Source: Haloarchaeobius sp. HME9146 | GTDB lineage: Archaea > Halobacteriota > Halobacteria > Halobacteriales > Natrialbaceae | Assembly (NCBI RefSeq): GCF_025399835.1 | Contig: NZ_JAODVR010000001.1 | Location: 1,116,001-1,180,000 of the forward strand | DNA: 64,000 nucleotides | Reading direction: 5' to 3' | Shown here: piece by piece, positions 1 to 64,000 of the stretch | How positions within the stretch are numbered: the first letter of the stretch is position 1 | How the letters are laid out: each line of letters starts with the position of its first letter | Notes under the pieces: model-generated | Databases searched by the model: none | The model's input: only the letters and a program-made list of their open reading frames with translations | Told to the model about the DNA's origin: nothing | Translations under genes and position numbers: made by a program

Positions 1-11
1 CGGGTCTCGAA

Positions 12-16
12 AGGAG
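12..16 (+). promoter_or_regulatory. Shine-Dalgarno site for the first gene
   Basis: AGGAG lies 7 bases before a GTG codon at 24. This spacing is what supports GTG rather than the in-frame ATG at 51 as the start. The site implies a transcript with a leader, so the gene is probably internal to an operon that begins left of the window. Confidence 0.6.
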
Positions 17-23
17 AATCGAC

Positions 24-413
24 GTGAACGATGCCACCGTATATACACACATGGACACTACTTCGGCACGGTCCGGCCTCGGTATCGTCGTGCTCCTGCT
101 CGCGGCCGTGCTCCTCGTCCCGCTGCTGTTCGGCGGGATGATGGGCATGGGGATGGGCGGGAGCGGTGCGACCTGGCACGACCACTGGATGGGCTTCGAC
201 GGCCAGTGGTCGTGGTGGTGGTTCGCCGCCAGCCTCCTCGGCCGGCTGCTCGTCCTCGCCGTGGTCGTCGGCGGTGGCTACCTGTTGCTGACGTCGCTGG
301 GCGGCGGGAGCGGTGGCGACCCGGCCCTCGACGAACTCCGCCGGGCGTACGCCCGCGGCGACCTGAGCGACGAGGAGTTCGACCGTCGTCGCGAGCGTCT
401 CGAACGCGACTGA
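24..413 (+). CDS. SHOCT-domain membrane protein with Met/His-rich loop
   Basis: A 129-residue protein with two hydrophobic segments (about 19-38 and 65-91). Between them is a Met/Gly-rich stretch (39-46) followed by Trp-His-Asp-His (51-54). The last 30 residues match the SHOCT pattern, a short amphipathic C-terminal domain found on many small membrane proteins and thought to mediate oligomerisation. The GTG start is backed by an AGGAG site. The Met/His-rich loop faces the membrane boundary and could bind a soft metal such as copper, but that is inference. The DUF4396 gene follows 70 bp downstream on the same strand and may be co-transcribed. Function unknown. Confidence 0.75.
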   Translation: MNDATVYTHMDTTSARSGLGIVVLLLAAVLLVPLLFGGMMGMGMGGSGATWHDHWMGFDGQWSWWWFAASLLGRLLVLAVVVGGGYLLLTSLGGGSGGDPALDELRRAYARGDLSDEEFDRRRERLERD

Positions 414-483
414 GCGGGCTCCGACGACCGAGCCAACCTGTCTTGCCCCGACCCTTCTCCGGCTGGCGTCGCCACGACCAGCC

Positions 484-1146
484 ATGGTACAGGCACTCCT
501 CCGGAATGTGCTGACCGACCCCGCGGTCCTCGCCGGCTGGGCCGCACTCGTGGCGGTCACGCTGGCCATCACGGTGTACGACCTGCGGACGAACAACGCC
601 GAGCTCGCCCCCCTGATGCAGTTCGTCTGGGTGTTGACGGTGCTGTACGCCGGCCCGCTCGGGCTCGCGCTGTACGCCTACGCCGGCCGGACGCAGATCT
701 CCCAGGACTCGCTCTGGCGGCGCGCCGGCCGGTCGGTCGCGCACTGCTTCTCGGGGTGTGGCCTGGGTGAAGTCGTCGGTATCGTCCTCGCCGCTGGGCT
801 GCTTCGCCTGTCGACGCTCGGCGTCGCAGTCACGACGTTCGTCTTCGCCTACACCGCCGGCTTCGCGCTGACGGTGGGCCCGCTGGTACAGGAAGGGGTC
901 GGCCTCACAGAGGCGGTGCTGGACGCGCTCTACAGCGAGACGCCATCCATCACCGTCATGGAGGTCGCAGCCATCGGGACCGACATCTGGGTCGCGGGCG
1001 AGGCTCACATCACCGAGCCGCTGTTCTGGGCCGGACTCGTCTTCTCGCTGAGTGTCGGGCTGGTCGTCGCCTACCCGGTGAACGCGTTCCTCGTCCACCA
1101 TGGCGTCAAGGATGGGATGCAGAACCCGGCGGCGATGGCCGGGTGA
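484..1146 (+). CDS. DUF4396-family membrane protein
   Basis: A 220-residue polytopic membrane protein with about five hydrophobic segments (near 17-33, 45-66, 97-109, 113-135 and 180-200). It carries the motif His-Cys-x3-Cys with Gly-x-Gly-Glu at residues 87-96, typical of DUF4396 proteins, where the Cys and His residues suggest metal or thiol chemistry at the membrane. More His residues occur near the C-terminus (175 and 205-206). No function is established for the family. It follows the SHOCT gene on the same strand, so the pair may act together. The ATG at 484 is the only plausible start near the first helix. Confidence 0.8.
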   Translation: MVQALLRNVLTDPAVLAGWAALVAVTLAITVYDLRTNNAELAPLMQFVWVLTVLYAGPLGLALYAYAGRTQISQDSLWRRAGRSVAHCFSGCGLGEVVGIVLAAGLLRLSTLGVAVTTFVFAYTAGFALTVGPLVQEGVGLTEAVLDALYSETPSITVMEVAAIGTDIWVAGEAHITEPLFWAGLVFSLSVGLVVAYPVNAFLVHHGVKDGMQNPAAMAG

Positions 1147-1167
1147 GCGGTCGAGAAGGACCCGGAC

Positions 1168-1983
1168 TCAGGCGCGGGTCACGGTGACCGACCCGTTCAC
1201 CGCCGACGCCTCGACCTCGTAGCCGCCGTGGCCGTGGATCGCGAGGAGCCGGCGGAACGACTGGCTCGCGACCTCGAGCTCGCAGTCCTCGACCGAGACA
1301 CGGCCGACCAGCGTCTCCGCCAGCACGTCGGCGTCGAGGCCCGCCGCGAGTCGTATCGTGAGCGAGCCGTTCGGCGAACTCACCTCGGCGTTCCGGCGCA
1401 GGGACCGGACCTCGACGTCGACCGACCCGTTCGCCGTCTCGGCGGCGTCGATGCCGGTGCAGCCGCGGGCCTCGACGCTCCCGTTGGCGGCGTGGAGCGA
1501 GACGAACCCGTCCACGTCGATGGCGTCGATGGACCCGTTGGCGACCTCGGCGTGGGTGTCACCCGAGACACTGTCGAGCGTCACGCTACCGTTCACGACT
1601 TCCACGTGGTCGACCGCGACGTCCGCCGGGATGGCGATGTCGAGGTCGGCTTTCGCCCGGACGTTCCGGACGGCCTCGCGGTCCTCGGGCTCGACGACGA
1701 CGCGGAGTGTTCCGTCGGTCACCTCACAGGTGACGCGGAGTCGGTCGAGGTGGTCGGGGTCGGCGCGGGTCCGCTTGGTCGCGGTGACGGTGACGGTGTC
1801 AGCGTCGGTCAGTCGCAGCGTCGCGTCGCCATTGACGCTCTCGACGGTGAGGCGTTCGACCGTGGCCGCGTCGACCGTCTCCTCGACGGTGGTGGTGGTC
1901 TCCGTGCCGGTCCCGAGGGTCGCCCCTTCGACGATGCCGTCGACGAGCGAACCGAGGAAGCCGCGGTTGGATTCGGTGGGCAT
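1168..1983 (-). CDS. DUF4097-family beta-strand repeat protein
   Basis: A 271-residue protein of short repeating beta-strand units, recognisable by recurrent Asn-Gly-Ser turns (VNGSVT, ANGSID, ANGSVE, ANGSVD, PNGSLT). This is the DUF4097 putative-adhesin fold, a beta-helix-like solenoid. There is no signal peptide: the N-terminus is a short Gly-rich helix, so the location is probably cytoplasmic or membrane-peripheral. The ATG at 1983 is chosen because a TATA-like box (2008-2015) sits about 25-30 bp upstream and the upstream open frame looks non-coding. In other prokaryotes such proteins often sit beside membrane sensors; none is adjacent here. Confidence 0.8.
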   Translation of the reverse strand: MPTESNRGFLGSLVDGIVEGATLGTGTETTTTVEETVDAATVERLTVESVNGDATLRLTDADTVTVTATKRTRADPDHLDRLRVTCEVTDGTLRVVVEPEDREAVRNVRAKADLDIAIPADVAVDHVEVVNGSVTLDSVSGDTHAEVANGSIDAIDVDGFVSLHAANGSVEARGCTGIDAAETANGSVDVEVRSLRRNAEVSSPNGSLTIRLAAGLDADVLAETLVGRVSVEDCELEVASQSFRRLLAIHGHGGYEVEASAVNGSVTVTRA

Positions 1984-2006
1984 GGGAGCAGAGACGCCCG
2001 CTGACC

Positions 2007-2016
2007 GGGTATAAGT
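2007..2016 (-). promoter_or_regulatory. TATA-like box of the DUF4097 gene
   Basis: Minus-strand ACTTATACCC lies about 25-33 bases before the ATG at 1983. This is the usual haloarchaeal box A position for a leaderless or nearly leaderless transcript. Confidence 0.5.
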
Positions 2017-2100
2017 TCGCAGAATTCGGTTTCTGTTTCGACGGGAACCGAAACGAGCTTCTGTCGGGATTCTGCCGTGTCCGTGGCGCAAAAGAACGGG

Positions 2101-2145
2101 AGGTGCTTGGCTGCGAGGTGCTTGGCTGCGGGGTGCTTTGCTGGC
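2101..2145. repeat. 15-bp tandem repeat, three degenerate copies
   Basis: Units at 2101-2115 and 2116-2130 are identical (AGGTGCTTGGCTGCG); 2131-2145 is a diverged third copy. The array lies in the 193-bp gap between the nucleotidase-family gene and the DUF4097 gene, both on the minus strand. It has no evident coding role and looks like a small slippage product. Confidence 0.7.
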
Positions 2146-2176
2146 GGTGCTGGTGCGGGTGTCGGCTGCCGACGGC

Positions 2177-4204
2177 TTACGCGGCGGGCGTGGCCGGCAC
2201 GCCGGCGTCGACGTGGCCGCTGGCGGTCCCGGACCGGTCAGGACGGTCCTCGTCGGCACCGTGTCCAGCCTCGTCGGAGGCGGCCTCCCCGCCCGAGTCG
2301 CTCGCGCTCAAGTCGGCATTGACGACCGAGTGCTCGAAGTAGACCCGGTCGAACGCCGTCGTGTCGTACTTGCCGTACAGCTCCAGGGACCCGCCTTCGC
2401 CCGACATGCGCCGGAAGGCGGCGTTCTCGAAGGTGACCTCGATGGTCCCGTCGGTGAGGGTGACCGAGTCGGCGGCGAGGCGCTCGCCGCTGGCACCGTC
2501 GGTCACGTAGAAGCTATCGGGCACGGCCGCGGTCGTCCCGTTCGGCGCGTCGATGGTCACCGTCGCCATCCCCTTCTGCACCGAGATGTCCTCGACGTCG
2601 GTCACGCTGTCGACCCGCCGGATGCGGTTCGTGTCCTCGGGGGAGACGGGCGTGTTGTTCCGGATGTAGTCGAGCAGGGCGGTCCCGTACAGCGTGTTCG
2701 TCGTGCTGACGCGGGTCGCGTTCGTCAGGACCGAGTCGTCCCAGCCGGCCATGTAGGAGTTGACCGTGACGGTGTAGGTCTCGTCCTCGTCGAGCCGTTC
2801 GCCGTTCACCCACGCGTCGCGGATGTACGGTTCCTCGCCCTCGTGGCCGACCCATTCGTAGGTCACGCCGCTGACCTGGAGCTGGGCCTCCGACCCGAAC
2901 CGCTGGCCGGTCTCGCTCTCCAGGGTGACGACCTGGCTGGCGAGCAGTTGCTTCAGCTCCGCCCCGGTCAACTCGACCGTCACGAGCGTGTTGCGGAACG
3001 GCAGGACGTTGTAGACGTCCCCGACGGTGACGTTTCCGGGGCCGTAGACGCTGTTCGAGCGGATGCCGCCGGCGTTCGTGATGGCGACCTCGGCACCGGT
3101 CTTGGCGCGGAAGCTGTCGCCGATCATGTTGCCGAGGGCGGTCTCGTCGTGGTAGTTCGAGGCGAAACGGGCGTCGAGCGGGACGGTCGTCCGGCCCGCG
3201 ACCTCCTCGAGGGTGTCCTGGCGCGCCTTCGAGATGATGGTCGCGACCGTCTCGTTGCGCGGGACGTCCTCGGTGACGTTCAGCAGGCGACCGTTCCAGG
3301 CGGTCACGTCGCCGTCCTCGACCGTGAGGTTGACCTCGCCGACGTGCTCGGCGCGGGCCTCGGCCTCGACGATGACGGTCCCTGCGGTCTCCTGTGGCGG
3401 GTACTCGAGCTCGTCGTCACCGACGACGATGGCGTCGACGTGCTCGGTCTCGCGGGCCAGCGTCTTCGACTCGGGGATGCCGATGTGGGCCGCCGCGACG
3501 ACCACGTCGACGTCGCGTTCCTCCTTCAGCATCGTGGCGTACTCGCTGGCCACGGTGGAGTAGTTCCGGAGTTCGTAGCCCTCCTCGTCGAAGTCGACGG
3601 CGGTCTTGGGCTTGATGGCCTCGTCGGCGAGCCCGACGATGCCGACCTTTACGCCGTCGCGCTCGACGATGGTGTAGGGTTCGGTGCCCGGGATGGGTTC
3701 ACCCGTCTCCTCGTCGACGATGTTCGCCATCAGCCACGGGAACTCGGACTCGTTCGAGAAGTTCTCGACCGCGCCGAAGCCGTAGTCGAGGTCGTGGTTC
3801 CCGATGACCTCGGCGGCCGGGTCGAGGACGTTCAGCGCGGCCACGGGCGTCCGCCACTGCGTCAGCGGCGAGAGCGCGTGGGGGCTGACCTGGTCACCGC
3901 CGCCGACCACGACGGTCGGGTTGTCGTGGGCGGCCCGGCGCTCGTTCACGAGGTGGACCATCCGCGGGAAGGTCTGGTTCTCGACGGCCGCGGTCTGGAT
4001 GTCGTTGTAGGTCAGCAACGTCAGCGTGGTCGAGTCGTTCGACTCGTTGTCGGGTGCCTCGGCCGCGAGCGAGGACCCGGTGGCGGGCGCGGTCGCACCG
4101 GCCCGTGTTTCGGGGGACGATACCGGTTCGGTCGCCGCCACCGGGCCGACAGCCCCGGCGGCGACGAGGAGCGTGACGAGTAACACCGTGAGTAACCGTC
4201 GCAT
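2177..4204 (-). CDS. secreted 5'-nucleotidase / metallophosphatase family protein
   Basis: A 675-residue exported protein: signal peptide (about 1-24), N-terminal metallophosphoesterase domain (about 60-300), 5'-nucleotidase C-terminal substrate domain (about 320-540, with an Asn-Ala-Gly-Gly-Ile-Arg motif) and a Ser/Asp-rich tail. UshA-type enzymes release phosphate from nucleotides outside the membrane. Asp68, Asp104, the Gly-Asn-His-Asp motif (135-138) and His240 sit at expected metal positions. The usual Asp-x-His reads Asp-Ile-Gln70, and the usual Gly-His-x-His reads Gly-Asp-Asp-Glu (262-265), so three metal-ligand positions differ from the bacterial pattern. Activity is therefore uncertain. 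ATG at 4204 is preferred over a TTG two codons upstream. A TATA-like CTTTTACATA lies upstream. Confidence 0.85.
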   Translation of the reverse strand: MRRLLTVLLVTLLVAAGAVGPVAATEPVSSPETRAGATAPATGSSLAAEAPDNESNDSTTLTLLTYNDIQTAAVENQTFPRMVHLVNERRAAHDNPTVVVGGGDQVSPHALSPLTQWRTPVAALNVLDPAAEVIGNHDLDYGFGAVENFSNESEFPWLMANIVDEETGEPIPGTEPYTIVERDGVKVGIVGLADEAIKPKTAVDFDEEGYELRNYSTVASEYATMLKEERDVDVVVAAAHIGIPESKTLARETEHVDAIVVGDDELEYPPQETAGTVIVEAEARAEHVGEVNLTVEDGDVTAWNGRLLNVTEDVPRNETVATIISKARQDTLEEVAGRTTVPLDARFASNYHDETALGNMIGDSFRAKTGAEVAITNAGGIRSNSVYGPGNVTVGDVYNVLPFRNTLVTVELTGAELKQLLASQVVTLESETGQRFGSEAQLQVSGVTYEWVGHEGEEPYIRDAWVNGERLDEDETYTVTVNSYMAGWDDSVLTNATRVSTTNTLYGTALLDYIRNNTPVSPEDTNRIRRVDSVTDVEDISVQKGMATVTIDAPNGTTAAVPDSFYVTDGASGERLAADSVTLTDGTIEVTFENAAFRRMSGEGGSLELYGKYDTTAFDRVYFEHSVVNADLSASDSGGEAASDEAGHGADEDRPDRSGTASGHVDAGVPATPAA

Positions 4205-4453
4205 GGCCAATAACCACTACTGATAACCGATATGTAAAAGTGTATATGTCGACACGAGAGTGGAACGGTCCAGAATATAGAATATGTACTGCTGGCTGGT
4301 CCGTGGCACTTGATTGCTTCTGGGCCTGTACTGGCCAGAAAAAGATTGTTCGGTTGAACTGTCTCGAAGTCGGGCCACTTCGATGGCAGGGTCCCGCGCT
4401 GGCCGCGATAGTCGAGGTGGTCGAGATGGCCGAGGTGGTTCCGGTACCGCCCG

Positions 4454-5107
4454 TCAGTACCCGAGGTTGTCGCGGACGAGCACGAGCGTCGTCCGGCCCT
4501 CCTCGGTCTCGTGCCGGTAGACGAGCTGCTTCGCGATGACGCTCTCCATCCCGTAGGCCTCCTGGGCACGGGCGTTCTCCAGCTCGTAGGCGAACTCCTC
4601 GATGCGGTCGAAGGCGGCGTCGAGGTCGTCGGTGATCTTGTTCACGCCCGAGACCAGCACGAGGTGCTGGGCGGCGAACGGGTACGCGCCGATACGGCTA
4701 CCGGAGGCGTCGGCGGCGACGAGCTCACCGCTCTGGGCGATGGCGTTGACGCTCCCGAGGAAGTAGTCGGCGGTCTGGGCCTCGCGGCGGAACGTGTGGC
4801 GCTCGGCGTCGTCGTCGATGTTCCAGACCTCGTTGGAAAGATTCTCCCAGTCGTGGTCGCCCTCGTTGAGGTAGTCGACGAAGCCGATCTCTTCGAGGGT
4901 CGTGGAGTGCCCGTTCATCACGGAGACGTCGTCGGGAATCTGGTCGATGACGGCGTCGAGGGCTGCCTCGGCGTCGTCGACCACGACCACGTCGAACCCT
5001 CGGGCTTCGAGGTTCTCGACGGTCTCGTCGATGGTCGCGTCGTCGGGGAGCTGGTCGTACGATTCGTCGGCGGAGACGTCTTCGAGGTACTGCGATTTCT
5101 CTGACAT
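4454..5107 (-). CDS. LUD-domain protein (LutC/YkgG-like)
   Basis: A 217-residue soluble acidic protein matching the LUD domain seen in LutB/LutC lactate-utilisation proteins and YkgG. Family features include the N-terminal strand-loop (VVVVDD), a nucleotide-sugar-like SVNAIAQSGELV region and the hydrophobic VLVSGVNKI strand. No iron-sulfur cysteines are present, so this is the LutC-like rather than the LutB-like part, and no lutA or lutB lies alongside. The start at 5107 places the domain correctly; an upstream in-frame ATG would add an unlikely Thr/Ser-rich leader. A minus-strand T run about 110 bp past the stop (4339-4343) could end transcription. Substrate unknown. Confidence 0.8.
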   Translation of the reverse strand: MSEKSQYLEDVSADESYDQLPDDATIDETVENLEARGFDVVVVDDAEAALDAVIDQIPDDVSVMNGHSTTLEEIGFVDYLNEGDHDWENLSNEVWNIDDDAERHTFRREAQTADYFLGSVNAIAQSGELVAADASGSRIGAYPFAAQHLVLVSGVNKITDDLDAAFDRIEEFAYELENARAQEAYGMESVIAKQLVYRHETEEGRTTLVLVRDNLGY

Positions 5108-5295
5108 AGATGTGTCTCGTGAGGGGGATACACGCAGGGGTGTGGCCGTGGTTCGGGCCGTGGTGCCCCTGGAACTGTCCTCGTTCTCAGCCTGGGACGG
5201 CACCATCATAAGCGCTCGCGGACGCCGGGTTCACCAGGTGACACCGGTGTCAGTGGCGGGCGAGCCTTTTCTCTCGTCCTCGCCTCAGAGTACGT

Positions 5296-6774
5296 ATGCG
5301 ACTCACCGCCACCGAGATAGACATCGGGACCCGGAACCCGACGGTCCTGCTCAACGGGGCGGACGCGGAGGAACTCGGCGTCCACGCGCTCGACCGCGTC
5401 CACCTGGCGTACGACGGCCGGACCACGGTCGGGCTGGTCGAGGTGACCGACCAGCTCGTCCCGCGGGGGACCATCGGCGTCACCGCGCGCCTCGCACACG
5501 TCACCGGCGAGGTCGACGTGAGCGCCGCCCCGAGACCGAATGCGGTGGCGTACATCCGCAAGAAGCTGGACGACATCGAACTGGAACCGGCCGAGATAGC
5601 CGCCATCGTGCGCGACATCGACGCGGACCGGCTGAGCGACGTGGAGCTCGGGGCGTACGCCACGGGCGTCTACACCAACGGGCTCTCGCGGGCGGAGACC
5701 ACCGCACTCACCGAGGCGATGACCGAGGCGGGCGAGGTCATCGACTGGGGCGAGACGCCCATCGCCGACAAGCACTCTATCGGCGGGGTCGCGGGGAACC
5801 GGGTCACACCGATAATCGTCGCCATCGTCGCCGCCGCGGGCGTGAAGATACCCAAGACCTCCTCGCGGGCGGTCACGTCCCCGGCAGGGACCGCCGACAC
5901 GATGGCGGTGTTCTGCGACGTGGAGTTCACCCTCGACGAGGTGAAAGACATCGTCGAGGAGACCAGCGGCTGTTTCGTCTGGGGCGGTGGCGTGAACCTC
6001 TCGCCGGTCGACGACAAGATAATCCGGGCCGAGACGCCGCTGTCGCTCGACCCGCCGGGCCAGCTCATGGCCTCGGTGCTCTCGAAGAAGAAGAGCGCGG
6101 GCTCGACCCACGTGCTCATCGACCTGCCCTACGGCGAGGGGGCGAAGGTCGAGAGCCTGGCCGAGGCGCGCGAACTCGCGGAGGACTTCCGGGTCGTCGG
6201 CGAGCACCTCGGGCTGACGATCGAATGCACCATCACGAAGGGCGAACAGCCGATCGGGCGGGGTATCGGGCCCGTCCTCGAAGCCCGCGACGTACTTCAG
6301 GTGCTGCAGGGTTCGGGCCCGACCGAACTCCGGCTGAAGGCCCTCCGACTCGCCGACATCCTGCTGGAGTGCTGTTGCGTCGACGCGGATGCAGCCAGTC
6401 TCCTCGATTCCGGCGAGGCACTCGCCACCTTCCGGCGCATCATCGCCGCCCAGGACGGCGACCCCGAGGTGACGCTCGACGACCTCCAGCCCGGGACCGA
6501 GACCGAGGTCATCCGTGCGGAGCGCGACGGCCTCGTCACGCACGTGGACAACCGGCTCGTGAGCGACATCGCCCGCCGGGCCGGGGCCCCACGGGATACG
6601 GGGGCGGGGCTGTCGCTGCACCGCCGCGTGGACGAGGAGGTGACCGCTGGCGACCCGCTGTTCACCATCTACGCCGAGCAGTCGGCGAAGCTGGCGGACG
6701 CGCACGAACTCGCCCGGCGCGTCGAGGCGGTCCGGGTCCGCCCGGCAGAGGACGCGCTCGTCGAGCGGCTCTGA
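5296..6774 (+). CDS. deoA: AMP phosphorylase
   Basis: A 492-residue member of the thymidine/AMP phosphorylase family with the extra N-terminal beta domain (about 1-85) typical of archaeal AMP phosphorylase. The enzyme converts AMP or CMP plus phosphate to the base and ribose-1,5-bisphosphate, feeding the archaeal nucleoside-monophosphate salvage route. The phosphate-binding stretch contains Asp-Lys-His-Ser-Ile-Gly-Gly (near residue 157) and a Ser-Ser-Arg-Ala-Val-Thr-Ser-Pro-Ala-Gly-Thr substrate region (about 190-200). Neither ribose-1,5-bisphosphate isomerase nor type III RuBisCO is in the window. A pyrimidine-rich AT box near 5267-5276 precedes the ATG at a leaderless distance. Confidence 0.92.
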   Translation: MRLTATEIDIGTRNPTVLLNGADAEELGVHALDRVHLAYDGRTTVGLVEVTDQLVPRGTIGVTARLAHVTGEVDVSAAPRPNAVAYIRKKLDDIELEPAEIAAIVRDIDADRLSDVELGAYATGVYTNGLSRAETTALTEAMTEAGEVIDWGETPIADKHSIGGVAGNRVTPIIVAIVAAAGVKIPKTSSRAVTSPAGTADTMAVFCDVEFTLDEVKDIVEETSGCFVWGGGVNLSPVDDKIIRAETPLSLDPPGQLMASVLSKKKSAGSTHVLIDLPYGEGAKVESLAEARELAEDFRVVGEHLGLTIECTITKGEQPIGRGIGPVLEARDVLQVLQGSGPTELRLKALRLADILLECCCVDADAASLLDSGEALATFRRIIAAQDGDPEVTLDDLQPGTETEVIRAERDGLVTHVDNRLVSDIARRAGAPRDTGAGLSLHRRVDEEVTAGDPLFTIYAEQSAKLADAHELARRVEAVRVRPAEDALVERL

Positions 6775-6852
6775 CCGGTTGCTCGCCCGTTCTCTCCCCA
6801 TCGCCGTGAGTGCTCGTCCACGATTTACCCGACCGGTGCGTACTCACAGACG

Positions 6853-8622
6853 ATGGCAGATATCCCACGACGGGACCGCCGACCCACCGGAGTGTCGCGT
6901 CGTGCCGTGCTCAGGGCGGCGACGGCGACGAGCGCGGCGGCTGTTCTGGCGACACTCGTCCAGAGCGGGGCGGCTGCGACGCCCGTCGACCCGGAGCCGA
7001 CGACGCGAGCCGACCGGGGCGACGTGTTCAGTGTGGACCGCGAGGGCGTCGAGGGGGTGTTCCCGCAGTCGGTCGCCAGCGGCGGCCCGACGCCGAATGG
7101 CGTGCTCTGCTGGACGCGAATCGCCCCCGATGCCTACGACCCGGCGACCGACCTCGGCGTGGAGGTGGCGGCGGACGAATCGTTCGCGGACGTGGTCTTC
7201 CGCGGGGTCGTCCCGGCTGAGACGGTGAGCCCCGACGACGATTACTGCGTGACGGTCGACCTCGATGGCCTGCTGGCGGCGGACCGCCACTACTGCTTCC
7301 GGTTCGTCTACCGTGGAGACGCGAGTCGAGTCGGCCGCTGTCGGACGCTTCCGCCCCCGGAGGCCTCGCCCGACCGGCTCGCCCTGGGTGTCCTCTCGTG
7401 CAACAACTACCGCCACGGCTACTTCGGGGCGCTCGCCCACGTCGCCTCGGAGGACCTCGATTATCTGCTTCACCTCGGCGATTTCATCTACGAGTACGGT
7501 GGTGAGACCGACGTCCCCGGGCGCGACATCCAGTTGCCCAGCGGGCACGACCTGGCGTGGACCCTCGCGGACTTCCGCCACCTCCACCGGACCTACCGGT
7601 CCGACCCGTTCATGCAGCGGGCGCTGGAGCGCCACACCCTCCTGCACGTCTGGGACGACCACGAGATAGTCAACGACCGCTGGTGGAACGCCGAGACGGA
7701 CGCGCCGGAGACGACGGACCACCCGATGGGTGGCGACCCCGAGTTCATGCGACGGCTGTACGTCGAGGGGCTCACGGCGATGACGGAGTACGTCCCGTCG
7801 CGGATTCTCCAGCCGGATGGTCGCGTCGCTACCGACCGAATCCGCGAGGAAGTCCGTCTCTACCGGTCGCTCCGCTTCGGCGACCTCGCGACCCTGTTCC
7901 TCACCGACGAGCGCCTGTACCGGTCACCGCCGCCGGTCGAGGAGACCGAGGACGGCCGGCCCGACGGCACGCCCCTGTGGGGACCGGGAACCGCGGGTGA
8001 CCCGACCAGAACGATGCTCGGGGCAGCCCAGCGTCGCTGGCTGGTCGACGGCGTGACCAAGTCCGAGGCGACGTGGAAACTCTGGGGGAACGAGGTGTTG
8101 CTATCGCCGCTCTCGTTCGGGAAGTCCGGGTCGTCGCGACGCAACTACGACGCCTGGGACGGGTTCCGGTTCGAGCGACGGTACCTCCTGGGCGAGTTCG
8201 CCCGTGCGGGGGTGCGGAACCTCGTGACGCTCACCGGCGACATGCACTCCTATCTCGTGGGATACCTGCTGGACACTTCCGACGGGGTCGACTCGCCGGC
8301 GGCCCTGCCACCACCGGAAGAACGGGTCGGCGTCGAGTTCATGACGCCCGCGGTGTCGAGTGACAACCTCGCCGCGCTGGGTGCGATTCCGGCGAGCCTG
8401 GGCGAACGGCTCGCCGACCACGTGGTCCGCGCACAGAACCCGCACCTCGCCTGGTTCAACAGCAGTCGCTGGGGATACACCACACTGGAACTCACACCCG
8501 AGGACTGCGTCTGGACCGCCTGGGGTGTGGATAGAGCGGAGAACTCGGCCGACGCGGAGAAGACGCTGTTACGGCGGTTCCGCGTGCCGGAGGGGCGGGT
8601 CGAACTGGAGCGACTCGACTGA
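6853..8622 (+). CDS. phoD: PhoD-family alkaline phosphatase, Tat-exported
   Basis: A 589-residue protein with a twin-arginine signal (Ser-Arg16-Arg17-Ala-Val-Leu followed by an Ala-rich core to about residue 45), a PhoD N-terminal beta-sandwich and the metallophosphatase domain. Metal-site motifs are visible as Ser-Cys-Asn-Asn, Leu-Gly-Asp-Phe-Ile-Tyr-Glu, Trp-Asp-Asp-His-Glu and Thr-Gly-Asp-Met-His-Ser. PhoD enzymes hydrolyse phosphodiesters and monoesters outside the cell using iron and calcium. Length and motif order fit the family. It stands alone between AMP phosphorylase and a convergent thioredoxin gene. A phosphate-starvation role is inferred from family knowledge; I see no Pho-box. 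Confidence 0.92.
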   Translation: MADIPRRDRRPTGVSRRAVLRAATATSAAAVLATLVQSGAAATPVDPEPTTRADRGDVFSVDREGVEGVFPQSVASGGPTPNGVLCWTRIAPDAYDPATDLGVEVAADESFADVVFRGVVPAETVSPDDDYCVTVDLDGLLAADRHYCFRFVYRGDASRVGRCRTLPPPEASPDRLALGVLSCNNYRHGYFGALAHVASEDLDYLLHLGDFIYEYGGETDVPGRDIQLPSGHDLAWTLADFRHLHRTYRSDPFMQRALERHTLLHVWDDHEIVNDRWWNAETDAPETTDHPMGGDPEFMRRLYVEGLTAMTEYVPSRILQPDGRVATDRIREEVRLYRSLRFGDLATLFLTDERLYRSPPPVEETEDGRPDGTPLWGPGTAGDPTRTMLGAAQRRWLVDGVTKSEATWKLWGNEVLLSPLSFGKSGSSRRNYDAWDGFRFERRYLLGEFARAGVRNLVTLTGDMHSYLVGYLLDTSDGVDSPAALPPPEERVGVEFMTPAVSSDNLAALGAIPASLGERLADHVVRAQNPHLAWFNSSRWGYTTLELTPEDCVWTAWGVDRAENSADAEKTLLRRFRVPEGRVELERLD

Positions 8623-8628
8623 CTCGCC

Positions 8629-8964
8629 CTATTCGCCGGCGTTCGTCTCCACGAAGTCGACGACCTCGTCGGTCGGGACGAACCCGTCGGCGAGACTCGC
8701 GACCGGTTCGCCGTCGCGGAACAGGACGAGCGTCGGGACGCTCCGGATATCGAACTCGTCCATGAGCGAGAGGTCGTCGCCGGGGTTGACCATGGCGACG
8801 GTCGCGTCGGTGACGCGGGCGACGTTGCCGAGGATGGGCTCCATCGACTGGCACTTGCCACAGCCCTTCGTGTAGAACTCGACGAGGACGAGGGGTTCCG
8901 TCGAGACGAGGTCGTCGAGTTCGTCGCCGCCTGTCAGGCGAACCGGGCGCTGGTGTTGGCTCAT
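8629..8964 (-). CDS. thioredoxin-family protein (CGKC active site)
   Basis: A compact 111-residue thioredoxin fold with active-site Cys35-Gly-Lys-Cys38 instead of the classical CGPC, and the cis-proline loop Ser-Val-Pro-Thr-Leu downstream. There is no signal peptide, so it acts in the cytoplasm, probably in disulfide reduction. The Lys in place of Pro would raise the redox potential relative to classical thioredoxin (inference). It converges on the phoD gene with 6 bp between stop codons. No thioredoxin reductase lies alongside; the flavin disulfide reductase at 19029-20426 is 10 kb away. Confidence 0.88.
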   Translation of the reverse strand: MSQHQRPVRLTGGDELDDLVSTEPLVLVEFYTKGCGKCQSMEPILGNVARVTDATVAMVNPGDDLSLMDEFDIRSVPTLVLFRDGEPVASLADGFVPTDEVVDFVETNAGE

Positions 8965-9070
8965 GTCCCCCGGTATGCCGCCGACGCTTTTAGGAGCACG
9001 GCTGGTTGGCGCGGGCTGCGCCAGACTGGCGAGTGTTCTCAGCCGACAGTGTGTCGGTCCGCGGGCTCAC

Positions 9071-10030
9071 TCACCCGGCGAGGAACCCGACGATCCAGTT
9101 GACCGCCCCGACGCCGACGAGCAACCCGCCCTCCCAGCGGGCGAGTTCCTCCTCGGTCGTGAGCAGCGCGACGACGACGAGACAGAGCACGAACAGTGCC
9201 AGGGTGCTCGGGTAGGCCTCGGGGCCGACGCTGAGGGGGGAGATGACGCTCGCGAGCCCGAGCACGCCGAGCAGGTTGAACACCGAACTCCCGATGAGGT
9301 TCCCGGCGGAGAGGCCGGCACTGCCCCGGCGCGCCGCGATGAGCGACGTGGCGAACTCGGGCGCGGAGGTCCCGGCGGCGACGACCGTCGCCCCGATGAC
9401 CCAGTCCGAGATGCCCAGCCCTCTCGCGATACCGACGGCCCCGTCGACGAGCAGGTGGCCACCGATGACGACGGCGGCGAGGCCGACGAGGAGCTTTGGA
9501 ACGTCGAGGAGTTCGAACCCGCTCACGTCGGCGAGGTCGTCGTCCTCGCTGACCGCCGCCGGCATCGACTCCCGCGAACTCAGCGTCACCAGCAGCGAGA
9601 GGTACGCCAGCAGGCCCAGAAAGAGGATGCTCCCCTCGATGCGGTCGAGCTGCCCGTCGACGAGGAACGCCGTCGTCGCGATGACCGCGACCAGCAGTGC
9701 CGAGCCGTCACGCTGGACGAGGTCGTACGACACCGGGAGCGCGCCCGCCAGGGCGACGCCGCCGAGGACGAACCCGAGGTTGAACACGTTCGAGCCGACG
9801 ACGTTGGCGACGGAGACGTCCGCATTTCCAGTGAGCGCGGCGTCGATCGTCACCACGAACTCGGGCGCGGAGGTGCCGAAGGCGACGACCGTCAGGCCGA
9901 TGACGAGCGTCGGGATACCGAGCCGCCAGGCGATTCGGACCGCCGACTCGACGAGGACGACCGCGCCGAACCAGAGGCCCGCAGCCCCGGCGATGATGAA
10001 CACCAGGTCCGTGAGGGTGGCGGAGACCAT
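9071..10030 (-). CDS. CaCA-family sodium/calcium exchanger
   Basis: A 319-residue integral membrane protein with about ten helices in two inverted halves. Each half carries the alpha-repeat signature: Gly-Thr-Ser-Ala-Pro-Glu-Phe followed by an Asn-Val-Val-Gly-Ser-Asn-Val-Phe-Asn type stretch in the first, and a near-identical set in the second. This marks the YrbG-like branch of the calcium/cation antiporter superfamily, which exchanges Na+ or H+ against Ca2+. The acidic Pro-Glu residues in both repeats, which bind the cation, are intact. ATG at 10030 is preferred over a GTG five codons upstream. It lies just downstream of the esterase gene on the same strand. Confidence 0.92.
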   Translation of the reverse strand: MVSATLTDLVFIIAGAAGLWFGAVVLVESAVRIAWRLGIPTLVIGLTVVAFGTSAPEFVVTIDAALTGNADVSVANVVGSNVFNLGFVLGGVALAGALPVSYDLVQRDGSALLVAVIATTAFLVDGQLDRIEGSILFLGLLAYLSLLVTLSSRESMPAAVSEDDDLADVSGFELLDVPKLLVGLAAVVIGGHLLVDGAVGIARGLGISDWVIGATVVAAGTSAPEFATSLIAARRGSAGLSAGNLIGSSVFNLLGVLGLASVISPLSVGPEAYPSTLALFVLCLVVVALLTTEEELARWEGGLLVGVGAVNWIVGFLAG

Positions 10031-10058
10031 TCTGTCTCTCTCCACTCACGTCCGCGGG

Positions 10059-11084
10059 TTAACGCTTCTCGTCGCGGAGGGTGCCGCCGGAGCGATGTTC
10101 CCGGATGGCAGCGCAGACGTCGTCCCACGCGCTGGCCGCGGCGGGGACCGACTCGGCCAGCGAGAGGAACCCGTGGCACATCCCGGGGTGGTGCTGGTCG
10201 GCGACCGGAACGCCAGCGGCTGCGAGCGCCCGGGCGTACGCCAGTCCCTCGTCGCGGAGCGGGTCGACGCCCCCTGTGACGACCACTGCGGGCGGGAGGT
10301 CGCCGAGGTCGGTCGCGTCGAATGGTGAGAGGTCGGAAGGGAGGTCCGACCTGTCGAGCACGTCGGGCGTGCGCTCGCCGACCTGCTCGGCTGCTGTCGC
10401 TGCCGTCTCCTCGTCCGCCCCCAGGTACAGCGCCCAGAACCAGGCGAGGTCGCGCCGGGTCAACAGGGGGCCGTCCGCGTGCTCGACGTGCGAGTCCCGG
10501 TCACAGGCCGGGTCGAGCATCGGGTAGAACAGCGCCTGGAAGGCGAGCTCGGCGGTGGACTCCCCAGGTGTGGCGTTCTCCTGGCGGCGGCGGGCCGCCC
10601 CGACGACGAGGCTCGCGCCCGCGCTCGACCCGGCCACGCCGAGCCGGGTCGGGTCGACACCGAGGTCGGACGCGTTCGCGAACACCCAGTCCAGTACCGC
10701 GTCCACGTCGTCGAGCGCGGCCGGGAACCGGTGTTCGGGTGCGAGTCGGTAGTCGACGCTCACCACGACGCTGCCGGTCTCCGTGGCGAGTCGCCTGGCG
10801 AGGTCGTCGGCCGAGTCCAGGGTCCCGAGCACGAAGCCGCCGCCGTGGGCGAACACGATGCCCGGAGCGGGTGTCGAAACCGGGGCAGGGCGGTACACCC
10901 TGACGGGGACTTCGTGGTCGTCGACCGGGACCAGCAGGTCCTCAGAGTCGGTCTGGGGCCCCGCGTCGCTCCCGAACAGCTCGTCTTCGACACGCCTCGC
11001 CTCGTCGACGCCGAGTTCGTGCCACTCGGGGAGGGCACCCATGTCCTCGATGACGGCCGCGAGTGTCGGGTCGAGTGCGTCCAC
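10059..11084 (-). CDS. alpha/beta hydrolase, hormone-sensitive-lipase family
   Basis: A 341-residue esterase-type hydrolase. The HSL oxyanion motif His80-Gly-Gly-Gly83, the nucleophile elbow Gly-Ser-Ser154-Ala-Gly, and C-terminal Asp (in Gly-Val-Asp-Pro-Leu) and His (in Cys-His-Gly-Phe) complete the triad. Such enzymes cleave short-chain acyl esters. The start is taken as GTG at 11084 because residues 4-12 match the usual N-terminal helix of the family; ATG at 11042 would remove it. The C-terminal half is rich in Asp and Glu, consistent with a high-salt cytoplasm. Natural substrate unknown. Confidence 0.9.
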   Translation of the reverse strand: MDALDPTLAAVIEDMGALPEWHELGVDEARRVEDELFGSDAGPQTDSEDLLVPVDDHEVPVRVYRPAPVSTPAPGIVFAHGGGFVLGTLDSADDLARRLATETGSVVVSVDYRLAPEHRFPAALDDVDAVLDWVFANASDLGVDPTRLGVAGSSAGASLVVGAARRRQENATPGESTAELAFQALFYPMLDPACDRDSHVEHADGPLLTRRDLAWFWALYLGADEETAATAAEQVGERTPDVLDRSDLPSDLSPFDATDLGDLPPAVVVTGGVDPLRDEGLAYARALAAAGVPVADQHHPGMCHGFLSLAESVPAAASAWDDVCAAIREHRSGGTLRDEKR

Positions 11085-11195
11085 TGTCTGGCCGCAGAGA
11101 CGTTCGACCCCGGCTTGAAAGCTATTGTTCCGCTGTTCTCATCGGCTGGGAACCAGCAGGTGGGTAGTCGGTCACGGCGTGCGTCTCTCCACACG

Positions 11196-11624
11196 ATGTA
11201 CGACGATATCCTCATCCCGACCGACGGCAAGGACGGTTCCACGGTCGCCATCGAACACGGTGTCGACCTCGCAGCACGCCACGACGCCCGGGTGCATGGG
11301 CTCTACGTCGTCGACGAAGACGTCTTCGAGCACTACGCCGCGATGGACGCCATCGAGAACGCGGAGGCGGCACTGGCCGACCTCGGCGAGGACGCCCTCT
11401 ACCAGCTCGCCGCGGCGGCCGACCGCGAGAACCTCGACGTGGAGACGGTCGAGGTCCGGGGCAAACCCCACGAGGCGATCCTCGACTACGCCACCGACCA
11501 CGACATCGACTGCATCGTCATGGGCGAAGGCCAACACACCGAGGAGTACCGTCGCCTGCTCGGCTCCTGTACGGAGCGCGTGGTGCGACTCAGCGACGTG
11601 CCGGTGCTCGTCGTGAAAGCCTGA
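11196..11624 (+). CDS. universal stress protein (UspA family)
   Basis: A 142-residue UspA-fold protein beginning Met-Tyr-Asp-Asp-Ile-Leu-Ile-Pro-Thr-Asp-Gly, the standard N-terminal strand and loop, and ending in a typical Val-Pro-Val-Leu-Val-Val strand. The C-terminal ATP-binding motif is partly kept as Met-Gly-x9-Leu-Gly-Ser-Cys-Thr-Glu, with Cys where Ser or Val is usual. It may bind ATP or AMP. It is divergent from the esterase gene and convergent with the alcohol dehydrogenase gene. One of three Usp genes in the window, none adjacent to another. Confidence 0.9.
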   Translation: MYDDILIPTDGKDGSTVAIEHGVDLAARHDARVHGLYVVDEDVFEHYAAMDAIENAEAALADLGEDALYQLAAAADRENLDVETVEVRGKPHEAILDYATDHDIDCIVMGEGQHTEEYRRLLGSCTERVVRLSDVPVLVVKA

Positions 11625-11642
11625 TCCTCGAACCGACCGCCG

Positions 11643-12704
11643 TCAGAACTCGCTGACGACGGGAATCCCGACCGTGTCGTAGCTGTCCATCTTCTGGAGT
11701 GTCTCGGGCACCTCGTCCAGCGAGAGCTCCTCGCTGACGATGCGCCCGGGCTCTAACTTCCCTGCGGCCACCATCCGGAATATCTCGCCGTAGTCTGTCG
11801 GCGGCATGCCGAAGGAGGCGAGGAAGTCGACCTCCTGCATCACCATCGCGTCCGAGGGAATCGACAGCTGGCCCTGCTCGTTGCCGGTGGTCAGGCCGAT
11901 CTGGACGTGCTGGCCGCGCCGCCCCAGCGAGCCGATGGCGTTCTGGCACGTCTCGGGGATGCCGAGCGCGTCGATGGAGACGTCACAGCCACCCCCGGCG
12001 AGCGCCTTCACGTCGCCCGCCACCCGGTCGGAGTCGGCCGCGTTCAGCGTCTCCGCCGCGCCCAACTCACGGGCCGCCTCGAGCTTGTCCTCGCGGATGT
12101 CGACCGCGACGACGTTCGCGCCCAGCGCGTCCGCGATGTGGACCGCAGAGAGGCCGACCCCGCCACAGCCGTGGACTGCCACCCAGTCGCCGGGCGCGAG
12201 GTCGGCGCGGTGGGCCAGGCCGTGGAACGCGGTCATGAACCGGCAGCCGAGACCAGCCATATCGACGAAGTCCACGTCGTCGGGCAGCCGGGCGAGGTTC
12301 ACGTCCGCTTTCCGGACCGGGAACGCTTCGGCGAACGCGCCGGGGGCGACGCCGGTGAACCCGAGGGGGAGGACGGTCTCGCAGACGTTGGCGTGGCCGG
12401 TCCGGCACTGGTGGCAGGTGCCGTCGGCGAGGTGGAACGGGACCGCGACGCGGTCGCCCTCGCGGAAGTTCTCCACTTCCGCGCCGACCTCGGCGACGAC
12501 GCCCGCGGGCTCGTGGCCGAGGACCTGTCCGGTGGGGGCCTGCGCACCGACCCAGCCCCAGTCGCCCTGCCAGGCGTGCCAGTCGCTCCGGCAGACGCCA
12601 CAGGCCTCCGTCTCGACGACCACCTGCTCGGGCGTCGGTTCGGGGTAGTCGACCTCCTGTATCTCCAGGGGTTCGCCGTACTCGGTGAGGACTGCTGCTC
12701 GCAT
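11643..12704 (-). CDS. zinc-dependent alcohol dehydrogenase (MDR superfamily)
   Basis: A 353-residue medium-chain dehydrogenase. The catalytic zinc ligands are in Cys-Gly-Val-Cys-Arg-Ser-Asp (about 37-43) and Gly-His-Glu (about 73-75). The Rossmann motif Gly-Cys-Gly-Gly-Val-Gly follows near residue 175. The structural-zinc lobe has Cys-His-Gln-Cys and a later Cys, but the first of the usual four Cys is not seen, so structural zinc may be weak or absent. Substrate is unknown; secondary or aromatic alcohols are usual for this branch. ATG at 12704 fits the conserved start of the fold. It lies 62 bp downstream of the R2lox-like gene on the same strand, so co-transcription is possible. Confidence 0.9.
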   Translation of the reverse strand: MRAAVLTEYGEPLEIQEVDYPEPTPEQVVVETEACGVCRSDWHAWQGDWGWVGAQAPTGQVLGHEPAGVVAEVGAEVENFREGDRVAVPFHLADGTCHQCRTGHANVCETVLPLGFTGVAPGAFAEAFPVRKADVNLARLPDDVDFVDMAGLGCRFMTAFHGLAHRADLAPGDWVAVHGCGGVGLSAVHIADALGANVVAVDIREDKLEAARELGAAETLNAADSDRVAGDVKALAGGGCDVSIDALGIPETCQNAIGSLGRRGQHVQIGLTTGNEQGQLSIPSDAMVMQEVDFLASFGMPPTDYGEIFRMVAAGKLEPGRIVSEELSLDEVPETLQKMDSYDTVGIPVVSEF

Positions 12705-12766
12705 GAGAAAGAGTGTCACATGGTGGTGGCAAGAATCCACGCCCTGACGACCGCGACCGTCACTGC

Positions 12767-13660
12767 TTACTCGTCGATGCGGACCAGTTCGGAGACGTCC
12801 GGAATCTCCGCCGACTCACTCGTTATCTGGCTCATCCGTTCCGAATGCTTCTCGGCGGCGTAGGCTGCCAGCCCGGTGGGACCAACGCCGGGCCCGTCCT
12901 CGCGGGCAGCGCCCGAGACCACCTGCTGGGTGAGCATCGCGAGTTCGGTCGTCAGGTCGTAGAGGTCCTGTGGGTCCACCTCGTCGGCCTCGACGAGTTC
13001 TTTGAGTTTCGCCATCCCGAAGCCGACGTGGCGGCCCTCGTCGGAGCGTATCTTCGAGAACCCCTCGACCAGCCCGGGGAGTTCGGGGACGCCCGGAGTT
13101 GTCCCGTCGAAAGAGTTCTGGACGCCGTAGTAGCCGGTCTGGGCGAGGATGCCCTCGATGGTCAGGTGGTAGTGGCAGTACGCCTCGGCACGGGTCCGGG
13201 GTGTGTCCTCCTCCAGCAACCGGTGCATCGCCCGGTCGTTGCGCTCGAACAGTTCGACGTAGGCGTCGTTGTACCAGTCGAGGTCGCGCGGGTCCGAGCG
13301 AGCCTGCCCACGGCGGTCCTCCTCGGGATGGATGACTTCGGTCCAGTACCGGTGGAAGAAGTCGGCGTGTTTGGCCTCCTCGTAGAGCTGTGTCGTCACG
13401 AACAGCTGGTCGTTCACGTCCCCCAGCACCACTCCGAGCGGTGAGAGGTCTTCAGTCACGGCCTCTTCGCCCGCCCCGAACAGCGCCAGCGTCCCGCGAA
13501 GCTGGGTGAACGTCGCGTCGTCGAGTTGCTGGATGTTCTCGGTGTCGGGGGCGAGGTCGATGTCGCCGGGGTCCCAGTGTCGCTCGACCGCGTTGCGGTA
13601 GTACCGGTACGAGCGACTCTCGGGGTCGATGTGGCCGTCCGGATCGAACGCCGTGGTCAT
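12767..13660 (-). CDS. R2-like ligand-binding oxidase (R2lox family)
   Basis: A 297-residue ferritin-like four-helix protein. The six metal ligands of R2/R2lox are visible: Glu65, Glu95 with His98, Glu169, and Glu208 with His211. Val68 lies three residues after Glu65 and Tyr164 five residues before Glu169. These are the positions that form the Val-Tyr ether crosslink of R2lox, which binds a Mn/Fe cofactor and a fatty-acid-like ligand. No ribonucleotide reductase large subunit is nearby, which also argues against a true R2. The protein is usually mislabelled NrdB. It shares a 106-bp divergent promoter region with the MutS-like gene. Physiological substrate unknown. Confidence 0.82.
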   Translation of the reverse strand: MTTAFDPDGHIDPESRSYRYYRNAVERHWDPGDIDLAPDTENIQQLDDATFTQLRGTLALFGAGEEAVTEDLSPLGVVLGDVNDQLFVTTQLYEEAKHADFFHRYWTEVIHPEEDRRGQARSDPRDLDWYNDAYVELFERNDRAMHRLLEEDTPRTRAEAYCHYHLTIEGILAQTGYYGVQNSFDGTTPGVPELPGLVEGFSKIRSDEGRHVGFGMAKLKELVEADEVDPQDLYDLTTELAMLTQQVVSGAAREDGPGVGPTGLAAYAAEKHSERMSQITSESAEIPDVSELVRIDE

Positions 13661-13766
13661 GGTTGCAGCTTCGCGGCCCACAGAAAAAATCTTACCGCCG
13701 TTTGGAGTGGTTCAGGTGCAGGGAACATCCGCGCCCTTCATTGCGGACCGGTCCGTGGCGGCGCAC

Positions 13767-15512
13767 ATGCGACTGGACGACTACTGGGGTGTTGGGCCGA
13801 AGACCCGGGAGCTGCTCGCCGACGAACTCGGCGAGGAGCGGGCGATCCGGGCCATCGAATCGGCCGACGTGCGGACGCTCACGCAGGCGGGGCTCTCGCG
13901 CGGGCGGGCCACCCGAATCCTTCGGCGGGCGACCGGTGGGGCCGGGATGGACGTGCTCGCGACGAGCGACGCGCGCTCGGTCTACAAGGACCTCATCGAC
14001 CTGGCGAGCAAGCACGCCGTCACCGAGGGCGCGGCCGACAGCATCCGCGTGCTGACGCCGCTGGCCTCGCAGGAGGCGATGGAGTCCCGACTCGAAGACG
14101 TGACGACCGCGCAGGCGTCGTGGGAGCGCATCGCCGAGGCCGACCGGGAAGCCGTCCTCGCGGCGTTCGAGCGCTACGACGAGGCCGGCGGCGGGGAGAA
14201 GCCCGCGGTCGAGGCCGCGATGGCGCTGCTCGACGCGGGCGTCACCGACGGGGTGTTCGAACCGCTTGCCGAACTGGACCGCGAGGCGCTCGCGGACGCG
14301 AAGGAGGCACTCGGCGCGCTCACGGACGGGCGAGTCGCCGCGGGGGCTGACGACCGGCTCGACCGGATCCGCGACGCGCAGGCCGCGGTCGACACGATGG
14401 AGGCCAACGCGGAATCGGTCATCCAGCGGGTCCGCGACGGCGGCGCGCGCACGACCGACGAGTTCAGCGAGGCGTTCGTCGACCACGTTCGCGAGGAGGC
14501 CCAGGTCGACCCCGAGCGCGTTCGCGACGCGGTGCCCGAGGACGCCAGGGACGTGACCGACTTCGTGAGCAGCACTCTCCGAAACCTCTCCTCGTCGCTG
14601 CGCGAGGCTGCCGACGAGCGCGAGCGCGAGGTTCGGGTGGACCTCCAGCACGCCATCAGCGACGCCCGCGACGACGTGGACCGGGCGGTCGCGGCGGTCG
14701 ACGACATCGCGCTCGACCTCTCGCTGGCGCGGTTCGCGACCGAGTTCGACCTCGTGGAGCCGACGTTCGTCGAGGGCGAGGCCGCGGTCGCCATCGAGGG
14801 CGCGCGCAACCTCGACCTCGTGGGGCGTGGTGAGGACGTCCAGCCCATCCGGTACGCGCTCGGGCCACACTCGCTCGGGTCGCCGCCGGCCGACCAGCGC
14901 GTCGCGGTCGTCACCGGGGCGAACTCGGGTGGGAAGACGACGCTGCTCGAGACGGTCTGCCAGGTCGTCCTGCTGGCGCACATGGGCCTGCCCGTCCCGG
15001 CCGAGCGCGCCGAGGTCGCGCTGTTCGACGACGTGGTGTTCCACCGCCGCCACGCCAGCTTCAACGCGGGCGTGCTCGAATCGACCCTGAAGTCGGTGGT
15101 GCCGCCGCTGACCGGCGACGGCCGGACGCTGATGCTCGTCGACGAGTTCGAGGCAATCACCGAACCGGGCAGTGCCGCCGACTTGCTCCACGGACTGGTC
15201 ACGCTGACGGTCGACCGCGACGCGCTGGGCGCGTTCGTCACCCATCTCGCGGACGACCTCGAACCGCTGCCGCCGGAGGCGCGGGTCGACGGTATCTTCG
15301 CGGAAGGGCTCACCGCCGACCTGGAACTCGAGGTCGACTACCAGCCACGCTTCGGCGAACTGGGCAAGTCCACGCCGGAGTTCATCGTCTCGCGACTGGT
15401 CGCCAACGCGAAGGACCGGGTCGAACGCACCGGGTTCGAGACGCTGGCCGCCGCTGTGGGGGACGAGTTAGTGCAGAAAACGCTGGCCGACGCCGAGTGG
15501 GCGCAGGATTAG
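13767..15512 (+). CDS. MutS-family ATPase with HhH N-terminus
   Basis: A 581-residue protein. The N-terminus is a helix-hairpin-helix module (about 1-50, with Trp-Gly-Val-Gly-Pro-Lys-Thr). A long charged coiled-coil region (about 90-330) follows, then a MutS-type ATPase: Walker A Thr-Gly-Ala-Asn-Ser-Gly-Gly-Lys-Thr-Thr near 383-392 and Walker B Leu-Val-Asp-Glu-Phe-Glu near 456-461. It lacks the mismatch-recognition domain of MutS1 and the Smr nuclease of MutS2. Such proteins are often named archaeal MutS2/MutS5-like. A role in recombination-intermediate or branched-DNA processing is likely but unproven. The ATG at 13767 starts just before the HhH. Confidence 0.85.
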   Translation: MRLDDYWGVGPKTRELLADELGEERAIRAIESADVRTLTQAGLSRGRATRILRRATGGAGMDVLATSDARSVYKDLIDLASKHAVTEGAADSIRVLTPLASQEAMESRLEDVTTAQASWERIAEADREAVLAAFERYDEAGGGEKPAVEAAMALLDAGVTDGVFEPLAELDREALADAKEALGALTDGRVAAGADDRLDRIRDAQAAVDTMEANAESVIQRVRDGGARTTDEFSEAFVDHVREEAQVDPERVRDAVPEDARDVTDFVSSTLRNLSSSLREAADEREREVRVDLQHAISDARDDVDRAVAAVDDIALDLSLARFATEFDLVEPTFVEGEAAVAIEGARNLDLVGRGEDVQPIRYALGPHSLGSPPADQRVAVVTGANSGGKTTLLETVCQVVLLAHMGLPVPAERAEVALFDDVVFHRRHASFNAGVLESTLKSVVPPLTGDGRTLMLVDEFEAITEPGSAADLLHGLVTLTVDRDALGAFVTHLADDLEPLPPEARVDGIFAEGLTADLELEVDYQPRFGELGKSTPEFIVSRLVANAKDRVERTGFETLAAAVGDELVQKTLADAEWAQD

Positions 15513-15745
15513 ACCTTCCGGTTGCTCGGAACCACGCGCTCGTCCTGTCCGGCCGCCGCGATGCGCCCGCTGAGACCCCAGCCGAACAGCAGGATGCCGG
15601 CGATGAACACGCCGGTCGCGACCAGGATGTACTGCAACGACGGTGTCGCGTAGCCGAAGAACGGTCCTTTCGCGACGTACCAGCCGGAGCTAACTGTCAC
15701 GAGCAGTCCCACCAATTCGAGGATAGTCCCCAGTATCCTTCCCAT
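15509..15745 (-). CDS. small two-helix membrane protein
   Basis: A 78-residue protein with two hydrophobic helices (about 7-24 and 40-59) separated by a short aromatic loop, and a polar C-terminal tail with Arg and Asp. I do not recognise a family. It converges on the MutS-family gene, and the two stop codons overlap in the four bases TTAG. A separate AT-rich gap upstream (15746-15902) contains its promoter. Coding status is supported by a clean start, high GC at third positions and a sensible hydrophobic pattern. Confidence 0.6.
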   Translation of the reverse strand: MGRILGTILELVGLLVTVSSGWYVAKGPFFGYATPSLQYILVATGVFIAGILLFGWGLSGRIAAAGQDERVVPSNRKV

Positions 15746-15902
15746 ACAACAGTGTTCAAACGGCCATAAGGTTAAAGTTACTTGAAAAACTCGTCGCGGG
15801 GGATAATGAAAATTAAACTGAATAGTTACGAAAACGAACGGTTATTTCAACGGCGCATGCACGTGGACACGTCGTCAGACGCGTCGGTCGCGGCGACTCG
15901 AC

Positions 15903-16373
15903 TTACTGGATGTCGATGCTGCGGCCCGATTCCTCGTCCATCTGCGCGAAGGGCATGTGGACCTCGAGGACACCGTTGCGGTACGATGCGGTGATCTCGT
16001 CGGCGAGGATCTCACGGGGGATGCGGACGGACTCGCTCACGCGGCGCGAGCGGCGCATCCAGACGTTCTCGGCGGACTCGTCCTCTTCGCGCTCGGCGGT
16101 GATGCGGAGCATGCCGTCGTCGTAGGTGCACGAGATGTCGGACTTCTCGAAGCCGGGGATGTCCATGACGAAGACGTACATCGTGTCCTCCTCGGTGAGC
16201 ATCATGCCGGACTGCTCGAAGCTGCGACCGCCGAAGCTGGGTCGGCTCATGAAGTCACCGCGTCGGGACTCGAGTTCGGGTGTCATGCCGGTCCAGTTGC
16301 GGCGCATCTGGTCGAACATGCGGTCCATCTGCTCGAACATCGAGTTCATGTCGTCGAATCTCTTGAAGCTCAT
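15903..16373 (-). CDS. hsp20: Hsp20/alpha-crystallin small heat shock protein, short form
   Basis: A 156-residue small heat shock protein: a Met/Phe-rich N-terminal helix (about 1-28), a short Arg/Ser linker (about 29-57) and an alpha-crystallin domain (about 60-156) with family strands Asp-Ile-Pro-Gly-Phe and Gly-Val-Leu-Glu-Val. Small Hsps hold unfolding proteins in an ATP-independent way. The C-terminal Ile-x-Ile oligomer anchor appears as Ile-Asp-Ile at 153-155. It is the last of three consecutive Hsp20 genes on the minus strand, each after its own gap. A TATA-like GTTTATATCC lies 28-37 bases before the ATG. Confidence 0.93.
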   Translation of the reverse strand: MSFKRFDDMNSMFEQMDRMFDQMRRNWTGMTPELESRRGDFMSRPSFGGRSFEQSGMMLTEEDTMYVFVMDIPGFEKSDISCTYDDGMLRITAEREEDESAENVWMRRSRRVSESVRIPREILADEITASYRNGVLEVHMPFAQMDEESGRSIDIQ

Positions 16374-16400
16374 AGTACTCACCCATTGTACCACGCATAA

Positions 16401-16410
16401 GGATATAAAC
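16401..16410 (-). promoter_or_regulatory. TATA-like box of the short Hsp20 gene
   Basis: Minus-strand GTTTATATCC lies 28-37 bases before the ATG at 16373, the expected box A distance for a short-leader transcript. The surrounding 60 bp are unusually AT-rich for this genome. Confidence 0.55.
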
Positions 16411-16592
16411 ATATGTGGATAGTTGTTAGCACGCTTCTTTCCCGTACAAACTCAGAGAACGCAGAATTCGTGACCGGAAACGCACGTATCTCCGTGGTGG
16501 GTGGTTCTCACCGTACCCGGGTTCCATCGCTCGGGGACCGTGACGAACACTCAGAAAAATGGCATCGGTCGGGAGTGGTCGCGGCCGCCTCC

Positions 16593-17387
16593 TCAGTCGC
16601 GGATGGTGATGGACTGGCCGTCACGACCCTCGCTCCCGGCGACGGGCATGCGGACCTCGAGGATGCCCCGACGGTAGGAGGCCGTGATATCGTCGACCGT
16701 GACCGGGCGCGGCAGCGGGACGCGCTCGTTCACGCGGCGCGGGCGGCGCATCCAGACGTTCTCGGCGTCCTCGCTCGCCTCGCGGTAGGCGTCGATGTAG
16801 AAGACGCCGTCCTCGTAGGTGCACTCGATGTCCGAGCGCTCGAAGCCGGGCAGCTCGCAGATGCAGACGAACTCGCCGTCGACCTCGCGGAGCTCGTAGC
16901 GACGACCCGCGTCGACGGGGTAGCCCGCGTACTCGCCGCGCTCACCGCGACCGCGGCCGCGGCCGTCGTAACGGTCGTCGTATCGGCTGTCGTCCCGCCC
17001 CTCGGGACGGTAGTCCGGGGCGTCGCGGCCGTAGTCGAACCCGCCGAAGCCCGGTCGGAACCGGAACGCCGGTGCCGGACCGAACGGGGAGAACCCGCCT
17101 CGAGCGCCACTCGGGTACTCGCCGTCGTAGCCCTCACGACCGCGATAGTCGCCGCCTCGGCGATACTCCTCACCACCCCGTCGTGGATACGACGCGTCGC
17201 GTCGGCGGTCGTCCCACTCCTCGAAGAATCGCGGCAGCTCACCTCGTCGTCCCCCGGTCGGGTCGGCCTCGCCCAGCATCCAGGGCGCGTTGGCCCGCAT
17301 CACGTCGTACGTCCGTCCCATCTGGTCGTAGAACCGGTTCAGCTGGTCGTACATGTACTCCATGTCGGTGGGATTGTAGGTCGCCAT
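16593..17387 (-). CDS. Hsp20 protein with RG/Tyr-rich linker, middle form
   Basis: A 264-residue Hsp20 relative: N-terminal helix with a Met-Tyr-Asp-Gln-Leu-Asn-Arg-Phe type motif (about 10-30), a disordered linker (about 50-165) rich in Arg-Gly, Tyr-Arg, Gly and Pro, and an alpha-crystallin domain (about 166-264) with Glu-Leu-Pro-Gly-Phe and Gly-Ile-Leu-Glu-Val strands. It ends Ile-Thr-Ile-Arg-Asp. The start at 17387 (Met-Ala-Thr-Tyr) is chosen over ATG 17393 because the long-form neighbour starts the same way. The domain is nearly identical in sequence style to that of the long form, implying gene duplication. The linker composition resembles RGG condensate-forming segments. Confidence 0.88.
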   Translation of the reverse strand: MATYNPTDMEYMYDQLNRFYDQMGRTYDVMRANAPWMLGEADPTGGRRGELPRFFEEWDDRRRDASYPRRGGEEYRRGGDYRGREGYDGEYPSGARGGFSPFGPAPAFRFRPGFGGFDYGRDAPDYRPEGRDDSRYDDRYDGRGRGRGERGEYAGYPVDAGRRYELREVDGEFVCICELPGFERSDIECTYEDGVFYIDAYREASEDAENVWMRRPRRVNERVPLPRPVTVDDITASYRRGILEVRMPVAGSEGRDGQSITIRD

Positions 17388-17616
17388 AGCCATGCCAAAC
17401 TTCGAAACCTAAGCGCATAGTTACAACCGTTGACTACACAAACCGTTGCAAACGGGCTAAAAAAGGCACGAAGAGGGTTGCATGTTTTATACTATAGAAT
17501 TATTGTCCAATCTGTTCTGCTCCATAGCTGACGAACATGTTGCTGTTCGAAAACGCGATAGTGACCGCTCGCCGGCGGTGTCTCTCACAAAAATATCGTG
17601 TCCGGTCGGACGGGAC

Positions 17617-18921
17617 TCAGTCGCGGATGGTGATGACCTGGCCCTTGCGGCGGTCGCGGCCGGCGACGGGCATGCGGACCTCAAGGATGCCCTTGCGGTA
17701 CGACGCGGTGAAGCCCTCGACGTCGACGGGGCGCGGGACCGGAATGCGCTCGCTGACGCGGCGGGACCGGCGCATCCAGACGTTGTCGGCATCGCGGCGA
17801 CCCTCGCGGGCGGCGTCGATGTAGAAGACGCCATCCTCGTAGGTGCACTCGATGTCTGATCGCTCGAAGCCGGGCAGCTCGCAGATGCAGACGAACTCGC
17901 CGTCGACCTCGCGGAGCTCGTAGCGGCGGCCCATCTCGACGGCCGAGTCGCTGTAGTCCATCATCTCACGGCCACGCATGTACTCGCCCTCGGGGCGGTA
18001 GTCGGCCTCGGCACGGCGGTAGTCGCCGCGGAACTCGTTGCGGCGGCCGCGGTAGTCACTGCGGTAGTCGCCACGGGGGTAGTACTCGCTGTACGGGTAG
18101 CTCATGCCCCGGAACCCGTCGCGCGGGTAGGTGTAGTCGCCGCGGGGGTAGTACTCACCGCGGTAGTCGCTGCGGTAGTCACCACTGTAGTCGTCGCCGC
18201 GGGAGTAGTCCATGCCACGGTAGTCGGCGCGCGGGTAGTACTCACCGCGGTAGTCGCCTCGGTACTCGCTGCGGCGGCCTCGCGGGTAGTACTCACCGCG
18301 GTAGTCGCCGCGCGGGTAGTCCATGCCGCGGTACTCGCCACGGTAGTCGTCGCCGCGGAACTCGCTGCGGCGGCCTCGCGGGTAGTACTCGCTGCGGTAG
18401 TCGCCGCGCGGGTAGTCCATGCCACGGGAGTCGGCGCGGTAGTCGCTGCGGTAGTCGGCGCGGTAGTCGCTGCGGTAGTCGGCGCCACGGTACTCGCTGC
18501 GGTAGTCGCCGCGCGGGTAGTAGTCCATACCACGGGAGTCGGCGCGGTAGTCGCCGCGCGGGTAGTAGTCCATGCCGCGGTATTCGCTGCGGTAGTCGCC
18601 GCGCGGGTAGTAGTCCATGCCACGGTAGTCGGCGCGTGGGTAGTACTCGCTACGTGCTCCGTACCGGTAGTCACCGCGTTCGGACTCGTATCCTGGGCGC
18701 GAGCCCTCGTAGGATCGTCGCGGATAGGACTCGCCCGTCCGTCGGCTGTCCCATTCCTCGAAGAAGCGGGGCATGTCGTCGGCCCGTCGGCGGTCACCGG
18801 CGGGGGCGTAGTCGCGGCCGTAGTCGGGACGCATCGCGTCGTATGTGCGGCCCATTCGGTCGCTGAAGCGGTTCATCTGATCGTACATGAAGTCCATGTC
18901 GGACGGAGTGTAGGTCGCCAT
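17617..18921 (-). CDS. Hsp20 protein with long Tyr/Arg/Asp repeat linker
   Basis: A 434-residue protein. The N-terminal helix (about 9-30, Met-Tyr-Asp-Gln-Met-Asn-Arg-Phe) and the C-terminal alpha-crystallin domain (about 330-434) match the middle-form neighbour. Between them lie roughly 290 residues built almost only from Tyr, Arg, Asp, Gly, Ser, Glu, Met and Pro, with no predicted hydrophobic core. A 15-residue unit, GMDYYPRGDYRSEYR, repeats perfectly or nearly so, then degenerates. The linker is surely disordered; dense Tyr and Arg suggest cation-pi stickers that could drive condensation in high salt (inference). ATG at 18921 has a TATA-like box 30-39 bp upstream. Typical archaeal Hsp20 proteins are about 150 residues. 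Confidence 0.88.
   Translation of the reverse strand: MATYTPSDMDFMYDQMNRFSDRMGRTYDAMRPDYGRDYAPAGDRRRADDMPRFFEEWDSRRTGESYPRRSYEGSRPGYESERGDYRYGARSEYYPRADYRGMDYYPRGDYRSEYRGMDYYPRGDYRADSRGMDYYPRGDYRSEYRGADYRSDYRADYRSDYRADSRGMDYPRGDYRSEYYPRGRRSEFRGDDYRGEYRGMDYPRGDYRGEYYPRGRRSEYRGDYRGEYYPRADYRGMDYSRGDDYSGDYRSDYRGEYYPRGDYTYPRDGFRGMSYPYSEYYPRGDYRSDYRGRRNEFRGDYRRAEADYRPEGEYMRGREMMDYSDSAVEMGRRYELREVDGEFVCICELPGFERSDIECTYEDGVFYIDAAREGRRDADNVWMRRSRRVSERIPVPRPVDVEGFTASYRKGILEVRMPVAGRDRRKGQVITIRD
18500..18645. repeat. 45-bp direct repeats coding a 15-residue Tyr/Arg unit
   Basis: The string GCGCGGGTAG recurs exactly at 18511, 18556 and 18601, giving a 45-bp period, three near-perfect copies inside the long Hsp20 gene. 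Less regular copies of the same blocks continue down to about 18050, including a longer unit repeated near 18240-18320 and 18330-18420. The array stays in frame throughout. Confidence 0.85.
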
Positions 18922-18950
18922 GGGTACCCCAACGTACGAACCATAAGAAG

Positions 18951-18960
18951 ATAAATACAT
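18951..18960 (-). promoter_or_regulatory. TATA-like box of the long Hsp20 gene
   Basis: Minus-strand ATGTATTTAT lies 30-39 bases before the ATG at 18921. About 15 bases further upstream is CGGTTTACACAGTTCA, which resembles CGGTTTGTGTAGTCA in the upstream region of the middle Hsp20 gene (near 17430-17445), a possible shared element. Confidence 0.5.
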
Positions 18961-19028
18961 CTGTGAACTGTGTAAACCGCAGACACAGTGCTCGAAAATG
19001 GCTGTTCTTGGGATATCAGGTAGTTGTT

Positions 19029-20426
19029 TTATAACTTATTTGTAGCATCTCGGAACAGGCCGTCGAGTATCTCCGGCGTGGTCGGGTGGTACGCGCGGTC
19101 GGGAAGCTCTCGCACGTCGAGTTCCATCTCGACCGCGAGCTGGAGCGTCTTCGCCATCACGTCCGCGTGGTAGTGCAGCCCCTGGTAGCCGAGGACGGTC
19201 CCGTCGTTCGCGTCGACCACGAGGGAGGCCAGCCCCTCGGGCACGTCCTTCGTCTTGAACACGCCGTCGTCGCTGGCCTCGCGCGAGACGTGGATGTAGT
19301 CCAGTCCCGCCTCCTCGGCGGAGAACTTCGAGTGGCCGACACGGGCGAACGGGTAGACGCCGAGGCCGGAGAAGATGACGTGGTGGTGGACGTTCTCGTA
19401 CTCGGTGAGGTCGTCCCCGCGGGCGTGTGCGAGGATGTTGTCCGCGGCGGTGAACCCCTGCTCCTTGGCGACGTGGAGGATGGGCTCTTTCCCGTTCACG
19501 TCACCGACGACGAAGACGTGGTCGTCCTCGCGCGCCTGCATGGTGTCGCGGACCCAGCCCGCCTCGGGGTCGAGGCTCGTCGCGTCCAGGCCGAGGCGGT
19601 CGAGGTTCGGTCGGCGGCCGGTGAACAGGAACAGTTCGTCGGCCTCGACGACGGTCTCCTCGCCGTCCTCCTCGAGGTACAGTCGGACGCCGCCGTCGTC
19701 GGTCTGTTCGATGCGCTTCTCGTAGGCGTGGCGGCGCACGTCGATGTCCCAGTGCTCCTCGTAGATGTCGAGCGCGGCGTCGCCGAAGGGGGCGTCCGCC
19801 TCGTCGATGGGGCGCGCGTCGTGCTCGACCACGGTCAGGGAGGTGCCACCGGCCTCGGCGATGTAGGGGACGAGTTCCATCCCGATGTAGCCGAAGCCCA
19901 TGACGATGCCCGAGTCCGGGAACTCGGTCGCATCGAGTATCTCCGAGCTGGTCATGAAGTCGACCGACTCCATGCCCGGCAGCTCGGGGACGTTCATGAC
20001 CGAGCCGGTCGCGACCACCACGTAGTCCGGCTCGATGGTCTCGCCGCCGACCGCGAGCACCCGGTCGTCGACGAACTGGGCGGTGTCGTGGACGAACTCG
20101 ACGTTCTCGCGCTCGGCCAGGTCGTGGATGGAGTCGCGGCGGTGACCGGCCCACGAGAGGGTGTGCTCGTTCTTCTGCTCGACGACGGCCTCGAGGTCGA
20201 TCTCGGGCAGGTCACCCGCCAGTCGGTGGTCGTGTCGCGCCTGGAAGCGGTGTGCGCCCGCGGAGAGGACCTCTTTCGAGGGCATACAGCCACGGAGGAT
20301 ACAGAGGCCGCCGCCCGGCTCGCCGTCGTCGATGAGGGTCAACTCGATGCCGGGCTCGTCGGCCAGCTCGCCGGCGACCGCAGCGCCGGCACTCCCGTAC
20401 GCGCCGATGATAGCGACGTGTGTCAT
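19029..20426 (-). CDS. FAD/NAD(P) disulfide oxidoreductase (dihydrolipoamide dehydrogenase-like)
   Basis: A 465-residue class I flavin disulfide reductase. The FAD dinucleotide fold starts at residue 4, but its motif reads Gly-Ala-Tyr-Gly-Ser-Ala-Gly. The redox-active pair is Cys42-x4-Cys47 in the usual Gly-Gly-x-Cys context, followed by Pro-Ser-Lys. The C-terminal dimer-interface catalytic base, His-Pro-Thr-x-x-Glu, is intact near residue 446. The NAD(P)-binding motif near 170 reads Gly-Phe-Gly-Tyr-Ile-Gly. Candidate substrates include lipoamide, mycothiol-like thiols, gamma-glutamylcysteine or mercuric ion; the sequence does not decide. No 2-oxoacid dehydrogenase subunits are nearby. ATG 20426 starts exactly at the FAD strand. 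Confidence 0.88.
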   Translation of the reverse strand: MTHVAIIGAYGSAGAAVAGELADEPGIELTLIDDGEPGGGLCILRGCMPSKEVLSAGAHRFQARHDHRLAGDLPEIDLEAVVEQKNEHTLSWAGHRRDSIHDLAERENVEFVHDTAQFVDDRVLAVGGETIEPDYVVVATGSVMNVPELPGMESVDFMTSSEILDATEFPDSGIVMGFGYIGMELVPYIAEAGGTSLTVVEHDARPIDEADAPFGDAALDIYEEHWDIDVRRHAYEKRIEQTDDGGVRLYLEEDGEETVVEADELFLFTGRRPNLDRLGLDATSLDPEAGWVRDTMQAREDDHVFVVGDVNGKEPILHVAKEQGFTAADNILAHARGDDLTEYENVHHHVIFSGLGVYPFARVGHSKFSAEEAGLDYIHVSREASDDGVFKTKDVPEGLASLVVDANDGTVLGYQGLHYHADVMAKTLQLAVEMELDVRELPDRAYHPTTPEILDGLFRDATNKL

Positions 20427-20484
20427 CGGTCCGGAGTCCGATACCCACGGCAAAAGCAGTTGTCCCCGATTGCGTGCGGGATGC

Positions 20485-20964
20485 CTAATCGAACAGTCGG
20501 GACCGTGCCGCGACAGCGTCGATGGCACTCGGCTGTGCCTTCCGGACGATATACACGTCGTAGCGGTCGTCGGCCGCGATGGTGCTCCCGACGCTCCGGA
20601 GCGAGGACACGAGCCGGCCCGCATCGTCGCTCCCGACGAACACCAGCGAGGCGTCCAGCTCGCGGGCGAATCTACGGACCTTCGAAGCGATGGTGCCCGC
20701 TGTCGCGTACCGGTCCGTCAGGACGTACTCGAACCGTGCATCGGGAGCTAGCTCGCGGATATCGGCGCGAACCCGCCCGACGACCGCATCGATGTCGAAC
20801 GACTCGTCAGCCCCGAGCCAGCCGTGCTCTCGAGCGTATCGCTGGTCCTTCGGGACCACCGTCACCACGATTACGTCCTCGTCTGTTACCTCCGCGAAGC
20901 CCTCGGCGCGGTCGAGTGCCGTCCGCGCCAGCTCCCCACCATCGTACGGTACGACGAACGTCAT
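20485..20964 (-). CDS. universal stress protein-like, divergent
   Basis: A 159-residue alpha/beta protein with the UspA strand pattern: N-terminal Val-Val-Pro-Tyr-Asp-Gly, an Ile-Val-Val-Thr-Val-Val strand, and a later Leu-Val-Phe-Val-Gly-Ser-Asp strand. The ATP-binding Gly-x2-Gly-x9-Gly-Ser motif is only partly kept (Gly-Ser-Asp-Asp-Ala-Gly then Ser-Val-Gly-Ser-Thr), so nucleotide binding is uncertain. Its TATA-like box reads CGATTTATCG at 20987-20996. It lies immediately upstream of the flavin disulfide reductase on the same strand with 58 bp between, suggesting shared expression. Confidence 0.85.
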   Translation of the reverse strand: MTFVVPYDGGELARTALDRAEGFAEVTDEDVIVVTVVPKDQRYAREHGWLGADESFDIDAVVGRVRADIRELAPDARFEYVLTDRYATAGTIASKVRRFARELDASLVFVGSDDAGRLVSSLRSVGSTIAADDRYDVYIVRKAQPSAIDAVAARSRLFD

Positions 20965-20986
20965 GACTCATGCTCTGTGGTACGGT

Positions 20987-20996
20987 ACGATAAATC
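20987..20996 (-). promoter_or_regulatory. palindromic TATA-like box of the Usp gene
   Basis: CGATTTATCG lies 23-32 bases before the ATG at 20964, at the box A distance for a leaderless transcript. Its reverse complement differs only in the central bases. Confidence 0.5.
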
Positions 20997-21053
20997 GAAT
21001 TGCCGCCAGAACGGTGGCAGCGAGACGGCACTCGGAGACGACGGCCGAAGACG

Positions 21054-22295
21054 TCAGCGACGGAGCCGCGCGACGCCGAGCACACCCGCGAGGGCGAGGC
21101 TGGCGACCCCGACACCGAAGCCGGGCGAGCCGCTGGCTTCCGAGGAGCCACCATCGTCCGCGTCGTCGCCGGACGTGGCAGTGTCCTCGGCGGTCGTCGA
21201 GCTGTCGGCGGTGGTGTCACCGTCGGTCGCGGTCGTGCTGGTCGTGTCGGTGGTGCTGTCGCCCGCGCCGGACATCGTCACGGTCCGCGTCGAGAAGTGG
21301 TTGACCGCGACGTACACCTTCGCGTCGGCCTCCGCGCTGGCGCTGCTCGTCTGCTGGACCATGTACTTCGAGGTCGAGCCGTTGTCGGTGGCCGCGCGGA
21401 GTTCGCTGAACGCACTGGCCTTCGCGGCGGCCTCGCCGTCGACGGTGACGGAGAGGTTCTCGACGCTACCGACGGCCTCCTCGCGCACGTGAGTCACCAC
21501 GACCTTGCCGTCGTGGGCCGTGCGCTCGACGGTCAGTTCGACCTCGTTCTCGGCGGTCTGTTTCGTCTCGACCGTCGTGTTCGAACCGTAGGTGACGGTG
21601 TCGACGACGGCCTCACCGCCCTGCTGGACGACGTAGACCTCGGCAGCCGCCTCACCGTCCGCGATGAGCTGGGCGGTCTGCTCTTCCTCCTCGCTCCGCT
21701 CCTCACCGGCCGAACGGAAGACCAGGCGGGCGTCCTCGTCGAGTCGGGCGGTCACGTTGCCCTCCTCGTCGACGGTGACGCGGCCGTCACCAGCGACGAT
21801 GAACGAGCCCTTCGTCCCGTTCTCGGTCGTCACGGTGACGCGGCTGTCGCTCTGCTGTTCGGCGCTCGCGTCGCCCGCGAGGTCCGCGTCGACGACCTGG
21901 GCGCTGTCGTTCGCGGTCACGACGAGCGTCCCGTCGGCGTTGTCGTGCGCGGTCATACCGGCCCCGCTCTCGGTCTCGATGTTCGCCTGCGTGGTGGTCT
22001 CGGCACCGACGGAGAGACCGGCCGCCTCGATGTCGGTGACGGTCTTCAGGTCGAGGTCACCATCGAGGCCGATGCCGAGTCCCTCCTTCACCGTCGACTC
22101 GGACTGGACCGCGACGGACGAGACCATCGGCTCGCCGTCGACGGTGTAGTTCGCGACTGCGTTCGATTCCGCCTGGAACGCGACGTGTGTCCCAGTGTAG
22201 CTACTCGACTCCGGTGTCACGGGTGCGGTGGCGGCAGACGCCGGCACCGACGCGACAATCATCAGCATCGCGAACAGTACTGGTATCCGTTTCAT
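21054..22295 (-). CDS. PGF-CTERM surface protein
   Basis: A 413-residue secreted protein: N-terminal signal (about 1-22), a Val/Thr/Glu-rich body of repeated beta strands with several Asn-x-Ser/Thr sites, a Thr/Ser/Asp-rich spacer (about 340-385) and a C-terminal Pro-Gly-Phe motif, hydrophobic helix and Arg-rich end. The last three are the PGF-CTERM signal processed by archaeosortase A, which joins the protein to a membrane lipid. The Thr-rich spacer is likely O-glycosylated and spans the S-layer (family knowledge). No enzymatic domain is recognised, so the body may be structural. ATG at 22295 starts the signal peptide directly. Confidence 0.85.
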   Translation of the reverse strand: MKRIPVLFAMLMIVASVPASAATAPVTPESSSYTGTHVAFQAESNAVANYTVDGEPMVSSVAVQSESTVKEGLGIGLDGDLDLKTVTDIEAAGLSVGAETTTQANIETESGAGMTAHDNADGTLVVTANDSAQVVDADLAGDASAEQQSDSRVTVTTENGTKGSFIVAGDGRVTVDEEGNVTARLDEDARLVFRSAGEERSEEEEQTAQLIADGEAAAEVYVVQQGGEAVVDTVTYGSNTTVETKQTAENEVELTVERTAHDGKVVVTHVREEAVGSVENLSVTVDGEAAAKASAFSELRAATDNGSTSKYMVQQTSSASAEADAKVYVAVNHFSTRTVTMSGAGDSTTDTTSTTATDGDTTADSSTTAEDTATSGDDADDGGSSEASGSPGFGVGVASLALAGVLGVARLRR

Positions 22296-22418
22296 CGCAT
22301 CTGCCGGTCTTTCCCGTTGGGTAGAAAACATGAGGCCAAATCGACTAGGGTTGTCGTGTGAAGACCACACACGACTACTGGGGGGAGAACCGAAAGAGGG
22401 CGGCGGGTCGGTGGGGCG

Positions 22419-23375
22419 TTATCGTGATATCGCGCCGGTGTTCTCGTTGATGACGGCCTCGACCTCGCGCTTGGTGACCGTGGCCACGTCGCCCGGGATG
22501 GTCCGCTTCAGGGCGGCGGTCGCGGTCGCGTACTCGAGCGCGCGCGGCACGCTGTCCCCGGAGAGCCGACGGGCGAGGAACGCCCCGGTGAAGGAGTCAC
22601 CCGAGCCGATGGCGTCGTGGGTGTCCGTCTCGAACGCCTTCTGCTCGTGGATGACGTTGTCGTTCCACGCCAGCGCGCCGTTCGCGCCGCGGGTGACGAC
22701 GACGGACCTGAAGTCGAACTCGCTGGCGAGGTGGTGTGCGAGCTGGGCCGGCTGGCCGTCGTAGTCGAGCACCGTCTCGGCGTCTTTCATCCCGATGATG
22801 AGGACGTCGATGAGCTGGAACAGCTTCGTCAGCGTCTTGCGGGCCTCATCGGGCGACCAGAGCTTCGCGCGGTAGTTCACGTCGAACGCGGTCATGGTCC
22901 CCGCCTTCTTGGCGGCCTGGAGCAGGTTCGCGGTCGTCTCACGCGACGTGCTCGACAGTGCGGGCGTGATACCCGTGGTGAAGAACGCGCTCGCGTTCTG
23001 GATGCGGTCGACGTTGAACTCCTGGGCCTCGGCCTGCGAGATGACGGAGTTCGCGCGGTCGTAGACGACGTTCGTCCCGCGGGGCTTGCCCGCCTGTTCG
23101 AGGTAGTACGTGCCGACGCGGCCCTCGTCCGCCCAGACCACGTCCACGTCGATGTCGTGCTTTCGGACGCCGCTCGCGACACGTCGACCCGGCGGTGTGT
23201 CCGGGAGCTTCGACATCCAGGACGTGACCGCGCCCAGTCGCTCGGCCGCAATGGCCGTGTTCGACTCGGCACCGGCCGCGTGGACCTCCAGCGACTCGGC
23301 CATCTCGACGCGCTCTTGCCCCGGCGGCGAGAGCCGCAGCATCGTCTCTCCGAAGGTTACGAGATCGTCACTCAT
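22419..23375 (-). CDS. kdgK: 2-keto-3-deoxygluconate kinase (PfkB family)
   Basis: A 318-residue PfkB-family sugar kinase. It opens with the typical Thr-Phe-Gly-Glu-Thr-Met strand, keeps the Ala-Gly-Ala-Glu-Ser-Asn substrate loop (about 34-39) and ends with the catalytic Gly-Ser-Gly-Asp260 anion-hole motif. The assignment as KDG kinase follows the archaeal KdgK pattern and length; the enzyme phosphorylates 2-keto-3-deoxygluconate in the semi-phosphorylated Entner-Doudoroff pathway. An inverted repeat spans the predicted transcription start upstream, suggesting repressor control. In Haloferax volcanii kdgK1 is repressed by GlpR; whether GlpR acts here is not known. No other pathway gene is adjacent. 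Confidence 0.88.
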   Translation of the reverse strand: MSDDLVTFGETMLRLSPPGQERVEMAESLEVHAAGAESNTAIAAERLGAVTSWMSKLPDTPPGRRVASGVRKHDIDVDVVWADEGRVGTYYLEQAGKPRGTNVVYDRANSVISQAEAQEFNVDRIQNASAFFTTGITPALSSTSRETTANLLQAAKKAGTMTAFDVNYRAKLWSPDEARKTLTKLFQLIDVLIIGMKDAETVLDYDGQPAQLAHHLASEFDFRSVVVTRGANGALAWNDNVIHEQKAFETDTHDAIGSGDSFTGAFLARRLSGDSVPRALEYATATAALKRTIPGDVATVTKREVEAVINENTGAISR

Positions 23376-23401
23376 AGCTGGCCGCAGGGCACCCCCACAG
23401 T

Positions 23402-23434
23402 TTCGCTCACGTGAATCATACTCGCGTGAACGAA
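23402..23434 (-). promoter_or_regulatory. inverted-repeat operator candidate of kdgK
   Basis: Arms TTCGCTCACG (23402-23411) and CGTGAACGAA (23425-23434) pair with one mismatch across a 13-base spacer. The element lies between the TATA-like box (23441-23450) and the kdgK start at 23375, over the expected transcription start. That is the usual place for a steric-block repressor site. Confidence 0.5.
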
Positions 23435-23440
23435 CGGGTC

Positions 23441-23450
23441 GGGTATAAGT
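23441..23450 (-). promoter_or_regulatory. TATA-like box of kdgK
   Basis: Minus-strand ACTTATACCC, a strong haloarchaeal box A, lies about 66-75 bases before the kdgK ATG. That implies a leader of roughly 40 bases that would contain part of the inverted repeat at 23402-23434. Confidence 0.55.
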
Positions 23451-23459
23451 GTCCCCTCC

Positions 23460-24470
23460 TCAGCCGGAAAGAATTGCGCCGTCGTCGTCCAGTTCGACAG
23501 ACACCTCCCGGTCGAAGGCGGCCATCACCCCGCAGTTGGTCTCGACGTGCTCCGTGACCGCGGGGATGCGGACCTCACCGCCGGCCAGTGCGAGGGGCAG
23601 GACCAGCTGGTCCGCGAGGAACTCGTCGACGGCCGCACTGCTGGCGTGGAAGTCGGTGACGGCCTCGGCGGCGGCTTTGCCGACCTCTTCGGCGGGCTTG
23701 CCCGGTTCCCCGAGCGCGTCGAAGCCCACCATCGTCTGCTCGTAGTCGAGGCGCACGCAGACTGCGGTCCCGGTGCTGGGCGAGTCGGCGGTCCGGACGA
23801 CGCGCTCTCTGAGGGGCACGTCTGATTCCTCACCGAAGTCGGGCACCGCGGCCGTCGCCTGTCGGGCCGCCACGTCCGCGTTCGAGAGGTCCGCAGACTC
23901 CGTCGAATAGACACGAACACCCTGGAGGTCGCCCCGCTCGCGCAGGTGAATCGGGTCGAGCGACGAGGGCGCGAGGTGCAGGGTCGCCTCGCCGCCACCG
24001 CGGGGATAGAACCCTGGTCGGGCCTCCTCGACCGCCGCGAGCAGGCCGAACCGACGCATCGTGGGCAGTTTGACGTGCTGGTAGTACGCCATCGAGGGCG
24101 ACCACTTCACGTCGGTCCCGCCGGAGACGGTCACAGAGAGGTGGCCGTCGATGGCCGTCGCGAGGGGCAGCAGCGTCTCGAACACCAGTGTGATGCTGCC
24201 GGCCGTCCCGACCGACACCTCGTAGTGGCCGGGGCGGGGTCGTTTCGGCTCGAACACCAGTTTCTCGCTGCCCTCGCCCGCGCCCTCGACGGTCGCATCA
24301 CAGACCGACGCGATGGCCTCGACCCCGGCGAGGTGCTGCGGTTTCAGTCCGGGTGTCGGCCGCGAGCCCCTGATGTTCTCGATGGTGACCGGGTCCCCGG
24401 TGAGCGCCGAGAGGGTCAGCGCCGACCGGAGTATCTGGCCGCCGCCGTCCTGGCCGTCGACCTCTCTCAC
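23460..24470 (-). CDS. rtcA: RNA 3'-terminal phosphate cyclase
   Basis: A 336-residue RtcA. It starts with the family signature Asp-Gly-x-x-Gly-Gly-Gln-Ile-Leu-Arg, contains Arg-Gly-x-Gly-Glu and related strands in the middle, and has the catalytic histidine at His308 in a Thr-Glu-His-Val-Glu-Thr-Asn context. RtcA converts RNA 3'-phosphate to a 2',3'-cyclic phosphate through RNA-adenylate and histidine-AMP intermediates. The start codon is GTG at 24470, positioned as in other RtcA proteins. A 7-bp-arm inverted repeat lies about 50 bp upstream (24517-24539). It is downstream of MutL on the same strand with a 121-bp gap, so it probably has its own promoter. Confidence 0.93.
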   Translation of the reverse strand: MREVDGQDGGGQILRSALTLSALTGDPVTIENIRGSRPTPGLKPQHLAGVEAIASVCDATVEGAGEGSEKLVFEPKRPRPGHYEVSVGTAGSITLVFETLLPLATAIDGHLSVTVSGGTDVKWSPSMAYYQHVKLPTMRRFGLLAAVEEARPGFYPRGGGEATLHLAPSSLDPIHLRERGDLQGVRVYSTESADLSNADVAARQATAAVPDFGEESDVPLRERVVRTADSPSTGTAVCVRLDYEQTMVGFDALGEPGKPAEEVGKAAAEAVTDFHASSAAVDEFLADQLVLPLALAGGEVRIPAVTEHVETNCGVMAAFDREVSVELDDDGAILSG

Positions 24471-24516
24471 GGTCGTCCCCCCGTGGCTCCGCTGCCGGCC
24501 GCCGCGACGTGCCTGA

Positions 24517-24539
24517 ACATGTATCTCTCTGGTACATGT
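24517..24539 (-). promoter_or_regulatory. inverted repeat upstream of rtcA
   Basis: ACATGTA (24517-24523) and TACATGT (24533-24539) form perfect 7-bp arms around a 9-base spacer, 47-69 bases before the rtcA GTG. The half-site is nearly self-complementary (ACATGT). The position fits an operator or activator site in the rtcA promoter. No regulator gene is adjacent. Confidence 0.5.
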
Positions 24540-24591
24540 CGAGTGGCTGTAAATGGTACGCAGCCGTGCAGGGTCGTGACAGCCCTCGTCA

Positions 24592-26793
24592 TCACCGGTC
24601 GCGCCGGCCGCCGTGACCGGGGTAGTCCCGCTCGAACCGGTTCTCGATCTCCTCGCTCCCGAACTGCACGACGGTCGGCCGGCCGTGCGGGCACGCCCAG
24701 GGGTTCTCGCAGGCGTCGAGTTCGGTGAGCAGGTCGACGACCGACCCCTCGGTCAGGGACGTGTTCCCCGTGATGGAGGGATAACACGCGAGGTCGGCGA
24801 TGAACGCGTCGGCCAGTTCCTCGACCGTCTCGGAGCCGTCGGCCTCCTCGGCGACGAACCCGGCGAGCACGTCCCGCACGTCCTCGGGGTCGAGGGTCTT
24901 GCGGAACACGGCCGGGACCGCCGTGACGGTCACGGACCGGTCGTCGCTCGCCTCGGCCTGGAAGCCGAGCCGGGCGAGTGCGTCCTTGTAGTCCGGGAAC
25001 GCGGCTGCCTCGCCCGCGGTGAGTTCGAGTTCCACCGGCGCGGCCAGCGCCTGGGCCGTCACGCCGTCGGCGAAGGTCTCCTTCAGGCGCTCGTAGTTCA
25101 CGCGCTCGTCGGCGGCGTGCTGGTCCACGAGGACCAGGCCATCCGGGCCTTCGGCGACGAGGTAGGTCTCGCGGTACTGGCCGAGCACGTCCAGGCTCGG
25201 CAGGGTCTCGTACTCGCCGCGGTCTCTGGCATCTTCGCCCGAGAGGGTGGTCTGGGTCTGCTCGCCGGAGAACTTGCGGGAGGAGTCGGGGGTCGCGGTC
25301 GGCTCGGTTGCCGCCTCGTTCTCGGACCCACCGAGGTCGTCGAGGTCGCCACCCGTCGGCCCGAAGTCGCCCAGTGCCTCGTGGTCCGGGCGGGAGACTT
25401 GCTCGCGGCGCTGTCCCGCGTTGGCGGTGCTTGGTGGTTCCTCGCCGTCGCTGGCGGCGGATTTCGAACCGGCCGGACCATCGGCATCGGAGGCAGACTC
25501 GCCAGCCTCGTCACTCCCTTCGGCCTCCCGCTCCTCGGGTGGGAGCCACCCCTCGTCGGCGTAGCGGTCCTCTGCAGTCTCGGTTGCGTCTGCGACCCCG
25601 GCGGTGGTTTCTGCACTGCCGTCGTCGTCGCTGGCCTGTTCGTCGTCAGTCGACGATTCAGATTCGTCAGCCGTCGCCGATTCCCCACCAGACATCGACT
25701 CGCCCCCCGCTTCAGGTCGAACGTCGGCTTCCGGGGCTTTCGACTTCCCGCGAGGTGCCGACGACCGGAGCAGTCCGGCGTCCAGCAGCGCGTCTTCGAC
25801 CGCATCCCGGACCTGTCGCCTGACGCCCGCTTCCTCGGAGAACCTGACTTCCATCTTGCGCGGGTGAACGTTGACGTCCACCTCCACGGCTGGCATCTCC
25901 AGGAACAGCACGACGAAAGGGTATCTATCAGATGCGAGCTGTCCACCGTAGGCGTCCAGTACCGCGTCTCGAACCAGTTTCGAGGTGACGTACCGGCCGT
26001 TGATGAACGTCGAGACGTACTCGCGGGTGCTGCGGGTCGTCTCCGGATGGGAGACCAGCCCCGACACCGAGTCGAGGGGCGTGTCTCGCGGGTCGTCCTC
26101 GGCCGCGGAATCGACCGGCTGCATCGCCTTCGCGACCTCCTTCCCGTAGACGTTCATGACCGTCGAGCGCAGGTTGCCCTGGCCGGTCGTCGCGAACACC
26201 TCGCGGCCGTCGTGTTGCAGCGTCACCGCCACGTCCGGGTTCGCGAGGGCGTAGCGGGTCACCACGCGGTTGACGTGGCTGAACTCGGTTGCCCGGGTCT
26301 TCAGGTACTTCCGGCGCGCCGGCGTGTTGTAGAAGAGGTCCTCGACCTCGATGGTGGTTCCCTCGGGACAGCCGGCGGGCTGGACTGCCTCGACCTCACC
26401 GCCCTCGTAGACGAGTTCGGTCCCATCTGAGCCGCCTCGGGGTTTCGTCCGGATGGTCGTCTTCGAGACCGCCCCGATGGTGTGCAGTGCCTCGCCGCGG
26501 AAGCCGAGCGTTCCGACACCCGACTCCAAATCCTCGATGCTGCGAATCTTGCTCGTGGTGTGCTCCTGGACCGCCGTCCGAACGTCCGTCTCGGTCATGC
26601 CGATACCGTCGTCCGAGACGACGATGCCCTCGGTCCCGCCCTCCTGGACCGCGACCGTGATGCGCGTCGCGTCGGCGTCGAGGCTGTTCTCCACCAGTTC
26701 CTTCACGACGGATGCCGGGCGCTCGACCACCTCACCCGCGGCGATCCGGTCGATGGTCTTCGGGTCGAGTCGCTGGATGTCGGTGTCGTGCAT
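24592..26793 (-). CDS. mutL: DNA mismatch repair endonuclease MutL
   Basis: A 733-residue MutL. The N-terminal GHKL ATPase (about 1-330) shows Glu35-Asn36, Asp-Asp-Gly-Ile-Gly-Met (61-66) and Gly-Phe-Arg-Gly-Glu-Ala (98-103). A long acidic low-complexity linker (about 370-540) follows. The C-terminal endonuclease domain has Asp-Gln-His-Ala-x2-Glu-x4-Glu at 557-568 and Cys-Pro-His-Gly-Arg-Pro at 701-706, so it is the strand-nicking type used by organisms without MutH. The ATG at 26793 is the first residue of the conserved N-terminus. MutS lies 4.3 kb away, separated by catabolic genes rather than adjacent. Confidence 0.95.
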   Translation of the reverse strand: MHDTDIQRLDPKTIDRIAAGEVVERPASVVKELVENSLDADATRITVAVQEGGTEGIVVSDDGIGMTETDVRTAVQEHTTSKIRSIEDLESGVGTLGFRGEALHTIGAVSKTTIRTKPRGGSDGTELVYEGGEVEAVQPAGCPEGTTIEVEDLFYNTPARRKYLKTRATEFSHVNRVVTRYALANPDVAVTLQHDGREVFATTGQGNLRSTVMNVYGKEVAKAMQPVDSAAEDDPRDTPLDSVSGLVSHPETTRSTREYVSTFINGRYVTSKLVRDAVLDAYGGQLASDRYPFVVLFLEMPAVEVDVNVHPRKMEVRFSEEAGVRRQVRDAVEDALLDAGLLRSSAPRGKSKAPEADVRPEAGGESMSGGESATADESESSTDDEQASDDDGSAETTAGVADATETAEDRYADEGWLPPEEREAEGSDEAGESASDADGPAGSKSAASDGEEPPSTANAGQRREQVSRPDHEALGDFGPTGGDLDDLGGSENEAATEPTATPDSSRKFSGEQTQTTLSGEDARDRGEYETLPSLDVLGQYRETYLVAEGPDGLVLVDQHAADERVNYERLKETFADGVTAQALAAPVELELTAGEAAAFPDYKDALARLGFQAEASDDRSVTVTAVPAVFRKTLDPEDVRDVLAGFVAEEADGSETVEELADAFIADLACYPSITGNTSLTEGSVVDLLTELDACENPWACPHGRPTVVQFGSEEIENRFERDYPGHGGRRDR

Positions 26794-26896
26794 GGGTCCC
26801 CGTGTTCGGTGTTCGTATCCGGCGATGAGACAAATAGCTGTTCGTGCGGGGACGGCTGACCGAGTTTCCCGCAATCCGGGTGGGGCAACACAACCT

Positions 26897-26917
26897 GTAT
26901 GTCATTATCTAACATAC
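26897..26917 (+). promoter_or_regulatory. inverted repeat over the TATA region of a Bat-type gene
   Basis: GTATGT (26897-26902) and ACATAC (26912-26917) are perfect 6-bp arms around a 9-base AT-rich spacer (CATTATCTA) that looks like the box A. The ATG at 26925 is only 7 bases past the right arm. A protein bound here would cover the promoter, consistent with autoregulation. Confidence 0.45.
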
Positions 26918-26924
26918 GTGGCGT

Positions 26925-27638
26925 ATGGCGCAAGCGAGCACAGGCGACAACGACGAGACGGTCGAACTGGAGTTCACCGTCCGCGACCAGGACTGCTTCT
27001 TCGTCGTCCTGTCGGCACGGGCGGACTGTCGGATGGAACTCGAACACCTCGCGCATCGGTCGGACGGCACCCTCCTCGAGTTCATCACGGTGGAGGGCGC
27101 GACGCCCGACGAGGTCCGCGACGTCGTGGCGGACCTGCCCGCGGTGAAGGAAGCAGAGTGTATCCTCGACTCCGGCGACGGGTGTCTCTTCCAGTTCGTG
27201 CTGGCGGGTCCCTGCGTCGCTGCCACTCTCGGTGACGTGCAGGCGTACACGCGGGAGGTCTGGGCGGAGGGGGGCGTCGGGCACGTGGTCGCCGACGTGC
27301 CCGCGCACGTTTCGGTCCGGACCGTGGTCGAGACCTTCGAACAGCGGCACTCGGACGTGACGCTCCGCTCGCGACACGACAGGCGGCATCGGCTCCCGGT
27401 CCAGAGCGAAAACGGTACCCGGGCGCTGTTCGCCCAGCGACTCACAGAGAAACAACAGGAGGTGCTCCGGGTCGCGTACGACCGCGGGTACTTCGACTGG
27501 CCGCGCGGAGCGTCGGCGGAGGAGTGCGCGGACGAACTCGGTATCTCACAGCCGACGTTCAGCCAGCACATCCGGGCCGCACAGGCCAACATGTTCGCCA
27601 CGCTGTTCGAGGAGGACGAGGCCGCCCTCGGTCGGTAG
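26925..27638 (+). CDS. Bat-type HTH transcriptional regulator
   Basis: A 237-residue regulator. The N-terminal part (about 10-165) is a beta-rich sensory region of the type found with bacterio-opsin-activator proteins; the C-terminus (about 170-230) is the HTH-10 domain, beginning Leu-Thr-Glu-Lys-Gln and containing a Gly-Tyr-Phe turn and the Gly-Ile-Ser-Gln-Pro-Thr recognition segment. No PAS or GAF domain precedes the HTH, so the ligand or signal is unknown. An inverted repeat covers its promoter. It faces the ADH gene tail to tail (5 bp between stops), and the adjoining cassette at 27644-30603 is a likely target. Another Bat-type regulator is at 62380. Confidence 0.88.
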   Translation: MAQASTGDNDETVELEFTVRDQDCFFVVLSARADCRMELEHLAHRSDGTLLEFITVEGATPDEVRDVVADLPAVKEAECILDSGDGCLFQFVLAGPCVAATLGDVQAYTREVWAEGGVGHVVADVPAHVSVRTVVETFEQRHSDVTLRSRHDRRHRLPVQSENGTRALFAQRLTEKQQEVLRVAYDRGYFDWPRGASAEECADELGISQPTFSQHIRAAQANMFATLFEEDEAALGR

Positions 27639-27643
27639 CGCCC

Positions 27644-28684
27644 CTACGGGGTGATGACGGCCCGACCCTCTATCTCGCCGTGTTCGAGGCGTTCGGCCAC
27701 GGTGTTGATGTCGTCGAGCGAGTACCGGGAGGTCCGGAGTTCGACGTCGCCGCGGTCGACCAGCGCGACCAGTTCCTGGAGTTCCGTGTAGCGCCCGACG
27801 AGGGTCCCCTTGTAGCTGAACTCGCCGTCGACCAGGGACTGCGCGGGCTCGTGGATGTGGCCGCCGTAGCCGACGACGTGGTGGTCGCCGCCGGGTGCGA
27901 CGATGTCCGGCGCGTAGCCGGTCGTCACGTCGGCCCCGACGAAGTCGAGTACCTGCTCGGCCCCGGCGTCGTCGGTGAGGTCCGCGATTGCCCCGGCCAC
28001 GTCCTCGTCCGTCGGGTTGACGCCGTGGTGGGCACCCAGGTCTGCTGCGAGGTCGAGTGCCCTCTCCTTGAGGTCGACGGCGGTGATGGTCGCCGCGCTC
28101 ATCGCGTCGAGACACTGGAGGCCGATGTGGCCGAGCCCGCCGACCCCGATGACGACGGCGTGGTCGCCCGGGTTCAGCTCCCGGGCCGCCTTCTTGACCG
28201 CGTGGTAGGCCGTGATTCCCGCGTCCGCGTGCGGCGCGATGTCCGTCGTGTCGACGCCCTTCGGGAGCGGGATGACCGCTCGCTCGTTCGTGCGGAGGTA
28301 CTCGGCGAACCCGCCGTCGGTCGTCAGTCCCGGGAACGCGACGTTCTCGCAGTACATGTCCTCGCCGAGTCGACACTGGCGACAGGTCCCACAGGTCATC
28401 ACCGGGTGGCAGATGACCGAGTCGCCCTCCTCGACGACGGAGACCCCCGGCCCGGTCTCGACGACCGTCCCGGCGTTCTCGTGCCCCAGCGTCATCGGGA
28501 GTTCCTGCTCGACGTAGTCGGCCCACATCCCCTCGATGATGTGGTTGTCCGTCTGGCACCACCCCGCCCCTTCGACCTCGACGATGACCTCGTCGGACGC
28601 TTCCACGCTCGGTCGCTCGATGTCCTCGACAGTGAGGGCTTCTGTCATGTCGTCGGTGTACTCGTGTAGTCTCGCTGCTAACAT
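27644..28684 (-). CDS. adh: zinc alcohol dehydrogenase of an amidohydrolase cassette
   Basis: A 346-residue NAD(P)-dependent MDR alcohol dehydrogenase. Catalytic-zinc residues Cys (Gly-Trp-Cys-Gln-Thr-Asp) and Gly-His-Glu are present. The structural-zinc lobe is complete (Cys-x2-Cys-x2-Cys-x7-Cys near residue 98). The Rossmann motif Gly-Val-Gly-Gly-Leu-Gly-His is near 172. Resemblance is to NAD-dependent secondary-alcohol dehydrogenases such as those beside bacterial propane and toluene monooxygenases. The 95-bp intergenic region is shared with a divergent amidohydrolase, so both may answer to one regulator. ATG 28684 is chosen; ATG 28648 would delete the first strand. Confidence 0.92.
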   Translation of the reverse strand: MLAARLHEYTDDMTEALTVEDIERPSVEASDEVIVEVEGAGWCQTDNHIIEGMWADYVEQELPMTLGHENAGTVVETGPGVSVVEEGDSVICHPVMTCGTCRQCRLGEDMYCENVAFPGLTTDGGFAEYLRTNERAVIPLPKGVDTTDIAPHADAGITAYHAVKKAARELNPGDHAVVIGVGGLGHIGLQCLDAMSAATITAVDLKERALDLAADLGAHHGVNPTDEDVAGAIADLTDDAGAEQVLDFVGADVTTGYAPDIVAPGGDHHVVGYGGHIHEPAQSLVDGEFSYKGTLVGRYTELQELVALVDRGDVELRTSRYSLDDINTVAERLEHGEIEGRAVITP

Positions 28685-28779
28685 GCTAACATTGCGCACA
28701 ACGCCGGTATCGGGTCTAAACTGTCTACCTATGACGATTGGTACAACGGATATTGGTGTGTGTTACCACATTTCGTTCG

Positions 28780-29829
28780 ATGTACACACACAACGGAGAG
28801 GAGATATTCGTCATCGACGGGCACATCCACCTCTGGGACGCGAGCGAGGAGAATATCGTCCACGAGGGGGGCGAACAGTTCATCCAGTGCTTCTACGACT
28901 ACCACACCGCGTTCACCCCGGAGGAAGAGCAGTGGGACATGGAGACCTACCGGAAGTACGGGCAGGAGCGAATGGTCGAGGACCTGTTCCGCGACGGCGC
29001 GACGGACATGGGTATCTTCCAGCCGACGTACCTCACGGACTTCTACGACGAGGGATTCAACACGACCGACCAGAACGCGGAACTCGCCGAGCGCTACCCC
29101 GAGCGCTTCGTGCTGAACGGGAGCTTCGACCCGCGCGACGGCGAGGAGGGGATGGCCCACCTCGAACGACTCCACGACGACTACGACCTGCAGGGCGTGA
29201 AGGTGTACACGGCCGAGTGGCGCGGCGATTCGAAGGGGTGGCGGCTCGATAGCGACGACGCCTTCGAGTTCCTTGAGCGGTGCGCGGAACTCGGCATCGA
29301 GAACATCCACGCGCACAAGGGACCGACCATCCGACCGCTGAACCGGGACGCCTTCGACGTCGCCGACATCGACGACGCGGCCTCGTCGTTCCCCAACCTG
29401 AACTTCATCGTCGAGCACGTGGGGCTGCCACGCCTCGACGACTTCTGCTGGATCGCCGCCCAGGAACCGAACGTCTACGGTGGCCTCGCGGTGGCCGCCC
29501 CGATGGCCGGCACGCGACCGCGGAAGTTCGGCGAGATAATGGGTGAACTCCTGTTCTGGCTGGGCGAGGATCGCATCATCTACGGGAGCGACTACGCGCT
29601 CTGGGAGCCCGACTGGCTCATCCCGACGCTGTTGGACGCGGAACTCACGCCCGACCAGCGCGACGAGTACGGCGTCGAGCTGACCACGGACGTGATGAAG
29701 AAGGTCATGGGCGAGAACGTCGCGGAGCTGTACGACATCGACATCGAGGCGAAGAAGGAGGCGTTCAAGACCGACGAACTCAGCCAGCGGTTCGACCTCG
29801 CCGACCAGTACGACGCGGCGGCGGACTGA
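28780..29829 (+). CDS. amidohydrolase family protein (ACMSD-like)
   Basis: A 349-residue TIM-barrel metal hydrolase of the amidohydrolase-2 type. Metal ligands are visible: His15-Ile-His17 after the first strand, His in His-Ala-His-Lys-Gly-Pro, His in Val-Glu-His-Val-Gly-Leu and Asp in Gly-Ser-Asp-Tyr-Ala. These features fit ACMSD-like decarboxylases and hydrolases. In bacteria a close type sits in soluble diiron monooxygenase operons beside an alcohol dehydrogenase and a MIP18 protein, as here. Its role in those operons is not settled. The stop precedes the MIP18 gene by 3 bases, so the two are co-transcribed. Confidence 0.88.
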   Translation: MYTHNGEEIFVIDGHIHLWDASEENIVHEGGEQFIQCFYDYHTAFTPEEEQWDMETYRKYGQERMVEDLFRDGATDMGIFQPTYLTDFYDEGFNTTDQNAELAERYPERFVLNGSFDPRDGEEGMAHLERLHDDYDLQGVKVYTAEWRGDSKGWRLDSDDAFEFLERCAELGIENIHAHKGPTIRPLNRDAFDVADIDDAASSFPNLNFIVEHVGLPRLDDFCWIAAQEPNVYGGLAVAAPMAGTRPRKFGEIMGELLFWLGEDRIIYGSDYALWEPDWLIPTLLDAELTPDQRDEYGVELTTDVMKKVMGENVAELYDIDIEAKKEAFKTDELSQRFDLADQYDAAAD

Positions 29830-29832
29830 CCC

Positions 29833-30603
29833 ATGGTCGCACAGCCTGACTCGACGGACGGGTCGGTCGACCCGGCCGCCGTCGAGGCCCGACTGGACCG
29901 CGTCGACGACCCCGAACTCGACCGCTCCATCGTCGACCTGGAGTACGTCGAGCGCGTGACCATCGAGGACGGCCACGTCACCGTCGCGTTCGTCCTGCCG
30001 ACGGCGTGGTGCTCGCCGGCGTTCGCCTGGATGATGGCGACCGGCATCCGCGACGAGGTCGGCGACCTCGACTCGGTCGCTGGCGTCACGGTGTCGCTGC
30101 TGGACCACATGCACGACGAGGAGATAACCACGGGCGTCAACGAGCGGCGGTCGTTCGAAGAGACGTTCCCGGACGCCGAATCCGGCGTCGCGGCGGTTCG
30201 GCGGAAGCTCGACGAGAAGGCGCGTCTCGCCCGCCAGCATCGCGCCGTCGAGGCCTTCCGCGACGCGGGGCTCCAGCCGGCACAGATAGTCGACCTGACT
30301 CTCGGTGACCTTGACTTCTCGGTGGCCGACGAGCACGTCGCCGTCACGGTTCAGGACGGTGCCCTCACCGTGACGGCTCCACGCGAACCGGTCGAGGACT
30401 ATCTGGAGAAGGCCGGGACCATCGGTCTCGTGACCGACCCGGACGACCGCTGCTTCCGGGACCCCGACGGCGACCCCATCGCGGTCGACGAGTTCGACCT
30501 CGTCCAGCACCGGATGCGCGCCGCGGCGGTGAACGTCCGGGGGCAGGGGACCGTCTGCGAGGGACTGCACGAGTCCCGGAACAGGGCCCGGGCCGACGAC
30601 TGA
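29833..30603 (+). CDS. MIP18/DUF59-domain iron-sulfur assembly-like protein
   Basis: A 256-residue protein. The first ~100 residues form the MIP18 (DUF59, SufT/PaaD-like) domain, with Asp-Pro-Glu-Leu-Asp-Arg-Ser-Ile-Val-Asp-Leu and the conserved Cys in Thr-Ala-Trp-Cys-Ser-Pro. This domain helps deliver iron-sulfur clusters or iron to oxygenases. The rest (about 105-256) is an extension with its own beta strands and two Cys-containing loops, which I do not recognise. It directly follows the amidohydrolase gene. Longer than ordinary MIP18 proteins (about 100-130 residues). A maturation role for a metal enzyme encoded elsewhere is inferred from the neighbours. Confidence 0.82.
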   Translation: MVAQPDSTDGSVDPAAVEARLDRVDDPELDRSIVDLEYVERVTIEDGHVTVAFVLPTAWCSPAFAWMMATGIRDEVGDLDSVAGVTVSLLDHMHDEEITTGVNERRSFEETFPDAESGVAAVRRKLDEKARLARQHRAVEAFRDAGLQPAQIVDLTLGDLDFSVADEHVAVTVQDGALTVTAPREPVEDYLEKAGTIGLVTDPDDRCFRDPDGDPIAVDEFDLVQHRMRAAAVNVRGQGTVCEGLHESRNRARADD

Positions 30604-30687
30604 CCGCGGTCCGGTGGCGGCAGCGGGTGGCCGTCCACCCAGACCCCTCGAAACGATGATATACTTTCCACGAGACAGAAGGCACGT

Positions 30688-31104
30688 ATGGACGTTCTCG
30701 AACGATTCAACGAGCGGTACCCGTTCGGCGAGCACCTCGGCGTCGAGATAACCCACGTCGAGGAGGGCTACGTCGAGGGCAAGATCGAACTCGAAGACCA
30801 CCACTCGCTCTCGGACACGACACGCCTCGCTCACGGCGGCGTCGCGTTCGGGCTGGCGGACTCGCTGTCGGCGGCTGCGTTGGCGTCGGTCGAGGGCAAC
30901 CCCGGCCCGACGCTCGACGTGCGCATCGACTACATGCGGCCCGCGACCGGCGACATCTACGGGCAGGCCGAGGTCGTCCGGTACGGCAGCGACACCGGCG
31001 TCGTCGAGGTGGAACTGCTCGACGAGGACGACCGGCGACTCGGGACGACCCGCGGGGTCTACAAGACGAATCTGGTCGAAGAACAGAACCCCTTCGTGGG
31101 GTAG
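30688..31104 (+). CDS. PaaI-family hotdog thioesterase
   Basis: A 138-residue hotdog-fold protein with the PaaI signature: His-Gly-Gly-Val at about 50-53, with Asp58 near the catalytic site and the Asp-x-Arg-Ile-Asp-Tyr-Met strand. PaaI thioesterases hydrolyse phenylacetyl- or hydroxyphenylacetyl-CoA and related acyl-CoA; the substrate is not fixed by sequence. A TATA-like GATGATATAC at about 30656-30665 precedes the ATG at a leaderless distance, so it has its own promoter rather than belonging to the preceding cassette. No phenylacetate pathway genes are nearby. Confidence 0.88.
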   Translation: MDVLERFNERYPFGEHLGVEITHVEEGYVEGKIELEDHHSLSDTTRLAHGGVAFGLADSLSAAALASVEGNPGPTLDVRIDYMRPATGDIYGQAEVVRYGSDTGVVEVELLDEDDRRLGTTRGVYKTNLVEEQNPFVG

Positions 31105-31135
31105 GCGGCTTCTCTCGGTTTCGTTTCGACTGAGC

Positions 31136-33772
31136 CTACTCCCGGTTCAGCTGCTGCTGCCACTGCTCGACACGCCCCATCAACTCGATTGGGGAGGTCT
31201 GGGCGATGTCGAGGTCGGCCAACTCGGACAGCACCGCCTCCGTCTCCGGGTCGAGCTCGGGTTCGTCCTCGGCCGAGTCCTGCGCGGTCCCACCGTCGGC
31301 AGTGGTCATGCTGCCGCTCCCGAGGTCGAAGACGACCTGCTGGCTGCCGGAAGCGCCGGAGGACCCGCCTTTCGCCTCGATGGCCTTCTCCTGTCGCAGC
31401 CGGTCCAGCACGTCGCGTGCCCGGTCGACGACCGGCCCCGGAACCCCCGCCAGGTCCGCGACGTGGATCCCGTACGAGCGGTCGGTCGGCCCCTCACGGA
31501 CCGTCCGGAGGAACGTCACGTCGCCGTCTCGCTCGTCGGCCGCGATGTGGACGTTGACGACCCTGTCAAGGTGGTCCGCCAGCGCGGTCAACTCGTGGTA
31601 GTGGGTCGCGAATAGCGTCTTGGCCCGGACCTCGTTGTGCAGGTACTCGGTGGCGGCCCAGGCGATGGAGATGCCATCGTAGGTCGCGGTCCCTCTTCCA
31701 ACTTCGTCGAGGATGACCAGCGAGTCCGCGGTCGCGGAGTGGAGGATGTTCGAAAGTTCCTGCATCTCGACCATGAACGTCGAACGCCCCTGTGCGAGCT
31801 CGTCGAGCGCGCCGACCCGCGTGAAGATGCCGTCCACCAGTCCCACGGTCGCCTCCTTCGCCGGGACGAAGCTCCCGACCTGCGCGAGCAGGACGATGAG
31901 CGCGTTCTGGCGCATGAACGTCGACTTCCCGCTCATGTTCGGGCCCGTCACGATGGTGAACGTGCTGTCGTCGTCCATCCGGCAGTCGTTCGGGACGAAC
32001 TGGACGGTCTGTTCGACCACCGGGTGTCGCCCCTGCGAGATGTCGAGCGTCCGGTCCTCGACCAGCTCTGGCTGGGTCCAGTCGTTGGTGACGGCGTGGG
32101 TCGCGAGGCTCTGGAGCGCGTCGATTCTGGCGACCGTTCTCCCGACGTCCTGCAGGAGTTCTGCCTCTCGAGCGACGCGCTCGCGCAGTTCCTCGAACAG
32201 CTCGTACTCGAGGTCGCCGCGCTGTTCCTCCAGCCGCAGGAGCTCGCGCTCTTTCTCCGCCAGCTCGTCGGTCGAGAACCGCTTCGAGTTCTTCAGCGTC
32301 TTCACGTGCTCGAAGTGCTCGGGCACCTGGTCGGCGACCGACTTGCCGACCTGCACGTAGTAGCCGTCGGTCTTGTTCCGGTCGACCGTGACGTGGCTCA
32401 GGCCGTACTGGCGCTTGACGCGGTCGGCGAGCGTGTCGAAGTACTCCTGGACGGCCTCGTGGCGCTCGATGAGCTGGTCCAGCTCGTCGTCGTAGCCCTG
32501 TTTGAACAGCCCACCCTGGGTGACCGTCTTCGGCGGGTCTTCGGCGAGTGCCTCGCCGAGTTCTTCCCGGAGTCCGGCCGCGGCCTCGCGGTCCGGACGG
32601 TCGACGATGTCGGCCAGTGGCGAGGCGTCGAGGGCTGGCGACGCCTGGATGGCCTCGACGAGGGCGGGCAAGACGCCGAGCGTCTCCTCGATTCGGAGCA
32701 GGTCCCCCGCGTCGGCGCTGCCACTCACGGTCTTCGACGCGAGCCGTTCGAGGTCGTAGGCGTCGTCGAGCACGTCGCGTAACTCCTCGCGGCCGAGTGC
32801 GCCCGACGCGAGGGCGGCGACGGCTGCCTGTCGCTCGTCGAGGACCGAGAGGTCCTGTCGGGGGCGCTGGATCCACTCCTTGAGGAGCCGACCGCCGGGG
32901 CTCGTCACCGTGTGGTCGATGGTGTCGAACAGGCTCCCACTTCGGTCGCCGTGCATCGTCTCGGTGAGTTCGAGGTTGCGCTGGGTCGTCGCGTCGAGTT
33001 CGGCGTGGTCGCCGCCGTGGTAGGGCTGGACGCGCGTCATCGAGGCCAGGACGCCGGTGCCGGTCTCGGCGACGTAGTCGAGGACGGCACCGCCGGCTCT
33101 GACGGCGAGGTCGGTCACGCCGAGGCTCTCGAACGTCTCCGTGCCGAAGTGCTCGCGGGCGGTGTGGGTCGCCTTCCCCGGCGCGAACGCGTCGGCGTCG
33201 TGCAGGGAGATTCGGGCGTCGGTCCGGTCGCGCACGCGGTCACAGAACGCCTCGTCGTCCCGGAGGCCCGGCCCGGGCAGGACCTCCGCGGGCGAGAACC
33301 TGTACAGCTCTGTGAGCGCCGCTTCGACCGTGTCCGCGTTCGTCACGAGGAATCGCCCCGTCGTCACGTCGGCGAACGCGAGGCCGTACTCGTCGCCGTC
33401 GCGGACGACCGCGGCGAGGTACTGGGCGTCGTCTCGGGTCGTCTCCAGCAGCGTGCCGGGCGTCACGACGCGCTCTATCTCGCGGTAGATGTCGCCGTTC
33501 TCCTCGTGCTGGTCGGCGACGGCGACCCGGTAGCCGCGCTCGACGAGCGCCTTGAGGTACGGTGTGAGGTCCTTCAGCGGGACGCCGGCCATCGGGTACG
33601 AGGAGCCGTGGCTCGACTTCTGGCTCACCTTCAGGTCGAGTTCGGCCGCGACGAGCTCGGCGTCGTCGGCGAAGAACTCGTAGAAGTCACCGCACTGCAT
33701 CGCCAGCACGTCGGCGTCGGTCTCCTCCTTGAGGGAGAGGAACTCGCCGACGATACCCGTCGCCTCTGTCAT
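31136..33772 (-). CDS. mutS: DNA mismatch repair protein MutS
   Basis: An 878-residue MutS1. The mismatch-binding Phe30-Tyr31-Glu32 is preceded by Cys-Gly-Asp. The connector, lever and clamp regions follow, then the ATPase with Walker A Gly-Pro-Asn-Met-Ser-Gly-Lys-Ser near 607-614 and Walker B Ile-Leu-Asp-Glu-Val-Gly-Arg-Gly-Thr near 685-693. The C-terminus has an acidic spacer and a short helical dimer or beta-clamp-like tail. MutS with the endonuclease-type MutL at 24592 makes a bacterial-style mismatch repair pair. ATG at 33772 is the conserved start; upstream in-frame codons are rejected. Confidence 0.95.
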   Translation of the reverse strand: MTEATGIVGEFLSLKEETDADVLAMQCGDFYEFFADDAELVAAELDLKVSQKSSHGSSYPMAGVPLKDLTPYLKALVERGYRVAVADQHEENGDIYREIERVVTPGTLLETTRDDAQYLAAVVRDGDEYGLAFADVTTGRFLVTNADTVEAALTELYRFSPAEVLPGPGLRDDEAFCDRVRDRTDARISLHDADAFAPGKATHTAREHFGTETFESLGVTDLAVRAGGAVLDYVAETGTGVLASMTRVQPYHGGDHAELDATTQRNLELTETMHGDRSGSLFDTIDHTVTSPGGRLLKEWIQRPRQDLSVLDERQAAVAALASGALGREELRDVLDDAYDLERLASKTVSGSADAGDLLRIEETLGVLPALVEAIQASPALDASPLADIVDRPDREAAAGLREELGEALAEDPPKTVTQGGLFKQGYDDELDQLIERHEAVQEYFDTLADRVKRQYGLSHVTVDRNKTDGYYVQVGKSVADQVPEHFEHVKTLKNSKRFSTDELAEKERELLRLEEQRGDLEYELFEELRERVAREAELLQDVGRTVARIDALQSLATHAVTNDWTQPELVEDRTLDISQGRHPVVEQTVQFVPNDCRMDDDSTFTIVTGPNMSGKSTFMRQNALIVLLAQVGSFVPAKEATVGLVDGIFTRVGALDELAQGRSTFMVEMQELSNILHSATADSLVILDEVGRGTATYDGISIAWAATEYLHNEVRAKTLFATHYHELTALADHLDRVVNVHIAADERDGDVTFLRTVREGPTDRSYGIHVADLAGVPGPVVDRARDVLDRLRQEKAIEAKGGSSGASGSQQVVFDLGSGSMTTADGGTAQDSAEDEPELDPETEAVLSELADLDIAQTSPIELMGRVEQWQQQLNRE

Positions 33773-33872
33773 GGGTTGTACTGGTCGGTAGGCGCGGTAA
33801 AACCCTGCGGGTTCGGCCCGCCGGGCCGCGGTTGCCGAAGGAACTTTCACACCGTGGGGCGCGGGTGTCTGT

Positions 33873-34052
33873 ATGGCTGCTGACCCGAACCGACTCGTCC
33901 GGGCGCTCGTCTACGCCGTCTTCGGGTTCCTCGTCACTCTCGGCATGGGTGTCGTGTTCCGGGTCGACCTGGGTATCGCCCTCCTGCAGAGCGCTGCGGT
34001 CGCGCTCTCGATGGTCCTCGTGACGTTCCTGCTCGCGACGGCGAAGCTCTGA
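33873..34052 (+). CDS. small two-helix membrane protein
   Basis: A 59-residue protein with two hydrophobic segments: about 9-27 (Val-Arg-Ala-Leu-Val-Tyr then Gly-Phe-Leu-Val) and about 33-57. It starts Met-Ala-Ala-Asp-Pro-Asn-Arg and ends Thr-Ala-Lys-Leu. It sits in the MutS/HalX gap, with a weak AT box (GAACTTTCAC, 33841-33850) at a leaderless distance before the ATG. I do not recognise a family. It is easily missed because it is short. Codon usage matches its neighbours. Confidence 0.6.
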   Translation: MAADPNRLVRALVYAVFGFLVTLGMGVVFRVDLGIALLQSAAVALSMVLVTFLLATAKL

Positions 34053-34114
34053 GCCGCTCTCGGGCGGTGGTCCCCGGGAGAACTATCCGCTATCAGGTCG
34101 TACGGGCAGGTAGT

Positions 34115-34675
34115 ATGGGAGCCGATGGAGCACGCGTCCTCGTGGTCGACGACGAGGAGGCGGTGGCAGACGCGTACGCGTTGCGACTGGCAGAGTGGTA
34201 CGAGACGGACGTGGCGTACAACGGCGCCGATGCCCTGGAGGTCGCGGAGGACTTCGACGTCATCGTTCTCGACCGCCGAATGCCCGACATGTCCGGCGAC
34301 GAGGTCCTCGCCGAACTCCGGGAACGCGACGCCCCGTGTCGTGTCATCCTGGTGACCGCGGTGGACCCGGTCGTCGACATCGTGGACCTCGACTTCGACG
34401 ACTACCTCTGCAAACCCGTCGATAGCGAGACGCTGCACGCTGCCATCGACCTGCAGCTTCGTCTCGCCGAGTACGACGACGACGTGCGAGCCCTGCTCTC
34501 GCTGGTCGCGACGCTCGACCTGCTGGAATCGAAACTCTCCCAGCTCGAACTGGACCGCGAGGAGACGTACGTCGCCGCCTGTGAGCGCCGTGACGACCTT
34601 GCCGGAACGCTCACCGACGCGGTCGACGACCTGGACGACCTGGTCGACGCCGTCGAATCTGTCGACCGGGCCTGA
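34115..34675 (+). CDS. HalX-domain response regulator
   Basis: A 186-residue protein: an N-terminal receiver domain (about 6-120) with acidic pocket Asp12-Asp13, phosphoacceptor Asp53 in Val-Leu-Asp-Arg-Arg-Met-Pro-Asp and a conserved Lys in Cys-Lys-Pro-Val, plus a C-terminal HalX helical domain (about 125-186). HalX regulators are a haloarchaeal group without a known DNA-binding domain. No sensor kinase gene is next to it, so it is an orphan regulator here. It converges on thiDN with 4 bp between stop codons. Confidence 0.92.
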   Translation: MGADGARVLVVDDEEAVADAYALRLAEWYETDVAYNGADALEVAEDFDVIVLDRRMPDMSGDEVLAELRERDAPCRVILVTAVDPVVDIVDLDFDDYLCKPVDSETLHAAIDLQLRLAEYDDDVRALLSLVATLDLLESKLSQLELDREETYVAACERRDDLAGTLTDAVDDLDDLVDAVESVDRA

Positions 34676-34679
34676 GCTA

Positions 34680-36059
34680 CTACTCGCCCAGCGTGTCGTC
34701 CAGCGCGTCGTGCAGTCCGAGCACCCGGTCGACGAGTGTCTCCGGCGTCGGCGCGACGACCTTGCACATCGGCTCCTTCCCGAGTGCGCCGTGGTCGAGG
34801 ACCGCCACCGGGCGGTCGTCTTCGGCGGCGGCACCGAACACCTGTCTGGCCCCCCACTGCATCGTGTTCCCTTCTTCGTCTGGCTCCGGCTGCGCGTCGC
34901 GGTCGTACGCCGCGACCCGCCAGTCCAGCCCCTCGAGCGCAGCCTCCACGTCGTCGTCAAGCCGGCAATTGGCCGCGAATCGCAGGTCGGTCGCCTCCTC
35001 ACGGGCGGCGAGCAGGAAGCGCGCGACGTGGCTGGAGGCACCGAACCGGACGCCGCCGTTCGGTCGCACACCTCCGTGGAGCCGGGTGATTCGGCCGTCG
35101 ACGGCGGCGACCTCGTCGGTGGTCTCTGCGAAGGGGAGCGCGCCGACGACGTTCATCCCGACCTCCGGGACGAGCGCGGAGACGTCGGCCGCGACCAGTT
35201 CGTCGACCACCGACTCGACCGCCTGGAGGGTTGCGCTGGCCGCCGCATCGTTGCGGACTCCGACCATGTGATGGACTGCGCCCGGTCCCTCGCCGACGTT
35301 CTGGTAGTAGCGGAGGGCGCGTTCGACGAACGCGATGGCCTCGCGGACGGCGGTTTCCATCTCGAAGCCACGGGCCAGATTCGCCGTGACCGCCGCAGAG
35401 AGGGTGCAGCCGGAACCGTGGGTCGCCGCGCCGGAGATGCGGCTGTGGCGGATGGTCTCGACGCCCTCGCGCGTCACGAGCACGTCCACGATATCGTCGC
35501 CCGGGAGATGGCCGCCGGTGACGAGCGCGGCGTCCGCGCCCAGCTCGACCAGTGCTTCGCCTGCTTGCTGGGCGCTCGCCTCGTCGGTCGGTTCGATACC
35601 CGTCAGGACGGCTGCCTCGTCAGTGTTCGGCGTCACGAGTGCTGCCTCCGAGATGAGCGCTTCGTACGCCGCTTCAGCGCCGTCGCTGAGCAGTCGGTCG
35701 CCCGAGGTCGCGACCATGACGGGGTCGACCACGACCGGCAGGTCCGCCTCCGCGAGCCGGTCCGCGACGGCCCGGACGACCGGTTCGGTGCCGAGCATCC
35801 CGGTCTTCGCCGCCCCGACGGCGAAGTCGTCGAACACGGCGTCGAGCTGTGCGGTCACGTCCTCCGGGTCGAGGACGGTGCTGGCGGTCACGCCACGGGT
35901 GTGCTGGGCCGTCACGCTCGTGACCGCGCTGGTGGCGAACACGTCGTGGGCCGCCATGGTCTGGATGTCTGCCTGGATGCCGGCACCCCCGCCCGAGTCG
36001 CTGCCGGCGATGGTGAGCCCGACCGGGCGCTCGGTCGGGGCTGGCTCTCGCTGGTTCAT
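34680..36059 (-). CDS. thiD: bifunctional HMP-P kinase / thiamine-phosphate synthase (ThiDN)
   Basis: A 459-residue fusion. The ThiD part (about 10-260) begins with Ile-Ala-Gly-Ser-Asp-Ser-Gly-Gly-Gly-Ala-Gly-Ile-Gln-Ala-Asp and carries the catalytic Gly-Ser-Gly-Cys-Thr-Leu motif. It phosphorylates hydroxymethylpyrimidine phosphate to the diphosphate. The C-terminal ThiN domain (about 285-459) condenses this with the thiazole phosphate to make thiamine phosphate, the archaeal replacement for ThiE. ATG at 36059 is chosen; the preceding five codons read as leader. A 9-bp direct repeat lies in the promoter (36063-36084). Other thiamine genes are not in the window. Confidence 0.92.
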   Translation of the reverse strand: MNQREPAPTERPVGLTIAGSDSGGGAGIQADIQTMAAHDVFATSAVTSVTAQHTRGVTASTVLDPEDVTAQLDAVFDDFAVGAAKTGMLGTEPVVRAVADRLAEADLPVVVDPVMVATSGDRLLSDGAEAAYEALISEAALVTPNTDEAAVLTGIEPTDEASAQQAGEALVELGADAALVTGGHLPGDDIVDVLVTREGVETIRHSRISGAATHGSGCTLSAAVTANLARGFEMETAVREAIAFVERALRYYQNVGEGPGAVHHMVGVRNDAAASATLQAVESVVDELVAADVSALVPEVGMNVVGALPFAETTDEVAAVDGRITRLHGGVRPNGGVRFGASSHVARFLLAAREEATDLRFAANCRLDDDVEAALEGLDWRVAAYDRDAQPEPDEEGNTMQWGARQVFGAAAEDDRPVAVLDHGALGKEPMCKVVAPTPETLVDRVLGLHDALDDTLGE

Positions 36060-36062
36060 ACA

Positions 36063-36084
36063 CGAGTGATACAACCGAGTGATA
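36063..36084 (-). promoter_or_regulatory. tandem TATCACTCG repeat in the thiDN promoter
   Basis: On the minus strand TATCACTCG occurs at 36084-36076 and again at 36071-36063, 13 bases apart, ending 3 bases before the ATG. The upstream copy overlaps a TATA-like CTTTTATCAC. The layout suits a repressor that blocks initiation. ThiN-domain regulators (ThiR) control thiamine genes in other archaea; its site is not something I can match here. Confidence 0.4.
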
Positions 36085-36104
36085 AAAGTCGTTGGTGTTC
36101 CGGC

Positions 36105-36554
36105 TCAGTCGTCGAAGGAGAACTCGTACCCGAGCTGGGTCAGCAGGTCGAACAGGTCGAACCAGCCGAAGCTCTCGACGATGGTCTCGTCCTCGAAGCG
36201 GTTGATCCAGAAGCCGCTGGTCGCGAAGGACTTCTCGGTGGGTTCGAACCCCCAGAAGCTCCCCTCGTGGGTGCCCGCGAACGAGAGCCAGGTGAACGTC
36301 CAGTCGCCACTGGCGGTGAAGGACTCGGCTTCGATGGTGAAGTCCGGGAACGCCATGAAGTAGTCCTCGAGCATCGCTTCGAACTCGTCGTAGCCCGATG
36401 CGTAGTCGCCGCTCCAGCCGTACGGAATCTCGGTCTCCAGGTCGTCCGCGAAGTAGTCCTCGAAGCCTGTGAGGTCCTGGTCGTTGATGCCGTCGACGAC
36501 GTCGCGGATGATCTCGCTGTACCGGTCGATGAGTTGGGAGTCGTTGGTTGCCAT
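36105..36554 (-). CDS. SnoaL/NTF2-like protein
   Basis: A 149-residue NTF2-like cone fold. The N-terminal helix (Leu-Ile-Asp-Arg-Tyr), a Phe-Pro-Asp-Phe strand and the Trp/Phe-rich sheet (Trp-Thr-Phe-Thr-Trp) match the SnoaL-like ester cyclase group of small enzymes and binding proteins. The strong Phe/Trp content in the last third makes a deep hydrophobic pocket likely. No polyketide genes lie nearby, so catalytic activity is uncertain. It is on the same strand as thiDN, which follows 45 bp downstream. Confidence 0.82.
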   Translation of the reverse strand: MATNDSQLIDRYSEIIRDVVDGINDQDLTGFEDYFADDLETEIPYGWSGDYASGYDEFEAMLEDYFMAFPDFTIEAESFTASGDWTFTWLSFAGTHEGSFWGFEPTEKSFATSGFWINRFEDETIVESFGWFDLFDLLTQLGYEFSFDD

Positions 36555-36691
36555 GGAAAATCCCCAGTTGTACGATACGGCGAGTGAGAATATATGGTTT
36601 CTCTAGGGGTTATTGTCGAAAGCACGTTTCTCGACGGTTAGGGGGTTACTGGTGGGTGATTGGATGTGACAGCATATAGAATATCTCTGGG

Positions 36692-37897
36692 TCAGGCCGA
36701 CGCGATTGGCGCTTCCCACAGCCACACGACGACCGACCCGACCGCCAGTACCCCGCCGGCGACCGCCAGTGCGAACAGCGGGGAGACGGCGTCCGAGAGC
36801 ACGCCGCTGCCGAGCTGGAAGGGGACGACGGTCACCGCGCTCACCATCGCCATCGCGCTGAGGACCGTCGCGCGCCCGGTCGATTCGATGCGGTCGTTGA
36901 CGTACTGGCTGGCGAGCGTCGCCGTCGTGTCCGCGACACCGCGAACCAGCAGGAGCACGGGGAGCGCGAGAACCGGGACGGCCCACATCGCTCCCAGCGC
37001 GGCACCCACCCCCAGCGGGAGGACGAGGAACCACGTCCGGAGACCGACGTGCTCCTCGATGGCCCCGGCGTTGTAGCTCAGGGCCGCGCCGACGAGGCTG
37101 ATGCCGGCGTAGTACCAGCCAAGCGCCTGTTCGACCTGCGCCTGCGCGAGGCCGAGGTCGAGCGTGACCGTCTCGAAGATGGGCTGGACGAAGATGAACA
37201 CGAGGTAGAGCACGGCCGCGAACAGGACGTAGTAGTACAGGACGAACGCCCGGAGCCGTCGGCGCGTGAGTGCCCCGCGGATGATGCCCAGCGCGCGCCG
37301 AACGGACAGCACGTCACCGCCAGCACCCTCGACCGACTCGGGTTCGGGCATCGAGAGGAGTACCGGGATACCGACCGCCGTGAGGCCGGCCGCGACCCAG
37401 AAGGGGTACCGCAGGTCGACGCTGCCGAGGTAGCCCCCGACCACGGCACCGACCACGCCGACCAGCAGTGCCATCGACTCGCCCCGACCGCGAACCCGGG
37501 CGAAGGCGTCCTCGGAGAGTTCGACCGTCAGGGTGTCGTACAGCCACGCGTCCTCGCTCCCCGACCGGAACGTGTACCCCAGCGACCACAGGGCGTACAG
37601 GCCGAGGAACGCGGGGAACGTCTCGGCGAAGCCGAGGCCGACGAGCGTCGCCGCGATGACGCTGGTCCCGAGGAGGAGGCTGTTCCGGCGGCCGACCCGG
37701 TCACCGACGTAGCCAGTGGGAACCTCGCCGACCACGGTCGTGAGGTTGTAGACCGCCTCGAGTGCGGCGATCTGCGTGAAGGTCAGCCCCTGCGAGAGGA
37801 AGTAGAGGTACATCACCGGGCGGTAGAACTCGACCGCCTTGGTGGCCTTGTACAGGTAGTACCGGACCACGCTCGATGCAGGGAGCGACGGGGCCAT
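36692..37897 (-). CDS. MFS transporter
   Basis: A 401-residue protein with 12 predicted helices and the MFS loop-2/3 motif Gly-Tyr-Val-Gly-Asp-Arg-Val-Gly-Arg-Arg (about 59-68). A second Arg-rich loop lies between helices 6 and 7. The substrate cannot be inferred; it resembles drug/solute exporters of the major facilitator superfamily. It is alone in its transcription unit, with a TATA-like CCGTAAACC near 37929-37936 upstream on the minus strand. The stop is 137 bp from the preceding SnoaL-like start, so the two are not obviously an operon. Confidence 0.9.
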   Translation of the reverse strand: MAPSLPASSVVRYYLYKATKAVEFYRPVMYLYFLSQGLTFTQIAALEAVYNLTTVVGEVPTGYVGDRVGRRNSLLLGTSVIAATLVGLGFAETFPAFLGLYALWSLGYTFRSGSEDAWLYDTLTVELSEDAFARVRGRGESMALLVGVVGAVVGGYLGSVDLRYPFWVAAGLTAVGIPVLLSMPEPESVEGAGGDVLSVRRALGIIRGALTRRRLRAFVLYYYVLFAAVLYLVFIFVQPIFETVTLDLGLAQAQVEQALGWYYAGISLVGAALSYNAGAIEEHVGLRTWFLVLPLGVGAALGAMWAVPVLALPVLLLVRGVADTTATLASQYVNDRIESTGRATVLSAMAMVSAVTVVPFQLGSGVLSDAVSPLFALAVAGGVLAVGSVVVWLWEAPIASA

Positions 37898-38000
37898 CGA
37901 TAGGACCGTCTCGCGTCGGCGGGTGATGGTTTACGGTTCGCCGGTGGCGGCTCGACGTGACCTGCCGGCCGGCCCACGCGTTGAAGCCATCCCGGACCGA

Positions 38001-38240
38001 GTGACGCTCGTGGACACGAAGACCAAACTGCTGCTCGCCGGCAGCGCGCTCGGCCTCGTGGCGTTCGTCCAGGTCGTCCGGCACGTCTGGGCGCTCTCCC
38101 AGCGCGTCCCCCAGGCCGCGATGACCGCGAACCAGGCCGTCCTCGTCGAGTGGGCGGTCTGGGTCGCTGCGCTCGGGAGTACCTTCCTCGTGCTGGCGTG
38201 GGTGCTGACACAGTTGCGGGCCGTCGCTGCCGACCAGTGA
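38001..38240 (+). CDS. small membrane protein, uncertain start
   Basis: A predicted 79-residue protein with two hydrophobic helices: about 10-24 (Leu-Leu-Leu-Ala-Gly-Ser-Ala-Leu-Gly-Leu-Val-Ala) and about 49-73. No family is recognised. The frame extends back to GTG 37923, but the extension reads as non-membrane and Arg/Pro-rich. GTG at 38001 or 38010 places the first helix sensibly, so I chose 38001. It is divergent from the MFS gene. Confidence 0.45.
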   Translation: MTLVDTKTKLLLAGSALGLVAFVQVVRHVWALSQRVPQAAMTANQAVLVEWAVWVAALGSTFLVLAWVLTQLRAVAADQ

Positions 38241-38436
38241 CCGAGGGTTCAAACCGGAAGCCGGGGCCAGTCCCGGTATCACCTGAGAACTGCCCCTCGG
38301 CGTCTCGCGGTTGTGCGGCGACCCGCCGGGGAATCCCCTGCTGCCATCTCGCCGCCTGTTCGCCACGATTCCAGAGCCTGTCAGTCCGACTGCGTCTGGG
38401 GACACCTTCATTAGGCCCGAAAGCCAGAGAACGCTC

Positions 38437-39162
38437 GTGATTGGTGGCAGCACCGAGTGGGGTGACTACCTGACGGACCGACTTCTCGAACGCATCGAAG
38501 ACCTCCCGCCGGACCCGGAGCCGGGGCACTACGTCGTCATCGACGTGATGCACTTCTCGACCACGGTGGTGGAACTCCTGGCCAATGGGGCCGAGTACGT
38601 CCACATCACCGAAGAGCGCGGCGACGAGTTCGCCTTCCGCGAGGCGAACCCGGACGCGTGTATCGGTGGTGGGACCACACCGACCTACGAGCCGGCCGAC
38701 GGCTACGACTTCTTCAATTCGCCGAGCTACGTCCAGTCCCTCGACGTGGCTGGCCGACCCGTGGCGATGACCTCTTCGAACGGCGGCCGCGCCATCGACC
38801 GGCTGCTCGGGACCGACGGCGCGAGCGTCTACGTCGGGTCGACGACGAACGCGGCCGCGCTGGGGCAGCACCTCCGATCGGTCGACGGTCCGGTACACCT
38901 GCTCGCCGCCGGCAAGGACGGCCAGCCGGCGACCGAGGACACCATCGGGGCATTGCTCGTGGGGCGACACCTCGCCGGCGTCCCGCTCGAGCCGGTCGAA
39001 GCCGAGCTCTTCCGGGACCAGCTGGAGTACGCGAAGGGGCCGAACTACCCGGACAAGAACGAGGTTCGAAGCAGTGACGTCCGCGAGTACGCGATGTCGC
39101 TGTCGAGTCGGGACGTGATTCCGCGGCTCGACGGTCGTCGTTTGGTCGACGTGGCGAGCTAG
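38437..39162 (+). CDS. comB: 2-phosphosulfolactate phosphatase family protein (ComB-like)
   Basis: A 241-residue ComB-family protein with the conserved N-terminal Val-Ile-Asp-Val-Met-His-Phe-Ser-Thr-Thr segment, Asn-Ser-Pro-Ser and Thr-Ser-Ser-Asn-Gly-Gly substrate loops, and a C-terminal Tyr-Ala-x-Ser-Leu. ComB removes phosphate from 2-phosphosulfolactate in coenzyme M synthesis. Haloarchaea are not known to make coenzyme M, so the real substrate may be another phospho-acid. The GTG start at 38437 is supported by a TATA-like box (38406-38415) at a leaderless distance. The stop codon overlaps that of the convergent gene in the four bases CTAG. Confidence 0.85.
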   Translation: MIGGSTEWGDYLTDRLLERIEDLPPDPEPGHYVVIDVMHFSTTVVELLANGAEYVHITEERGDEFAFREANPDACIGGGTTPTYEPADGYDFFNSPSYVQSLDVAGRPVAMTSSNGGRAIDRLLGTDGASVYVGSTTNAAALGQHLRSVDGPVHLLAAGKDGQPATEDTIGALLVGRHLAGVPLEPVEAELFRDQLEYAKGPNYPDKNEVRSSDVREYAMSLSSRDVIPRLDGRRLVDVAS

Positions 39163-40190
39163 TCGTCACTACCGTCTGCAGCCGCTGCCAACTCGGCGTA
39201 CGCCCGCCACGCTGGGTCCTCTTCTGGGTGGCTGAGGTGCTCACCGTCGACGGAGACACCCGTTCCGGCACGAATCCGACCAGCGTCGGCGACGGGTGTT
39301 CCGCGCTCCCGGAGCGCCGCGAGCACGTCGTCGACGCCCTCGGGACGGACCGCGATGAGGAGCGTGCCGGAGGTGGTCGACGCCCGGGGGTCCATGTCGA
39401 GAGCATCACAGACCGCTCGCACGTCGTCGGCAACCGGCACCGCCTCGGGGTCGAACTCGATGGCGACGCCGGCGGTCTCGGCGAGTTCGACCAGCGCGCC
39501 GTGGAGGCCGCACTCGGTCGCGTCGTGCATCGCCGTCACTGGCCCTGACGCAGCCGCGAGCAGCGCATCTCTGACGTGGCCGGTTTCGGGGAGGCGGTCG
39601 GCGAGGGTGTCGAGGTCGACATCTGCGCCGGCGTCCTGGAGCTGGTCGGGGTACAGATTCGCGAACAGCGCCGCGGCCTCGACCGCAGGACCGTGGGTTA
39701 TCAGCAGATGGTCACCCGGTCGAGCACCGTCCGGCCGGATCACCTCGTCGTGGTCGCCCACGCCCATGACCGTCGCCCCGCCGACCCACGGGAACGAGCA
39801 GCCGTGATAGCGGGCGGTGTGGCCGGTCAGCACCGAGGTCCCGAGTGCGTCGAGTTCCTCGTCCATCGTCGTCCACACCGCCGCGAACGCCTCATCGGTC
39901 ATCTCCGGCGGCAGCGAGAACTCGATGGCGAGGTGACTCGGTGGAATCCCCGAGACGGCCACGTCCGCGAGGACGACGCCGAGCGCGAATCTGGCGGCGC
40001 GCTCCCACCCGAGGTCGGGGAGGATGGAGATGGGGTCCGTGGCGGTCACGACCGCGGTCCCACCGGCGTCCAGCACGCCGAAGTCGACACCGTGGCGCGG
40101 GCCGACCGCCACGTCGTCTCGTTCGGCACCCAGGTTCGGGTAGATGTACTGGTCGAAAAAGTCGCGGTCGATCTTCCCACGGTCGCTCAT
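39159..40190 (-). CDS. AIR-synthase-related protein (PurM/HypE superfamily)
   Basis: A 343-residue ATP-binding protein of the PurM/HypE/ThiL/SelD fold. The N-terminal Gly-Lys-Ile-Asp-Arg-Asp-Phe segment and the glycine-rich Ser-Val-Leu-Thr-Gly-His region match the archaeal AIR-synthase-related group, sometimes called HypE-like. No hydrogenase genes are in the window, so a hydrogenase-maturation role is unlikely. It is not PurM itself: it lacks the PurM dimer insert. The reaction is unknown, with ATP-dependent activation of an acid or amide plausible. It converges on comB with a CTAG overlap. Confidence 0.82.
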   Translation of the reverse strand: MSDRGKIDRDFFDQYIYPNLGAERDDVAVGPRHGVDFGVLDAGGTAVVTATDPISILPDLGWERAARFALGVVLADVAVSGIPPSHLAIEFSLPPEMTDEAFAAVWTTMDEELDALGTSVLTGHTARYHGCSFPWVGGATVMGVGDHDEVIRPDGARPGDHLLITHGPAVEAAALFANLYPDQLQDAGADVDLDTLADRLPETGHVRDALLAAASGPVTAMHDATECGLHGALVELAETAGVAIEFDPEAVPVADDVRAVCDALDMDPRASTTSGTLLIAVRPEGVDDVLAALRERGTPVADAGRIRAGTGVSVDGEHLSHPEEDPAWRAYAELAAAADGSDD

Positions 40191-40231
40191 TGCCCGGTGT
40201 TACCGCCCGGTCGTCAAAAGGGGTAGCGGTC

Positions 40232-41281
40232 TCAGTTCAGCCACGACGGGTCCGGGAGGACGTTCGGGTCGCCGAGGATCGGCGTCATGGCGAGGAGGCT
40301 GACCACGAGGGTCGTCACGACGATGCTCGCCGCGGGCGGGTCGAGGTGGGTGTCGGCGTGAGCGTACAGCACGCGCTGGCTGACCTCGCCGGCGAGCGCG
40401 CCGAACAGCCCGGTACCGGCACCGAGCACGACGGCCTGCCAGAGCGGGAGCGCCGCCGCGAGTGCCGTCGGCGTGGCGACCCCGCCGCCAGCGGCCGCCA
40501 CGACCGCGAACCCGGCGGGGAGCGTCATGTGGTGGGTGACCGGTATCTGCGCCACGTCACTGTTCACGTAGACGAGCAGCAGGACGCTCACGCCGAAGCC
40601 GAGGAAGACGCTCGCGGTCATGTACGTGAGGTACGCGCCGAGCGCACCGAAGGCCAGCCCGAGGAGGGAGACGCCGGCCCACTTGTACTGGTAGGGGAGC
40701 CACGGCTCGACGGCGTGGCGTTCCTCTCCGCCGTCCGCGATGAAGCGTGTCTCGCCGCGCTCGAAGGGCGACATGTCGAGGAACCCGCTCCTGGTGCCGA
40801 ACAGTGAGTAGCCGAAGACGGCCCGGTGCAACAGCGCCGAGGCGACCACGCCGAAGGCGACCGGGTCCCACGGCATGGCGAGCGCGGAGATCGTCTTCAG
40901 CAGGTGGCCCGCCACGCCGAAAACGCCGCCGACGAGCAGCACGTCGACCTTCGTCCCGAGCCCGCGGGTGACGTTCTTCGCCTCGTGGTAGTCGAACCCC
41001 GTGTCGATGTAGCCCTTCTTGGCGGCGTAGGCGACCGCAGCCGCACCGCCGCCGAAGCTGACGTGCGGGCCGAACACCGGCCCGAAGGCGACGCTCCCGG
41101 TCAGCGCCAGCTCCGGTGCGCCGGTCGCGAGGGTCTCGCGGCCGAGGTCGTACAGCTCGCCGACCACCACGAGGACGCCGGTGACGGTGAACGCGGGGAG
41201 CGCGCCGACCGACGCGCCGAAGACGCCGCCGGCGAACGCCGCCAGCAGGAGTTCGAGCGCCCAGAGGTCACTGACCGCCAT
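40232..41281 (-). CDS. polytopic membrane protein of an ArsR/LMW-phosphatase operon
   Basis: A 349-residue membrane protein with about nine hydrophobic helices. Distinctive loops are Gly-Pro-His-Val-Ser-Phe-Gly-Gly-Gly, Tyr-His-Glu-Ala-Lys and Thr-His-His-Met-Thr-Leu-Pro. I do not recognise a transporter family, and it is neither ArsB, Acr3 nor ArsP by motif. The start overlaps the stop of the LMW phosphatase gene by 14 bases, and that gene overlaps the ArsR gene by 4, so the three form one operon. The context suggests export or handling of a thiol-reactive anion such as arsenic, but the function is unknown. Confidence 0.8.
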   Translation of the reverse strand: MAVSDLWALELLLAAFAGGVFGASVGALPAFTVTGVLVVVGELYDLGRETLATGAPELALTGSVAFGPVFGPHVSFGGGAAAVAYAAKKGYIDTGFDYHEAKNVTRGLGTKVDVLLVGGVFGVAGHLLKTISALAMPWDPVAFGVVASALLHRAVFGYSLFGTRSGFLDMSPFERGETRFIADGGEERHAVEPWLPYQYKWAGVSLLGLAFGALGAYLTYMTASVFLGFGVSVLLLVYVNSDVAQIPVTHHMTLPAGFAVVAAAGGGVATPTALAAALPLWQAVVLGAGTGLFGALAGEVSQRVLYAHADTHLDPPAASIVVTTLVVSLLAMTPILGDPNVLPDPSWLN

Positions 41282-41675
41282 GCTGGACCTCGTCGAACAG
41301 GGCTGTCACGCGTCCCTCTATCTCGTCGCGAATCTCGGCGACCTCCTCGGGTGACTTCCCGTCGGGGTCGGTGAGGTCCCAGTCGCGGACGTCGACGTCG
41401 GTGTCCAGCGACAGGGTCGAACAGCCCATCGTCGCCACCACGTCGCATGATTCGAGTTCCTCGTCGGAGACCTCGCGCGGCGTCCGGTCCGAGAGGTCGA
41501 TGCCGAGTTCGCGCATCGAGTCGACGACCTCCTCGTGGACGTGGTCGGCCGGGAGGGTCCCGCCGGTGACGATGTCCCAGTCGAGGCCGCGCTCGTCGCG
41601 TTCGCGCTCGGCGAAGGCGGTCGCCATCTGGCTGCGCCCGGCGTTCTGCACGCAGACGAACCCGAGCGTCGTCAT
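41268..41675 (-). CDS. arsC: low-molecular-weight phosphatase / arsenate reductase-like protein
   Basis: A 135-residue LMW-PTP fold with the P-loop Cys8-Val-Gln-Asn-Ala-Gly-Arg14-Ser (Cys-x5-Arg) and Asp-Trp-Asp-Leu-x-Asp-Pro near residue 93. In thioredoxin-linked ArsC, two further Cys are needed; here one lies in Thr-Met-Gly-Cys near residue 82 and another eight residues before it, so the relay geometry differs from the staphylococcal type. It may reduce arsenate or be a phosphatase. It overlaps the regulator gene in ATGA-like fashion, so co-translation is likely. Confidence 0.85.
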   Translation of the reverse strand: MTTLGFVCVQNAGRSQMATAFAERERDERGLDWDIVTGGTLPADHVHEEVVDSMRELGIDLSDRTPREVSDEELESCDVVATMGCSTLSLDTDVDVRDWDLTDPDGKSPEEVAEIRDEIEGRVTALFDEVQHGGQ

Positions 41676-42067
41676 CGCTCACCCTCCGTGTCGTCGAGCA
41701 CGTCGAGCAATGCCTCGGCTCGCTCGGTACTGCGGTAGTAGCGCCACTTCCCGTCCTTGCGGCGGTCGACCAGCCCGGCGCTGGTGAGGTCCGAGAGGGC
41801 GTGGCTGATGGCGCTCTCGCTCACGTCGAGCAGCGGGTCGAACTCGCAGACACAGAGCTCGCCGTCGGCCGCGGCCAGCAGGCGCACGATGCGGTAGCGC
41901 GTCTCGTTCGAGAGCGCCCCGAACACGGCGACGTGCTCGTCGGTCCGGTCGAGGACCGCTGCGGTTCGAAGCTCGTCCAGTTCGGCGACGCGGGCGTCCA
42001 CGTCCTCGGCACAACACTCGCCCACCTGGTCGGCGATGAGTCGTTCCAGCCGCTCGGTCTCGGTCAT
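41672..42067 (-). CDS. arsR: ArsR-family metalloregulator
   Basis: A 131-residue winged-helix repressor. The metal-sensing motif Glu-Leu-Cys72-Val-Cys74-Glu-Phe lies at the helix-3 position used for As(III)/Sb(III) in ArsR proteins. A second Cys pair (18-19) near the N-terminus could join the site. The recognition helix includes Ser-His-Ala-Leu-Ser-Asp-Leu. ATG at 42067 is preferred over a TTG six codons upstream. An inverted repeat (GAACG-N10-CGTTC) lies 5 bases before the ATG, a good candidate for its own operator. Confidence 0.9.
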   Translation of the reverse strand: MTETERLERLIADQVGECCAEDVDARVAELDELRTAAVLDRTDEHVAVFGALSNETRYRIVRLLAAADGELCVCEFDPLLDVSESAISHALSDLTSAGLVDRRKDGKWRYYRSTERAEALLDVLDDTEGER

Positions 42068-42071
42068 ATCT

Positions 42072-42091
42072 GAACGCTTTCTCAATCGTTC
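42072..42091 (-). promoter_or_regulatory. ArsR operator candidate
   Basis: GAACG (42072-42076) and CGTTC (42087-42091) form perfect arms around a 10-base spacer, starting 5 bases upstream of the arsR ATG. The position over the transcription start fits repression released when metal binds the Cys72/Cys74 site. Confidence 0.5.
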
Positions 42092-42154
42092 GGATAACTG
42101 TTCTGGTCGGTCTGCGAGCCCTGTGAGGGACGTTCACGTACTGAGGTCTACTGG

Positions 42155-42601
42155 TCACTCCTCACCGACGTCGCCGGTCCGACGGCCCGTTATCTCGTCG
42201 GGGTGCAGCGCCCAGAAGGTCGGTTCGAGTTCGGCGACGTCCTCGCCGAAGACGCGAATCGGCTGGTACAGTTCGTTGATCTCGGCATCGGTCAGGTCGT
42301 CTGCCGGCGTCAGGCCCCCTCTGACGACGATGCTCCAGGACTCGTCGCTCTCGGGCGAGCCGTAGAGCACCAGCGTCGCGGTGGTGGTCGTCTCGGCGTA
42401 GTGCATCTTGTCGCTGCCCTCGTGCTCGGCGAGCCGGACGAGGATGCGCTCGTCCTCGGCGTCGTAGTGATAGGAGATGGGAATCGCGTAGGCGTCGCCC
42501 TCGTCGGCAAGGGCGAGGGTCCCGTGGCCCTGCTCGGTGAGGCGGCGCTCGACCTCGTCGGGCTCCATGCCGAACGTGTAGACGTACTCGACGTGTTCCA
42601 T
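42155..42601 (-). CDS. pyridoxamine 5'-phosphate oxidase-family FMN-binding protein
   Basis: A 148-residue split-barrel protein. The strands Thr-Leu-Ala-Leu-Ala-Asp-Glu-Gly-Asp-Ala-Tyr-Ala-Ile-Pro-Ile-Ser-Tyr and Thr-Ala-Thr-Leu-Val-Leu-Tyr-Gly are typical of the PPOX/FMN-binding group common in haloarchaea. A flavin or F420 cofactor is likely; the substrate is unknown. ATG at 42601 follows from the conserved opening strand; a longer upstream frame is rejected as out of character. It converges on nothing close and is followed by the arsR region. Confidence 0.82.
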   Translation of the reverse strand: MEHVEYVYTFGMEPDEVERRLTEQGHGTLALADEGDAYAIPISYHYDAEDERILVRLAEHEGSDKMHYAETTTTATLVLYGSPESDESWSIVVRGGLTPADDLTDAEINELYQPIRVFGEDVAELEPTFWALHPDEITGRRTGDVGEE

Positions 42602-42676
42602 AGGTGACTCTACGCCGGGAGGGGGCAAGTCGGTTCCCCCGGCGGCTATTTGGGGCTGGCTCTCGCAGTCGGGGGC

Positions 42677-43264
42677 ATGACCGGGACACGGGCCGGCCTC
42701 GTCCTCGCCGGCGGCTTCTCGACGCGCTTCGGCGAGGGTGACAAGGCCGTCGCCGACTACGACGGGGAGCCGATGGTCCGCCGGGTGGTTCGTCGGGTGG
42801 GCGAGGTGACCGACGGGGTGGTCGTGAACTGCCGGGCCGAACAGGTGCCGGCGCTCCGGGCCGCACTCTCGGGCTACCCGCGGGTCGCGCTCGCGGTCGA
42901 CCCGGTGCCGGACCGGGGGCCGATGGCTGGTATCTGGGCGGGCCTGCGAGCGATTCGCGCGCCCTACACCGCGGTCGTCGCCTGCGACATGCCACTGGTC
43001 GATTCTGGATTTCTCGACCTGCTGTTCGAGCGGGCAGCCGGAGCTGATGGCGCGCTGGTCCGGACCGACGACGGCTGGTTCCAGACGACGCAGGCGGTGT
43101 ACCGCACCGATGCGATGCAGGCCGCCTGCGAGCGGGTTCTCGGTGGGGACGACGCACGGATTCTCGCGGCGCTCGACGGGCTGGACATCGAAGAGATAGC
43201 GGAGGACGCGGTGCCCGACATGGCCACCTTCACCGACGTGAACGAAGCGTCCGAACTTCGCTAG
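42677..43264 (+). CDS. mobA: molybdenum cofactor guanylyltransferase
   Basis: A 195-residue MobA. The nucleotide-binding loop Leu-Ala-Gly-Gly-Phe-Ser-Thr-Arg-Phe-Gly near 10-19 is followed by the conserved Lys (Gly-Asp-Lys). The Asp-Met-Pro motif of the metal site is present (Ala-Cys-Asp-Met-Pro near 99-103). MobA transfers GMP to molybdopterin to form the guanine dinucleotide cofactor used by enzymes such as formate dehydrogenase, whose gene lies 0.7 kb away. It converges with the YqeC-like gene, sharing the four bases CTAG between stop codons. Confidence 0.9.
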   Translation: MTGTRAGLVLAGGFSTRFGEGDKAVADYDGEPMVRRVVRRVGEVTDGVVVNCRAEQVPALRAALSGYPRVALAVDPVPDRGPMAGIWAGLRAIRAPYTAVVACDMPLVDSGFLDLLFERAAGADGALVRTDDGWFQTTQAVYRTDAMQAACERVLGGDDARILAALDGLDIEEIAEDAVPDMATFTDVNEASELR

Positions 43265-43992
43265 ATGACGTCGATGACAGGGTTGTCCTCGTCCGCGAGA
43301 CACGTCAGGACCACGCGGTCGATTCGGTCGCTCCGGTCGTGGATCTCCGCGGCGATCTGCCGGGCGGTCGCTTCGAGGTCGTCGTCGTCGACCATGTTCA
43401 ACACGGGAACCACGGTGGCGTCCTCGGGCACGTTCTTCAGGCCGCCCTCGGGGTCTGTCAGCACCTCTGCGACGTGCCGGGTCTTGATGACGCCCCCGAT
43501 ACGCATGTTGGTGATGTCGACGACGGACTCGGGCCGGTGGACGACGAGGTCCGAGAGCGCCTGCCCGACGATCTGGACGCTCACGACGGGGCAGACCGCG
43601 TCCGCGTTCTCGGGAATGGCCGGCTCCAGGTCACCGGGTGCCTTGAACAACTTCCCGCGAGCACCGTCGGCCTTCACGAGGACCGGCACGTCGGCCGCCT
43701 CGGAGAGTTCGGCGACCGTCGCCGTGTCGTAGCCGCGGTAGCGGTCCTCGCGTTCCTGTTCGAGGACGAGACCGAGCGGCCAGTCCTCGTCGCCGGCGTC
43801 GGCGAGCGCGGCCACCGGGTCCTCGGTCGCCACGACGCGGCCGACGTGCCCGTCGAAGATGGGGATTCGGACCGTGGCGGTGACGACCGCCTCGTGCAGG
43901 TCGCGTGCGAGGGTGTAGAGGAGCGACTTCTTCCCGCCCGCGCCGACCACGCAGACCGTGCCCTCGCTCGGGACCGCCTCCGTCAGTTGCAC
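43261..43992 (-). CDS. yqeC: YqeC-family putative selenium/molybdenum cofactor protein
   Basis: A 243-residue P-loop-like protein of the YqeC group: N-terminal Val-Val-Gly-Ala-Gly-Gly-Lys-Lys-Ser-Leu (about 15-24), then an Ala-Asp-Gly-Ala-Arg-Gly segment and the Asn-Met-Arg-Ile-Gly-Gly strand. YqeC is linked by genome context to selenium-dependent molybdenum hydroxylases in bacteria; its reaction is not proven. GTG start overlaps the stop of the formate dehydrogenase-like gene by 10 bases, so it is translationally coupled to it. Its association here with a Cys-type enzyme suggests a role in molybdenum sulfuration or cofactor handling rather than selenium. Confidence 0.75.
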   Translation of the reverse strand: MQLTEAVPSEGTVCVVGAGGKKSLLYTLARDLHEAVVTATVRIPIFDGHVGRVVATEDPVAALADAGDEDWPLGLVLEQEREDRYRGYDTATVAELSEAADVPVLVKADGARGKLFKAPGDLEPAIPENADAVCPVVSVQIVGQALSDLVVHRPESVVDITNMRIGGVIKTRHVAEVLTDPEGGLKNVPEDATVVPVLNMVDDDDLEATARQIAAEIHDRSDRIDRVVLTCLADEDNPVIDVI

Positions 43993-46037
43993 GGTTCGAC
44001 CTCCACGCGGACCGCGCTGTGCTTGTATTCGGGAATCTTCGCCTCGGGGTCCAGGGTGTCGCCGGTGAGCACGTTCACGAGTGGGTCATCGTCGTGGAAC
44101 GTCATGAATACCGTCCCACGGCGGATGGCCGGCGTCACCTCGGCGGCCACGGTGAGCGAGCCCCGGTCGTTCTCGACGTGGACGGGTTCGCCGTCCTCGA
44201 TACCCCTCGATTCGGCGTCCTCGGGGTGTATCTGGAGCGTGCCGGCGGCCCGGAGGCGCGTGAGGGTGTCGGACCGGCGGGTGACCGCGCCGCTGTTGAA
44301 GTGTTCGATGACGCGGCCCGTGGTGAGCACGAGGTCGTCCTCCGTGACGGGGTCCGCCGGGGCGACGTGTTCGACCACCCGGAAGTCGGCGGTTCTGGAC
44401 CCGTTCTCGAACCGGTCGACGTGGAGCACGTCGGTCCCAGCATCCGCGCCTGCGGGGAACGGCCAGCGCAGGCTCCCGTCGCCGATGTCGTCGTACCGCA
44501 TCCCGCCGTAGATTGGTGCGACGCGGGTGAGTTCCGTGAAGACCTGCGCTGGACTGTCGTACTCGAAGGGGTCGTCGGTGAGCCTGCGGCCGAGCTCCTG
44601 GATGATGGCGAGGTCGGTGCGGGCCTCGCCGGGCGTGGTCGTGTTCGGGCGCATCCGCATGACCTGCCGGTCGGTGTTCGTGACGGTTCCGTCCTTCTCG
44701 GCCCACGAACTCCCGGGGAGGACCACGTCGGCGAACTCGGTCGTCTCGCTCGGGAAGATGTCGTGGACGACGAGGAAGCACTCTTGGAGCTTCTCGCGGA
44801 CGCGAGCCTGGTTCGGTTCTGTCACGGCTGGATTCTCCCCGAAGACGTAGCAGGCGTGGACCGACTCGCCCATCTCGTGGGTCGCCTCGACCTCGGTCAG
44901 TCCGGGTGCCGCTGGAATCGCAGCCGGTTCGACACCCCACTCCTCCGCGATGGCGGCGCGGGCGTCGGCGTCGGTGACGGGGCGATAGCCGGGCAGGACC
45001 GACGGGAGCGCACCCACGTCACCCGCGCCCTGCACGTTGTTCTGACCCCGGAGCGGGTTCACGCCGGCCCCTCGCTTACCGACGTTCCCGGTCAGGAGCG
45101 CGAGGTTGAGCAGGGCGTGGACGTTGGCGGTCCCGCAGTGGTGCTGGCTCATCCCCATCCCGGTGAAGATGGCGGCCGCGTCGGCCTCGCCGTAGGCCCG
45201 CGCCGCAGTTCTGAGGTCCTCGGGGTCGACGCCTGCCTGTTCGGCCGCCGAATCCACGTCGACCTCGGCGAGGAACTGTTTGAGCGGGCCGAACTCGGTG
45301 GTCCGCTCGGTGACGAAGGCGGCGTCGACCAGCCCCTCCTCGACGATGACGGCAGCCATCGCGTTCAGCAGCGGGATGTCGTACCCCGGTTTCACCGGCA
45401 GGTGGTGCTCGGCGGCCTGCGTGGTCTCGGTCGCCCGCGGGTCGACGTGTATCATCGTCGTGCCCTGCTTGATGGCTGGCAGGAGGTACGACCGGAAGAT
45501 GACCGGGTGGTTCACCGCCGGGTTCGCGCCCACGACGAGGAAGCAATCTGCTTCCATGAGATCGTCCAGGGTGTTCGTCATCGCGCCCGCGCCGAAGCGC
45601 GAACTCATCGCGGCGACCGTCGAGGAGTGACAGAGCCGGGCGCAGTTGTCGACGTTGTTGGTACCGAACACCCGGGCGACCTTCTGGAGCAGGTAGTTCT
45701 CCTCGTTCGTGCAGTTCGAGGAGGCGATGAAGTAGCACGAATCTGGTCCGTGCTGGTCGCGGGCCTCGGTGAACTCCCGCTCGATACGGTCGAACGCCTC
45801 GTCCCAGCTCGCCGGGTGGAGGTTGCTGTCGTCCCCGCGAATGAGGGGTTCCGTCAGGCGCTCGTCGCTCGTGACCGCGTCGTAGGCGGCGACCCCCTTC
45901 GGACACACCTCGCCCTTCCGGTTGACCGGGCCGCGCCAGCCGGTCGCCTTCCCCGAGGCGGGGGCGTACTCGATGCCGCAGCCGACCCCGCAGAACGGAC
46001 AGATGCTGTGGGCGGGCTCGTGGGTACGGTCGTCCAT
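43983..46037 (-). CDS. fdhF: formate dehydrogenase-like molybdopterin oxidoreductase
   Basis: A 684-residue FdhA/FdhF-family enzyme. Four cysteines for one [4Fe-4S] cluster are seen (Cys13, Cys16, Cys20, Cys45). The catalytic position reads Arg-Leu-Cys136-His, the Cys form of the Sec-containing Arg-Val-Sec-His of E. coli FdhF. Molybdopterin-binding segments follow through the rest, ending in the C-terminal Mopterin-binding domain. Formate oxidation is the best guess; no partner iron-sulfur or membrane subunit is adjacent. It is followed by yqeC and near mobA; the MoaD-like gene starts 73 bp upstream in the opposite direction. Confidence 0.88.
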   Translation of the reverse strand: MDDRTHEPAHSICPFCGVGCGIEYAPASGKATGWRGPVNRKGEVCPKGVAAYDAVTSDERLTEPLIRGDDSNLHPASWDEAFDRIEREFTEARDQHGPDSCYFIASSNCTNEENYLLQKVARVFGTNNVDNCARLCHSSTVAAMSSRFGAGAMTNTLDDLMEADCFLVVGANPAVNHPVIFRSYLLPAIKQGTTMIHVDPRATETTQAAEHHLPVKPGYDIPLLNAMAAVIVEEGLVDAAFVTERTTEFGPLKQFLAEVDVDSAAEQAGVDPEDLRTAARAYGEADAAAIFTGMGMSQHHCGTANVHALLNLALLTGNVGKRGAGVNPLRGQNNVQGAGDVGALPSVLPGYRPVTDADARAAIAEEWGVEPAAIPAAPGLTEVEATHEMGESVHACYVFGENPAVTEPNQARVREKLQECFLVVHDIFPSETTEFADVVLPGSSWAEKDGTVTNTDRQVMRMRPNTTTPGEARTDLAIIQELGRRLTDDPFEYDSPAQVFTELTRVAPIYGGMRYDDIGDGSLRWPFPAGADAGTDVLHVDRFENGSRTADFRVVEHVAPADPVTEDDLVLTTGRVIEHFNSGAVTRRSDTLTRLRAAGTLQIHPEDAESRGIEDGEPVHVENDRGSLTVAAEVTPAIRRGTVFMTFHDDDPLVNVLTGDTLDPEAKIPEYKHSAVRVEVEPCN

Positions 46038-46110
46038 ACAACTATGTGACACGCTGCAGGCGTAAATGTTCGCGACAGTCCTTATCTGCCTGCTCGCGCT
46101 ACTCTCTGGT

Positions 46111-46518
46111 ATGGTCTCGACTGGTCATCGCCTGGAGGAATCGGCACCGAGCACCGCGACCACGACGGTCGACGTGAAGTGCACCGGCCACGTCCGCGAG
46201 GCCGTCGGCCAGCCCCGCATGGAGTACACCTTCGAGGGCGACACGCTCCGCGAGTTCCTCGACGCGTTCCTGGCCGAGTACGACGTGGCCGACCTGCTCA
46301 TCGCAGAGAGCGAGACGGAGTCGACCCACCGGGGCTGGGTCCCCCGCGCCGAGGACCTCCCCGGAACCTGGCGGAAGAACCCGGAAGGCGAGCAGAGCCG
46401 GCGCTACGCAAGAATCTGTGTGAACGGCCGGTTCAACGAGCACCTCGACGGGCTCGATACGGAACTAGAAGTAGGCGACCGGGTTGCGCTGATGTACCCG
46501 TTCATCTACTGCTGCTGA
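46111..46518 (+). CDS. MoaD/ThiS-like ubiquitin-fold protein with Cys-Cys C-terminus
   Basis: A 135-residue beta-grasp protein: N-terminal Val-Asp-Val-Lys-Cys-Thr-Gly, a central insert with Arg/Ser-rich segment, and the closing strand Val-Gly-Asp-Arg-Val-Ala-Leu-Met typical of MoaD. MoaD and ThiS end in Gly-Gly, where sulfur is attached; here the last two residues are Cys134-Cys135 in a Phe-Ile-Tyr-Cys-Cys ending. It is divergent from the formate dehydrogenase-like gene, sharing its promoter region. A TATA-like CTTATCTG (46081-46088) supports the ATG at 46111. Function as a sulfur carrier or metal chaperone is inferred. Confidence 0.7.
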   Translation: MVSTGHRLEESAPSTATTTVDVKCTGHVREAVGQPRMEYTFEGDTLREFLDAFLAEYDVADLLIAESETESTHRGWVPRAEDLPGTWRKNPEGEQSRRYARICVNGRFNEHLDGLDTELEVGDRVALMYPFIYCC

Positions 46519-46535
46519 GAAATCGTTATTCCTTA

Positions 46536-47489
46536 TTACCTCCGCCCGTAGACCCGCTCCGCGGCTTTCACCGAACCGGCCAGCGGCAGCACGATCCACG
46601 CCAGCAGCCCGAGCGCGGCCAGTGCCGGCGAGAGCGACGAACTCGCCAGTGCGGCCCCGACGCCGCCCCCGGTCGTCTGGACGCCCGAGAGGACGAGCAC
46701 CCGGAAGCAGTCCGCCGGGTTCGCCAGCACGAGTGCGGTGACGACCAGCTCGGGCGGGTCCGCGAACACGACCGCCGAGAGCGCGAGCAAGTCGTGCGCG
46801 AAGACGAACCAGACCCACGCCAGCAGGACGCCGCCCAGCGCATGGGTCTTCTCGCGGGCCAGCGTCGAGACCAGCACCGCGATGGCCAGGAACGCGAGCC
46901 CCGCACCGACCGCCGCGAGCAGGAACCTCGCGTAGGGGCCGGTTCCAGAGACGCCGACGAACCGGAACAGTAGCGCGCCGCCGAAGCCGAACCCGACGGC
47001 GAGCGCGGCGACCAACCCGAGCGCCCGTCCGAGGTACGTCCCGAGCAGCACCCGCGACCGGCGGACCGGGAGCGCGAACAGCATGTCGAGCGTGCCGCGC
47101 TCGGCCAGCCCGACGACCGCGGCGTAGCCGAACGCCAGCGCCGCGAGCGGGACGAGGTACACCGAGAACTCGGCCAGCGAGACGACGACCGCACTGGCTC
47201 TCCCGGTCCCCGCACCGGAGCCGCTGGCGGCCGCGACCGCGAGGGAGACCACCGCGAACAGGGCTGCGAGCCCGACCGGCCAGCGCGACCGAGACAGGGT
47301 GCGATACTCGCGGTCGGCCAGCGTCAGGACGTGGCCGAGGCCATCGAGCGCGGGGAGCGACGGGGAGCGCCCGCCGAGTTTCGCCGCGGTCGAGGCGGCC
47401 GTCGTCGTGCCGCCATCGGGGCGGGGGTCGCTTTCGTCGTCGGGGCGATGGTCGCCCTCGTCGTCCAGATGCTCGCGGTCCGCCGTCAT
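46536..47489 (-). CDS. nosY: NosY-type ABC transporter permease
   Basis: A 317-residue membrane protein. A charged, Asp/Arg-rich cytoplasmic N-terminus (about 1-50) leads into about six helices with the typical ABC-2 permease pattern. It partners with the ATPase encoded next door, whose stop overlaps its start by 4 bases (ATGA type). With NosD and NosF, NosY forms the transporter that supports maturation of the copper-sulfide CuZ site of nitrous oxide reductase. The gene order NosY-NosF-NosD-membrane protein-NosZ supports the assignment. Confidence 0.88.
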   Translation of the reverse strand: MTADREHLDDEGDHRPDDESDPRPDGGTTTAASTAAKLGGRSPSLPALDGLGHVLTLADREYRTLSRSRWPVGLAALFAVVSLAVAAASGSGAGTGRASAVVVSLAEFSVYLVPLAALAFGYAAVVGLAERGTLDMLFALPVRRSRVLLGTYLGRALGLVAALAVGFGFGGALLFRFVGVSGTGPYARFLLAAVGAGLAFLAIAVLVSTLAREKTHALGGVLLAWVWFVFAHDLLALSAVVFADPPELVVTALVLANPADCFRVLVLSGVQTTGGGVGAALASSSLSPALAALGLLAWIVLPLAGSVKAAERVYGRR

Positions 47490-48457
47490 GCCGCCTCACC
47501 CCCGTTCTCCGCGAAGACCTCGTTCGCGGGCCGGTCGTCCGCGACGTGCTGGCGGAAGACGTCGGCGAACGCGGGACCGCTGACCTCGAACGCGGCCACG
47601 TCGACCGCGTCGCGGATGGCGTCGAGGACTGCACCCTCGTCGCCCCGCGGGCAGGTGACGACCAGTCGGTCGGTGGCGTTCTCGAGGGTCGGCTCGACGC
47701 CGTCGAGATTCGTGACAGCCTCGACCGCCGGCGCGGGGTCGGCGTCGGACGCGAGCCGGCAGGTCACGGTCGTCTTGGCTGCGACCGCGTTGCGAAGCTC
47801 CGCGACGGGCCCGGTGGCGACCTCGTGGCCGTCGCGGAGGATGGTCGCGCGGTCGCACAGTGCCTCGACCTCGCGCAGGTCGTGACTCGTCAGGACGACG
47901 GTCATGTCCGTCTCGGCGATGGACCGGACCACGTCGTGGAAGTCCGCGACGCCCTCGGGGTCGAGGCCGGCGGTCGGCTCGTCCAGCAGGAGCACGTCGG
48001 GCCGGGTGAGCAGGGTCGTCCCGAGGCCGAGGCGGCGGGTCATCCCGTTGGAGTACCCCGCCACCTCGCGGTCGGCGGCGTCGGCCAGCCCGACCGTCGC
48101 GAGCACCCGCTGGACCTGGTGGTCGCGCTCGTCGGCCGGCACGTCCCGGAGGCGGGCGTAGTAGGTCAGCACCTCGCGCCCGGTCAGGCGCGGCTCGAAG
48201 CCGGCGTCCTCGGGCAGGAACCCGACGTGCCGGCGGCGCTCGACGCCCGCGTCGGCCCCGTAACCGGCGACCTGTACCTCGCCGTCGTCGGGCGTCTCGT
48301 GCCCGACCAGCAGGCGGAACAGGGTGGTCTTGCCGGCCCCGTTGGTGCCGACGAGCCCGAACGTCTCGCCGCGGTCGACCGACAGCGAGACGCCGTCGAG
48401 TGCGGTCACCGAACCGTACGTCTGCCGGACGTTGGTCACGTCAATCATCGTCGTCAT
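47486..48457 (-). CDS. nosF: NosF-type ABC transporter ATPase
   Basis: A 323-residue ABC ATPase with Walker A Gly-Thr-Asn-Gly-Ala-Gly-Lys-Thr-Thr (37-45), signature Tyr-Ser-Asn-Gly-Met (ordinary LSGGQ replaced by YSNGM), Walker B Leu-Leu-Leu-Asp-Glu-Pro and switch His in Thr-Ser-His-Asp. The signature variant is typical of the NosF group. It energises the NosDFY complex that delivers a sulfur-containing factor for the NosZ copper site. Its start overlaps the stop of nosD by 17 bases, so the genes are translationally coupled. Confidence 0.92.
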   Translation of the reverse strand: MTTMIDVTNVRQTYGSVTALDGVSLSVDRGETFGLVGTNGAGKTTLFRLLVGHETPDDGEVQVAGYGADAGVERRRHVGFLPEDAGFEPRLTGREVLTYYARLRDVPADERDHQVQRVLATVGLADAADREVAGYSNGMTRRLGLGTTLLTRPDVLLLDEPTAGLDPEGVADFHDVVRSIAETDMTVVLTSHDLREVEALCDRATILRDGHEVATGPVAELRNAVAAKTTVTCRLASDADPAPAVEAVTNLDGVEPTLENATDRLVVTCPRGDEGAVLDAIRDAVDVAAFEVSGPAFADVFRQHVADDRPANEVFAENGGEAA

Positions 48458-49865
48458 AGTATCGCCTCCAGTTGTCGTGGGGTGGCCGGACGAGCGGGTG
48501 CTGGTCCACGACGCCCGGGGCCTCGATGACGGGCACCGAGCGCTCGGCCGTGCGGACCACCGCGAACGCGGGCGAGTCGGTGAAGACTGCGGCTTCGGGG
48601 TGCTGTGCGACGAGGTGTTCGACCAGCCCGGCCGGCTGGTAGCGCGTCTCGCTCACCCCGTCCTGGTCGGTGTCGGCGGTGGTCGCGGCCGACCAGTAGT
48701 TGCCCTCGCGCGAGCTGTTCCAGGCGACCTGCTCGCCGACGACCGCCTTCACCGGCCGGTCGTTCTCGACGAAGCTGTTGTGGTGGACGCGCTCGCGGAC
48801 GCTTCCAGCCGAGAGGTGGACGCCGACCCGGTTCTCCATCACCAGGTTGTGCGTGATGGTGTTGTTCAGCGAGTTGTACACGAACAGGCCCTGCCCGTTC
48901 CCGACCACCTCGTTCCCCCGGAGCACGCTGTGGTCGATGGACTTGACCATGATGCCGTGGCCGCTCTGGCCGGTGTTGTTCACCGCGGTGTTGTTCTCGA
49001 TTCGCAGGTACTCCGAGATCATCAGCGCGTAGCCAGCGTCGTTGTCGAACGCGGTGTTGTTCCGCAGCACGCAGTGGTCGGAGTACATGTAGTGGACCCC
49101 GTACCGGAGGTCCCACATGGTGTTCCCGGTGGCGACGACCGCCGACGCCCACGAGTAGTAGACGCCGTCACGGACGTCGGTGATTCGGTTGTCCTTGACG
49201 ACCGCACCGGTCGCGCGCCAGAGCTGGATGCCGTTCCCCCGGTCGGTGAGCGACTCGATGGATTCGCGCCCGACGATGGTGTTGTCGAGGACCCGCACGT
49301 CTTCGGTTCCGTTGACCCAGACGCCGAAGGTCGTGTTCGTCACCCGGCTGTCCCGGACGGTGACGCTCCGGCCGTCGACCCAGATGGCCGCGTCGTTCTC
49401 GCTGGTCTTCCAGCCCGAGTTGCGGACCCAGACGCCCGACACCGTGACGTTCGGCGCGTCGATGGTGAGCACGTCGCCCTCGCCGTCACCGTGGAGCAGG
49501 GCGCGGTCCGGTCCGGCCCCGCGGATGGTGACGTTCGGCGTCGTGACCGTGACGGTCTCGTCGAACCGGCCCTCGACGCGGACCACGTCGCCAGGGTCGG
49601 CCGCATCGAGTGCCGCCCGGAGCGTGTCAAACTCCTGGCCGCCGACGCGAGCGACGCCGTCCTCGGTGGGTGCCTCGAACGAGAGTTCGCGCGGGACTGC
49701 CGGGTCGAAGGCGACCTGTCGGCCGTCGTCGCTACTCGCGCTTCCAGCGCTGGTGTCGACAGTGCTCGCGGCGCTGGCTGCCGGCCCGGCGACCGCGATG
49801 CCGGCGGCCGCCAGCACGACCACGAGCGCGACCGCGACGATACCGTACTCCCGGACCTCGCGCAT
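48441..49865 (-). CDS. nosD: NosD copper-site maturation protein
   Basis: A 474-residue exported protein: N-terminal signal (about 7-30), then a right-handed beta-helix of repeated Asn/Gly-rich strands with carbohydrate-binding/sugar-hydrolase style repeats, recognisable by recurring Val-x-Asn-Thr and Asn-Asn-Thr turns. NosD works in the pseudo-periplasm with NosF and NosY to mature the CuZ cluster. Length and fold match. It lies between nosF and the small membrane protein gene with only 2 bp to the latter, clearly one operon. Confidence 0.92.
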   Translation of the reverse strand: MREVREYGIVAVALVVVLAAAGIAVAGPAASAASTVDTSAGSASSDDGRQVAFDPAVPRELSFEAPTEDGVARVGGQEFDTLRAALDAADPGDVVRVEGRFDETVTVTTPNVTIRGAGPDRALLHGDGEGDVLTIDAPNVTVSGVWVRNSGWKTSENDAAIWVDGRSVTVRDSRVTNTTFGVWVNGTEDVRVLDNTIVGRESIESLTDRGNGIQLWRATGAVVKDNRITDVRDGVYYSWASAVVATGNTMWDLRYGVHYMYSDHCVLRNNTAFDNDAGYALMISEYLRIENNTAVNNTGQSGHGIMVKSIDHSVLRGNEVVGNGQGLFVYNSLNNTITHNLVMENRVGVHLSAGSVRERVHHNSFVENDRPVKAVVGEQVAWNSSREGNYWSAATTADTDQDGVSETRYQPAGLVEHLVAQHPEAAVFTDSPAFAVVRTAERSVPVIEAPGVVDQHPLVRPPHDNWRRYYDDDD

Positions 49866-49867
49866 GG

Positions 49868-50668
49868 TCAGTCACCTCCGACGTGGCCGGGTGGCTGGTT
49901 CCGGTCGTCGCGGTCGGCTGGCTCGTCCCGGTCCTCCGACTCCAGCAGCTCGTCCTCGTCGCTGCTGCCGGAGAGTCGCTCCCGGATGGCACCGGGCAGG
50001 TTCCGGAGTCGGCCCGGCAGGTCGCCGAACGTCACCGGCGTGTCGCGGTAGTAGAACGCCACGACCAGCAGGCCGACCGAGCACGTCGCCAGGTAGGCAC
50101 CGAGGCCGAGCCGGGAGTAGCTCGTGATGTTCGCGACCTCGTACTTCCCCCACAGCGGCGGGGTGAACCCGGAGACGCCCATGACGGGCGCGTCCGGGTC
50201 GAGGCTGTGCCCGGTCTGGTAGAGCCGGTACTTGATGTCGGCGAGCATCACGCCGAACACCGCGACGGTGCCGACGAGCTGCCAGCGCAGGCCGCGGCGC
50301 AAGCGCTCCTCGTCGGGGGCGAGTGCGACGAACGCGCCGGCCGCCGCGACGCCGACGAACGCCAGCGGCCCGAGCGACCACTCGGGGACGTTCACCGCGT
50401 CCGGCTTCGGCTGGTAGTTCGGGCTCCAGTACACCGGGTCCGGGTAGTAGAACCCGATGTACTTGTTGAGCCGGGCCATCTCGACGTAGTCGCCGCTGAT
50501 GTGGGGGTACGCGTACAGCTGCAGGTGCAACACGGTGTCGGGGTACTGCACGGCCTGGACGCTGATGGTCCACATCGGGAACGCCAGCGCGGCGACCAGG
50601 AGCACCGCGGCTATCGCCGGCAGCGTGCGCCTGAGTTCACGAAAATCGTCGGGCGTGGGCAGTTGCAT
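49868..50668 (-). CDS. nos-cluster membrane protein (NosB-like candidate)
   Basis: A 266-residue membrane protein with about five hydrophobic helices and a long extracytoplasmic loop after helix 1, rich in Tyr and Pro (about 40-95). The C-terminal 50 residues are strongly acidic and cytoplasmic. It has no heme or iron-sulfur motif, and I do not recognise a named family with confidence. Its fixed place between nosZ and nosD recalls NosB, a membrane protein of non-proteobacterial nos clusters, so an electron-transfer or assembly role is likely. The stop is 2 bp before the nosD start. Confidence 0.75.
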   Translation of the reverse strand: MQLPTPDDFRELRRTLPAIAAVLLVAALAFPMWTISVQAVQYPDTVLHLQLYAYPHISGDYVEMARLNKYIGFYYPDPVYWSPNYQPKPDAVNVPEWSLGPLAFVGVAAAGAFVALAPDEERLRRGLRWQLVGTVAVFGVMLADIKYRLYQTGHSLDPDAPVMGVSGFTPPLWGKYEVANITSYSRLGLGAYLATCSVGLLVVAFYYRDTPVTFGDLPGRLRNLPGAIRERLSGSSDEDELLESEDRDEPADRDDRNQPPGHVGGD

Positions 50669-50731
50669 GGTCTCTCACTTCCGGGTTGGCGTCTGGAAAC
50701 GGGGGATAGTGTGCTGCTCGTCCGTGTGTGG

Positions 50732-52726
50732 TCAGTCGCGCGGTTCGACGATCATCCGCGAGCGCATCTCCAGGTGGAGCGCGCTGCAGAAGTACGTACA
50801 GTAGACCCAGTAGACGCCGGGCTCGTCGGCGGTGAAGGTGACCTCGCGGGTGTCCTGGGGCGCGATGGCGAGGTTCACGTCGTGCTCGGGGATGGCGACC
50901 CCGTGGATGACGTCCCGGACGTCCTCGATGTTGGTGAGGGTGAGCCGGACCTCGTCGCCCTCCTTCACGGTGAACTCCTGCAGGCCGTACTCGGAGCGCT
51001 TCACCGAGGACTTCACGTGGACGCGCTGCTCGCCGGTGCGCTCGACGCCGGACTGCTTCTCGCTGATGTACGGTTTCTCGCCGGCGTAGTCCTCCCTGTC
51101 CCAGGTGGTCGCGGGGTCGAGCTTGTCCCGGTGTGCGAACACGCAGTCGTGCGGTTCGGGGTAGGCCGGGTGGTCAGCGACCAGTTCCATCTCCTTCTCA
51201 CCCTGGCCGATGTGGATGAGCTGGTCGTTGTCGGGGTGGATGGGCCCGACCGGGAGGAACCGGTCCTTCGAGAGCTTGTTCAGGCTGACGAGCCACTCGC
51301 CGTCCGGGTCGGTCGTCATCGCCTCCAGCGCCTGGATGTGCCCGGGGTTGTAGTGGACGTCTATCTTCTCGAGGACGGGGTCTTCCGAGCCCTTCTCGGC
51401 CTCGATGGCTTTCTGGATGTCCCACTTCGCGACCTGCGAGTCGATGAACAGGCTGGTGTAGGCGTGGCCGTTGCCGTCGAAGGTGGTGTGCAGCGGTCCG
51501 AGGCCGACCTTCGGCCGGCCGACGACGGCCTTCGCCGGGTCCGAGACCTCGCCGAGTTTCTGGAGGTCGAGGATGGTGACCGTCGGCGAGAGCTTGCCGG
51601 CGATCATCGCGTACTTGCCGTTCGGCTCGACCTCGACGCAGTGCGGGCTCTTCGGCGTCGGGATGTACTTCACGATGGGGCGGTCGCCCGAGTTCAGCGA
51701 GCTGCTCTTCGTCCCGTCCACGACGGGGACGCCGTTGACCTCCTCGTACGTGCCCTGTTCGACCGCTTTCTCGATGGCCGGGATGTCGAACGCCTTCACG
51801 AAGTCGCGGTCGTCGTGGGTCATGCCCTTGATACCGACCGCCTCCTCGGAGTTGTACGCCGAGGAGATGACCCAGCGGCCCTCCTTGCCGGAGTCACAGA
51901 TGTCGAGGTTGCCGTCGACTTTGACCTGCCACTTCGTCTCCATCGAGTCGGGGTCGACGGCGCTGAACAGGCTGGTGTACTTCTCCGGGTTGTGGACGTC
52001 CCGGCCGTCGTTGGGCAACGGAGTCCGGAACTCGCCGTTCCCGAAGACGTACTTCGTGTCCGGGCTGAGGACGGTCGTCCCGTGGACGGACTGGACGTTC
52101 GGTACGTCCGTGATGGCGTCCGTCTCGAAGTACTTCAGGTTCACTCGCGCGATGCGGCCGTTCGCCTTGTCGTTGACGAACAGGTACTCGCCGTCGTAGT
52201 CGCCGCCGGTCTCCGAGAGGTTCGGGTGGTGGTTGTCACCCCAGGTGTAGTCGCCGGCCTCCTCCAGCATCTCGCTCGTCTGGTCGTCGTAGCCGTAGCC
52301 CCGGGCACCTTCCGTGTTGAACACGGGGATACGCGTCAGCTCCCGCATCGACGGGATACCCAGGACGCGGATCTCGCCGGAGTGACCGCCGGACCAGAAC
52401 CCGTAGTACTCGTCGTGTTCGCCCGGGGGCACGAGGTGGTCCGGCTTGGAGCTTGCCGCCTTCGGGCTGCTGGTCCCTGACCCGCCGTTGTCGAGGATGC
52501 CACCCGCACAGCCGGCCGTCGCGGACATCGCCCCGGCGACCGCTCCCGCCTTGATGAAGTCCCGGCGGTCGAGTTCGAGGCCGGCGAGTTCGACGGCGAG
52601 GCCGTCCTCGTCGTCGCGTGGCGTCTCCGTCTCGACCTCCGCGAGCACGTCCTCGAGTTGCTGTTCGTACTGTTCGACCACGCTTTCTGGGTCGCTACTG
52701 TCGGCACTGGGGGTATGCTCTGACAT
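50732..52726 (-). CDS. nosZ: nitrous oxide reductase NosZ, Tat-exported
   Basis: A 664-residue N2O reductase that reduces N2O to N2. An unusually long acidic N-tail (about 1-50) precedes the Tat motif Asp-Arg54-Arg55-Asp-Phe-Ile-Lys. The beta-propeller carries the seven CuZ histidines in recognisable contexts (Asn-His-His-Pro, Val-His-Gly-Thr, Ser-Pro-His-Cys, Pro-Leu-His-Thr, Gly-His-Ile-Gln, and others). The cupredoxin domain has the CuA site Cys643, Cys647, His651 and Met654. The usual Trp between the two Cys is Tyr645, which binds through its backbone, so the site should still work. First gene of the nos block after halocyanin. Confidence 0.95.
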   Translation of the reverse strand: MSEHTPSADSSDPESVVEQYEQQLEDVLAEVETETPRDDEDGLAVELAGLELDRRDFIKAGAVAGAMSATAGCAGGILDNGGSGTSSPKAASSKPDHLVPPGEHDEYYGFWSGGHSGEIRVLGIPSMRELTRIPVFNTEGARGYGYDDQTSEMLEEAGDYTWGDNHHPNLSETGGDYDGEYLFVNDKANGRIARVNLKYFETDAITDVPNVQSVHGTTVLSPDTKYVFGNGEFRTPLPNDGRDVHNPEKYTSLFSAVDPDSMETKWQVKVDGNLDICDSGKEGRWVISSAYNSEEAVGIKGMTHDDRDFVKAFDIPAIEKAVEQGTYEEVNGVPVVDGTKSSSLNSGDRPIVKYIPTPKSPHCVEVEPNGKYAMIAGKLSPTVTILDLQKLGEVSDPAKAVVGRPKVGLGPLHTTFDGNGHAYTSLFIDSQVAKWDIQKAIEAEKGSEDPVLEKIDVHYNPGHIQALEAMTTDPDGEWLVSLNKLSKDRFLPVGPIHPDNDQLIHIGQGEKEMELVADHPAYPEPHDCVFAHRDKLDPATTWDREDYAGEKPYISEKQSGVERTGEQRVHVKSSVKRSEYGLQEFTVKEGDEVRLTLTNIEDVRDVIHGVAIPEHDVNLAIAPQDTREVTFTADEPGVYWVYCTYFCSALHLEMRSRMIVEPRD

Positions 52727-52752
52727 GGTTGTGTCCCTCGATTACGACCGCG

Positions 52753-53250
52753 TTATTCGACCGTCACCTTCGCTTCCATCCCGACGCTCTTGTGCGGCGA
52801 GCAGTAGTACTCGTAGGTCCCTGCCGTCTCGAACGTGTGGGTGTACCGGTAGCCTTCGTCGAAGAGCTTCGACTCGCCGCCCTCCGTGCCCTCCCAGCCG
52901 GCACCGTCGGGCTGGCTGGAGACGACGATGTTGTGCTGGTTCGACTTCCAGACCCACTCGACCGTCTCGCCCTTCTTCACCGTCGGGTTCTCCGGCTTGT
53001 ACTTGAACTGGCCGCCGGGGCCGACCTCGATGGTGACGTCGGCGTCCGAACTCCCACTGCTCCCGCCGGACTCCTTCGAGTCGTCGCCAGCGGTCGTGTC
53101 CGCGCCACCGCCGCCTGCGCCACCCGAGTCGTCGTCGGCCGCCGTCTTCGTCCCCGAACTGTTGCCACCCAGGCAGCCTGCCAGGGCGAGGCCGATTCCG
53201 CCGACTGCAGCCGTCCGCAGCACGTGTCGTCTGGTGTGGTCGTCGGTCAT
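52753..53250 (-). CDS. halocyanin-type blue copper lipoprotein
   Basis: A 165-residue exported type-1 copper protein. The Tat-like N-terminus (Thr-Arg-Arg-His-Val-Leu) ends in a lipobox Leu-Ala-Gly-Cys, so it is lipid-anchored. An acidic Ser/Gly/Asp spacer (about 30-70) leads to the plastocyanin domain. Copper ligands are seen: a His in Asn-Gln-His-Asn, then Cys, His and Met in Tyr-Cys-Ser-Pro-His-Lys-x4-Met. It sits 26 bp upstream of nosZ and is the likely electron donor to it (inference). An AGGAG-type ribosome site precedes the ATG. Confidence 0.9.
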   Translation of the reverse strand: MTDDHTRRHVLRTAAVGGIGLALAGCLGGNSSGTKTAADDDSGGAGGGGADTTAGDDSKESGGSSGSSDADVTIEVGPGGQFKYKPENPTVKKGETVEWVWKSNQHNIVVSSQPDGAGWEGTEGGESKLFDEGYRYTHTFETAGTYEYYCSPHKSVGMEAKVTVE

Positions 53251-53328
53251 TGGTCCTCTCCTCATTCGGTCGTTGTGGGTGGACCCATATCAACCGAAAA
53301 GCCGGTTCTCGGCCGCTGCAAGCCCAGT

Positions 53329-53338
53329 GAACATGTTC
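53329..53338. promoter_or_regulatory. GAACATGTTC palindrome upstream of halocyanin-nosZ
   Basis: A perfect 10-bp palindrome lies about 80 bases before the halocyanin ATG (53250), ahead of a TATA-like region near 53290. It is a candidate operator for the anaerobic nos operon. Haloarchaeal denitrification is controlled by the NarO-type regulator; I do not claim a match to its site. Confidence 0.35.
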
Positions 53339-53433
53339 GCCATCGTCGGCCACCACGAGAAACTGGCTCCGCCAGTTTTCGAGAACTGGGAACCCCGGCC
53401 GTGTTTTACCCCGTGGGAGGGCGTACCATCCGG

Positions 53434-53733
53434 ATGGGGATTCGGATGACCCCACTCGATACAGCACTCGTGGCCGCGCAAGCGACCACGATACTCGTCG
53501 GTACGTATCTCACCACCCTCGCCCGGCGCGCGGGACGGCGGACCGGGGCGAGCAGTCTCCGGTCGCTGGCCGTCGGCTTCGCCTGCATCACGCTCGGGGC
53601 CGCCATCGCCGGTGTGGTCCTGGGCCTCGCACCGACCGCGGCGGCACTCGGATTCAGTGCCCAGGCGGCCGCGACCGCGGCTGGCCTCGTCGTCATCGCG
53701 GTCGCGTTGCGAAAGACCGCCGACCCGGCCTGA
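53434..53733 (+). CDS. DUF7521-like small membrane protein
   Basis: A 99-residue protein with three hydrophobic helices (about 10-27, 44-62 and 68-90), separated by an Arg-rich loop (about 31-40). Size and pattern fit the DUF7521 family of haloarchaeal three-helix proteins, which often accompany HTH regulators; none is adjacent here. A TATA-like TTTTAC (53404-53409) lies about 25-30 bases before ATG 53434; an in-frame ATG at 53446 is an alternative. It is divergent from the halocyanin gene. Confidence 0.6.
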   Translation: MGIRMTPLDTALVAAQATTILVGTYLTTLARRAGRRTGASSLRSLAVGFACITLGAAIAGVVLGLAPTAAALGFSAQAAATAAGLVVIAVALRKTADPA

Positions 53734-53892
53734 GCGAGGGGTCCTATCCTGTCTGAATCCGCACGCCGATAGCTCGCTGTGCCCCCCGTCGGCTTGCCGA
53801 GTGCGGAGTCGTTATGGGTCTGGGAGTACTTGGTGCGAGTACGCAGTGCAGTCCCTCGGTTTTGTCGGAAAACGGAGGGGCATACAAAAGGT

Positions 53893-53902
53893 ACTTAAAA
53901 AG
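53893..53902 (+). promoter_or_regulatory. TATA-like box of psmA-psmB
   Basis: ACTTAAAAAG lies 30-39 bases before the psmA ATG, a strong box A with purine-rich flanks. Confidence 0.65.
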
Positions 53903-53908
53903 CGGATA

Positions 53909-53923
53909 CTTACCTCAGGTAAG
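53909..53923 (+). promoter_or_regulatory. inverted repeat at the psmA transcription start
   Basis: CTTACCT-C-AGGTAAG has perfect 7-bp arms with a single central base and lies between the TATA box and the ATG at 53932, over the likely transcription start. It could be an operator or an RNA hairpin in a short leader. Confidence 0.5.
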
Positions 53924-53931
53924 GGCTCACT

Positions 53932-54681
53932 ATGCAAGGTCAAAGTCAGCAGCAGGCGTACGACCGGGGTATCACCATCTTCTCCCCGGACGGTCGTCTG
54001 TACCAAGTCGAGTACGCCCGCGAAGCGGTAAAACGCGGGAGTGCAAGTGTCGGCGTCCGAACACCGGACGGTGTCGTCCTGGCAGCCGAGCGTCGCAGCC
54101 GCTCGCCCCTCATGGAGCGCGACTCCGTCGAGAAGCTCCACAAGGTCGACGACCACATCGGCCTCGCGTCGGCCGGCCACGTCGCCGACGCTCGCCAGCT
54201 CATCGACGTCGCACGCCGTGAAGCACAGGTCAACCAGCTCCGGTACAACGAGAGCATCGGTGTCGAGACGCTCACCAAGGCGGTCACCGACCACATCCAG
54301 CAGTACACCCAGACCGGTGGCGCACGCCCGTTCGGCGTCGCGCTGCTCGTCGGCGGTGTCGAGAACGGCACGCCGCGCCTGTTCGAGACCGACCCCTCGG
54401 GGACCCCCTACGAGTGGAAGGCCATCGCCATCGGTGGCAACCGCGAAGAGATCCAGAGCCACCTCGAGGACAACTACTCCGAGGAACTCGGCCTGGAGGG
54501 TGGCATCGACCTCGCCATCGAGGCGCTCGCCACCCCCGGCGACGAGGAGGGCTTCCCGCCGGAAGGGCTCGCCATCTCGACCATCGACGCCGAGACCGGC
54601 ACCTACCGGACCCTGGAGACGGACGAGATCGCCGACCGACTGACCGAACTCGACCTCCTCGCGGAGGGTGAGGACGAATGA
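53932..54681 (+). CDS. psmA: proteasome alpha subunit
   Basis: A 249-residue alpha-type 20S subunit. The N-terminal gate segment Tyr-Asp-Arg-Gly-Ile-Thr-Ile-Phe-Ser-Pro-Asp-Gly-Arg and Gln-Val-Glu-Tyr-Ala are conserved, and no N-terminal threonine nucleophile is present, as expected for alpha subunits. They form the outer heptameric rings that gate substrate entry. The C-terminus is acidic (haloarchaeal). The gene overlaps psmB by 4 bases (ATGA), so the two are co-translated. A strong box A and an inverted repeat lie upstream. Confidence 0.96.
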   Translation: MQGQSQQQAYDRGITIFSPDGRLYQVEYAREAVKRGSASVGVRTPDGVVLAAERRSRSPLMERDSVEKLHKVDDHIGLASAGHVADARQLIDVARREAQVNQLRYNESIGVETLTKAVTDHIQQYTQTGGARPFGVALLVGGVENGTPRLFETDPSGTPYEWKAIAIGGNREEIQSHLEDNYSEELGLEGGIDLAIEALATPGDEEGFPPEGLAISTIDAETGTYRTLETDEIADRLTELDLLAEGEDE

Positions 54682-55367
54682 AACTCGAGAACACCAACCC
54701 CTACGAACCCGAACTCGGCAACGCTGAGTGGAAAGACGAGAAGCGAGACGAGGACACTGTCAACAAGACCGGAACGACCACCGTCGGCATCGCGACCGAC
54801 GATGGCGTCCTCATCGCGACCGACCGCCGTGCCAGCCTCGGCGGCCGCTTCGTCTCGAACAAGAACGTCGTGAAGGTCGAGCAGATCCACCCGACGGCCG
54901 CGATGACGCTGGTCGGCAGCGTCGGTGGGGCCCAGTCGTTCATCCGCTCGCTCCGCGCGGAGGTCAACCTCTACGAGACCCGTCGCGGCGAGGACATCAG
55001 CATCCCCGCCCTCGCGACGCTCGCCGGGAACTTCGCCCGCGGCGGCCCGTTCTTCGCCATCAACCCCATCATCGGTGGGGTCGACGAAGAGGGCAGCCAC
55101 GTCTACTCCATCGACCCGGCCGGCGGCGTCATGGAGGACGACTACACCGTCACCGGCTCCGGTATGATGGTCGCCTACGGCCTGCTCGAAGGCGAGTGGC
55201 ACGAGGACATCACCATGCCCGAGGCCAAGCGCGCCGCCGCGCGTGCGGTCCGCTCCGCCGCCGAGCGTGACACCGGCTCCGGTAACGGGCTCGTCCTCTG
55301 TGAGGTCACCGCCGACGGCGTCGACATCACGGAGTACGACGGCTTCCCGGACGAAGACGAACTGTAA
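54678..55367 (+). CDS. psmB: proteasome beta subunit
   Basis: A 229-residue beta subunit with a propeptide of about 31 residues (rich in Glu/Asp/Lys) ending Lys-Thr-Gly before the catalytic Thr of Thr-Thr-Thr-Val-Gly-Ile. Autocleavage at this Gly-Thr bond exposes the N-terminal threonine nucleophile. Asp, Lys and Ser residues of the active site lie in Asp-Arg-Arg-Ala and Asn-Lys-Asn-Val-Val-Lys. It forms the inner rings. An AACCCGGGTT palindrome sits at the stop codon and may help terminate transcription between this gene and the convergent nitrilase-family gene. Confidence 0.95.
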   Translation: MKLENTNPYEPELGNAEWKDEKRDEDTVNKTGTTTVGIATDDGVLIATDRRASLGGRFVSNKNVVKVEQIHPTAAMTLVGSVGGAQSFIRSLRAEVNLYETRRGEDISIPALATLAGNFARGGPFFAINPIIGGVDEEGSHVYSIDPAGGVMEDDYTVTGSGMMVAYGLLEGEWHEDITMPEAKRAAARAVRSAAERDTGSGNGLVLCEVTADGVDITEYDGFPDEDEL

Positions 55368-55378
55368 CCCGGGTTTCG

Positions 55379-56146
55379 TTACTCCCAGCCCCGGCTCGCC
55401 CGGACGGGATTGCGGTCCCGTCCCGTTTCTAACCGCCCTTTCTCGACGGTCGCTACCGCGTGCCCAGCGCCGGCTGTCGTCTCCGACAGGACCGTCCCCG
55501 TCGGGTCCGCGATCAGGCTCCCGCCGGCGTGGTCGCGGCCGCGCTGGTCGCCGACGTGGTTCGAGCCGACGGCGTAGTATGGTCCATCGAGCGCACGCGC
55601 ACGCAAGAGCAATCGCCAGTCCGCCCGGTAGCTCGTGCGCCACGCGGCCGAGACGGCGAGTACGTCACAGCCCTCGCGGGCGTAGTCGAGCCCCAACTCG
55701 GGGAAGTTGAGGTCGTAACACAGCGCGAGGCCGAGGGTCCCGACCCGCGTCTCGACCGTGGTCGGGCCGTCGCCGGTCGCGAACACGTCGGCTTCGTCGC
55801 CCCAGGGGCGTTGCTTCCGGTAGGTTCCCTGAACACCGTCCCCGTCGACCACGACGAGGCTATTGTAGAGCGCGTCGCCATCACGCTCGGGGACGCCCGC
55901 GACGAGCGTCACGTCGTGCTCGCTCGCGATGGGGACGAGCCGGTCGGTCAGCGGCCCTGGCACGGGCGCGCCCAGTTCCTCGGCCACGTCGAGCGCGTAG
56001 CCGGTCACGCAGAGCTCGGGGAGGACGGCGACCGCGACAGACTCGGGGAGTGATTCGACGGCGCGCTCGATGGCCGCGACGTTGGCGTCCACGTCGCCGA
56101 CGGTCGGTTCGAACTGACAGGCCGCGACGGAGGGTGAACCGCGCAT
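55379..56146 (-). CDS. nitrilase-superfamily carbon-nitrogen hydrolase
   Basis: A 255-residue carbon-nitrogen hydrolase. The triad is Glu (in Pro-Glu-Leu-Cys-Val-Thr), Lys (in Tyr-Arg-Lys-Gln) and Cys (in Leu-Ala-Leu-Cys-Tyr-Asp). The open pocket fits amidases or N-carbamoyl hydrolases with small substrates; the substrate is not fixed. I start it at ATG 56146 because the conserved first strand (Ala-Ala-Cys-Gln-Phe) follows closely, but ATG at 56191, with an AT-rich box just upstream, is a real alternative that would add 15 residues. It converges with psmB. Confidence 0.85.
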   Translation of the reverse strand: MRGSPSVAACQFEPTVGDVDANVAAIERAVESLPESVAVAVLPELCVTGYALDVAEELGAPVPGPLTDRLVPIASEHDVTLVAGVPERDGDALYNSLVVVDGDGVQGTYRKQRPWGDEADVFATGDGPTTVETRVGTLGLALCYDLNFPELGLDYAREGCDVLAVSAAWRTSYRADWRLLLRARALDGPYYAVGSNHVGDQRGRDHAGGSLIADPTGTVLSETTAGAGHAVATVEKGRLETGRDRNPVRASRGWE

Positions 56147-56287
56147 GGCTAGCACACCGCGGGCGATGCCCTTGAGCGTGGCTGAGAACATGTCCCGCTT
56201 TTACGTTCAAAAAGCCAGCCCTATGTTCGACTGAACGCCCATCCCGGTCCCCTCCCGAGGGTGGGGTATGAACGCGGAGTGTGAGCC

Positions 56288-59161
56288 ATGAGTGTAGATG
56301 GAGAGACGGTGACGGGGACCGTCCCCGACCCGCTGACCCGACTGGACGGTGAGGCCGACTTCGGCCGGACCGCACGGACGCTGTACGCGACCGACGCGAG
56401 CATCTACCGGGTCGAACCCGCCGGCGTGGTGTGGCCCGCCTCCCGCGAGGACGTGCGCCGAACCCTGGCGTACGCCCGCGAGGTGGGCACCAGTGTGGTC
56501 GCCCGGGGTGCCGGCTCCAGCCTGACCGGGAACGCCGTCGGCGAGGGCATCGTGCTCGACTGCTCGCGCCACCTCGACGAGGTGGTGTCGGTCGACGCCG
56601 AGGCCCAGACCGTCACGGTCCAGCCCGGCGTCGTCCTCGACGAGTTGAACGACGAACTGGCCGACCACGGCCTGTACTTCCCGCCGGACCCGAGCACGTC
56701 GAGTACCTGCACCATCGGCGGCATGGTCGCCAACGACGCCGCCGGGGCGCACTCGGTTCGCCACGGGACGACCCGGGACAACGTCCGTCGGGTCGAGTGC
56801 GTGCTCCCCGATGGTTCGGTCGCGGACTTCGAGCAGGTCTCGGGAGAGGCCCTCGAAACGGAACTGGCACGCGACGGCCGCGTCGGCGAGTGCTACCGGA
56901 CCGTGGTCGACCTCGCGACGCTCCATGCCGAGGAGATCGACCACCGCTACCCCGACGTGGACCGCAACTCCAGCGGCTACGACCTCGAATCGAGCGTCGC
57001 CAGCGACGGCTCCTGGGCCGACCTCTCGAATCTCATCGTCGGGAGCGAGGGCACCCTCGGTGTCGTGACCGAGGTGACGCTTTCACTCACCGAGGTCCCC
57101 GAGACCAGGGCCGCCGCGATGGTGTTCTACGACGACGTGCGAACCGCGGCCGACGCGGTGACCGGTTCGCTGGCGGCCGACCCGAGTGCGGTCGAACTCA
57201 TCGACGACGCGGTCCTCGGCCACGCCAGGGAGGCCTGGGGCATCGACCTCGTGCCCGACGAGGCCGGGGCGGCCCTGCTGGTCGAGATCGAGTGCGATGC
57301 GGGCGAGGGGGAGCGCCGGCTGGACGAGGCCGTCGCCGCCAGCCGGACCGAGCACACCGTCTCGGTCGAGCGGGCGGTCGAAGACCACGAGCAGGACCGG
57401 CTCTGGAAGGTCCGCAAGGCGTCGAACCCACTCCTGAACCGCCGACCTGGCGACGAGCAGGCCCCGTCGTTCATCGAGGACGCGGCGATTCCACCCGCCG
57501 AACTCCCGGACTATCTGGACAGGGTAGGCGACATTCTCGCGGCCCACGACCTCGATGCGAGTGTCTTCGGCCACGCCGGTCAGGGTGTCCTCCACATCAA
57601 ACCGTTCCTGAACCTCAAGGACGAGCGCGACCGCGAGGTTATGCGGTCGGTGAGCGAGCAGGTCCACGAGGTAGTCCTCGACGTGGGTGGGGCCATCTCG
57701 GGCGAACACGGCGACGGCAGACTCCGGTCCGCGTACCTCGGCGAGATGTACGGCGAGACGCTGTATGGGGCGTTCGAACAGGTCAAGCAGACGTTCGACC
57801 CGGACGACGTCTGCAACCCGGCGAACGTCGTGCCTGACCGGGACGGCAATCTCGCGGGGGTGGACGAGCAACTGCGCTTCGGCGACTACGACCCCGAGCC
57901 GGTCGAGACGGCGCTGGACTTCTCCGACGAGCACGGCTTCGGCTCGCTGGTCGAGCAGTGCAACGGCTGCTCGAAGTGCCGGACGATGGACGGTGGAGTG
58001 ATGTGTCCCTCCTACCGCGCCACCGAGGAGGAGGTGACGAGCACCCGGGGGCGAGCCAACGCGCTCCGGGACGCCATCGACGGGGAACTCGGCGAGGACG
58101 CCCTGACCAGCGACTGGTTCCAGGAAGACGTACTGGACCGGTGTCTCGCCTGCAAGGCCTGCGAGACCGAGTGCCCGACCGGGGTCGACATGGCGAAGCT
58201 GAAGACCGAGGCCAAACACCAGAAGCATCAGGAATCGGGTATCCCACTGCGCGCCCGGCTATTCGGGAACGTCCGCACCCTGAACAAAGTCGGGAGCGCC
58301 CTCGCGCCGGTCGCGAACCGGCTCGCGGAGTTCGGTCCGGGCCGGGTCGTCGCCGAGAAGACGCTGGGAATCGACCGGCGGCGGACACTCCCCGAGTTCG
58401 CGAGGGAGTCCCTGCTCGACTGGTTCGCCGACCACGAGCCAGCCCCGGACGCGGGCGAGCACGGCGCGGTCGTGCTCTACCCCGACTGCTACACGACCTA
58501 CAACCATCCCGAGGTGGGGAAGGCGACGGTCGACCTGCTGGAAGGGCTCGGCTACTCGGTCGAGATTCCCGACGTGAACTGCTGTGGCCGCCCCGCGCTC
58601 TCGCAGGGGCTGGTCGAGGACGCGAGCGCCGACGCCGCCGAAAACGTGGAGACGCTCCGGGACGATGCCGGGGACGTGCCGGTCCTCAGTCTCGAACCGT
58701 CGTGTACCAGCGCGCTGGAGGAGTACGACGACCTCGTCGACGACCCTGGCGAGGTTCCCGATGCCGCCGACACCGTCGCCGGGTTCCTGTACGAGCAGGT
58801 GCTGGCGGGTGCGGTTTCCCTGCCGGAGGCGGGTGGTGAGACAGCAGATTCCGTCGCCTACCACGGCCACTGCCACGCGACCGCCCGCGGGCGCGACCAC
58901 GCCCCGGTCGCCCTGCTCCGGCAGGCCGGCTACGACGTGACGCCGGTCGATGCGACCTGCTGCGGGATGGCCGGCGCGTTCGGCTACGAGACCGAGCACT
59001 ACGACCTCTCGATGGAGCTGGGGACCGACCTCGCCGAGAAACTCGACTCGGTCGATGCGGACGTGGTCGCCGCCGGCGGCGCGTCCTGCAGCCAGCAGCT
59101 CGCGGACTGCGACGTGGACACCCGCCATCCCATGGCGCTGCTCGCGGAGGTGGTCCGATGA
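56288..59161 (+). CDS. FAD/Fe-S D-2-hydroxyacid dehydrogenase (fused GlcD-GlcF type)
   Basis: A 957-residue fusion. An FAD-binding-4 domain (about 45-225) carries the Ala-Gly-Ser-Ser-Leu-Thr-Gly-Asn motif; an FAD-oxidase C-terminal domain follows (about 250-530). Two 4Fe-4S motifs come next: Cys-x2-Cys-x2-Cys from about 558 with a Cys-Pro later, and Cys-x2-Cys-x2-Cys-x3-Cys-Pro near 618-630. Two CCG domains close it (Asn-Cys-Cys-Gly near 762, Thr-Cys-Cys-Gly near 890). Such proteins oxidise glycolate, D-lactate or another D-2-hydroxyacid and pass electrons to a quinone. It starts the catabolic run and overlaps the next gene by 4 bases. Confidence 0.92.
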   Translation: MSVDGETVTGTVPDPLTRLDGEADFGRTARTLYATDASIYRVEPAGVVWPASREDVRRTLAYAREVGTSVVARGAGSSLTGNAVGEGIVLDCSRHLDEVVSVDAEAQTVTVQPGVVLDELNDELADHGLYFPPDPSTSSTCTIGGMVANDAAGAHSVRHGTTRDNVRRVECVLPDGSVADFEQVSGEALETELARDGRVGECYRTVVDLATLHAEEIDHRYPDVDRNSSGYDLESSVASDGSWADLSNLIVGSEGTLGVVTEVTLSLTEVPETRAAAMVFYDDVRTAADAVTGSLAADPSAVELIDDAVLGHAREAWGIDLVPDEAGAALLVEIECDAGEGERRLDEAVAASRTEHTVSVERAVEDHEQDRLWKVRKASNPLLNRRPGDEQAPSFIEDAAIPPAELPDYLDRVGDILAAHDLDASVFGHAGQGVLHIKPFLNLKDERDREVMRSVSEQVHEVVLDVGGAISGEHGDGRLRSAYLGEMYGETLYGAFEQVKQTFDPDDVCNPANVVPDRDGNLAGVDEQLRFGDYDPEPVETALDFSDEHGFGSLVEQCNGCSKCRTMDGGVMCPSYRATEEEVTSTRGRANALRDAIDGELGEDALTSDWFQEDVLDRCLACKACETECPTGVDMAKLKTEAKHQKHQESGIPLRARLFGNVRTLNKVGSALAPVANRLAEFGPGRVVAEKTLGIDRRRTLPEFARESLLDWFADHEPAPDAGEHGAVVLYPDCYTTYNHPEVGKATVDLLEGLGYSVEIPDVNCCGRPALSQGLVEDASADAAENVETLRDDAGDVPVLSLEPSCTSALEEYDDLVDDPGEVPDAADTVAGFLYEQVLAGAVSLPEAGGETADSVAYHGHCHATARGRDHAPVALLRQAGYDVTPVDATCCGMAGAFGYETEHYDLSMELGTDLAEKLDSVDADVVAAGGASCSQQLADCDVDTRHPMALLAEVVR

Positions 59162-60021
59162 CCGACCCCGACCTGCTCGACGGTGCCATCGACATGCACG
59201 TCCACACCGCACCGGACCTCATCGAGCGCTTCGAGAGCGACGTGGACCTGGCCCGCGACGCCCGCGAGGCCGGGATGCGCGCCATCCTCGTCAAGAGCCA
59301 CGTCGTCCCGACCGCGGGACGTGTCGACCTCGTGAACGAGGCGGTCGGCGACGAGTTGCTGTTCGGCGGCGTCGCCTGCAACGGCGGCGTCGGCGGGCTC
59401 AACCGCGACGCCGTCGAGGCCGCACTGGAACTCGGTGCGAAGGTTGTGTGGCTCCCGACCGCCTGGAGTGCGAACCACGCCTCGCAGGCGCGCGAGTCGG
59501 GGGTCGAGCGATTCGTCGGCCATCGCGTCCCCGACGAGGACGAGGAGATTCCGGTCGCCCGAGACGGCGAGGTCACGCCCGCGACCCGTCAGGTGATGGA
59601 CCTCGTCGACGAGTACGACGCGGTGCTCGGGACGGGTCACGCCGCCCCCGACGAGATAGAGACCGTGGCCGAGGCCTGCGCGGACGCGGGCGTGGACTGC
59701 CTCGTGAACCACCCCTGCTTCCGCGTGGTCGACGTCTCCCTGGAGCGCCAGGAGCGCCTCGCCGAACTTGGGGCGGTCATGGAGTACTGCGCCTACGCGG
59801 TCCAGACGACCGAGGGCCACACCATCGAGCGCGTCGCCGAGGCGGTCGAACGTGTCGGCCCCGAGAACGCGGTGCTGGCGACCGACTTCGGGCAGGCCGA
59901 GAACCCGCCCGTCCCCGGATTACGCGAGTTCGCCGAGGCCGTCGTCGACGCGGGGGTCCCCCGCGAGACGGTCCGACAGTGTCTCACCGAGACCCCGGTC
60001 CGGCTGCTCCGGCTGGACTGA
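59158..60021 (+). CDS. DUF6282-family amidohydrolase-like protein
   Basis: A 287-residue TIM-barrel protein with the metal motif Asp-Met-His-Val-His-Thr (12-17) and further His in Lys-Ser-His-Val, Gly-Thr-Gly-His-Ala and Val-Asn-His-Pro-Cys, plus Asp in Ala-Thr-Asp-Phe-Gly. It matches DUF6282, a group of PHP/amidohydrolase-like proteins with no established reaction. It overlaps the preceding dehydrogenase in ATGA, so the two are co-translated and likely act on the same compound, for example by hydrolysing a lactone or amide product (inference). Confidence 0.85.
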   Translation: MTDPDLLDGAIDMHVHTAPDLIERFESDVDLARDAREAGMRAILVKSHVVPTAGRVDLVNEAVGDELLFGGVACNGGVGGLNRDAVEAALELGAKVVWLPTAWSANHASQARESGVERFVGHRVPDEDEEIPVARDGEVTPATRQVMDLVDEYDAVLGTGHAAPDEIETVAEACADAGVDCLVNHPCFRVVDVSLERQERLAELGAVMEYCAYAVQTTEGHTIERVAEAVERVGPENAVLATDFGQAENPPVPGLREFAEAVVDAGVPRETVRQCLTETPVRLLRLD

Positions 60022-60098
60022 TTCTTCCACCCCCACTTCAATCGTTTACACGTTGTCGTCAAGCCTCATGGGTGGTATCCGCACAAGAACCGAGTGCA

Positions 60099-60920
60099 AT
60101 GGCAGACTACCCCGTCGTCAACGGACACCACCACCTCGGCAACGAAGACGCAGAGACCGACCGGACCTTCGAGTGGTCCGAGAGCGTCGAACAGGTCATC
60201 GACGCCATGGACGAGAACAAGGTCGACGCGACCATCCTCCAGCCGCTCGGCGGCGAGACGGACGAGTCCGTCTCGGAGGTCCACGACCAGATCTACCAGG
60301 CGAGCCAGGACTACCCCGGGCGCATCTTCGGCACCGCCGCGGTCAACCCACACCTCGGCACCGAGTTCGTCCACGAAGAGATCACGCGCTGTGTGCAGGA
60401 ACTCGACTTCAAGTTCGTCAAGCTCCACACGCTCGCGTGGGGCGTCGACCCGACCTCCGACATCGCCTACGACGTCTACGACGCCTGTGTCGAGAACGAC
60501 GTGCCCGTGATGGTCCACACCGGCCCGCACGGCATGCCGTTCTCGGTCCCCGGCATGTACATGGACGTCGCCGACGACTACCCGGACCTGCCCATCATCT
60601 TCGCCCACATGGGCGGGGCATACACCCTCACGCAGGAGGCCATCCAGATGGCCGCCCGCTGGGACAACATCTACCTCGACACCACGCTCGCGATGAACAT
60701 GTACATCCGCCGGGCGATGGAGCGCGTCGGCGCGGAGAAGCTCCTCATGGCCGCCGAGCACTCCTCGAACATCCCGGTCGCCCTCGAGAAGATCAACTGC
60801 ATCGGGGCCGACGAGGAGCAGAAGGCGAAGATCCTCGGCCAGAACGCCATCGACCTCTACGGCCTCGACGTGGCCAAGCAGGACTGGGACGAGGTCGAGG
60901 CCGCCCCGGCCGACGACTGA
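60099..60920 (+). CDS. amidohydrolase family protein (amidohydrolase-2 type)
   Basis: A 273-residue metal hydrolase with Gly-His-His-His-Leu-Gly near the N-terminus, His in Val-His-Thr-Gly-Pro and Phe-Ala-His-Met-Gly-Gly, and a C-terminal Gly-Gln-Asn-Ala-Ile-Asp-Leu-Tyr typical of the amidohydrolase-2 group. The usual Gly-Ser-Asp metal ligand is replaced by Ala-Glu-His-Ser-Ser, so the final Asp ligand is missing or moved. Substrate unknown. A TATA-like TTTACA (60045-60050) 49 bases upstream suggests its own promoter, although it sits inside the catabolic run. Confidence 0.85.
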   Translation: MADYPVVNGHHHLGNEDAETDRTFEWSESVEQVIDAMDENKVDATILQPLGGETDESVSEVHDQIYQASQDYPGRIFGTAAVNPHLGTEFVHEEITRCVQELDFKFVKLHTLAWGVDPTSDIAYDVYDACVENDVPVMVHTGPHGMPFSVPGMYMDVADDYPDLPIIFAHMGGAYTLTQEAIQMAARWDNIYLDTTLAMNMYIRRAMERVGAEKLLMAAEHSSNIPVALEKINCIGADEEQKAKILGQNAIDLYGLDVAKQDWDEVEAAPADD

Positions 60921-61016
60921 CGCTCTCTCCCTGTCACGCCCCACCACTGTCGTCCCTGTCGATTCGCCCGCTCCCATCGACTCACTCCTCCGTGTCTGTT
61001 CCAGCTCGTTTCGACC

Positions 61017-62354
61017 ATGACTACCGATACAGCGATCTCCTTCGTCCACGACGCACAGCTCTCGGCGTTCCCGCCCGCGGTGTGCGAGCACCTCGACGCC
61101 CGAACGCTCGACACCCTCGCCGCAATCACGGCCGGCTATCGCTTCCCGACCGCGGACGTGGTTCGGTCCTACGCGGAGACACACCACGCCGGGGCGGCCG
61201 ACGGTGCCGACGCCACCCTGCTCGACGAGTCGGGAGAAAGGCTCTCGCCCGCGGGTGCGACCCTGGTCAACGCGACGGCCGCGAACGCGCTCGACGTGGA
61301 TGACGGTCACCGCGCCGTGAAGGGGCATCCGGCGGCGGTGGTCGTGCCGCCGGCCCTGGCGACGGCGGAGGCGGTCGATGGCTCCGTCTCGGAATTCCGC
61401 ACGGCCGTCGCGGTCGGCTACGAACTCGCAGTCCGGGCTGGCCTCGCCATCCACGCGACCGACGAGGTGTACACCGGGACCGGCTCGTGGGGCGCGGTCG
61501 GGGCGGCCGCCGCGGTCGCCAGACTCCGGAACTTCGACCGCGAGACGACCGCACACGCGCTCGGGACCGCGGAGTACCACGCCCCGCGAACACCCATCAT
61601 GCGCGGCGTGGAGCAGCCGGGGATGACCAAGGACGGCATCGGCTGGGGGGCCTTCGCGGGGCTGGCGGCAGCCGACCTCGCGGCCCGCGGGTTCACCGCC
61701 TCGGGGACCGTCTTCGACGAGTCCTCGGTTGCGGTCACCGACGACCTCGGCGACCGCTGGTATCTCACGTCGGGCTACCTCAAACCGTACCCCTGCTGTC
61801 GGTGGGCACAACCCGGCGTCGACGCGATTCGTACGCTCCGACAGGAGCACGGTATCGACCCGGGCTCGGTTGAGCGCATCCGGGTACACACCTTCGAGGC
61901 GGCGACGCACCTCCATACCAGCCGCCCCGAGAGTGCCGAGGAGGCCGAATACTCCTACCCGTTCCCGGTCGCGGCCGCGCTGGTGACCGGCGACTTCACG
62001 CCCGCCGAACTGGCGGCCGAGCGCCGGGAGGACGAGACGATTCTGGCCCTCGCGGACCGGGTCGATCTCGTGGTCGACGACGACCTCGAACGTCGGTTCC
62101 CGGCCGAGTGCCTGGCCCGGGTCGACCTCGTGACCGCATCCGGGACCTACAGCTCGGACGTGCTGCGACCACGCGGTGCCCGGGAGCAGCCACTCACCGA
62201 CGCGGAGCGACGCGAGAAGGCCGCCGAACTGTTCGAACCGACCGTGCCGGCCGAGACCGTCTCGCGGGTCGAACGGGTCCTCGGCGACCCGGACGCCCGG
62301 GTCGATTGCCTCCTCGAACCTTGGCAGGGCGACACGACAGGAAGGAGGGTTTAA
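61017..62354 (+). CDS. MmgE/PrpD-family protein
   Basis: A 445-residue MmgE/PrpD protein. Conserved features are Asn-Ala-Leu-Asp-Val-Asp-Asp-Gly-His, a His-Pro motif (Lys-Gly-His-Pro-Ala), the Thr-Gly-Ser-Trp-Gly region and Lys-Pro-Tyr-Pro-Cys-Cys-Arg. Family members dehydrate 2-methylcitrate (PrpD) or decarboxylate cis-aconitate, so a hydroxy-carboxylic acid is the likely substrate. It follows two amidohydrolase-type genes, consistent with a short acid-degradation pathway. Its stop codon overlaps the TATA-like box of the next gene. Confidence 0.9.
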   Translation: MTTDTAISFVHDAQLSAFPPAVCEHLDARTLDTLAAITAGYRFPTADVVRSYAETHHAGAADGADATLLDESGERLSPAGATLVNATAANALDVDDGHRAVKGHPAAVVVPPALATAEAVDGSVSEFRTAVAVGYELAVRAGLAIHATDEVYTGTGSWGAVGAAAAVARLRNFDRETTAHALGTAEYHAPRTPIMRGVEQPGMTKDGIGWGAFAGLAAADLAARGFTASGTVFDESSVAVTDDLGDRWYLTSGYLKPYPCCRWAQPGVDAIRTLRQEHGIDPGSVERIRVHTFEAATHLHTSRPESAEEAEYSYPFPVAAALVTGDFTPAELAAERREDETILALADRVDLVVDDDLERRFPAECLARVDLVTASGTYSSDVLRPRGAREQPLTDAERREKAAELFEPTVPAETVSRVERVLGDPDARVDCLLEPWQGDTTGRRV

Positions 62355-62358
62355 TACC
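62349..62358 (+). promoter_or_regulatory. TATA-like box of the second Bat-type regulator
   Basis: GTTTAATACC overlaps the stop codon of the MmgE/PrpD gene and lies 22-31 bases before the regulator ATG at 62380, giving a leaderless transcript. The regulator can therefore be read both on its own and by readthrough. Confidence 0.6.
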
Positions 62359-62359
62359 C

Positions 62360-62380
62360 ATGCGCAGAGGGTTTCGATAA
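62360..62380 (+). other. six-codon upstream frame overlapping the regulator start
   Basis: ATG at 62360 opens MRRGFR and a TAA whose last base is the first base of the regulator's ATG (TAATG). A GGAGG lies 12 bases before it. On readthrough transcripts from the MmgE/PrpD gene this tiny frame could couple translation into the regulator; it is upstream of the leaderless start and would be absent from that transcript. It may be chance. Confidence 0.35.
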
Positions 62381-63081
62381 TGCTCACCGCGAAGGTCTGT
62401 GTCCGATACGAGGGAGACTGGACTGCAGAGCTCGCCCGGTACAACGTCTTCGGCGAGTTCCTCGCGTCGACCTTCCGGAACCGGCGCTACATCGGTATCA
62501 TGGCCCTGGAGACGGACGACTTCGAGGAGACGGTCGCCGTCATCAAGGAGTACTGGGACGCCGCGGACGAGGTCGAGGTGCTCGAACGCTACGAGCGCCG
62601 CGACACCGACCGGGAGTCAGCCACGCTGTTCCTGCGGGGCCAACTCACCGAGTTCACGCCGCTGCAGACGCTGCTGTACGAGGGCTTTCTCCCCATCGGC
62701 CCGACCAAGTTAGAAGACGGACGGGAGTGCTTCGACCTGCTGTTGAACGACCGCAAAGAGCTGTCGCAGGCGACGGAGCTCCTCTCGGAGTTCGGGCCCG
62801 TCTCGGTCGAGCGCATCTCCCAAGATTTCAGCCGGGAGGTGACCCCGAGTGCGGCGGAGTGGCAGGAATTGCTCGGCTCCATCCCGTCCCGCCAGCGCGA
62901 ACTGCTCACCCTCGCGCTCGAACGCGGCTACTTCGACATCCCGCGGGAGGTCACGCTGGAGGAGCTCGCCGAGGAGATGGGTATCACGAAGACGACCGCC
63001 TCGAACCACCTTCGCAAGGCCGAGCGCTCGTTCATGGAGTTCCTCGTCTCCTACGTCAGCCTCGCCGCGGAGGACGACTGA
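62380..63081 (+). CDS. Bat-type HTH transcriptional regulator
   Basis: A 233-residue regulator with a beta-rich N-terminal part (about 1-150) and the HTH-10 domain (about 165-225), starting Ile-Pro-Ser-Arg-Gln-Arg and containing Gly-Tyr-Phe-Asp-Ile-Pro and the Gly-Ile-Thr-Lys-Thr-Thr recognition segment. The N-terminal part differs from that of the regulator at 26925, so the two sense different signals. It sits at the end of the 56.3-62.4 kb catabolic run and is its likely regulator. ATG 62380 has a leaderless-distance TATA-like box. Confidence 0.9.
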   Translation: MLTAKVCVRYEGDWTAELARYNVFGEFLASTFRNRRYIGIMALETDDFEETVAVIKEYWDAADEVEVLERYERRDTDRESATLFLRGQLTEFTPLQTLLYEGFLPIGPTKLEDGRECFDLLLNDRKELSQATELLSEFGPVSVERISQDFSREVTPSAAEWQELLGSIPSRQRELLTLALERGYFDIPREVTLEELAEEMGITKTTASNHLRKAERSFMEFLVSYVSLAAEDD

Positions 63082-63151
63082 GGCCGGATACACTTATACA
63101 GGAACACATGTGCGACAGTCGAATAATGGCCGTCTCGCTGGAGTATCGGAT

Positions 63152-63595
63152 ATGAGCGAGACGGCACTGGTGCCGGTGAAGAACCACGCGCCCTGGGCCG
63201 AGACCGTCGCGGACGCCGCGGCGGCCGTCGAGGACGAGGACACCGACGTGGTCGTCCTCCACGTCTTCGACGAGGCCGAGGCCGAATCGACACGACAGAA
63301 CCTCGACGACGACGACACACTCACCCTCGATGACCTCGCCTCGCGCAAGCGCGGCGTGAACGCGGCCATCGACGTGCTGGCCGACGAGGGACTGTCGTCG
63401 CGACCGCGGGGTGCGCACGAGGACGAGCGGACCGCGGACGCGATACTCCGGGTCGCAGAGAGCGAGGACGCCGACCGGCTCTACGTCTACGGACGCAAGC
63501 GAAGCCCGGCCGGCAAGGCCGTCTTCGGCAGCACCGTGCAGCGACTCATCCTCAACGCAGGGGTGCCCGTGACGGTCGTCCCGCCGGAGGGCTGA
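63152..63595 (+). CDS. universal stress protein (UspA family)
   Basis: A 147-residue UspA-fold protein: N-terminal Thr-Ala-Leu-Val-Pro-Val-Lys, central Val-Val-Val-Leu-His-Val strand, and a C-terminal Gly-Arg-Lys-Arg-Ser-Pro-Ala-Gly-Lys-Ala-Val-Phe-Gly-Ser-Thr-Val segment that keeps the Gly-x2-Gly/Gly-Ser nucleotide-binding pattern. It follows the Bat-type regulator by 70 bp. A CTTATA box (63093-63098) and an 8-bp palindrome CACATGTG (63105-63112) precede it. Confidence 0.88.
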   Translation: MSETALVPVKNHAPWAETVADAAAAVEDEDTDVVVLHVFDEAEAESTRQNLDDDDTLTLDDLASRKRGVNAAIDVLADEGLSSRPRGAHEDERTADAILRVAESEDADRLYVYGRKRSPAGKAVFGSTVQRLILNAGVPVTVVPPEG

Positions 63596-63671
63596 GGACG
63601 GGTGTACTTAAAGGGTGAGAATAGTTTGTGCCAATGATTAATCGGGTAATTCAGGATACGTACTGATACGC

Positions 63672-64000
63672 ATGACACAGAAGACCACACGACGTGACGC
63701 ACTCAAGACGGCCGGTGCAGTGACCAGCGCAGCAGGCTTGACTGCTCTCGCAGGCTGTTCCGCCATCCTGGGTGGGGGTGGGGGAGGCGGCAGCGGGTCC
63801 ATCACCGTCGGTTCGAAGCAGTTCACCGAACAGGAGGTGCTCGGCTACCTCGCCGTCGAGGCGCTCAAGGCGAACACCGACGTCGACGTGAACGACAAGG
63901 TCGGGCTGGGTGGCAGCGTCACCAACTTCGAGGCGCTCAAGAGCGGCCAGACTGACATGTACTGGGAGTACACCGGTACCGCGTGGGCGACGCTCCCGCC
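63672..64000 (+). CDS. osmoprotectant/glycine-betaine-type ABC binding protein (5' part)
   Basis: The first 109 codons of a substrate-binding protein; the 3' end lies outside the window. A twin-arginine lipoprotein signal (Thr-Arg-Arg-Asp-Ala-Leu then Leu-Ala-Gly-Cys near 27-30) is followed by a Gly-rich spacer and the OpuAC/ProX-type start Thr-Val-Gly-Ser-Lys-Gln-Phe-Thr-Glu. This opening is shared by choline, betaine and carnitine binders. ABC permease and ATPase genes would be expected just downstream. Whether it imports the compound degraded by the preceding run is unknown. Confidence 0.85.
   Translation, partial: MTQKTTRRDALKTAGAVTSAAGLTALAGCSAILGGGGGGGSGSITVGSKQFTEQEVLGYLAVEALKANTDVDVNDKVGLGGSVTNFEALKSGQTDMYWEYTGTAWATLP

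Follow-up and report, generated by a model that had tools for sequence, protein, structure and literature searches.

A haloarchaeal locus with three small heat shock protein genes, two of them encoding long Tyr/Arg-rich inserts predicted to be disordered

Three consecutive Hsp20 genes lie on the minus strand of the window (the whole stretch of 64,000 nucleotides from Haloarchaeobius sp. HME9146 analysed here), and the segment that joins the N-terminal helix to the alpha-crystallin domain differs so much in length among their products that two questions arise, namely how the long segments came about and what they could do for a chaperone. The short protein, A (156 aa, 15903..16373), consists of an N-terminal Met/Asp/Arg helix, a linker of 28 residues, an alpha-crystallin domain and a C-terminal IDI. 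It is followed by B (266 aa, or 264 if the start is the second Met; 16593..17393), with an RG/Tyr-rich linker of 102 residues, and by C (434 aa, 17617..18921), with 273 residues of Tyr/Arg/Asp/Gly repeats. All three open reading frames described in the original prediction were found, and each contains PF00011 (HSP20) above the cut-off of the Pfam profile, at residues 61–156 in A, 170–264 in B and 338–432 in C; the AlphaFold model of C also matched solved small Hsps (best E 9.2e-07). The C-terminal IxI/V tail is present throughout (IDI in A, ITI in B and C, ISI in C1, the long form of the congener G001), and the AxxxNGxL-type motif towards the domain end is kept as ASYRNGVL in A and ASYRNGIL in C1, with R or K replacing the N in B (ASYRRGIL) and C (ASYRKGIL). 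The identity of A, B and C as small Hsps is secure, and the whole genome has eight Hsp20 genes.

Measured from RFFEEWD (W27 in A) to the alpha-crystallin domain, the linkers have 28, 102 and 273 residues; if the count starts where the N-terminal helix ends, their lengths are close to the approximately 30, 115 and 290 first proposed. They occupy residues 62–163 of B (16905..17210, minus strand) and 59–331 of C (17929..18747, minus strand). From A to B to C the Tyr content goes from 0 to 10.8 and 20.5% and that of Arg from 14.3 to 20.6 and 21.2%, and none of the three linkers has a single Lys, although the significance of this is weakened by the general rarity of Lys in this proteome. The C linker (56 Tyr, 58 Arg) also contains 12.8% Asp, 7.7% Glu and 13.2% Gly, with a net charge per residue of 0.007 and a pI of 8.3, and the linkers as a group are almost charge neutral (0.007–0.018). 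This composition is far from the background, as the candidate genes of the window, which we took as the baseline, average 6.9% Arg, 2.9% Tyr and 16.8% Asp plus Glu. Very similar values were obtained for the C1 linker (166 aa, 33 Tyr or 19.9%, 32 Arg or 19.3%, no Lys, net charge about zero). At the DNA level the C linker is made of diverged tandem repeats with periods of 12–108 bp, and the main repeat units of the two long forms differ, being RGMDYYPRGDYRSEY in C and YYPRGES in C1. A comparison of the C linker with the rest of the genome gave no match, even at E 10.

As had been supposed, both long linkers are predicted to be disordered, with AlphaFold pLDDT values below 50 across residues 63–163 of B and 63–331 of C. 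On either side of them order is predicted. Apart from their ends, the blocks of the alpha-crystallin domain (17620..17928 on the minus strand in C, including the CIC...C cysteines and the ITI motif) have mean pLDDT values of about 80–92 in C and 70–88 in B. An N-terminal helix is modelled at residues 6–30 of C and 8–35 of B, and the conserved PRFFEEWD motif, common to B, C and C1 and lacking in A, forms a second short predicted helix (both helices of C lie within 18748..18921, minus strand); these helices are tentative because the alignments behind the models held three sequences only.

The stickiness of the linkers was estimated by single-chain Monte Carlo with one bead per residue, using CALVADOS-2-type parameters unvalidated above about 1 M salt; as controls, a non-sticky chain gave a scaling exponent nu of 0.607 and Sic1 an Rg of 2.71 nm. 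The exponent was 0.29–0.36 for C, 0.36–0.41 for C1 and 0.48–0.50 for B, so that only C and C1 fall clearly below 0.5 while B sits near theta or neutral conditions; the acidic Hsp20 linker of another genus gave about 0.55. Replacing in silico all Tyr of C by Ser raised nu to 0.53 and all Arg by Lys to 0.51 (reported range 0.51–0.53). A shuffled C linker collapsed as much as the native order (0.309), which indicates that the predicted self-attraction depends on how long the linker is and what it is made of, and not on the order of its residues. Within the limits of parameters unvalidated at molar salt, the C linker is thus predicted to be self-collapsing, in a way that requires both its Tyr and its Arg. 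The proposed sticker-and-spacer character of the linkers holds in this model for C and C1 and much less for B, leaving the idea of graded stickers only partly upheld.

The long forms have a very narrow distribution. When the N-terminal part plus linker was used as query, matches linked to an Hsp20 were found in this genome and in G001 only, among 392 genomes of the order, and no further Hsp20-like match appeared in the class (391) or phylum (393) draws, both of which overlap the order set; two extra matches at phylum level (G580 and G771) lie in open frames of 104 and 46 aa. A profile search of genome contigs with the long-form alignment retrieved one unrelated bacterial Hsp20 only, no long form turned up in plasmid or phage collections, and the open-access PMC literature that we searched contained no account of small Hsps of this kind from archaea. 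Several candidates had to be discarded: the long Hsp20 frames of 250–774 aa seen elsewhere in the family result from spurious upstream extension in GC-rich DNA, and the genes themselves are of ordinary length; weak linker matches in other genera (L047 and L048, in context L066 and L067) are short ORFs of low complexity that lack an Hsp20 domain; and a linker match in Acaryochloris, from the plasmid and phage collections, is a hypothetical protein. The 28 homologous Hsp20s of other genomes measure 152–200 aa. Such ordinary haloarchaeal proteins of about 150–200 aa share with A, B and C the N-terminal MDxMF helix, the alpha-crystallin domain and the IxI tail, but differ from the long forms in having short linkers without the long insert, and no Cys. 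Moderately longer linkers, acidic and rich in Ser, Asp and Gly, occur in one genus (G023–G027, proteins of 193–200 aa), from which it appears that this position tolerates insertions.

The search of haloarchaeal genomes that had been suggested for long Hsp20s thus yielded a single relative, G001, which has two Hsp20 genes at the locus, A1 (156 aa) and C1 (328 aa); with a diverged long form in a congener, the linkers are not a local artefact. The other four congeners have one short Hsp20, to which A is syntenic, so that the locus contains one, two or three genes depending on the species. Its neighbourhood is shared. A pyridine nucleotide-disulphide oxidoreductase of the MerA/lipoamide dehydrogenase-like type (GGLCILRGCMPSK; 19029..20426, minus strand) and a universal stress protein (Usp; 20485..20964, minus strand) are the syntenic neighbours of the three genes, the single Hsp20 of congeners having the same Usp/oxidoreductase surroundings; each of the five congeners has Usp close to its Hsp20 locus (in G003 and G004 near the one short Hsp20), and the oxidoreductase adjoins the single short gene in G002 and G005.

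A tree of the alpha-crystallin domain joins A to A1 (99/98) and B to C and C1 (100/99), with B outside the pair C plus C1 (92/81), and all five sequences form one cluster (91/87) that excludes the single-copy Hsp20s of the remaining congeners. The B/C clade is on a long branch of 1.0 change per column. This topology does not support reading the increasing linkers as an evolutionary series from A through B to C. Since B branches outside C plus C1, it probably arose before the two species separated and later disappeared from G001; its dating is blurred by the first 40 or so codons of the B and C domains, which have synonymous differences only, in a manner resembling gene conversion. The one-, two- or three-gene locus and the narrow distribution point to a genus-level innovation by local duplication instead of an artefact, and the long inserts are real and recent.

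How might such an insert work? The reading we favour, to which we assign an even chance of being right, is that the long form of the C type is a lineage-specific small Hsp of the sequestrase type, which would associate with itself through Tyr/Arg stickers in molar salt and so may condense. A, B and C would have arisen by duplication at one stress locus within a haloarchaeal genus, A retaining the ordinary short form and the ancestor of B and C acquiring a disordered insert between the N-terminal helix and the alpha-crystallin domain, which would then have grown by repeat duplication into Tyr/Arg stickers and Asp/Glu/Ser/Gly/Pro spacers. The alpha-crystallin domain and the IxI tail would assemble oligomers, probably mixed with A, each displaying many copies of the insert. 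At 2–4 M KCl charges would be screened and contacts of the Tyr–Arg, Tyr–Tyr and Arg–Arg kinds would persist, and because of this persistence we propose that C drives self-association into condensates. Unfolding clients would be held in these, much as yeast Hsp42 holds them, with B acting as a weaker partner or tuner of C and the genes presumably induced by stress. Arg–Tyr contacts are strong at both low and high salt, and FUS condenses again above 1.5 M KCl (PMC7889641); at high salt Arg-rich chains condense and Lys-rich chains do not (PMC9705477). Condensation of Tyr/Arg-rich chains at high salt thus has in vitro precedents. The high-salt argument made for this locus at the outset therefore survives as regards the persistence of the contacts, but not as regards their cation–pi nature, as the authors call the high-salt contact hydrophobic.

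Several known systems resemble parts of this proposal. Yeast Hsp42 has, ahead of its alpha-crystallin domain, a long disordered stretch by which the deposition of misfolded proteins is promoted (PMC13287201), and B and C likewise have a long region, predicted to be disordered, in that position. However, the region of Hsp42 is made of a prion-like domain and a second disordered part, whereas the insert of C is composed of Lys-free Tyr/Arg/Asp/Gly repeats after a conserved helix, in a hypersaline cell. The C linker (0 Gln, 1 Asn) falls outside the prion-like, Asn/Gln-rich definition of the Hsp42 type, so that we do not class C as a member and the likeness is one of architecture. In Dictyostelium HSP48, also an alpha-crystallin protein, a disordered region is required for condensates (PMC6584373), but that region is C-terminal, has a strongly basic pI of 10.69 and acts together with polyphosphate, while the C linker is internal and near neutral. 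FUS-type proteins and squid reflectin, whose condensation is salt driven (PMC11927725), both condense at high salt and resemble C and C1 in their Tyr/Arg-rich composition only; C differs from them in having no RNA-binding domain and in the fusion of the sticker region to a chaperone domain.

Against this proposal other explanations have to be weighed. An assembly error or a spurious ORF is hardly credible: repetitive DNA is easily misassembled and GC-rich sequence such as this does contain long overlapping ORFs, but codon-position GC is normal and the frame continues into a conserved Hsp20 domain, and we reject the artefact because a homologous long form occupies the same place in another genome, which was assembled separately. 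The main rival to condensation is neutral repeat growth, in which slippage in GC-rich DNA after the duplication would have inflated a functionless Tyr/Arg seed within an ordinary or dispensable small Hsp. We consider it unlikely, although a good part of the data would suit it. The linker is present in two species only, which makes functional selection hard to tell from drift, its length varies (102, 166 and 273 residues), the DNA has tandem repeats of 12–108 bp, the B/C branch is long, and a linker grown from repeats keeps the composition of its seed by default. Differences among repeat copies are weakly biased to the third codon position (361 third, 263 second, 231 first), a bias too weak to serve as proof of selection, which we discarded as such. 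What speaks for constraint is that frame and composition were maintained in two species despite separate repeat expansions. Homology between the linkers of C and C1 is clear from a local score of 325 (vs. 127 ± 17 in shuffles), and in their alignment 75% of the Tyr and 61% of the Arg are identical compared with 26–53% for Gly, Glu, Asp, Ser and Pro, an excess of 0.27 of Tyr/Arg over spacers that shuffled alignments (0.14 ± 0.05) reached in 1.3% of cases. This conservation modestly favours selection on the stickers, as far as one species pair can tell. The alpha-crystallin domain of the pair is also constrained (dN 0.086, dS 0.199), and the upstream elements are 87% conserved. Tyr and Arg are more evenly spaced in C than in 2000 shuffles; even spacing of Tyr was not seen in C1, and in C it may be merely a result of repeat duplication.

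Another explanation, less probable than neutral growth, would make the insert a client-binding or solubility arm, dispersed in the oligomer and salt tolerant, that binds exposed hydrophobic or aromatic clients in the manner of a holdase and forms no condensates. Tyr/Arg-rich chains are able to bind unfolded protein surfaces, and the near-theta behaviour of the B linker in the chain model would suit such an arm, as would the fact that the N-terminal region is the variable part of small Hsps (PMC9133787). It is at odds with the predicted self-attraction of the C and C1 linkers, which oligomerisation would multiply. Very improbable, in our opinion, is a nucleic acid or polyphosphate partner, by which the RG-rich insert would bind RNA, DNA or polyphosphate and target the chaperone. 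The RG-rich composition invites the idea, as does HSP48, which has a basic disordered region and is stabilised by polyphosphate (PMC6584373), but the present linkers are near neutral and ionic binding of RNA is weakened by molar salt.

A further feature of the long forms is found in their alpha-crystallin domains, where B, C and C1 have three Cys (VCICELPG, then DIEC, that is, CxC plus C), compared with one each in A and A1 and none in all 28 relatives from other genomes. With a disulphide oxidoreductase next door, these Cys hint that assembly is controlled by redox state; the same oxidoreductase, however, stands beside Cys-free Hsp20s in congeners, and we treat the redox link as a lead only. 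Combined with the self-association through stickers that we prefer, it would give a lineage-specific archaeal chaperone whose Lys-free Tyr/Arg stickers, fused to an Hsp20 domain, evolved to form condensates with molar salt as the native condition, possibly gated by the three new Cys and the neighbouring oxidoreductase, and a sequestrase independent of yeast Hsp42; we put this wider claim forward tentatively and with more doubt than belief. Work on high-salt Tyr/Arg condensation has relied mostly on human or model proteins in unnatural salt, and C is a candidate whose natural setting would be 2–4 M salt. The short-form paralogues and the congeners without insert are built-in controls, and the recent origin of the sticker region, at one locus with one, two or three genes, offers a direct test of how sticky disordered regions arise and persist.

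The upstream regions follow a similar pattern of kinship. That of A, with a TTTATA element (16374..16451, minus strand), is 87% identical over 78 bp to that of A1, and that of C (18922..18975, minus strand) is 87% identical over 54 bp to that of C1; TTTAT-box elements are common to A1 and C (79% over 34 bp). The region upstream of A resembles that of C, and that of B has diverged. Runs of T in the sequence after B and after C make separate transcription units likely.

By sequence comparison, the alpha-crystallin domains of all long Hsp20 forms, those with a Tyr/Arg-rich linker, carry three cysteines (CxC plus C): at window 17617–17928 in C (434 aa) and 16593–16904 in B (266 aa), both on the minus strand, and at L039 8281–8592 in C1, the 328-aa long form of a congener. 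These cysteines were found in none of the alpha-crystallin domains of 28 relatives from other genomes, and possibly form a redox switch or a metal site. Restricted to the long-linker forms (B, C and C1) is the conserved motif PRFFEEWD (window 18748–18780, residues ~48–58 of C), a predicted short helix which could serve in groove binding or assembly. The chaperone domains of B and C (window 16593–16904 vs. 17620–17928) share one amino-acid sequence and almost the same DNA over their first ~40 codons but diverge past them, a sequence pattern that looks like gene conversion.

Hsp20s of another genus in the same family (L026, L030, L032, and L034) have ~70-aa acidic Ser/Asp/Gly linkers at the position of the Tyr/Arg-rich ones, an independent insert of different composition. 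Short Tyr-rich tandem repeats (RTDYHSNNRNHNNYC; DYPVADYG) also occur in unrelated haloarchaeal DNA (L066 1007–1312; L067 1152–1481), with no Hsp20 domain accompanying them. The heat-inducible Halobacterium small Hsp hsp5 (PMC1971269), which in Halobacterium salinarum pNRC200 (L068) adjoins a CDC48-type AAA ATPase and has a Usp gene nearby, falls outside the A/B/C branch of the domain tree.

Elsewhere, no candidate genes were found at window 60018–61017, and GC skew falls to -0.14 at window 60001–61000, its most negative value in the whole stretch.
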